DNA of 20,940 nucleotides, from positions 1-20,940 of IMG/VR virus record IMGVR_UViG_3300046665_000053; one strand, written 5' to 3'. The translations under genes were made by a program, and so were the position numbers. Below, in pieces: positions 1 to 20,940 of this stretch. The notes under the pieces were generated by a model that was not told the origin of the DNA, ran no database searches, and saw only the letters and a program-made list of their open reading frames with translations. The stretch is from a virus. Position 1 is the stretch's first letter; each line of letters opens with the position of its first letter.

Positions 1-1
1 C

Positions 2-337
2 GAGCGTCAGCGGCCGACCCCGAACGGCCCGAAGGACTCCGTCCTCGCTGACGTGACCGTCTTCCAGGACGGTGGCGCTCTCCAGGCCGGCACCCCGCAG
101 GTGACCAAGGGCCAGAGGATCGAGCAGACCATCCTCGCCCGCGACCTGGAGACCATCGTCGGTGGTGCCACGATCGTGCGCCTGGAGCAGGTGCCCCCGA
201 AGAAGCCCGGTGCGCACCCGGCGTGGGTGTGGCGTCCGGTGACCGACGCGGGTGTCCGCAACGCGGTCGTCGCGTACGCCGAGGAGCGGGAGAAGGCGGC
301 CGAGGAGGCTGTCGCTGACGCTCCCGACTTCGACTGA
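2..337 (+). CDS. Unknown phage protein, C-terminal part (5' end outside window)
   Basis: The reading frame is open from the first bases of the window and ends at TGA 335-337, so the start lies upstream. A GTG at 53 is in frame but has no Shine-Dalgarno sequence, and the frame before it is coding-like. The visible 111 residues include a basic proline-rich patch (VPPKKPGAHPAWVWRPV) and an acidic Ala/Glu-rich tail ending DAPDFD. An acidic tail is common in phage ssDNA-binding proteins, and the gene sits just before replication genes, but no OB-fold signature is visible and I do not assign a function. Confidence 0.75.
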   Translation, partial: ERQRPTPNGPKDSVLADVTVFQDGGALQAGTPQVTKGQRIEQTILARDLETIVGGATIVRLEQVPPKKPGAHPAWVWRPVTDAGVRNAVVAYAEEREKAAEEAVADAPDFD

Positions 338-377
338 CCTGACTGTGTAAGTGTCGCTACGAACCGGAAGGAGGTTC

Positions 378-416
378 ATGAGCCCGCCCCTGCGGGCAGG
401 AGGGAGGGTCGAGTGA
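378..416 (+). CDS. Possible 12-residue leader peptide before the dCMP deaminase
   Basis: ATG at 378 follows an AAGGAGG at 368-374 (3-nt spacer, short) and opens a 12-codon ORF, MSPPLRAGGRVE. Its TGA (414-416) overlaps the GTG start (413-415) of the deaminase as GTGA, the same coupling used by many real gene pairs here. The ORF spans a 6-bp hairpin (382-397) and the deaminase ribosome-binding site. It may couple translation or act as a leader. It could also be chance. Confidence 0.35.
   Translation: MSPPLRAGGRVE
382..397 (+). promoter_or_regulatory. Hairpin in the leader of the dCMP deaminase gene
   Basis: GCCCGC-CCCT-GCGGGC forms a perfect 6-bp stem directly before the AGGAGG at 398-403. 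It lies inside the possible leader peptide ORF and could affect access to the deaminase ribosome-binding site. There is no U-run, so a terminator is unlikely. Confidence 0.4.
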
Positions 417-886
417 GACCTTCGAGAGATCAGTGGGCGCTGAACATCGCCGCCGAGGTCGCCACGATGGCCGACTGTACGCGGGCCCAGGTGGGCGCCG
501 TGATCCTGAGCAAGCGCAAGCGGGTACTGGGGCTGGGCTACAACGGCCTGCCTCCTGGAATCCCTGGTTGCGCCAGTGCGGGCAACTGCCCGCGAGGGCA
601 GCTCTCCGTCGAGGAGTGCGCCCGCGATACCGACTACTCCAACTGCTCGGCCACGCACGCTGAGCGCAACGCGATCGAGGACGTGCTCGACAAGGGCATC
701 CACCCCGACCTGCTGAAGGAGTCGACGCTGTACGTCACGCGCAAGCCGTGCCCCGCTTGCACCACCCTGATCACTTCCGTAGGTATCGGACGCGTTGTCG
801 TCCGAGGAGAGGAGACCGAAGAGTGCTCACCCCAGGAAGGTCCCTGGCGCTCCACGCTGCAAGCGGCCGTGAACTCCCGCGCGTAG
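413..886 (+). CDS. Deoxycytidylate (dCMP) deaminase, ComEB/dCD family
   Basis: Zinc-dependent deaminase of 157 residues that converts dCMP to dUMP, the substrate for thymidylate synthesis; the phage also carries thyX. The signature is clear: HAE at residues 82-84 (zinc His and proton-shuttle Glu) and PCPAC at 112-116 (zinc cysteines). The Cys/His-rich insert before HAE (CASAGNC, EEC, NCS) is typical of phage and ComEB-type dCMP deaminases. The GTG start at 413 has AGGAGG at 398-403. The last 64 nt overlap the next gene. Cytidine deaminase of another type is the only alternative, less likely from the long insert. Confidence 0.92.
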   Translation: MRPSRDQWALNIAAEVATMADCTRAQVGAVILSKRKRVLGLGYNGLPPGIPGCASAGNCPRGQLSVEECARDTDYSNCSATHAERNAIEDVLDKGIHPDLLKESTLYVTRKPCPACTTLITSVGIGRVVVRGEETEECSPQEGPWRSTLQAAVNSRA

Positions 887-1707
887 AAGCCTTCGACGAC
901 CTGTATGCCATGGGTGTTCGGCCCCGGCACGGTGAGGTCATCATGGTGGCCGGTCGCTCCGGTACACAGAAGTCGGGCTTCGCTCTCTTCTGGGTTGCCC
1001 AGATGAACCTGCCGTCGCTGTACTTCTCCGCCGACATGAGCGCCTTCACGGCGAGCTCACGGCTTGCGTCCATGGCTACGAAGGACACGACCGAGATGGT
1101 CGAGGCGGGCATGGCCGAGGGCGGCAAGTACAGGCAGGCGTACATCGACGCGCTGGCCGACTCGAACATCACCTTCTCCTTCGGCTCCCCCATCACCTGG
1201 CGGGCTGTCGACGAGGAGCTGGAGGCGTACGTCGAGCTGTGGGACCGGTACCCCGAGGTGATCGTGTTCGATAACCTGATGGACTTCGAGGGCGCCGAGT
1301 CGGACTACACCGAGCAGATGGCCGTGATGCAGGGGTGCACCGAGCTGGCCCGTCACACGGGCGCAACGGTCATCATCCTTCACCACGCGAGCGACAAGAA
1401 CTGGGAAGCCAAGACGAACCCTTGGGCTCCCCCGTCCCGCGACCAGGTCAAGGGCGGCCTGTCCGAGAAGCCGGAGCTCTCGCTCTCCGTGGCTCTGGAC
1501 CCGACCTCGCTGGCCTACAACGTGGCGTGCATCAAGCAGCGTATGGGCCCCTGTGACCCGACTGCTGGACGCTTCGCGACGATGATCTGCCAGCCGGAGT
1601 ACACGCGCTTCGCGAAGGCAGAGAAGCGGGCCATCATCCAGGCTGCACAGGCGAAGCCTGCCGAGGAGTGGAGCCCGACGAAGGTCGCGTTGAACCTGGG
1701 CTCGTAA
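823..1707 (+). CDS. DnaB-like replicative helicase / RecA-fold ATPase
   Basis: A 294-residue RecA-fold P-loop ATPase of the DnaB/KaiC type, probably the phage replicative helicase or loader; it has no DnaB N-terminal domain. GTG 823 was chosen because GAGGAGAGGAG (804-814) precedes it by about 8 nt; the in-frame ATG at 910 has no ribosome-binding site. Walker A is GRSGTQKS (44-51), in which the usual Gly before the Lys is Gln. Walker B is VIVFD (146-150), followed by the ILHH strand (185-188) that carries the sensor position, and a basic segment RDQVKGG. The gene overlaps the deaminase by 64 nt and is followed by a promoter that overlaps its 3' end. Confidence 0.8.
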   Translation: MLTPGRSLALHAASGRELPRVEAFDDLYAMGVRPRHGEVIMVAGRSGTQKSGFALFWVAQMNLPSLYFSADMSAFTASSRLASMATKDTTEMVEAGMAEGGKYRQAYIDALADSNITFSFGSPITWRAVDEELEAYVELWDRYPEVIVFDNLMDFEGAESDYTEQMAVMQGCTELARHTGATVIILHHASDKNWEAKTNPWAPPSRDQVKGGLSEKPELSLSVALDPTSLAYNVACIKQRMGPCDPTAGRFATMICQPEYTRFAKAEKRAIIQAAQAKPAEEWSPTKVALNLGS

Positions 1708-1724
1708 AGTGTGATACTGTCGCA
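1690..1724 (+). promoter_or_regulatory. Promoter with a copy of the 15-bp TGTGATACTGT repeat (site S1)
   Basis: TTGAAC (1690-1695) and GATACT (1713-1718) are separated by exactly 17 bp, and the -10 is preceded by TGT, giving an extended -10. The 15-bp repeat TGTGATACTGTCGCA occupies 1710-1724. Transcription would start near 1725 and read a perfect hairpin and then the nuclease gene. This is the best sigma70-like promoter in the window and anchors the reading of the other six repeat copies. Confidence 0.7.
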
Positions 1725-1730
1725 GACATC

Positions 1731-1748
1731 GCCGGGCAGCAGCCCGGC
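1731..1748 (+). promoter_or_regulatory. Perfect 7-bp leader hairpin after promoter S1
   Basis: GCCGGGC-AGCA-GCCCGGC forms a perfect stem starting about 6 nt after the expected start of the S1 transcript and ending 6 nt before the GGGAGG at 1755-1760. A stable hairpin at the very 5' end of an mRNA usually protects it. Termination is unlikely because no U-run follows. Confidence 0.5.
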
Positions 1749-1771
1749 TCTACTGGGAGGTGGTGTGTAAG

Positions 1772-2149
1772 TTGAGCAACAGCATCGCGGCGAGGAACCG
1801 GCGAAACAAGCGCAAGGGCGCTGACTGGGAGACGGACCTGCGGGACGGTCTCCGCGAGGAAGGGTTCGACGTCGAGTCCCTTCGACTGGCCGGCGCGGAG
1901 GACGAAGGCGACATGGTCATCCGAGAAGCCGACGGCAAGTACCTGGTGATCGAGGCGAAGAACGCGAAGTTCGAGCCGGGTGTCTTCCTCGGTGAAGCCC
2001 AGGTCGAGCGCGAGCACTTCGCCAAGCACCGGGGCCTGGACCTGGAGAGCGTCGAGTCGATCGTCGTCGTCAAGCGGCGCGGCAAGAACTGGCGCAAGGC
2101 GTTCGTGCTCACGACCGTCGAGGACTACCTCGGGCTGGACCCCCAGTGA
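1772..2149 (+). CDS. PD-(D/E)XK nuclease, resembling Hjc-type Holliday junction resolvase
   Basis: A 125-residue protein with the short PD-(D/E)XK layout of Hjc-like resolvases: a basic N-terminus with GADWE (Glu20), the catalytic Asp in EDEGDMV (Asp47), and EAK (Glu61-Lys63) in the strand YLVIEAKN. Its length also fits, and a role in resolving recombination or replication intermediates fits the operon. The start is uncertain: GTG codons at 1760 and 1763 overlap or nearly touch the GGGAGG (1755-1760), so I prefer TTG 1772 (11-nt spacing). Other small PD-(D/E)XK nucleases cannot be excluded. Confidence 0.65.
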   Translation: MSNSIAARNRRNKRKGADWETDLRDGLREEGFDVESLRLAGAEDEGDMVIREADGKYLVIEAKNAKFEPGVFLGEAQVEREHFAKHRGLDLESVESIVVVKRRGKNWRKAFVLTTVEDYLGLDPQ

Positions 2150-2298
2150 TCGGGTTCATGGGCTGGGACATGACTCAGGCCGAACGCGACGCACTACATG
2201 ACGAGACGGAGGCGTTCTTCGCCTACAACGAAGACCCCGACTCCGACCTGGAGACGATCCTCGCCATGGAGGAGGCCCTGGAGGTGACGCACCCGTGA
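2146..2298 (+). CDS. Small acidic protein, unknown
   Basis: 50 residues from GTG 2146, which overlaps the previous stop as GTGA; its own TGA overlaps the next GTG in the same way. The protein is very acidic (MTQAERDALHDETEAF, EDPDSDLETI) and probably helical. In-frame ATG codons at 2158 and 2170 are alternative starts. Tight coupling on both sides and G/C third positions support a real gene. Function unknown. Confidence 0.65.
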   Translation: MIGFMGWDMTQAERDALHDETEAFFAYNEDPDSDLETILAMEEALEVTHP

Positions 2299-2726
2299 GG
2301 TTCCACCGCATCGACTCCGACCAGGGCGGAGGCTCGGACAGCAAGCCCCTACTCGAAGCAGTGATGCACCACTTCGACGTGGACTTCAACGACCAGCGAA
2401 ACAGCGGCATGGCCAAGTGCCCACTGCATGACGACAACACCCCGTCGTTCAGCTACAAGCTCGACGAGGGCCTGTGGAACTGCCACTCCTGCTCGAACGG
2501 CGGAGACAGCTTCACCCTCATCGAGAAGTACCACGACATGCAGCTCAACAAGGCGATCGACTTCAAGCAGACCAAGGCGTACGCCAAGGAGCACGGCCTC
2601 GAAGAGGGCGCGGTCGCCAAGGAGACGGGCTACACCAGCCGCTACGGAGGCGGCCGGAAGGCAGCGGGCAAGAAGCCCGGACAGAAGCCAGGAGGCGGCT
2701 ACGTGCCCGCCTGGAAGCGTAAGTAA
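2295..2726 (+). CDS. DnaG-type primase zinc-finger (CHC2) protein
   Basis: 143 residues. CPLH (42-45) and CHSC (63-66), with PSF between and W61 just before the second pair, make the CHC2 zinc-binding domain of bacterial and phage primases, which binds template DNA. The C-terminus is Gly/Lys-rich and basic (GRKAAGKKPGQKPGGGY) and may bind nucleic acid. No TOPRIM domain is present; it is in the next gene. The two probably form one primase. GTG 2295 overlaps the preceding stop (GTGA). Confidence 0.8.
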   Translation: MRFHRIDSDQGGGSDSKPLLEAVMHHFDVDFNDQRNSGMAKCPLHDDNTPSFSYKLDEGLWNCHSCSNGGDSFTLIEKYHDMQLNKAIDFKQTKAYAKEHGLEEGAVAKETGYTSRYGGGRKAAGKKPGQKPGGGYVPAWKRK

Positions 2727-2739
2727 GGAGGAGAACAGC

Positions 2740-3402
2740 TTGGCCGAGCACGAACCGCTCACGCCGCTCTCGACATCCCAGAAGGAGATGCTGGAGGAGG
2801 CGGTGAGCACCTACCAGGCGCACCTCACTGCCGACGTTGCGGGATACCTGATGAGTCGAGGCATCGGGCGGGACGAGGCACTGGCCTTCCGGCTCGGCAT
2901 CGTCGCCGACCCCGCCCCTGGCCATGAGAAGTATCGAGGGATGCTCGCGATCCCTTACCTCGGGAAGGACGCCCAGCCGCTCACCGTGCGGTTCCGCTGC
3001 CTGACCGAGCACAACCACCGCGACTACTTCCACGGCAAGTACAACACCATCAAGGACGACATCCCCCGCATGTTCAACATCGGGGCTGTCCACAAGGCCG
3101 GCGAAGAGATCCACGTCACCGAGGGTGAGCTCGACGCCATCATCCTGAACAAGATCGGACTCCCGGCTGTCGCCATCCCCGGCGCCAACATGTGGTTCGG
3201 GCGGCATCGTCGGATGCTGGCTGGCTTCAACCGCGTGTGGACGTGGGCTGACCCGGACGACGCGGGGGCCGAGCTCACTGGCAAGATCACGCGGCAGCTT
3301 CGCTCCGCCAAGGCGGTACGACTGCGGGCCGACGTGACCGACACCTACATGGAACACGGGGCAGAGCACCTGCTCTCCCTGGTCCAGAAGAAGGAGGACT
3401 GA
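2740..3402 (+). CDS. Primase TOPRIM-domain protein
   Basis: 220 residues. TTG 2740 is the start: AAGGAGG at 2725-2731 lies 8 nt before it, and translation further upstream in this frame would overlap the zinc-finger gene. The TOPRIM signature is present: EGELD (128-132) for the catalytic Glu, and DPDDAG (171-176) for the metal-binding Asp pair. The N-terminal part (YLMSRGIGRDEALAFRLGI) resembles the segment before TOPRIM in DnaG-like primases. Together with the CHC2 protein it would make RNA primers for the DnaB-like helicase. Confidence 0.8.
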   Translation: MAEHEPLTPLSTSQKEMLEEAVSTYQAHLTADVAGYLMSRGIGRDEALAFRLGIVADPAPGHEKYRGMLAIPYLGKDAQPLTVRFRCLTEHNHRDYFHGKYNTIKDDIPRMFNIGAVHKAGEEIHVTEGELDAIILNKIGLPAVAIPGANMWFGRHRRMLAGFNRVWTWADPDDAGAELTGKITRQLRSAKAVRLRADVTDTYMEHGAEHLLSLVQKKED

Positions 3403-3404
3403 CA

Positions 3405-3740
3405 GTGGCAGAGACCGAGACGGTCGAGACGGAGCAGACGCCGAAGAAGGGCGGCCGGAAGCCGGACCCGATGACGCAGCTCATCAACGAACTGAAGGCC
3501 GAGATCAAGAACCTGGGCGAGGTTCACGTCGGCGACTACCCGACTCACACCAGGCGCCACTACGCGGACCGTGGGCGCGCCTGGGGTCGCGAGTACGGCC
3601 GAGAGGGCGGGACCGACAAGCTGGTCATGTCGCACGCCTACGGTGCGCTGGGCCACTTCGTCGAGGATCGCAGGCAGGCTCTGATTCAGCTCGCTGCCGC
3701 AGCCCTGGTCGCAGCCGAGCGCCTGGATGACGACAAGTGA
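3405..3740 (+). CDS. Unknown phage protein
   Basis: 111 residues from GTG 3405, with AAGGAGG at 3391-3397 and a 7-nt spacer. The N-terminus is charged and disordered (TVETEQTPKKGGRKPD), followed by helices; the middle has the Arg-rich YPTHTRRHYADRGRAWG, and the C-terminus is Ala-rich helical. It lies between primase and small unknown genes, so a replication accessory role is possible but not shown. Confidence 0.7.
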   Translation: MAETETVETEQTPKKGGRKPDPMTQLINELKAEIKNLGEVHVGDYPTHTRRHYADRGRAWGREYGREGGTDKLVMSHAYGALGHFVEDRRQALIQLAAAALVAAERLDDDK

Positions 3741-3946
3741 GCGCCGAAGAGGAGTTCCCCGAGGAGTGGGAGGGAGTCGAGATCACGGCCGAGCCCGAGG
3801 TCGTCGATCACTTCTCCGCCGCGAAGCGGGCCGCCTCCATCGTGGGTGACCTGCGCGCATCCCTCCGCAAGGAGGGCTTCACCAAGGAAGAGACGTTCGA
3901 GCTGGTCCAGATGTACTGGGCCTCGGAGTTGGGGGTGTTCGACTGA
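3737..3946 (+). CDS. Small acidic unknown protein
   Basis: 69 residues from GTG 3737, coupled to the preceding stop by a GTGA overlap. The N-terminus is strongly acidic (EEEFPEEWEGVEITAEPE), followed by a helical region (AAKRAASIVGDLRASLRKEGFTKEE cut by turns). It ends at TGA directly before the next GTG. No family recognised. Confidence 0.65.
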   Translation: MSAEEEFPEEWEGVEITAEPEVVDHFSAAKRAASIVGDLRASLRKEGFTKEETFELVQMYWASELGVFD

Positions 3947-4135
3947 GTGGCTGCCGAACTGAAGCATGGCCGACTTGCCTACGTTGTTCCGCCAGGAACG
4001 CACGAAGTGGTGCTGGCCAAGTTCTGCCAGTACGACTCCGACTCCCCTGGGTACTTCGCCTACTTCGGAACCGAGCACACGGACTGGCCGGAAGACGTCG
4101 AGATCGTCGAGCTCGCCGTGACCAGGTCGGTGTGA
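3947..4135 (+). CDS. Small unknown protein
   Basis: 62 residues from GTG 3947, starting immediately after the previous stop. The sequence suggests a small beta-rich domain (YVVPPGTHEVVLAKF, GYFAYFGTEH, EIVELAV). It belongs to the plus-strand operon by spacing and codon use. No function can be read. Confidence 0.6.
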   Translation: MAAELKHGRLAYVVPPGTHEVVLAKFCQYDSDSPGYFAYFGTEHTDWPEDVEIVELAVTRSV

Positions 4136-4136
4136 T

Positions 4137-4367
4137 GTGAGCCTGAAGGAGTTGCCCGGTGAGCCGGGCCCCACCCTGCACGACATCTACGCGGCGATGA
4201 CCGAGGCGGAGCAAGTCGCCTTCGCGCCGCACCTGTTGGGCGAGACCTCGGCCGACTGGCTGTCGGGCTTCCTGCGCAAGCACGGACACGACGTGTCCGC
4301 CACCACCATCCGCACGTACCGCCGAGCACTTCGGCAGGAAGGAGGCTCCAGTGAGCGAGCTGCTTGA
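4137..4367 (+). CDS. Small protein with a possible helix-turn-helix
   Basis: 76 residues from GTG 4137. The C-terminal half has the rhythm of a helix-turn-helix: ADWLSGFLRKHGHDVSATTI, then TYRRALRQ as a basic recognition helix. The N-terminal part (LHDIYAAMTEAEQVAF) is helical. The gene overlaps the phosphoesterase start by 17 nt. DNA binding is an inference from pattern only. Confidence 0.6.
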   Translation: MSLKELPGEPGPTLHDIYAAMTEAEQVAFAPHLLGETSADWLSGFLRKHGHDVSATTIRTYRRALRQEGGSSERAA

Positions 4368-5544
4368 CGGACTCCTCGCCAAGCCGATCGGCCCCACGGT
4401 CCCGTCCAGGACCACGGACCCCGAGAAGGACTTCACCAAGCAGATCGAGGTCAAGGGCGACGCGGCGGACGTGACCGTCCGGGCTGAGACGTTCGAGCAG
4501 ACCGAGACGGCGGCAACCGACGTACTGCGCGGCCAGGGCCTGGACCCTGCCGAGTGGACGGTCACCGGCTTCCGCTCCTCGGAGTGGACCATGGCCAACG
4601 GGGACACGGGCGTGAGCACCCGCTTCTCCTTCGCCCGCAAGAGCTGTGATACTGTGACAAGTACCGGACAGGACATCGACGAGCTGCTTGCAGCGATCGA
4701 CTCCAGCCCGGTCATCGAGCGCGACGAGCAGGCCGGCGAGCACACCTTCCTGGTCATCCTCGGCGACATGCAGTTCGGCAAGATCGACGGCGACGGAGTG
4801 GAAGGCACGCTGCGCCGGACGGTCGAGAACCTGAACGAGGCGGCCCACCTCCTGGAGCAGTACCGGCTCCGCTTCTCGATCGCCCACGTCCACATCGCCT
4901 GGGCCGGCGACCACATCGAAGGCTTCGTCTCGCAGGGCGGGGCCAACGTGTGGCGCACGCCGCTCACCCTGAACGAGCAGATCCGCCTGACGCGTCGAGT
5001 GATGCTGCATGCGCTCCTGCTCTTCGCGCCGATGTGCTCGCGGCTCACGATGGTCGCGGTGCCCGGCAACCACGGCGAGGCCATCCGGTTCTCCGGCAAG
5101 GGCGTGACGCGCTACGACGACAGCCACGACACCGAGTCCCTGATCGCGGTCAAGGACGCGGCCGACCTGAACCCCGAGCGGTTCGGTCACGTCGAGTTCT
5201 ACGTCCCCGACACGGACGAACTGAGCGTCGTCGTCGAGTGCTCCGGCACCGTCGTCGCCCACGTCCACGGCCACCAGTTCAGGCCGGGCAAGCAGTGGGA
5301 CTGGTGGAAGGGCCAGGCGTTCAACAAGGACTCCGCGATGCACCAGGCGGACGTCCTCCTCGCCGGTCACCTGCACCACGAACTGATCGAAGCAGACGGG
5401 CCCCGGACCTTCATCCAGGCGCCGTCGATGGAATCCGAGTCGACGTGGTTCCGGCACAGCAAGGGCTCGGGAGGAGCCCCCGGACTGATCGTCGCAGTAA
5501 CCAAGGACGGGCGTGTACCCGTGAAGGAGGTAGTCAGCAAGTGA
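4351..5544 (+). CDS. Calcineurin-like metallophosphoesterase
   Basis: 397 residues. Two-metal phosphoesterase motifs appear in order: GDMQFGK (138-144), GDHIE (186-190), GNHGE (239-243), HVHGHQ (304-309) and GHLHH (339-343). The family includes Mre11/SbcD nucleases and phosphatases; the substrate here is unknown. GTG 4351 has AAGGAGG at 4339-4345. The first 130 residues are outside the catalytic domain and contain, at codons for CDTVT (99-103), a copy of the 15-bp repeat; an in-frame GTG at 4654 inside it could start a short form of 296 residues that keeps every motif. Confidence 0.85.
   Translation: MSELLDGLLAKPIGPTVPSRTTDPEKDFTKQIEVKGDAADVTVRAETFEQTETAATDVLRGQGLDPAEWTVTGFRSSEWTMANGDTGVSTRFSFARKSCDTVTSTGQDIDELLAAIDSSPVIERDEQAGEHTFLVILGDMQFGKIDGDGVEGTLRRTVENLNEAAHLLEQYRLRFSIAHVHIAWAGDHIEGFVSQGGANVWRTPLTLNEQIRLTRRVMLHALLLFAPMCSRLTMVAVPGNHGEAIRFSGKGVTRYDDSHDTESLIAVKDAADLNPERFGHVEFYVPDTDELSVVVECSGTVVAHVHGHQFRPGKQWDWWKGQAFNKDSAMHQADVLLAGHLHHELIEADGPRTFIQAPSMESESTWFRHSKGSGGAPGLIVAVTKDGRVPVKEVVSK
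4645..4659 (+). promoter_or_regulatory. 15-bp repeat TGTGATACTGTGACA inside the phosphoesterase gene (site S2)
   Basis: An exact copy of the repeat, read in frame as Cys-Asp-Thr-Val-Thr. The -10-like GATACT is at 4648-4653; the best -35 candidate (TTCTCC, 18-bp spacer) is weak. The repeat's GTG at 4654 could start a shorter protein. It may be an operator or internal promoter. Confidence 0.45.
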
Positions 5545-5891
5545 CCCTGAATCTGATCGAGACCGAGTTCAGCGAGTCCGTCGAGGAGGCGTCGACCGAC
5601 TGGTCCATCCTCGCCGAGAAGGGAGTCGAGGGCATCCTCCAGCGGGCCGCCCGCAAGGCGGCCGACCAGTACGGCCTGACGCTGGAGTACGAGGACGCCT
5701 ACCAGGAGGCGGCGTTCATCGCTGCAACCCGAGCCAACCAGGCGCGAGCCGCGCTGGCGAAGGGCGAGGGCCTGTTCTACCGATGGGTCGGCCAGCGCCT
5801 GCGAGACAAGGTGCTCACCGAGGCGAAGCACAGGACGCAGCACACCTCGTACGAGGCGAACCTCGAAGCGTTCGACCCGGAGACTGTGTGA
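5541..5891 (+). CDS. Sigma factor region 2-like protein (candidate)
   Basis: 116 residues from GTG 5541, with AAGGAGG at 5524-5530 and a GTGA overlap with the phosphoesterase. Residues about 47-90 (TLEYEDAYQEAAFIAA, then FYRWVGQRLRDKVL) follow the pattern of sigma70 region 2: an acidic helix that meets the polymerase clamp, then an aromatic/basic helix that contacts the -10. It lacks a region 4, but the next gene has one, also coupled by GTGA. I infer a sigma factor split in two. An unrelated helical protein remains possible. Confidence 0.5.
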   Translation: MTLNLIETEFSESVEEASTDWSILAEKGVEGILQRAARKAADQYGLTLEYEDAYQEAAFIAATRANQARAALAKGEGLFYRWVGQRLRDKVLTEAKHRTQHTSYEANLEAFDPETV

Positions 5892-6271
5892 GCGGGTACA
5901 GCCGAGCTCTCGTCGAGCACATCCTCCCGGCCGTCTGGGACACCGAGGCGGCGTACGGCATCAAGAACGAGCAGGTCCCCGACGCCGACATGCCGAAGGG
6001 TCACAAGGACCCGAAGAAGGGCAGTCCGCTCTTCGCCCACCTCGCGGACATCCGGCACGGATGGAGTGCGGCGCCCCTCTCCTTCGAGGAGAGGCAGGCC
6101 CTGTTCATGAGGTACTTCCTCGACTGCACGCAGGGGGTCATCGCCTCCTTTCAGGGCGTATCCCAGCAGGCGGTGTCGTACCGGTGCGAGCGGGGCGTCG
6201 GCAAGCTGACAGCTCACCTGAACGGCGACAAGTACATCGACGGATACGACCAGTTGGAGGATGAGCAGTGA
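5888..6271 (+). CDS. Sigma factor region 4-like helix-turn-helix protein
   Basis: 127 residues from GTG 5888, overlapping the previous stop as GTGA. Residues 64-110 match the sigma70 region 4 pattern: LSFEERQALFMRYF, then a helix-turn-helix of VIASFQGVSQQAVSYRCERG and KLTAHL. The N-terminal 60 residues have no clear fold. Together with the preceding region 2-like protein it could direct host RNA polymerase to phage promoters. A stand-alone region 4-like regulator is the alternative. Confidence 0.65.
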   Translation: MSGYSRALVEHILPAVWDTEAAYGIKNEQVPDADMPKGHKDPKKGSPLFAHLADIRHGWSAAPLSFEERQALFMRYFLDCTQGVIASFQGVSQQAVSYRCERGVGKLTAHLNGDKYIDGYDQLEDEQ

Positions 6272-6624
6272 CACCCGGGGAGATCGCGCGAGACCAGGGT
6301 CAGTACTACGACGACGTGGGTGGGATGTTCTACTGGTTCGTCTCGGATGACGGCCAGATCTACTCCCGCCCCTACACCGACGAGGAGCAGGCCGGCAAGG
6401 AGCAGCGGCTCCAGCTCGACGGGCTGCGAGCGCAGGCCGAGGAGGCGATCGGCTACCTCGACGCCCGGATCGACCTGAGCCTGACGTACTTCGCCAACCC
6501 GGCGCCCACCGCCGAGGAGATGGCGGCGCAGGTCAAGGTGCTGTCCGACCTGGCGGCGTACAGCGCAGGCACGCTGAAGCGCCTGATCCTGGTGCTCGGT
6601 GAACTGACCGGCCGACCCGTGTAA
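6268..6624 (+). CDS. Unknown helical protein
   Basis: 118 residues from GTG 6268 (GTGA overlap with the sigma-like gene). The N-terminal 40 residues are aromatic and acidic (YYDDVGGMFYWFVSDDGQ); the rest is long helices with regular Leu/Ala spacing, probably a coiled coil (LRAQAEEAIGYLDARI). It is the last gene before the leader of the ribonucleotide reductase gene. No function recognised. Confidence 0.65.
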   Translation: MTPGEIARDQGQYYDDVGGMFYWFVSDDGQIYSRPYTDEEQAGKEQRLQLDGLRAQAEEAIGYLDARIDLSLTYFANPAPTAEEMAAQVKVLSDLAAYSAGTLKRLILVLGELTGRPV

Positions 6625-6631
6625 GTGTCGC

Positions 6632-6659
6632 AGGCGGCAGCTCTTCGGAGCTGTCGCCT
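6632..6659 (+). promoter_or_regulatory. Strong UUCG hairpin before the ribonucleotide reductase gene
   Basis: AGGCGGCAGCTC-TTCG-GAGCTGTCGCCT: a 12-bp stem with one G-U pair and a C(UUCG)G tetraloop. No U-run follows (TTGAGGC), so it is either a leader hairpin or a factor-assisted terminator. The sequence just before it, GTGTAAGTGTCGCA, resembles the 15-bp repeat and includes the previous stop codon. The hairpin begins about where a transcript from that element would start. Confidence 0.55.
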
Positions 6660-6703
6660 TGAGGCAGTGAGAGAGACCGCAGACTTCAAGGAGGAATTAC
6701 CCA

Positions 6704-8791
6704 GTGACTGACACCTTCGACGTTCCCTTCGGCCCGACCGGCGAGCTCGTCTACAACCGCACGTACTCCCGGACCCTGGCCGACGGGTCGAAGGAGACCT
6801 GGCCGGACACCGTCCGCCGTGTAGCTCGGGGCAACCTCGCCCTCGTCCACGGACAGGACTTCGAGAGCTGGTCGCAGGAGGCGAAGGCCGAGTACGACGA
6901 ACTCGTCAAGTTCATGGACGTGTTCGCCATCATCCCTGCTGGCCGCCACCTGTGGGCGACCGGCGTGAAGGGTCGGCAGTACCTGTTCAACTGCCACGTC
7001 GCACCGTGGGGCGACAAGCTGTCCCGGCACTTCGAGTTCACGTTCATGCGCCTGATGGAGGGCGGAGGCGTAGGCGGCAACTACTCCTCGAAGTATCTCC
7101 GCCCCTTCGGTGCCCCGCGCCGTGAGCTCGACGTCCACATCGTGTGCGACCCGATGCACCAGGACTACAACGAGATGAAGCTCGCCGGCCTCCTGTCCGA
7201 GGAGTACGACTCCGACTGGGCCGGAGCCTTTGAGGTCGAGGACTCCCGTGAGGGATGGGCTGACGCTCTCGTCGATCTGATCGACACGTTCATGAGCGAC
7301 GGCGCGGTGAAGCACAAGGCCCGCGTCTACGACGTGAGCCGAGTGCGCTGCAAGGGCTCGCGCCTGAAGACGTTCGGCGGTACCGCCTCGGGCCCTGGCC
7401 CGTTCGCCCGGATGCTGCACCAGGTCGCCGAGGTCATGAACGGCGCGTTCGACCCGAACGACCCCTTCGAGCTGGCCCACCTGAAGCCGACCGAAGCGAT
7501 GGAGATCGACCACGCCATCGCCGAGTGCGTCGTCTCGGGTGGCGTCCGCCGCTCTGCCCGCATGGCGATCGTGAAGTGGGATGACGAGTACATCCACGAC
7601 TTCCTCGACTGCAAGGCGGACGGCTCGAAGCACTGGACGACGAACATCTCCGTCGAGATCGACAACCGCTTCATCCAGGCCCTCAATGAGGTGACGGACG
7701 GACGGCACGCGGAAGCCGTCGAGGTGCACAACCGAGCCGTTGGCGCGATGCTCCTCAACGGTGAGCCGGGGTACTGGAACTCCAGCTACTCCAACGAGGG
7801 CGAGGTCGGCGAGGTCATCGCGACCAACCCCTGCGGAGAGATCGCGTTGGAGCCTGCCGAGAACTGCAACCTCGGACACATCAACCTGGACTACTTCGCC
7901 CAGTCGGCGAGTGGCGCAAGGCTGGACCGCAAGGGCCTGCTCCGGGCACACGAACTGATGACCCGCTTCCTGATCCGAGCCACCGAAGGTGACGTGACGG
8001 ACGCCGAGCAGGCGGCCAAGCTCGCCCAGAACCGACGCATCGGTGTCGGTCACCTGGGGGTGCAGGGCTTCCTCGCGAAGCAGGGCATCGCCTACTCGAA
8101 GGCGCCCCACTCGTACGCGTTCCGCAACCTGCTGAACGACCTGTACGACACGGTGCGCGAGGAGGCTCGGGCCTACTCCTTCCACCTCCGCATCCCGGAG
8201 CCCGTGAAGGTGACGACCGTTGCGCCGACCGGCTCGATCGCGAAGCTGCCCGGAGTGAGCGAGGGCATCCACCCGATCTACGCCCGGCACTTCATGCGTC
8301 GAGTCCGGTTCTCCATGCCCGACCCGGCGCAGGCCGCGACGGTGCAGGGCTACATGAACCAGGGCTTCCTCGTCGAGAAGGACGTGTACGACCAGAGCGG
8401 CAACACGATGGTCGTCGCCTTCCCGACCAAGGAGAAGCTGGTCGCCGAGGTCGAGGAGCTGGGCTACCCGGCAGACATCGTCGAGTCGGCTGACGAGATC
8501 AGCCTGTACGACATGCTCAACTTCCAGGCCATGTACCAGACGGAGTACGCCGACAACGCGGTCTCCTTCACGGTGAACTTCCCCGAGGGCAAGTACTCCA
8601 CCGAGGAGGCGGCCGACATCATCAAGGCGTTCCTGCCGGAGCTGAAGGGCACCACCCTGATGCCGGACGGCACGCGGGCCCAGGCTCCGTACGAGCGGAT
8701 CACCGAGGAAGAGTTCAACACCTACGCCGTGACCTCGATCGAGGACAGCACGGACGAGGATTGCACCACCGGTGCCTGCCCTGTGCGGTAA
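6704..8791 (+). CDS. nrdJ: Adenosylcobalamin-dependent ribonucleotide reductase, class II (monomeric type)
   Basis: 695 residues, close to the size of monomeric class II reductases, which make deoxyribonucleotides using adenosylcobalamin and need no oxygen or second subunit. Key residues keep their known spacing: Cys97 in FNCHVAPWG, the NPCGEI loop with Cys377 and Glu379, the partner Cys388 in AENCNLG, and the C-terminal redox pair Cys687/Cys692 in DCTTGACPV. SGGVRRSARMA and APTGSIA are further conserved segments. GTG 6704 has AAGGAGG at 6688-6694. It would supply dNTPs with the dCMP deaminase, ThyX and dNMP kinase. Confidence 0.93.
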   Translation: MTDTFDVPFGPTGELVYNRTYSRTLADGSKETWPDTVRRVARGNLALVHGQDFESWSQEAKAEYDELVKFMDVFAIIPAGRHLWATGVKGRQYLFNCHVAPWGDKLSRHFEFTFMRLMEGGGVGGNYSSKYLRPFGAPRRELDVHIVCDPMHQDYNEMKLAGLLSEEYDSDWAGAFEVEDSREGWADALVDLIDTFMSDGAVKHKARVYDVSRVRCKGSRLKTFGGTASGPGPFARMLHQVAEVMNGAFDPNDPFELAHLKPTEAMEIDHAIAECVVSGGVRRSARMAIVKWDDEYIHDFLDCKADGSKHWTTNISVEIDNRFIQALNEVTDGRHAEAVEVHNRAVGAMLLNGEPGYWNSSYSNEGEVGEVIATNPCGEIALEPAENCNLGHINLDYFAQSASGARLDRKGLLRAHELMTRFLIRATEGDVTDAEQAAKLAQNRRIGVGHLGVQGFLAKQGIAYSKAPHSYAFRNLLNDLYDTVREEARAYSFHLRIPEPVKVTTVAPTGSIAKLPGVSEGIHPIYARHFMRRVRFSMPDPAQAATVQGYMNQGFLVEKDVYDQSGNTMVVAFPTKEKLVAEVEELGYPADIVESADEISLYDMLNFQAMYQTEYADNAVSFTVNFPEGKYSTEEAADIIKAFLPELKGTTLMPDGTRAQAPYERITEEEFNTYAVTSIEDSTDEDCTTGACPVR

Positions 8792-8854
8792 TCTCTACGA
8801 AGCGCCCATTGGATCAACGCCCTCACCTCTTCCGGGTTGAGGATGACGATCACC

Positions 8855-8885
8855 GAACCCCTCACCCTTCCTGGGTGGGGGGTTC
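8855..8885. terminator. Bidirectional terminator between convergent genes
   Basis: GAACCCCTCACCC-TTCCT-GGGTGGGGGGTTC forms a 13-bp stem with one U-G pair, followed on the plus strand by CTTCGTCGTTT. It lies between the reductase stop and the GntR-type gene, whose TGA (8862-8864) is inside the stem, so it can serve both strands. Confidence 0.75.
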
Positions 8886-9137
8886 TTCGTCGTTTACGTA
8901 CGTCCCCATGCCCGGCTCCGCCCAGAGGGTTCCCTCCTCGATCAGGCGTACGAGCGCACGGCGCATGGTGCTGGTGCTCACCCCGAACTCGGCAGACAGG
9001 GCGACGGTCGACGGCACAGCCGAGCCGGCCGGATACGTACCGCTCTTCACTCGCCGACGAATCTCCTCAGCGATCTGCGGCCACGCCGCTCGCCTCCTGT
9101 CGATCTCCATGGACCGGACGGTACGACGGTCGACCAT
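8862..9137 (-). CDS. GntR-type winged-helix regulator without effector domain (candidate phage repressor)
   Basis: 91 residues that are almost only the GntR DNA-binding domain: WPQIAEEIRRRVKSGTYPAG, VPSTVALSAEFGVSTSTM, then RRALVRLIEEG and the wing AEPGMGTYV. GntR proteins normally add a ligand or dimerisation domain; none is here. ATG 9137 has a GGAG only one base away, and the ATG at 9110 has none, so leaderless translation or the inner start are both possible. Its position beside the integrase and between operons suggests an immunity or lysogeny switch, which is inference. Confidence 0.8.
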   Translation of the reverse strand: MVDRRTVRSMEIDRRRAAWPQIAEEIRRRVKSGTYPAGSAVPSTVALSAEFGVSTSTMRRALVRLIEEGTLWAEPGMGTYVNDEEPPTQEG

Positions 9138-9168
9138 GCTCCGCGACCGGGGAATGGGTCGCCATGGC

Positions 9169-9186
9169 CGACTACGGTCGACTACG
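9169..9186. repeat. Tandem 8-bp direct repeat upstream of the GntR-type gene
   Basis: CGACTACG occurs twice with a 2-bp gap (9169-9176 and 9179-9186), one helical turn apart, 32 bp upstream of the regulator's ATG. A related GGTCGACC palindrome overlaps the start of the regulator. This is a natural place for autoregulatory operators; no binding is shown. Confidence 0.4.
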
Positions 9187-9194
9187 CTTCAGCG

Positions 9195-9422
9195 ATGGAA
9201 GCCACATGCAACTACTGCTGGCTGCCGGTGGTGCACGTCGAGGTCGTCGTCGCCGTCGAACGCATGTCCGGCCCCCCGTTCATCCGAGTCGCCTGCTCCA
9301 CCTGCATGACGAAGGAGGGGATGAAGCCATGGCGAAGCCGACTGGAGATCGCGCGCCAGCTTGCGAGCTCGACCTCCATGAGGTCTGCGACGGGAACGCC
9401 GACTGCCTCATCCACGGCGTGA
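9195..9422 (+). CDS. Small zinc-ribbon-like protein
   Basis: 75 residues from ATG 9195. Two CxxC pairs, CNYC and CSTC, about 30 residues apart flank a hydrophobic beta-like stretch (VVHVEVVVAVERM), the layout of a zinc ribbon. No Shine-Dalgarno sequence is visible. The last 94 nt overlap the next Cys-rich ORF, and the Ser/Thr-rich tail looks less selected than the first 48 residues. A frameshift joining the two is an alternative. Confidence 0.5.
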   Translation: MEATCNYCWLPVVHVEVVVAVERMSGPPFIRVACSTCMTKEGMKPWRSRLEIARQLASSTSMRSATGTPTASSTA

Positions 9423-9502
9423 CGTACGAACGGTTCCGATGCGCCTGCCCATGCCATCCACCGCAGATCAGGCAGGTCCACTGGCCCTCGTCCTTCGAGT
9501 AG
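9329..9502 (+). CDS. Small Cys-rich protein
   Basis: 57 residues from ATG 9329, with AGGAGG about 10 nt upstream. Six cysteines and several histidines (CELDLHEVCDGNADC, then FRCACPCH) suggest metal binding. Third positions are strongly G/C, supporting a real gene despite the 94-nt overlap with the upstream ORF. Function unknown. Confidence 0.55.
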   Translation: MAKPTGDRAPACELDLHEVCDGNADCLIHGVTYERFRCACPCHPPQIRQVHWPSSFE

Positions 9503-9546
9503 AAGGCGGGGGCCTCCCCCTTTGTCCATTTCTGGAATGATTCAAG

Positions 9547-9810
9547 ATGCTTTACCCTTGGCTGCTTCAAGCGCAGGATCAACGTCGCTCAAGCGCAGAG
9601 GCCAACGATGGAAGCGACAGGATCTTGACGTGTCGATACTTGGTATCGAAGATCAAACCGATCGGCGACGAGGGCGAGGAGGTCTGGGTGTACGGCTACG
9701 TGTGCGGCGAGCCGACGCTCGACAGGCGCACTTCCGCCTGCTCAGACCACTTCTACCCCAGGTACTCACCCTTCCCGGCAATCGCCAGGCGACGTACCCC
9801 AAAGCGGTAA
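9547..9810 (+). CDS. Possible small protein upstream of the integrase
   Basis: The frame is open from ATG 9547 to TAA 9810 (87 residues). The first 25 codons have A/T-rich third positions and look non-coding. From about 9625 the frame is more gene-like, with three Cys (LTCRYLV, YVCGEP, SACSDHF), so a start at TTG 9628 is possible. Its stop lies in the left arm of the predicted attP, so integration would remove or change nothing of its body. Low certainty. Confidence 0.35.
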   Translation: MLYPWLLQAQDQRRSSAEANDGSDRILTCRYLVSKIKPIGDEGEEVWVYGYVCGEPTLDRRTSACSDHFYPRYSPFPAIARRRTPKR

Positions 9811-9840
9811 TACTCGAACGAGCGGTTCAGCTTTGGGGTA
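9795..9840. other. Predicted attP site of the serine integrase
   Basis: TACCCCAAAGC (9795-9805) and GCTTTGGGGTA (9830-9840) are perfect 11-bp inverted arms. The centre is CTCG-AA-CGAG (9813-9822), so the dyad axis falls exactly on the AA at 9817-9818. Large serine integrases use attP sites of about 40-50 bp with partial dyad symmetry and a central crossover dinucleotide, usually next to int; this site ends 14 bp before the integrase ATG. AA is the predicted crossover dinucleotide. Confidence 0.65.
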
Positions 9841-9854
9841 ACCTCTCGGACGTG

Positions 9855-11264
9855 ATGAAACAAGGGGGGCCCACGATACGGGCCGACATCTACGTGCGAA
9901 TCAGCCAGGATGTCACAGGGGAAGAGCTGGGCGTCGCGCGCCAAGAGGAGAAGTGCCGGGAGCTGTGCGCTCACCTCGGCTACGAGGTGCGACACGTCTT
10001 CGTCGACAACGACCTGAGCGCCACCAAGAAGAACGTCGTCCGCCCGGACTTCGAGGCGCTGCTCGTCAGCAAGCCCGAGGCGATCATCTGCTGGCACACA
10101 GACCGGCTCATCCGCGTGACGCGGGACCTGGAGCGGGTGATCGACCTCAAGATCAACGTCCACGCTGTGATGGCCGGGCACCTGGACCTGTCCACGCCTG
10201 CCGGTCGAGCTGTCGCTCGCACGGTGACGGCCTGGGCCACGTATGAGGGTGAGCAGAAGGCTGAGCGGCAGAAGCTGGCCAACATCCAGGCCGCCAAGGA
10301 CGGCCGACCGTACACCGCAGGCATCCGGCCCTTCGGGTACGGCGACGACCACATGACGATCGTTGCGGAGGAGGCTGCGGCCATCCGCGACGGCGCCAAG
10401 ATGGTGCTCGATGGCTGGTCTCTGTCCGCCGTGGCTCGCTACTGGACGGAGCTCGGGCTCCAGTCTCCTCGCAGCCTCGTTCGTGGCGCCAAGGCGTGGT
10501 CTCTGCGTGGCGTGAAGAAGGTGCTGACGTCTCCGCGCTACGTCGGGCGGTCCACCTATCTGGGCGAGGTCGTAGGCGAGGGGCAGTGGCCCCCGATCCT
10601 CGATCCGGACGTTTTTTACGGTGTCGTCGCCATCCTCAACAACCCGGAGCGCTTCAGTGGGGGCAAGCGGACGGGCCGGACGCCTGGAACCCTGCTCGCA
10701 GGCATCGCCCTGTGCGGGGAGTGCGGCGAGACGGTCAACGGACGTGGCTACCGAGGCGTGTTGGTCTACGGATGCAAGGCGACGCACACTCGGACGCCTC
10801 GGAGCATCGCTGACGCTCGCGCTGGCACTGCAACCCTCGCCCGGCTCATGTTCCCCGACTTCCTGGGCCAGCTCCTGGGCTCTGGGCAGGCGCAGGACGG
10901 CCAGTCGGCAGCGTCCCTGCACTCGGAGGCCCAGACGCTGCGCGAGCGCCTTGACGGGCTGGCTACGGCTTACGCGGAGGGTGCGATCAGCCTGTCGCAG
11001 ATGACGGCCGGCTCGGCGGCGATCAACAAGAAGCTCGAAGCCGTCGAGTCTGAGCTGGTGGGGTCGGCTGGTCTCCCGCCGTTCGATCCGGTGGCTGGAG
11101 TGGCTGGCCTGATCTCCGGCTGGCCCGCTACTCCGCTCCCGACTCAGCGGGCATGGGTGGACTTCTGCTTGGTGGTCACGCTGAACCCAGCGAAGGGTCG
11201 GCACATGTCCGGGATGACCACGGACGATCACGTCAGCGTCGAGTGGCGTGACGTGGCCGAGTAG
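9855..11264 (+). CDS. int: Large serine integrase (site-specific recombinase)
   Basis: 469 residues from ATG 9855 (GTG 9852 is an alternative), near the size of the Bxb1-type integrases. The resolvase domain has YVRIS with the nucleophile Ser17, DNDLSATK (51-58), DRLIR (83-87) and STPAGR. A recombinase domain with GIRPFGYG follows, then a zinc ribbon (Cys287-Cys290, Cys307) and a coiled coil (ETLRERL-like heptads near SEAQTLRERLDGL) that controls synapsis. It would integrate the phage between attP and a host attB. No strong ribosome-binding site is visible. An excision factor is not recognised in the window. Confidence 0.92.
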   Translation: MKQGGPTIRADIYVRISQDVTGEELGVARQEEKCRELCAHLGYEVRHVFVDNDLSATKKNVVRPDFEALLVSKPEAIICWHTDRLIRVTRDLERVIDLKINVHAVMAGHLDLSTPAGRAVARTVTAWATYEGEQKAERQKLANIQAAKDGRPYTAGIRPFGYGDDHMTIVAEEAAAIRDGAKMVLDGWSLSAVARYWTELGLQSPRSLVRGAKAWSLRGVKKVLTSPRYVGRSTYLGEVVGEGQWPPILDPDVFYGVVAILNNPERFSGGKRTGRTPGTLLAGIALCGECGETVNGRGYRGVLVYGCKATHTRTPRSIADARAGTATLARLMFPDFLGQLLGSGQAQDGQSAASLHSEAQTLRERLDGLATAYAEGAISLSQMTAGSAAINKKLEAVESELVGSAGLPPFDPVAGVAGLISGWPATPLPTQRAWVDFCLVVTLNPAKGRHMSGMTTDDHVSVEWRDVAE

Positions 11265-11277
11265 TAGATACGACGAA

Positions 11278-11310
11278 GCCCCGGCTACCCCCATTCGGGG
11301 GTACCGGGGC
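11278..11310. terminator. Bidirectional terminator between integrase and minus-strand operon
   Basis: GCCCCGG and CCGGGGC pair, then after one bulged C, TACCCCC pairs with GGGGGTA around an ATTC loop: 14 bp in all. It is followed by CTTGCCTTGT on the plus strand and preceded by AAG on the other side. It lies between convergent transcription units and likely ends both. Confidence 0.8.
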
Positions 11311-11322
11311 CTTGCCTTGTCC

Positions 11323-11511
11323 TCAGTTGTGGTGACCGCTCTCCAGGCGGTCGATCTGCTCCAGCGCGTCCTCGTACCGGCCAGCCTCCTGCATCAGAAG
11401 GAGTCGGAGGTCGGCGAGCTTGGCCTGCGCCCACTTCGGGAGCCGGGCCTCTCGCTCGGAGCTCATGAGCGTCGGGTACCGCTGGATCAGGAACTCAGGT
11501 CGTGTCGTCAT
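11323..11511 (-). CDS. Small unknown helical protein
   Basis: 62 residues from ATG 11511, which overlaps the thyX stop as ATGA. The C-terminus is helical and charged (ARLPKWAQAKLADLRLLL, EDALEQIDRLE). It is the last gene of the minus-strand operon before the terminator. No family recognised. Confidence 0.65.
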   Translation of the reverse strand: MTTRPEFLIQRYPTLMSSEREARLPKWAQAKLADLRLLLMQEAGRYEDALEQIDRLESGHHN

Positions 11512-12215
11512 GGCGCCACTCGACCGTTCTTGACGAAGGCGGCATGTGTGATGGGCATGTGGGCTGCGAACAGCTCCTCCATCTGCTCGGCGACCATCTC
11601 GATCTCCCGCTGAGGGAAGGAGGGGAACGTCGAGCCCTCGTCGATCGTGCGCAGGGACAGGAAGTGCATCAGGCTGCGGGCGTTGCAGGTGGCGAAGTAC
11701 GAGGTGAAGATGCCCACCGGCAGGACCATGCGGGCTACCTCCTTGGCCACGCCCTCGTCGATGAGCGAGCGGTAGTCGTTGTACGCGTCCCGGTAGGCCC
11801 CGGTGAGCACGTAGTTGACGAGGCCCTGCTGGTAGTCGGAGCCGGGCTCGAAGGTGTAGGCGCCGGGCTTGCCTACCTGCACCAGGTTCCGGTCCTTCGC
11901 CGGGGTGTAGAAGACTGGCTTCAGCTCGGTGTAGCGACCGCTCTCCTCGTTGTATGACCAGCCAGCGCGGTGTCGGAAGTGCTCGCGGGCTACGAAGATC
12001 GGGGCCTCGATCAGGAAGGTGAAGCTGGTGTGCTCGAAGGGGCTGCCGTGTCGGTCCCGCATCAGGAAGTTGATGAGACCCGGAGCCGAGTCCTCCTTCT
12101 CGGCCGAGGCTGACCCGATGGTGCTGACTCGGGCGGCCATCGTTACGTCGTAGTCCATCGCGCTGGCCTTCATGAGCGTCACGGAGACGTCGCTCCGGAA
12201 CTTGACCTCAGTCAC
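11508..12215 (-). CDS. thyX: Flavin-dependent thymidylate synthase ThyX
   Basis: 235 residues. The ThyX signature RHRxxxSxNExSxRY is present from residue 81 (RHR, Ser87, NEESGRY). The enzyme methylates dUMP to dTMP with methylenetetrahydrofolate, FAD and NADPH and releases tetrahydrofolate. It acts after the dCMP deaminase. GTG 12215 has AGGAG about 10 nt upstream. The stop overlaps the next ATG. Confidence 0.95.
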   Translation of the reverse strand: MTEVKFRSDVSVTLMKASAMDYDVTMAARVSTIGSASAEKEDSAPGLINFLMRDRHGSPFEHTSFTFLIEAPIFVAREHFRHRAGWSYNEESGRYTELKPVFYTPAKDRNLVQVGKPGAYTFEPGSDYQQGLVNYVLTGAYRDAYNDYRSLIDEGVAKEVARMVLPVGIFTSYFATCNARSLMHFLSLRTIDEGSTFPSFPQREIEMVAEQMEELFAAHMPITHAAFVKNGRVAP

Positions 12216-12231
12216 TGGTTGCGTGCTCCTC

Positions 12232-12324
12232 TCAGTGGGCGGGTGTGGCGGTGACGATCCCGAGTACGAACCCGGTGATCAGTGCGGCGATGGAGAAGAC
12301 CAGGACGGTCCGGAACTCAGGCAT
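12232..12324 (-). CDS. 30-residue single-pass membrane peptide
   Basis: ATG 12324 is preceded by GAGGAGG with about 9 nt spacing and overlaps the upstream gene's stop by 8 nt. The product, MPEFRTVLVFSIAALITGFV and then LGIVTATPAH, is nearly all one hydrophobic segment. It ends 17 nt before the thyX start. The good ribosome-binding site and its fit between genes support it; function unknown. Confidence 0.6.
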   Translation of the reverse strand: MPEFRTVLVFSIAALITGFVLGIVTATPAH

Positions 12325-12625
12325 CGGTCGGCGCCTCCTCGTCGTACATGTAGAGCTCGTTGACGTGGTGCACCTTGGTGCCGTACTTGTGCTCCAGCTC
12401 TCGGAGTACCTGCCTCAGCCGGTCAGCCTCCCGACTCAGGCCGAGGCCGGTGTGGAAGATGCGCTTGGGCTCTCGCCCTCGTAGCTTGGCGAAGGCCAAG
12501 ACTCCATGCAGGGTGTAGACGTTGCTCTTGTTGAACTCGGGGTAGACCCGAGCCTGGTGGAAGCCGTACACGATCAGGATGTCCTCGTCAGTGACCGGCT
12601 CAAGCGGCCCAATGTGAAGCGACAC
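12317..12625 (-). CDS. Unknown phage protein
   Basis: 102 residues from GTG 12625, directly after the upstream TAA (GTGTAAGTGTCG). GGAGAGGG lies about 7 nt before the start, inside the preceding gene. The sequence suggests an alpha/beta fold (ILIVYGFHQARVYPEF, RIFHTGLGLSREADRLRQ). It is acidic at the C-terminus. No function recognised. Confidence 0.65.
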   Translation of the reverse strand: MSLHIGPLEPVTDEDILIVYGFHQARVYPEFNKSNVYTLHGVLAFAKLRGREPKRIFHTGLGLSREADRLRQVLRELEHKYGTKVHHVNELYMYDEEAPTDA

Positions 12626-13138
12626 TTACACACCCTCTCCGAGGTGAGTCAGGGCCTCATGCAGGGCCTTGACGGTGACGGTTTCCTTGTTGTCGCGAGC
12701 GTGGTGCTCCTCGCGCAATACCTGGTTCTCGTTGACGAGCTGCTGCACACCTTCGAGCACCCGAGCCATGTTCCTGGGGCTCCAGACGTTGCCGTCCAGC
12801 GGGCGGATGAAGGCGGAGCTGAGCTGCACGCCGATCACCTTCGCGATCTCGGCCACGATGTGCCGGGCCTCCCCGCCCTGCGAGTTCTGCTTATAGGCGG
12901 CCTCGCAGTGGCCGGCGCGGCACAGCTCGACCTCTCGGACGATGTCGGCCAGGTCTCCGGCCAGTCCGCCCACCTTGGGCGCCGGCTCGGCCTCCAGGTG
13001 CTCGATCTTGGCCGCCTTCAGGTAGTCCAGCGGCCCCTCGAATACGATCGACTCAGCCTTGATGGCCTCGACGTCCACGCTCCGCGCCGCCTCCGCGATG
13101 CGCTTGCCCTCAGCGATCCAGTCCCATCCGTTGCTCAC
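12626..13138 (-). CDS. Unknown phage protein
   Basis: 170 residues from GTG 13138, with AGAGGAG 8 nt upstream and a GTGA overlap with the small Cys-rich gene before it. The frame stays open further upstream, but that part belongs to the neighbouring gene in another frame. The protein is largely helical, with IAEGKRIAEAARSVDVEAI at the N-terminus and NMARVLEGVQQLVNENQVLR near the C-terminus, probably a coiled coil. Function unknown. Confidence 0.65.
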   Translation of the reverse strand: MSNGWDWIAEGKRIAEAARSVDVEAIKAESIVFEGPLDYLKAAKIEHLEAEPAPKVGGLAGDLADIVREVELCRAGHCEAAYKQNSQGGEARHIVAEIAKVIGVQLSSAFIRPLDGNVWSPRNMARVLEGVQQLVNENQVLREEHHARDNKETVTVKALHEALTHLGEGV

Positions 13139-13284
13139 TTGCTGGTCTCCTCTCGTTGCGTCTTGATCGGTGTCTGCTTGGGGCAGTGCGTGTACTCGCG
13201 ATGCCATCTGTCGGGGCAGGTCCCGATCGCGGAGCGGATGGAGTCAGTGCACTCGCAGACTCCGCGCGGCTTGACCGCCTTCAC
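13135..13284 (-). CDS. Small Cys/His-rich protein
   Basis: 49 residues from GTG 13284, coupled by GTGA overlaps to both neighbours. CEC, a further Cys in GTCPDRWH and HC in YTHCPK could bind one zinc. The C-terminus is basic and polar. Overlaps on both sides and G/C third positions support expression. Confidence 0.6.
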   Translation of the reverse strand: MKAVKPRGVCECTDSIRSAIGTCPDRWHREYTHCPKQTPIKTQREETSK

Positions 13285-13520
13285 GCGCTGATCCGGTTCT
13301 CGTACGAGGCTCGGGACTCAGAGGTCAGGTGGTAGGCGCCGAAGTCGCACTCGTAGAACCTGCTCTCCACCTTCAGGCCCCGCATGGTGCCTCGCGCCTC
13401 GCCCTGCCTGCTCCTCTTGGCTCGGGCCCGGCCGAGCGCCTTGTCGGCGTCTCGCTCAGTCGCGAAGCCTCGCTTCACCCCGCAGGGGCAGGCCCTCCAG
13501 TCCAGTGGCTTACAGCTCAT
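13281..13520 (-). CDS. Small zinc-finger-like phage protein
   Basis: 79 residues from ATG 13520; the frame continues upstream only as a shadow of the next gene. The pattern is CPCG, then a basic middle (KALGRARAKRSRQGEAR), then YECDFGAYHLT, a layout seen in many small phage proteins where two Cys pairs hold a zinc before a WHLT-like end. One Cys of the usual second pair is Gly or Phe here, so metal binding is not certain. It overlaps the upstream gene by 11 nt. Confidence 0.65.
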   Translation of the reverse strand: MSCKPLDWRACPCGVKRGFATERDADKALGRARAKRSRQGEARGTMRGLKVESRFYECDFGAYHLTSESRASYENRISA

Positions 13521-14010
13521 TGACGCCCTGACTCCTTCCCTTGGTGACCTTCTTGACGGTCGACTTCTTCTTGTTCGGGTCGTCCTTGACGAACCGGTCA
13601 CACTTGCACGACTCCAGGTAGCACTTGCCACGGCTCGCCCCGTCAACGGCGTGCATCCAGGGAGCGTGACCACACTCCGGGTTCCAGCAGTAGCCAGGCC
13701 AGCTCGTCTTGCCGTCATGGTTGGCCAGCATCACACCCGAGGACGTCAGCGGGACCAGCTTGCCGGTGCCTCCGAAGCTCATCTTCTTGGCGAACGCTTC
13801 AGCCTCGGCCGCGCTGCCGAACGGGCCGAAGTTCAAGCCCTTGCTTCCGTCCGCCCAGGTGTGGACCATCGCGAAGAGGTCCCGCATCTGCACGATCTCG
13901 GCGACCTCCTTGATCACCGCCTTGGCGAGCTGTTCTGGGGTGTCGAAGGTGGGATCTTCGAGGATGTCGACCACCCTCTTGATCTCATGCGCCCTCGGGG
14001 TGAGCCTCAC
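13510..14010 (-). CDS. Unknown protein with a C-terminal Cys/His cluster
   Basis: 166 residues from GTG 14010 (GTGA overlap upstream). The N-terminal half is helical, a glycine/phenylalanine-rich middle follows (GLNFGPFGSAAEAEAFAKKM), and residues near the C-terminus, CWNPECGHAPWMHAV then CYLESCKCDRF, give five Cys and two His, probably a zinc site. The tail is Lys-rich. Function unknown; nucleic acid binding is possible. Confidence 0.65.
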   Translation of the reverse strand: MRLTPRAHEIKRVVDILEDPTFDTPEQLAKAVIKEVAEIVQMRDLFAMVHTWADGSKGLNFGPFGSAAEAEAFAKKMSFGGTGKLVPLTSSGVMLANHDGKTSWPGYCWNPECGHAPWMHAVDGASRGKCYLESCKCDRFVKDDPNKKKSTVKKVTKGRSQGVNEL

Positions 14011-14420
14011 TTCTCGATCAGCCCGGCGAGGCGGTTTATCAGGACGCCGTAGTGCTCTGCGTCGGCGATGTCCTGGTCGGTGCGAGTGGAGTCATACCCG
14101 TACCAGTCGAAGACCTCGCCGTCCTCGTCCTGGTACTTCTTCAGCTCCTTCTCACGGCCCTCCTCCCGCTCCTCGTACTCCTTGATGATCTTCTCGATCT
14201 CTTCCCGCAGCTTCACTTGCACACCCTCCTCGGTGAGGACCCGCGCTCCCCAGCGCCGGACGTTGACGTACGCGATCATGTTCCAGGTGGAGTCAGGGGC
14301 CTTCTCGGCCCAGCGCCAGTGGCCTCCGACCTTCCGGAGCCGACTCCCCCGTCTGTCCAGGAGCTCGATCGTCGTACCCTCGGGCAGTTCGTCGAGCTCT
14401 CTGATCGTTGTGAGTGTCAC
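14007..14420 (-). CDS. Unknown protein with a charged coiled coil
   Basis: 137 residues. The GTG start (14418-14420) is the GTG inside a copy of the 15-bp repeat, TGTGATACTGTGACA, which also contains the TGA of the upstream dNMP kinase gene. The N-terminal domain is small and beta-like (TTIELLDRRGSRLRKVGGHW), followed by a highly charged helix (IEKIIKEYEEREEGREKEL). The ribosome-binding site is weak (GAG seven bases away). Function unknown. Confidence 0.65.
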   Translation of the reverse strand: MTLTTIRELDELPEGTTIELLDRRGSRLRKVGGHWRWAEKAPDSTWNMIAYVNVRRWGARVLTEEGVQVKLREEIEKIIKEYEEREEGREKELKKYQDEDGEVFDWYGYDSTRTDQDIADAEHYGVLINRLAGLIEK

Positions 14421-14429
14421 AGTATCACA
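14415..14429 (-). promoter_or_regulatory. 15-bp repeat at a stop/start junction (site S3)
   Basis: On the minus strand TGTGATACTGTGACA, exact. It spans the stop TGA of one gene, four bases TACT, and the GTG of the next. A TTGGTG lies 16 bp before GATACT. Upstream the sequence TGCAACTGGCGC matches the region before site S6, so the similarity extends beyond 15 bp. Confidence 0.55.
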
Positions 14430-15009
14430 CTCGCGCCAGTTGCACCAAGTCGGCCACGCCGTACAGCTTCAGGTGCAGGTCACGTACCGAGCCGTCGTTC
14501 TTCAGGACGTGGTCGAAGGACCAGTCGTCGAGGGCGACCTCGCTCTCATGTACTCGACCCAGTCGGTCCTTCGCCGGGCCGACGCGCGGCCTCTCGATCT
14601 GGATCATCACGCCACCTCGGTCGGCGACAGCCTGCGCCTCATTGGGGAAGCGCACGTCAGTCAGGACCAGGGCGGGGGCGTCGGTGTGGTCACGGAACAG
14701 GGCGTCCACCCACACGTTGGCGCCGAGCACGCGCCGGCCAGCGTCAGTGCCGGCCCGCTGGAGCAGGGCGCGCACCTCGGGGTACGTCGTCTTGGCGTAG
14801 TCCCATCCTGCCTGGTCGATCAGCTTCGACAGTCGCAGGTTCCCTGCCCCGTAGAACCCAGGGATCAGGGGGTCGAGGGCGTAGAGGAAGTCCTTCAGCT
14901 TGTCGGCGAAGGCTGCCTGCCTCCAGCCGTGCTGTATCAGGGCTTCGGCTGCCTCGTTCTTACCTGAGCGGGCATACCCTGCCAGCCCGATGATCAGTTG
15001 GTCACTCAC
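14425..15009 (-). CDS. Deoxynucleoside monophosphate kinase
   Basis: 194 residues. P-loop GYARSGK (11-17), the LLQRAGTDAGR segment (82-92) and TDVRFPNEA (117-125) are the marks of phage dNMP kinases, which phosphorylate dNMPs to dNDPs. It would complete the path from ThyX and host dNMPs toward dNTPs. GTG 15009 overlaps the previous stop (GTGA). Its TGA lies in repeat S3. Confidence 0.85.
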   Translation of the reverse strand: MSDQLIIGLAGYARSGKNEAAEALIQHGWRQAAFADKLKDFLYALDPLIPGFYGAGNLRLSKLIDQAGWDYAKTTYPEVRALLQRAGTDAGRRVLGANVWVDALFRDHTDAPALVLTDVRFPNEAQAVADRGGVMIQIERPRVGPAKDRLGRVHESEVALDDWSFDHVLKNDGSVRDLHLKLYGVADLVQLARV

Positions 15010-15305
15010 TCGTAGCTCGCCTCTTTCGAGTTCAGGTTCAGGAACTTCTGCTTGATGCGGTCGATGATCAGGTCACCGACGTACGGGCTGAACAGGGAAC
15101 CCAGGGGATTCGGGTCGGGGAACTCGGTCTTGATCAGCTCGATGACCTCTCGACCAACGGCGCCGACCAGGGTATCCAACTCATCGGAGAGCTGGTCGTA
15201 CTCCTCGCCGTACCACTTGTCGTACTGGCCGTGGATGTCGGCTCGGGCGCCTGCCACATCGGGGAGGTACGCCCAGTTGCCGAGCTCGTCCCGCTTCCAT
15301 GTCAC
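15006..15305 (-). CDS. Unknown phage protein
   Basis: 99 residues from GTG 15305, which is the GTG inside repeat copy S4; upstream sequence in this frame is a shadow of the next gene. It has acidic helices (EEYDQLSDELDTLVGAVG, REVIELIKTEF) and a C-terminus of FSPYVGDLIIDRIKQKFLNL. A weak AGGTG precedes the start by 7 nt. No function recognised. Confidence 0.6.
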   Translation of the reverse strand: MTWKRDELGNWAYLPDVAGARADIHGQYDKWYGEEYDQLSDELDTLVGAVGREVIELIKTEFPDPNPLGSLFSPYVGDLIIDRIKQKFLNLNSKEASYE

Positions 15306-15314
15306 AGTATCACA
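15300..15314 (-). promoter_or_regulatory. 15-bp repeat at a stop/start junction (site S4)
   Basis: Minus-strand TGTGATACTGTGACA, exact. As at S3, it contains the upstream gene's TGA, then TACT, then the next gene's GTG. No convincing -35 lies upstream, so an operator role is as likely as a promoter. Confidence 0.5.
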
Positions 15315-15639
15315 CCTGGACGGGGAGAGTGGCGTCCGACCACACGGGGATCGGAGTGGCGTTGCGGTACCGGCTCTTGCGGTACTGGCCGGTGGTCCTG
15401 ATGAACCCCTCGCCCGCAGCCTTGCGGAGCACCGGGCCCATCGCTCGCGGCTCCTCGGGCTTGACCAGGCCCGCGTCCCACAGGTCATCGACAGTGAACT
15501 CACCGAGCGAGTCGGCGACAGCGATGATCGTGGCGTGGGCCTGCGCCTTCCACTCGTCGGACGCGCTCTCGTACACGCGCTGCATGGCCTCGTCCCGCGC
15601 AGCCTCGGCAGCCTGAAGGGTGGGGATGTGCACGTTCAC
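15310..15639 (-). CDS. Winged-helix-like DNA-binding protein (candidate)
   Basis: 109 residues from GTG 15639, with GAGGAG 7 nt upstream. After a helical N-terminus, residues about 45-90 (GEFTVDDLWDAGL, PRAMGPVLRKAAGEGFIRTT) follow a winged helix: helix, turn, recognition helix ending in a Gly-rich turn and an IRTT strand. The C-terminal YRKSRYRNATPIPVW is basic. Ribozyme A lies in its 5' untranslated region. Its TGA is in repeat S4. DNA binding is inferred from pattern. Confidence 0.6.
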   Translation of the reverse strand: MNVHIPTLQAAEAARDEAMQRVYESASDEWKAQAHATIIAVADSLGEFTVDDLWDAGLVKPEEPRAMGPVLRKAAGEGFIRTTGQYRKSRYRNATPIPVWSDATLPVQV

Positions 15640-15664
15640 TGTGTATCTCCTCTGCTCACGGTCT

Positions 15665-15723
15665 GGCTCATCAGGGCGTGGGCTACCACTCCACGCCGAC
15701 ACCCCTGGCCGGGGTGTTTCGCC
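15665..15723 (-). ncRNA. Type II hammerhead ribozyme A
   Basis: Minus strand 5' to 3': GGC, GAAA, stem III CACCCC/GGGGUG with loop GGCCA, cleavage triplet GUC, stem I GGCGUGG/CCACGCC with a 9-nt loop containing UGGU, CUGAUGA, GCC. GGC and GCC close stem II, which a U-A pair can extend. All invariant core bases are present. Predicted cleavage is between 15698 and 15697, 58 nt before the start of the 15310-15639 gene. TGTGCAAGTGTGGC directly precedes it. Confidence 0.9.
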
Positions 15724-15734
15724 ACACTTGCACA
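15721..15734 (-). repeat. Second short motif TGTGCAAGTGTGGC
   Basis: Minus-strand motif that ends in the GGC of ribozyme A stem II. Near copies are TGTGCAAGTGTGCC at 18431-18444, before ribozyme D, and TGTGCAAGTGGCGC at 19856-19869, before repeat S6. It resembles a degenerate form of the 15-bp repeat and may be a weak promoter. Confidence 0.45.
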
Positions 15735-15735
15735 G

Positions 15736-16164
15736 TCAGGACGTCTCGCGGTACCCGTCGAAGCAGTAGATGTACGAGGTGTCGCCGACCTTCGCCCAGC
15801 ACAGGCGGTGTCCCCACACGGTGCCCCAGTACTCACGGTGCGCGGCCTTGTTCTGCTTGACCCACGCCTGACGCTTGGCCGGGTCGTTCAGCTTCGGGTT
15901 CAGGTACGTCACGTTGCCCGCCCGGTCGACGTAGTACGAGTACCCCTTGCCGTTGCCCCGCTTGGCCGCGTCCCAGTAGCAGTTCGTGTCGTCGCTGTCG
16001 TCAGCGCACGGCTTGGTCGGGATGTGGAACACGGGCACGTACTTCACCTTGGCGGGCAGGGTCACGGGCTTGGCGTCCGAGGCGGAGGCCGGCGAGTTCC
16101 AGGTCAGGGAGCCCAGCAGGGCGAGGACCAGGAACGTCAGGACGTAGCGGGCTGCGGTCTTCAT
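15736..16164 (-). CDS. Secreted protein with N-terminal signal peptide
   Basis: 142 residues from ATG 16164, with AGGAG 7 nt upstream. The N-terminus is a standard signal peptide: MKTAARY, then hydrophobic VLTFLVLALLGSL, and an ASA cleavage site at residues 26-28. The mature part has four Cys (53, 62, 122, 134), likely two disulfides, and many Tyr/Trp. No lysin motif is visible. Export from the infected cell or lysogen is the clear prediction; exclusion of other phages or envelope change is speculation. The 5' end overlaps the upstream gene by 164 nt. Confidence 0.75.
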   Translation of the reverse strand: MKTAARYVLTFLVLALLGSLTWNSPASASDAKPVTLPAKVKYVPVFHIPTKPCADDSDDTNCYWDAAKRGNGKGYSYYVDRAGNVTYLNPKLNDPAKRQAWVKQNKAAHREYWGTVWGHRLCWAKVGDTSYIYCFDGYRETS

Positions 16165-16426
16165 CAGGTGTCTCCTCAAGGGTGAGCTCGCCCTCGATCG
16201 GGCGGGGCTTCGGGGTCATACGGAACTTGTAGGCGATCAGCTCGGGCACCTCGCCCGGCTCGACCGCTCGGTTGATCCACGCCGTGTGGCACACCATGGC
16301 CAGCAGGTGGATCGCCATCTTGATCATCTCGCTGTACGAGAGGCCGGTCCGGCGCAGGATCATCACGTCCTGCGCCAGGCTCCGATCCACCCGCGCACTC
16401 AACTGGCGGGGCATGTCCTCGCTCAC
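16001..16426 (-). CDS. Ribbon-helix-helix-like protein with an overlapping C-terminal extension
   Basis: 141 residues from GTG 16426 (GTGA overlap with the upstream gene; GGAGGTGG nearby). The N-terminus, RQLSARVDRSLAQDV followed by LRRTGLSYSEMIKMAIHLL, fits the strand-helix-helix of CopG/Arc-type DNA-binding domains. From about residue 89 the frame runs over the secreted-protein gene, and there its third positions lose the G/C bias, so that tail is probably carried along rather than selected. A regulator role is inferred. Confidence 0.6.
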   Translation of the reverse strand: MSEDMPRQLSARVDRSLAQDVMILRRTGLSYSEMIKMAIHLLAMVCHTAWINRAVEPGEVPELIAYKFRMTPKPRPIEGELTLEETPDEDRSPLRPDVPGPRPAGLPDLELAGLRLGRQARDPARQGEVRARVPHPDQAVR

Positions 16427-16635
16427 GTCAGGGCCACCTCCGGGAGGATGTCCCCCTCCTCGGTGATCAGGCGAGCGTCGATCAGTCTGCTGCCCGTGTC
16501 CCAGTAGTGGCGGCCGAGCTTCCAGCACATCCCGCTCTTGATCAGCAGGGCGAAGAGCTCCAGCGTCTCGGCGTCGTCCAGCTCGCCCGACTCGTAGCTG
16601 ATCAGGTCGATGACCAGGTCTCCCATGCGGCTCAC
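16423..16635 (-). CDS. Small phage protein of a widespread unknown family
   Basis: 70 residues from GTG 16635, coupled by GTGA overlaps on both sides. ISYESGELDDAETLELFALL, then IKSGMCWKLGRHYWDTGSRL and IDARLI, is a recurring pattern in small proteins of many tailed phages (acidic ESGELD..ETLELF, then a W..GHY-type segment). I recognise the pattern but know no function for it. Confidence 0.75.
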   Translation of the reverse strand: MSRMGDLVIDLISYESGELDDAETLELFALLIKSGMCWKLGRHYWDTGSRLIDARLITEEGDILPEVALT

Positions 16636-17018
16636 TTGCTTGCCTCCTCGATCTCATCCAGCAGGGTCTTGGCCAGGCGGAACCCGATGAAGAACAGGGC
16701 CAGGTCGGCATGCCCTTCAGGGGTGTCAGGGCTGGGTGTACCGAACTCGGTGAGGTTCTCCTTGTAGGCGCCGAGGTCTACGAACTGGCGCCACTTCACG
16801 CCGAGGTCGGCGCTCTTGCCAGCCTCAGCGGCTGCGTCCTGGATGGCCTCCCGGTAGGGGGCCACCTCCCCGTACTCCTGGACCAGGTCGACCACCTTGT
16901 CCCGTACGAGGGCGAGGAAGTCGGCACCCTCACTCACCCGCGAGTCAGGCTCGGCGCACTCGGCGAGGCGGGCCAGGGTCGGCGGGTCGTAGTGGTTGAT
17001 CCGTTCGGTGATGTCCAT
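16632..17018 (-). CDS. Unknown phage protein
   Basis: 128 residues from ATG 17018, with GAAGG 8-10 nt upstream. It is mostly helical (ADFLALVRDKVVDLVQEYG, FFIGFRLAKTLLDEIEEASK). Ribozyme B and repeat S5 lie directly upstream. Function unknown. Confidence 0.65.
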   Translation of the reverse strand: MDITERINHYDPPTLARLAECAEPDSRVSEGADFLALVRDKVVDLVQEYGEVAPYREAIQDAAAEAGKSADLGVKWRQFVDLGAYKENLTEFGTPSPDTPEGHADLALFFIGFRLAKTLLDEIEEASK

Positions 17019-17040
17019 CGGTCACACCTTCACAGTGGTT

Positions 17041-17095
17041 GGCTTCGTCAGGACGGGAGGTCCACTCCCGCCGACCGGGTCTCCCCGGTTTCGCC
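17041..17095 (-). ncRNA. Type II hammerhead ribozyme B (one inserted core base)
   Basis: Minus strand: GGC, GAAA, stem III CCGGG/CCCGG with GAGA loop, GUC, stem I GGCGGGAG/CUCCCGUC with loop UGGAC, CUGACGA, then an extra A before GCC. Stem I has one G-U pair. The inserted A between the core and stem II is unique among the nine copies and may slow cleavage. Predicted cleavage is between 17073 and 17072, 54 nt before the next start codon. Repeat S5 is 8 bp upstream. Confidence 0.8.
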
Positions 17096-17103
17096 TCTCT
17101 GTG

Positions 17104-17118
17104 TGTCACAGTATCACT
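17104..17118 (-). promoter_or_regulatory. 15-bp repeat before ribozyme B (site S5)
   Basis: Minus-strand AGTGATACTGTGACA, one mismatch at the first base. Upstream TTGTGTAACCTGCGC matches the region before S3 and S6. A start about 7 nt after GATACT would fall near 17103, just before the ribozyme, giving a promoter-ribozyme-gene unit. Confidence 0.55.
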
Positions 17119-17138
17119 GCTGCGCAGGTTACACAACC

Positions 17139-17549
17139 TCAGCCGTACCTGATCTCTCCGAGCGCAGCGAGCTGGATGATCACGTCGGCAGCGCTGGCGT
17201 CGATGTAGCTCAGGTCGATGCCGTCGTCCTCCCGTTCCAGCCAGGAGTCGGAGATGTACCCGTACAACTCCCGGTTCACGTACGGCTGGTCGATGTCGAG
17301 CAGCTTGCGGTACGCCTCACGGATGTCGTCGGCGCTCAGGTAGTGAACCTCGTCCACCTCGCGCCCACCGAAGGGGAAGTCATCGAACCCCTCCGCGATC
17401 GTCCACGTCTTGCCCTCGGGCAGGCCGGCGAACTCCTCGTCGGTCGGCTCCGTGGCCCAGTAGGTGATACCCCCGTACGCTCCCGTGTCGATGATGTCCT
17501 TGACGTTCTCGTCGGTGACGGACTTCTTGATCTCGTCGATGCTCGGCAC
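17139..17549 (-). CDS. Unknown acidic phage protein
   Basis: 136 residues from GTG 17549, with GAGGAG 7-8 nt upstream. It is strongly acidic, with an N-terminal GGITYWATEPTDEEF, a central HYLSADDIREAYRKLLDID and a C-terminal DASAADVIIQLAALG. The arrangement occurs in other tailed-phage early proteins of unknown role. No ribozyme precedes it: only 17 nt separate it from the upstream gene. Confidence 0.65.
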   Translation of the reverse strand: MPSIDEIKKSVTDENVKDIIDTGAYGGITYWATEPTDEEFAGLPEGKTWTIAEGFDDFPFGGREVDEVHYLSADDIREAYRKLLDIDQPYVNRELYGYISDSWLEREDDGIDLSYIDASAADVIIQLAALGEIRYG

Positions 17550-17566
17550 TGTCTGGCTCCTCAGTC

Positions 17567-17710
17567 TCAGGCGTTGGCGGCGATGCGGACGACGGCCTCG
17601 GTGCCCTCGTACTTGTTCTGGCGGACGTGCTTGCGGGCCAGCGTGGTCGCCTTGTCCTTGCGCTTCGAGTCGCGGACGTTCAGGTCGTGGGTGCGGAACT
17701 TGGGGGTCAC
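17567..17710 (-). CDS. Small basic protein
   Basis: 47 residues from GTG 17710, with AGGAG 7 nt upstream. It is very basic (RTHDLNVRDSKRKDKATTL, ARKHVRQNKYEG), so it may bind nucleic acid or an acidic protein. Ribozyme C lies 26 nt upstream. Third positions are G/C as in the neighbours. Confidence 0.7.
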   Translation of the reverse strand: MTPKFRTHDLNVRDSKRKDKATTLARKHVRQNKYEGTEAVVRIAANA

Positions 17711-17735
17711 TGTGGTGCTCCTTGCATGTGCGGCA

Positions 17736-17788
17736 GGCTCGTCAGCGGGGGGATGCCACCCTCCCCGGACCCCCGAAGGGGTTTCGCC
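17736..17788 (-). ncRNA. Type II hammerhead ribozyme C
   Basis: Minus strand: GGC, GAAA, stem III CCCC/GGGG with a UUCG tetraloop, GUC, stem I CGGGG/CCCCG extended past a bulged A, loop UGGCAU, CUGACGA, GCC. Position 7 of the core is C, allowed in the family. The loop GGCA is complementary to UGCC that follows stem II, unlike GGUU/AACC in copy F, a covarying tertiary pairing. Predicted cleavage is between 17768 and 17767, 57 nt before the 17710 start. It begins 3 nt after the upstream stop. Confidence 0.9.
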
Positions 17789-17791
17789 GGG

Positions 17792-18349
17792 TCAGTCCAG
17801 GTTCATCAGCGTGAGCAGCTCCTCTGTCGTCACGACCGGGAGCTCGGCCTCGGGCAGGGACTTGGACTTGGGACCCTCGACCAGCTCAGGTACGGGCTGG
17901 CCTGCCAGCTCCAGGACCCACGCCTCGTAGTCGTCGATGTCTGCGTGCAGATCGTCCGGGTCGTCGTCGCCGTAGGCGTGGCCCTCCAGGAAGGTCATCG
18001 CCGCGTGCTTGTGACCGCTCTCGGCCAGCGCGCGGGCCAGGTCTTCCGCCTCGGTGCAGGTGAAGTGGCCGCCCACCCCCTGTGCAGTCATCGTGTCGCC
18101 GAGGATGCGAGCGAAGACCGAGATCGCGGAGTGCATATCCTCGATCTCCTCCTCGGTGTCGCGCTCGTCCTCCACCACCTCCGCGAGGCAGAGGTAGCCG
18201 TAGCTCTCGGTCCAGTACTCGCCGACACCGGCGGACTGTCCGGGCTTCAGCCCTCCCCCGCAGGTCTCGCACTTGTACGGGCCAGGCTTCAGCGGGTAGA
18301 GGATCGGGCCGTTGTCGTCCAGGCACCGCACCACGTTGCTCGGGATCAT
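17792..18349 (-). CDS. Unknown protein with one CxxC pair
   Basis: 185 residues from ATG 18349, with GAAGG 10 nt upstream. CETCGGGL near residue 27 forms a single zinc-knuckle-like pair; the rest is acidic and helical (LAEVVEDERDTEEEIEDMHS, DDDPDDLHADIDDYEAW). Ribozyme D is upstream and ribozyme C follows its stop. Function unknown. Confidence 0.65.
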   Translation of the reverse strand: MIPSNVVRCLDDNGPILYPLKPGPYKCETCGGGLKPGQSAGVGEYWTESYGYLCLAEVVEDERDTEEEIEDMHSAISVFARILGDTMTAQGVGGHFTCTEAEDLARALAESGHKHAAMTFLEGHAYGDDDPDDLHADIDDYEAWVLELAGQPVPELVEGPKSKSLPEAELPVVTTEELLTLMNLD

Positions 18350-18374
18350 CTCTGTCACACCTTCACGCTTGGTT

Positions 18375-18428
18375 GCCTCATCAGGGACGGAGATCCACTC
18401 CGCCCGACCGCCTCTCGACGGTTTCGGC
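18375..18428 (-). ncRNA. Type II hammerhead ribozyme D
   Basis: Minus strand: GCC, GAAA, stem III CCGUC/GGCGG with GAGA loop, GUC, stem I GGGCGGAG/CUCCGUCC with loop UGGAU, CUGAUGA, GGC. Stem II here is GCC/GGC instead of GGC/GCC, a compensated change of its middle pair, which is strong evidence for the fold. Predicted cleavage is between 18406 and 18405, 56 nt before the 18349 start. The motif TGTGCAAGTGTGCC is 2 bp upstream. Confidence 0.92.
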
Positions 18429-18430
18429 TT

Positions 18431-18444
18431 GGCACACTTGCACA
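18431..18444 (-). repeat. Second short motif TGTGCAAGTGTGCC before ribozyme D
   Basis: Minus-strand copy of the motif also found before ribozyme A. It lies just after the stop TAA of the upstream gene and 2 bp before the ribozyme. Confidence 0.4.
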
Positions 18445-18445
18445 C

Positions 18446-19063
18446 TTACGCCGCAGTAGCGAACATGGTTCCCCTCGTAGACGTGCCGACCAGGCGGTCA
18501 CGCCACACCACCCAGGTCACCGCCTGCACGGTCGAGGGGAGCTCACCCAGGCGCTGTGCCGCCTCCCGGTAGCAGTGCGCGATCAGGGCGTACCGACCCT
18601 TGGCACCCAGACCCCGGTCACGGGCGCCGTACTCCTCCCCCACCGCGATGTCGTGGGCGTGCCGGTCGATGCAGACCGCGTCCGCGTCGGTCGGGTCGAA
18701 GATGCAGCGGTAGAAGTGGCCGGTCTTGCGGTCCATGGGCAGCACCTCGGCCGGGTCGGCACCCGCCAGGATCTTCGACGCCATGGCCAGCGCGTCTCCC
18801 AGGTGTCGGGACGGAGTCCCCGTCTCGTAAGCGTCCGTGGCCAGCTCGACGTTCAGCCACCATGCCGTCTGCGGAGACAGCGCTGCCAGGAGGCCGGCGC
18901 CGACCCGGACGTCACCCTCGGTCATCTGCTCGGCCAGGCGGTGCGCACTCGGGTACCAGTCGCGTCCCTGCAACTCCTGCTCGGCGGACGCATCCAGCCA
19001 GGTGTCGATGATGTTCCGCACGTACTGCTCACGGGTCTGGGCGTCGGGCTTGATGGAGATCAT
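18446..19063 (-). CDS. Conserved phage protein, possible HhH-GPD-like fold
   Basis: 205 residues from ATG 19063. An upstream ATG at 19165 with GGAGG 8 nt before it would add 34 residues, but that extension is the sequence of ribozyme E, so I prefer 19063 although its ribosome-binding site is weak (GAGAGAC). Segments such as LLAALSPQTAWWLNVELA, KTGHFYRCI and CIDRHAHDIAVG recur in a phage and actinobacterial family. Their order resembles HhH-GPD DNA glycosylases, where an Asp sits in a D-x-H strand-end motif, but no Gly-Val-Gly hairpin is evident. The fold is a guess. Confidence 0.65.
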   Translation of the reverse strand: MISIKPDAQTREQYVRNIIDTWLDASAEQELQGRDWYPSAHRLAEQMTEGDVRVGAGLLAALSPQTAWWLNVELATDAYETGTPSRHLGDALAMASKILAGADPAEVLPMDRKTGHFYRCIFDPTDADAVCIDRHAHDIAVGEEYGARDRGLGAKGRYALIAHCYREAAQRLGELPSTVQAVTWVVWRDRLVGTSTRGTMFATAA

Positions 19064-19091
19064 GGTCTCTCGTCTCTCGGGCGTGAGTGGC

Positions 19092-19164
19092 TGCTCATCA
19101 GGACCCAGGCACCGCCCTGGGCCTACACCCGGCCCACTGAGGGCAGTCGACCGGGTGTTTCGCA
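19092..19164 (-). ncRNA. Type II hammerhead ribozyme E (long stem III, GUA site)
   Basis: Minus strand: UGC, GAAA, stem III CACCCGG/CCGGGUG with an 18-nt loop that can form a further ACUG/CAGU stem, cleavage triplet GUA, stem I GGCCCAGG/CCUGGGUC with loop GCGGUG, CUGAUGA, GCA. Stem II is UGC/GCA, a second compensated change. GUA is an accepted NUH site. Predicted cleavage is between 19124 and 19123, 60 nt before the 19063 start. Confidence 0.9.
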
Positions 19165-19178
19165 TGGAGTCACACCTC

Positions 19179-19194
19179 CCGGCCTCCCGGCCGG
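19179..19194 (-). other. Perfect 6-bp hairpin with a GNRA-type loop
   Basis: Minus-strand CCGGCC-GGGA-GGCCGG lies between the 29-residue gene and ribozyme E. It has no U-run. It may protect the 3' end of the 29-residue gene's message or be a partial terminator. The remainder of 19165-19233 shows nothing else I can support. Confidence 0.4.
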
Positions 19195-19233
19195 GGATCT
19201 ACGTGTGAGGTGTTGCAGTGCACTCTTGCGGGC

Positions 19234-19323
19234 TCACCTCCTGAAGAAGGCGACCTCCCAGTTACTCCCGTCGCGATGTCCGCGCTGGTCCCGCAAGATT
19301 TTCTTGTGCATGGTGATCTGCAT
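19234..19323 (-). CDS. 29-residue basic peptide
   Basis: ATG 19323 follows GAAAGG with 6 nt spacing. The peptide, MQITMHKKILRDQRGHRDGS then NWEVAFFRR, is basic with an aromatic end. It has its own ribozyme (F) upstream at the usual distance, which supports it as a real gene more than its length does. Function unknown. Confidence 0.55.
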   Translation of the reverse strand: MQITMHKKILRDQRGHRDGSNWEVAFFRR

Positions 19324-19360
19324 GTAGGGCCTTTCAGCCTCGTCCGAAGTACCTTGGGTT

Positions 19361-19414
19361 GGCTCATCAGTGACCAGGAACCACCTGGTCAGACACCCTC
19401 TCGGGTGTTTCGCC
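19361..19414 (-). ncRNA. Type II hammerhead ribozyme F
   Basis: Minus strand: GGC, GAAA, stem III CACCC/GGGUG with GAGA loop, GUC, stem I UGACCAGG/CCUGGUCA (8 perfect pairs) with loop UGGUU, CUGAUGA, GCC, then AACC. This is the cleanest copy. Loop GGUU can pair with the AACC after stem II. Predicted cleavage is between 19392 and 19391, 68 nt before the 19323 start. It begins 3 nt after the upstream stop. Confidence 0.95.
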
Positions 19415-19417
19415 TTG

Positions 19418-19549
19418 TCACTCGTAGTGCGATGCCGCGATCTTGTCGGCCAGCTCCAGGACCCTTCTCCGATCCGTGTGCTCCAGGTCGGCCAGGAGCT
19501 CAGCCAGCTCCTCGACGCTGTACTCGGGAGTGATGCTGTATCCGTCCAC
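19418..19549 (-). CDS. 43-residue acidic helical protein
   Basis: GTG 19549 follows GAGGAG with 6 nt spacing. The product (VEELAELLADLEHTDRRRVL, ELADKIAASHYE) is a strong amphipathic helix pair with an acidic first half. Flanked by ribozymes G and F. A small regulator or partner protein is possible; no family recognised. Confidence 0.65.
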   Translation of the reverse strand: MDGYSITPEYSVEELAELLADLEHTDRRRVLELADKIAASHYE

Positions 19550-19568
19550 GCTGCGCTCCTCGTTGGTT

Positions 19569-19622
19569 GGCTCATCAGTGACCGGGCACCACCCGGCCAA
19601 ACACCCTCACGGGTGTTTCGCC
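19569..19622 (-). ncRNA. Type II hammerhead ribozyme G (GUU site)
   Basis: Minus strand: GGC, GAAA, stem III CACCC/GGGUG with GUGA loop, cleavage triplet GUU, stem I UGGCCGGG/CCCGGUCA with loop UGGUG, CUGAUGA, GCC, AACC. GUU is an accepted NUH site. Predicted cleavage is between 19600 and 19599, 50 nt before the 19549 start. It begins 1 nt after the upstream stop. Confidence 0.93.
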
Positions 19623-19623
19623 T

Positions 19624-19818
19624 TCACCGCGCCCCTACCTCCCGACTCCGGTAGCGGGCCCAGTCGTGCTGCTCGCCCTCCAGGAGCCAGGGCAGCGGGT
19701 CTCGGCCCAGATCCTCACGGGGGCTGAACACCACCCGCGTCCCTTCTGCGGGCCGCACCTTGCACTCGATGACCGCTCCCCCGGCTGCCGCCCGAAGCAG
19801 TTCCTGGATCTTGCTCAC
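19624..19818 (-). CDS. Small unknown protein
   Basis: 64 residues from GTG 19818, with GGGGAG 5-6 nt upstream. The N-terminus is helical (SKIQELLRAAAGGAVIE), then a beta-like middle (CKVRPAEGTRVVFSP) and a WLLEGEQHDWARYRS end. Unlike most neighbours it has a promoter-like repeat (S6) rather than a ribozyme upstream. Function unknown. Confidence 0.65.
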   Translation of the reverse strand: MSKIQELLRAAAGGAVIECKVRPAEGTRVVFSPREDLGRDPLPWLLEGEQHDWARYRSREVGAR

Positions 19819-19837
19819 TCACTCTCCCCTTCGATGT

Positions 19838-19870
19838 TGTGACAGTATCACACTTGCGCCACTTGCACAA
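19838..19870 (-). promoter_or_regulatory. Promoter-like region with repeat S6 and the second motif
   Basis: Minus-strand TGTGATACTGTCACA (19838-19852) is nearly a perfect dyad. It is preceded by TGTGCAAGTGGCGC (19856-19869), starting right after the stop of the GNAT-like gene. TTGTGC lies 15 bp before GATACT. A start near 19840 gives a leader of about 20 nt for the 64-residue gene. Confidence 0.6.
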
Positions 19871-20248
19871 TCAGAGCGACATGAAGACCACGTCAGGCTC
19901 GCCCGCCGTCCAGTTCGCGACCCGCTCAGTCTCGACGAACCCGAACCGCTTGTAGTACTCGGGCAGGAACCCGTCGAAGCAGTCCAGACGCTTCGCTCCC
20001 TTGTGCGTCACGGCGTCCCACATCAGATCCTCACCGCGACCCTTGACCGTGGAGAACAGACCGATCAGCGTGCCGTCGCTGGCCACACCGAACCCGGACT
20101 GGAAGTCGTTGGTCAGGTAGTACCTTGCGCCTCTCGGGAGCTCCGAGGGCTTGCTCGTAGCCTCAGTGATCCGCTTGCTACCGCTCCTCGCCCAGTCAAG
20201 GGCGGCGGTGTACTCGGACCATGAAGCAGGGTGCACGAATGTCGTCAC
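19871..20248 (-). CDS. GNAT-like acetyltransferase
   Basis: 125 residues from GTG 20248, with GGAG 5 nt upstream. The C-terminal half has the GNAT ending: a strand with RLDCFDGFLPEYYKRFGF, matching the helix-plus-GF pattern around the acetyl-CoA site, and a preceding strand GTLIGLFSTVKGRGEDLM where the CoA loop is expected (V-K-G-R-G). The usual Q/RxxGxG loop is reduced, so it may be a divergent or inactive member. The substrate is unknown; GNAT proteins of phages can modify host proteins. Confidence 0.65.
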   Translation of the reverse strand: MTTFVHPASWSEYTAALDWARSGSKRITEATSKPSELPRGARYYLTNDFQSGFGVASDGTLIGLFSTVKGRGEDLMWDAVTHKGAKRLDCFDGFLPEYYKRFGFVETERVANWTAGEPDVVFMSL

Positions 20249-20274
20249 AGCGACTCCTTGGGATTGAGCAGGCT

Positions 20275-20328
20275 GGCTCATCAGCGGTCGGCTACCCAAG
20301 CCGGCCGGACCCCCGAAGGGGTTTCGCC
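20275..20328 (-). ncRNA. Type II hammerhead ribozyme H
   Basis: Minus strand: GGC, GAAA, stem III CCCC/GGGG with UUCG loop, GUC, stem I CGGCCGGC/GCCGACCG (one C-A mismatch) with loop UUGGGUA, CUGAUGA, GCC, AGCC. Predicted cleavage is between 20308 and 20307, 59 nt before the 20248 start. It begins 1 nt after the stop of the 58-residue gene. Confidence 0.9.
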
Positions 20329-20329
20329 T

Positions 20330-20506
20330 TCAGCGACCCAGAATCTGGGCCTTGTGCGCCTCGAACTCCTTGACCTCTGCCAGGTAGGCGCGCTCCCCGA
20401 ACTCCAGCGACAGGGCGAGGAGGTTGTTGCGGCGGAGGTTCGCGTTGATCGCGGACTTCATCCGGCCGTACGAAATCGTCTGGGGGGTCTTGGCGAGCGA
20501 CACCAT
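20330..20506 (-). CDS. 58-residue basic protein
   Basis: ATG 20506 follows GGAG with 7 nt spacing. The product has a Ser/Thr/basic N-terminus (SLAKTPQTISYGRMKSAI), NANLRRNNLL, and a charged helix (EFGERAYLAEVKEFEAHK). It lies between ribozymes I and H. No family recognised. Confidence 0.65.
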   Translation of the reverse strand: MVSLAKTPQTISYGRMKSAINANLRRNNLLALSLEFGERAYLAEVKEFEAHKAQILGR

Positions 20507-20533
20507 CACACTTCTCCATTCGTCGAGCAGGCT

Positions 20534-20589
20534 GGCTCATCAGCGACCAGGAACCACCTGGCCGGACCGCCCTTGCGGGCGGTTTCGCC
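20534..20589 (-). ncRNA. Type II hammerhead ribozyme I
   Basis: Minus strand: GGC, GAAA, stem III CCGCCC/GGGCGG with GCAA loop, GUC, stem I CGGCCAGG/CCUGGUCG with loop UGGUU, CUGAUGA, GCC, AGCC. Predicted cleavage is between 20565 and 20564, 58 nt before the 20506 start. Repeat S7 lies 1 bp upstream, so a transcript from it would begin at the ribozyme. Confidence 0.95.
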
Positions 20590-20590
20590 T

Positions 20591-20605
20591 TGCGACACTA
20601 TCACA
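20591..20605 (-). promoter_or_regulatory. 15-bp repeat directly before ribozyme I (site S7)
   Basis: Minus-strand TGTGATAGTGTCGCA, one change from S1. It contains the TGA of the upstream gene. GATAGT would place the transcript start at about 20590, the first base of the ribozyme. No good -35 is seen. Confidence 0.5.
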
Positions 20606-20940
20606 CCAGGGCCAGAGTGGTAACTCGGGTCACCTCCACCGTCACCTCACCCTTCTCCAGGTACTGGGGGCGGTACGGGTCGTACGCGGCATCGGCGACC
20701 AGCCAGTCGGCATCGAACTTGTCGGCGCCGCTGATGTTCCCCACCCACCAGGAGGCCAGTTCCTCCTCGAAAGGCCAGGTCACAGCGACCTCGTCCTCCT
20801 GGCCGTTCCCCTCGTTGAAGAGGACCACGTAGCCGGGGACTCGCAGTGCGGGCTTCGGCGGGTCGAGCTCGATCAGGTACTCGGGGTACCCGAACTGTGC
20901 AGCGTGGTCGTAGCAGCGACCGGAGTTCTTCCCACCGGCG
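20601..20940 (-). CDS. Unknown phage protein, C-terminal part (5' end outside window)
   Basis: The minus-strand frame is open from the window edge to TGA 20601-20603; a GTG at 20828 is in frame but has no ribosome-binding site, and the frame before it is coding-like (LIELDPPKPALRVPGYVVLF). The 113 visible residues suggest a beta-rich domain with many Trp, Tyr and acidic residues. The stop lies in repeat S7. Function unknown. Confidence 0.7.
   Translation of the reverse strand, partial: AGGKNSGRCYDHAAQFGYPEYLIELDPPKPALRVPGYVVLFNEGNGQEDEVAVTWPFEEELASWWVGNISGADKFDADWLVADAAYDPYRPQYLEKGEVTVEVTRVTTLALV

Follow-up and report, generated by a model that had tools for sequence, protein, structure and literature searches.

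Type II hammerhead ribozymes and, in a sister clade, a tRNA-like element as possible punctuation of one operon in R4-like Streptomyces phages

The window analysed here, a stretch of 20,940 bases, represents part of the genome of an R4-like Streptomyces phage. Comparison of the whole window with all Rfam families by cmscan gave nine matches to RF02276, the type II hammerhead family, with scores of 53.8 to 34.4 bits (E 9e-9 to 1.1e-3), and no match to any other family. All nine are on the minus strand, each is intergenic, and together they lie in one apparent transcription unit (Table 1). Every copy covers model positions 1-66. Six score above the gathering threshold of 37 bits, and H, B and C fall 0.9-2.6 bits below it. 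The same search of 14 control genomes returned no RF02276 match. An earlier sequence-only reading of this DNA had claimed nine type II hammerheads between the genes of one operon; the covariance model and the full core parsed in each copy bear this out, and together with the empty controls they rule out a chance motif.

Table 1. Ribozymes and promoter-like sites in the window; the RF02276 score is given in bits, and the gene is the next one downstream.
Feature	Position	cmscan match	Strand	Evidence	Predicted cleavage 3' of	Gene
Hammerhead A	15664..15724	15657-15724	-	RF02276 53.8, parsed core	15698	15310-15639
Hammerhead B	17041..17095	17037-17096	-	RF02276 35.6, parsed core	17073	16632-17018
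Hammerhead C	17736..17788	17728-17789	-	RF02276 34.4, parsed core	17768	about 17566-17709 (47 aa)
Hammerhead D	18375..18428	18367-18429	-	RF02276 43.7, parsed core	18406	17792-18349
Hammerhead E	19092..19164	19085-19165	-	RF02276 50.0, parsed core	19124	18446-19063
Hammerhead F	19361..19414	19353-19415	-	RF02276 49.2, parsed core	19392	19234-19323 (about 29 aa)
Hammerhead G	19569..19622	19561-19623	-	RF02276 44.2, parsed core	19600	19418-19549
Hammerhead H	20275..20328	20267-20329	-	RF02276 36.1, parsed core	20308	19871-20248
Hammerhead I	20534..20589	20526-20590	-	RF02276 48.6, parsed core	20565	20330-20506
Promoter-like TTGTGT-N17-TACTGT	17108..17136		-	ribozyme B starts 12 nt after -10 box		
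Promoter-like TTGTGC-N17-TACTGT	19842..19870		-	ahead of gene		19624-19818
Promoter-like -10 TGATAGTGT	20595..20603		-	ribozyme I starts 5 nt after -10		

A parser found the catalytic core complete in 9/9 window copies, comprising GAA, the A15.1-U16.1 pair, NUH with H at the cleavage site, and CUGANGA. Stems I and III are closed by loops and stem II is open. Stem II reads GGC/GCC in six copies, TGGC/GCCA in A, GCC/GGC (inverted) in D and TGC/GCA in E, in agreement with the earlier description of GGC/GCC or a compensated equivalent. Copy E has a long stem III. Copy B carries one additional A between CUGACGA and GCC, before the stem II 3' strand; an additional base at this site was parsed in 60/159 copies in relatives.

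Sixteen named relatives, among them R4, have such an array in the same operon, at 8-13 copies per phage and all on the minus strand, which rules out an oddity of the window or a contig artefact. Judged from these relatives, at most one or two further copies would be expected upstream, beyond the window edge. Core and stems were parsed in 159 of the relatives' 161 copies, and the core is intact in 168 of 170 copies examined across window and relatives. The failure in phiScoe1 is due to a core change from CUGA to CCGA, and the Sentinel copy missed only the parser's stem rule. Apparently hammerhead-free orthologues occur within the hammerhead phages Spernnie, Hank144 and Paedore; we read these as divergent hammerheads that fall under the search cut-off, and the hammerhead counts are therefore lower bounds. 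The arrays also point to systematic annotation errors, in which gene callers place protein starts inside ribozymes.

Across copies, stems II and I show compensated changes. Pairing between loop I and the 3' tail was 9.91 for cognate combinations compared to 8.65 (sd 0.17) for re-dealt ones over all copies, a shift of 7.5 sd, and at least four Watson-Crick pairs were observed in 47 of 104 copies where 24 were expected. A loop I-tail pseudoknot, common but not universal in type II hammerheads, is thus supported by these comparisons; in the window it would comprise 3-6 pairs per copy. Simple terminator hairpins are ruled out by the kept core and pseudoknot. By sequence and structure, all nine are true hammerheads of type II, and Mg2+-dependent self-cleavage is predicted for them.

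The position of the ribozymes relative to the genes is tightly constrained. The distance from the hammerhead core to the start codon is 25 nt (IQR 23-27, n=166), and a ribozyme comes and goes with its downstream gene across phages. The 47-aa gene behind C, the gene of about 29 aa behind F and the gene behind H, whose orthologues are annotated as acetyltransferase, are each led by a ribozyme in 17/17 phages. Gaps of at least 60 nt are mostly occupied by ribozymes (8 of 10 in Spernnie, 11 of 13 in Salutena). With this 25-nt spacing, the ribozymes behave like 5'-leader elements of the downstream gene. The predicted fragments of the window would carry 1, 2, 1, 1, 1, 1, 2 and 4 genes, so that the proposal of single-gene messages is right only in part.

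It seems likely that type II hammerheads process the phage mRNA and leave hairpins at both new ends. The earlier reading placed the cuts between genes. This fits most copies, which lie between close genes, but not B and I, which begin 12 and 5 nt after promoter-like -10 boxes. These two copies are near the +1 of the promoter-like sites, where a cut would be leader trimming and not gene separation. A third such site precedes a gene (19624-19818) that starts inside the array without a ribozyme. A possible reading, to which we give clearly less weight, is that the ribozymes mainly trim leaders to set mRNA 5' ends, and that cutting between genes is a side effect. The trimmed message would begin with a 5'-OH and a hairpin, resist 5'-phosphate-dependent RNases and present a clean ribosome-binding region. 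This is consistent with the tight start-codon spacing and the association with the downstream gene. It is also consistent with the location of some copies 5-35 nt past a promoter-like -10 box in 14/16 hammerhead phages and the window, where a new transcript would contain no upstream gene. On the other hand, no promoter box was found at most copies, and read-through transcripts would be cut there; the intact stem III hairpins would also serve an upstream 3' end. The two readings, leader trimming and cutting of the operon, overlap.

No hammerheads were found in the sister clade of phiHau3, Celeste, Verabelle and Kamino. Instead, a 43-nt element resembling the acceptor and T arm of a tRNA lies ahead of ten of the same gene families. 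Its acceptor stem is stacked on a T stem with a T loop, and the 12 pairs are 100% formed in sets of 25 and 61 distinct sequences. Pair covariation was 0.54 (25 sequences) and 0.50 (61 sequences), compared to 0.12 and 0.11 after shuffling. An alternative fold, in which a linker CC pairs with the T-stem 3' strand, was set aside because pairing is lost in the linker variants AGC and AGA and only the 14-29 pair covaries. The pattern gave 309 matches in 57 viral contig stretches and was found in only seven stretches in a whole-genome scan of bacteria. ARAGORN recognized no tRNA, and Rfam returned only sub-threshold matches, two of them to the mascRNA family, so that neither a real tRNA nor a known Rfam family is supported. 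Integrase attachment sites are unlikely, as there are many copies that differ by compensated changes. On this comparative evidence, the element is a candidate new RNA family.

An acceptor stem joined to a T arm is a known model substrate of RNase P (PMC11143913), and the phage element, which resembles it, may plausibly be recognized by this enzyme. Of the features expected of such a substrate (a G+1:C72 pair, a 3' A73-C74-C75 and a 12-bp coaxial helix), the element has the G-C pair and the A-C, but its third base is U, so that there is no full CCA, and its helix has 11 bp. The incomplete CCA and the 11-bp helix would suit a folded exonuclease roadblock or a ribosome- or RNA-binding element, in which case the swap between clades would be positional and not functional. 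The 14-29 tertiary pair together with the conserved GG of the linker could form the compact knot that such a role implies. We consider this rather unlikely, since the G1-C40 pair is invariant, position -1 is A in 30/32, and the A-C after the acceptor stem is nearly invariant. Also, the T loop reads TTCGANN, both flanks are structured (Z -5.9 upstream, -9.4 downstream), and the nearest Rfam model is mascRNA (RF01684), though at 26 bits it stays below the cut-off of 42.5. In the same flank test no structure was seen around the hammerheads, as expected if these bring their own end hairpins.

The two elements were never found together among 50 records tested: tRNA-like matches occurred in 0/24 hammerhead records and hammerheads in 0/26 tRNA-like records, although the clade split makes this mutual exclusion one evolutionary contrast and not 50 independent ones. 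Hammerhead-led genes tend to coincide with tRNA-like-led genes, with 11 led by both elements, 3 and 3 discordant and 35 led by neither (Fisher p=1.8e-6). We read this as two unrelated RNA-cleavage devices, cleavage being predicted for both, that were swapped at the same gene borders. The use of tRNA-like elements at the same borders in close sisters suggests that these sequences serve to cut the message between genes. Since neither element precedes some of the genes and several fragments hold more than one gene, cutting would not be needed at every border. It is improbable that the ribozymes are mainly recombinational joints, by which ribozyme-plus-gene cassettes spread among phages while self-cleavage affects expression little: the ribozyme does come and go with its gene, and the element sequences are alike enough to provide homology, but cores and pseudoknot are kept despite divergence, and homology-based shuffling would not explain why a structurally unrelated element occupies these borders in the sister clade.

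What was observed is the sequence and structure of both elements, their conservation and position, and the fact that they exclude each other; we infer cleavage in the cell, recognition by RNase P/Z, protection of the ends and an effect on expression. Each hammerhead would reside in the 5' leader of an individual gene in the phage's long leftward operon and, acting in cis, would sever the polycistronic transcript immediately ahead of the Shine-Dalgarno region. Cleavage would leave the upstream message with the stem III hairpin and a 2',3'-cyclic phosphate at its 3' end. The downstream message would carry a 5'-OH and the stem I hairpin at its start, and about 25 nt of its leader would follow the core. 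The outcome would be mRNAs of 1-4 genes whose ends are defined and structured. In the sister clade, host RNase P would cut the tRNA-like element, probably together with RNase Z, and hairpins encoded outside it would protect the mRNA ends. We regard this proposal as a whole, leader ribozymes cutting the leftward operon and a tRNA-like element doing the same job through RNase P/Z, as fairly probable. To the broader formulation, that two sister clades of R4-like phages punctuate one operon at the same gene borders with unrelated devices, hammerheads in one and in the other an undescribed family of tRNA mimics cut by host RNase P/Z, we assign about an even chance. If true, cis-acting and host-dependent mRNA processing would have been swapped in nature, and the function of phage hammerheads would be identified.

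The role of bacterial and phage hammerheads has been described as an open question (PMC6155905), and a search of the open-access literature yielded no papers on R4-like hammerhead arrays or on the tRNA-like element. Dense conserved arrays are present here in cultivable phages, the classic R4 among them, and the sister clade, with another element at these borders, serves as a natural control, so that the mRNA-processing idea is directly testable. In mitochondrial transcripts, tRNAs between genes are cut by RNase P/Z, freeing the mRNAs. The phage arrays likewise place tRNA-shaped elements between genes, but mitochondria use real tRNAs, whereas the phage mimic is small and goes unrecognized by ARAGORN. 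MALAT1 mascRNA/menRNA, the nearest though sub-threshold Rfam match, forms at the 3' end of a eukaryotic lncRNA, whereas the phage element is smaller and lies in intergenic arrays. Excision of mascRNA is carried out by RNase P and RNase Z. The Theta ribozymes of gut phages (PMC10879173) are also small self-cleaving ribozymes in phage RNA processing, but they have an HDV-like fold and cleave at the 3' ends of tRNAs rather than between protein genes. The closest precedent is the report of clustered type II hammerheads in prophages by Perreault et al. 2011 (PMC3088659), where the authors proposed that long transcripts are cut and demonstrated cleavage of tandem arrangements in vitro and of an Agrobacterium triple in E. 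coli. The array fits this published idea of ribozyme-processed phage mRNA, and both systems share the type II fold, the loop I-tail pseudoknot and several copies flanking phage genes. Unlike those clusters, the R4-like arrays comprise 8-13 copies per operon at orthologous borders conserved across a phage subfamily, with fixed start-codon spacing, promoter-adjacent copies and a sister clade that carries a different element.

All 4227 Rfam models were scanned against the whole window, which is the complete IMG/VR record of 20,940 bases. Nine matches were obtained, all to the type II hammerhead family RF02276 and all on the minus strand, and no other family was found. The scores ranged from 53.8 to 34.4 bits; six copies passed the curated cut-off of 37, and copies H, B and C lay 0.9-2.6 bits under it. 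RF02276 matched none of 14 control genomes. In every copy, a separate parser found a complete catalytic core and three stems and predicted a cleavage site. The sequence-only reading had located nine type II hammerheads here (A, 15665-15723, to I, 20534-20589) and proposed a search with the Rfam hammerhead model; RF02276 matches at all nine places confirm this observation. The operon runs from right to left, and matches of ten scanned operon proteins were to PHROG families of unknown function. In the window as well as in phage records, the core CUG-AUG-AGC-CAG-CC can be read as a start codon, so that ORF callers predict MSQP-starting proteins inside hammerheads; AUGCGAAAC of ribozyme E has the same effect.

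The closest relatives of the window are the Streptomyces phages Spernnie (84% identity over 72%), Caelum, Animus and R4 of the subfamily Arquatrovirinae. The hammerhead array characterises a clade, in which copies matching RF02276, all on the minus strand, number 8 in Nishikigoi and Hank144, 9 in Spernnie, R4, Daudau and Omar, 10 in Caelum, Puginator, Sentinel and phiScoe1, 11 in Animus, TrvxScott, Alvy and Paedore, 12 in Salutena and 13 in Marav. Among the matches listed, IMG/VR contigs also hold dense arrays, such as 9 copies within 6.1 kb and 11 within 18 kb. The feature tables of three hammerhead-phage records examined carry no hammerhead annotation. In R4, the annotated gp60.1, gp67.1 and gp75.1 overlie ribozymes and are unlikely to be real genes; the annotated starts of gp72, gp76, gp77, gp79 and gp81 likewise extend into ribozymes. 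Near the operon start of six phages, two hammerheads stand back to back, which would free an RNA of ~65 nt with a 5'-OH and a cyclic phosphate as its ends.

Coordinates of features in the window, phages and IMG/VR contigs
Feature	Record	Position	Strand
Frame starting in hammerhead core	window	20292-20540	
Frame starting in hammerhead core	window	19234-19575	
Frame starting in hammerhead core	window	19170-19367	
TGTGATACTGTCACA-like boxes	window	20603, 19850, 17116, 15312, 14427	minus
TGTGATACTGTCACA-like boxes	window	1712, 4647	plus
Annotated gp60.1, over a ribozyme	R4 NC_019414.1	41762-41845	
Annotated gp67.1, over a ribozyme	R4 NC_019414.1	44125-44217	
Annotated gp75.1, over a ribozyme	R4 NC_019414.1	47073-47174	
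Back-to-back hammerheads	Spernnie	45572-45700	
Back-to-back hammerheads	phiScoe1	49366-49497	
Back-to-back hammerheads	Sentinel	46286-46418	
Back-to-back hammerheads	Alvy	51395-51528	
Back-to-back hammerheads	TrvxScott	50968-51102	
Back-to-back hammerheads	Marav	49555-49689	
tRNA-like element, example	Verabelle	3958-4000	minus
Tight tRNA-like run	IMG/VR 3300038552_000146	1600-2985	minus

The hammerhead copies look functional. An intact core was parsed in 159 of 161 copies from relatives; the two failures were a core change from CUGA to CCGA (phiScoe1) and a stem outside the parser's rule. The cleavage triplets in relatives are GUC (143), GUU (13) and GUA (3). Stem II is swapped by whole pairs (GGC/GCC, GCC/GGC, TGC/GCA, GUC/GAC), and variation in stem I is compensated. 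The pseudoknot between loop I and the 3' tail described for type II hammerheads (Perreault et al., PMC3088659) is supported: true pairs scored 9.91 vs 8.65 (sd 0.17) with tails re-dealt among copies, and at least 4 Watson-Crick pairs form in 47 of 104 copies vs 24 expected.

The core ends a median of 25 nt upstream of the start codon (interquartile 23-27, n=166; start codons outside annotated genomes were called by a simple rule). Ribozymes fill 8 of 10 gaps of at least 60 nt in Spernnie and 11 of 13 in Salutena. The ribozyme is kept with the downstream gene family, in three families in 17 of 17 phages, and comes also with accessory genes found in few phages; this pattern argues that the ribozyme is part of the downstream gene's leader. 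The predicted cuts would divide the window transcript into fragments of 1, 2, 1, 1, 1, 1, 2 and 4 genes. The earlier proposal that the operon mRNA is cut into single-gene messages thus fits the one-gene fragments and fails for those of 2, 2 and 4 genes. A promoter-like TTGTGY-N17-TACTGT box lies shortly 5' of some copies in the window (B begins 12 nt and I 5 nt after it) and in 14 of 16 hammerhead phages. At B and I, the cut would trim the leader and convert the 5' triphosphate to a 5'-OH instead of separating genes. The TGTGATACTGTCACA-like box recurs in the window and may combine a promoter with a repressor site, because its -10-like TACTGT sits within the inverted repeat TGTGA-N5-TCACA.

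With RF02276, no hammerhead was found in four tested relatives, namely phiHau3, Celeste (Likavirus), Verabelle (Camvirus) and Kamino. Reading upstream of orthologous genes in these phages revealed a recurrent 43-nt element, which forms arrays of 6-10 copies at the borders between genes. It consists of a 5-bp acceptor stem, an 11-nt linker (consensus ACCGGCAGACA), a 6-bp T stem and a TTCGAGN loop, with ACU directly 3' of the acceptor stem. The first G-C pair is invariant; of 32 copies, 30 have an A immediately 5' of it, and nearly all have A-C 3' of it. A home-made covariance model from 25 copies, whose E-values are rough, matched phiHau3 6, Celeste 7, Verabelle 10 and Kamino 9 times, all on the minus strand, and gave 309 matches in 57 IMG/VR viral contig stretches. 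In 25 and later 61 distinct sequences, every one of the 12 pairs is formed, and the covariation is 0.54 and 0.50 vs 0.12 and 0.11 for shuffles. Linker position 14 pairs with the last T-loop base (AU, GC, CG, UA, GU/UG), a pair outside the covariance model though among the 12. In Rfam, the nearest related family was the mascRNA/menRNA tRNA-like RNA, below threshold; ARAGORN detected no tRNA, and no paper on the element was found in open-access text. We regard it as a candidate new RNA family. Bacterial genome contigs of Streptomyces pyxinicus (4 matches) and Actinocatenispora rupis (6), possibly prophages, also carry it. One IMG/VR contig holds a far tighter run with copies about 105-135 nt apart, the spacers being degenerate GGCATGGCAAGGC-type repeats, not genes.

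The two elements are mutually exclusive and hold equivalent places. The tRNA-like element was absent from 24 hammerhead records, and hammerheads from the 4 named phages and 22 IMG/VR tRNA-like records. A few IMG/VR records may duplicate named phages; IMG/VR records were picked by pattern, so the test applies to phages in which one element is abundant. Ten gene families (f0, f2, f4, f5, f6, f8, f10, f13, f18, f23) are hammerhead-led in one clade and, in the other clade, tRNA-like-led in one phage or more. Among orthologous operon genes, 11 were led by both, 3 + 3 were discordant and 35 had neither (Fisher p=1.8e-6, too optimistic as counts repeat families over four phages). A tree of ribonucleotide reductase, ThyX and exonuclease groups the tRNA-like phages in one clade (support 1.0) and places the hammerhead phages outside it, which argues that the switch is a single historical contrast repeated over many borders.

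We infer that both elements would cleave the transcript of the operon where genes begin and leave its new ends protected, with effects on expression, the hammerhead acting in cis and the tRNA-like element via host enzymes. The hammerhead cut would leave the stem III hairpin ending the upstream message and the stem I hairpin starting the downstream one, whereas a tRNA-like element excised by RNase P and RNase Z would provide a hairpin to neither message. It seems that the tRNA-like clade encodes separately the hairpins that hammerheads hold internally, because the flanks of its elements fold better than letter (not dinucleotide) shuffles (Z -5.9 for 32 nt before, -9.4 for 26 nt after) and same-size hammerhead flanks do not (Z -0.2 and +2.3).

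A search of open-access text gave no paper that describes hammerhead arrays in R4-like phages. According to a 2017 review, what prokaryotic hammerheads do is an open question, and they are persistently associated with phages (PMC6155905). Phages also employ small ribozymes in the form of Theta ribozymes, which lie at the 3' ends of phage tRNAs (PMC10879173).
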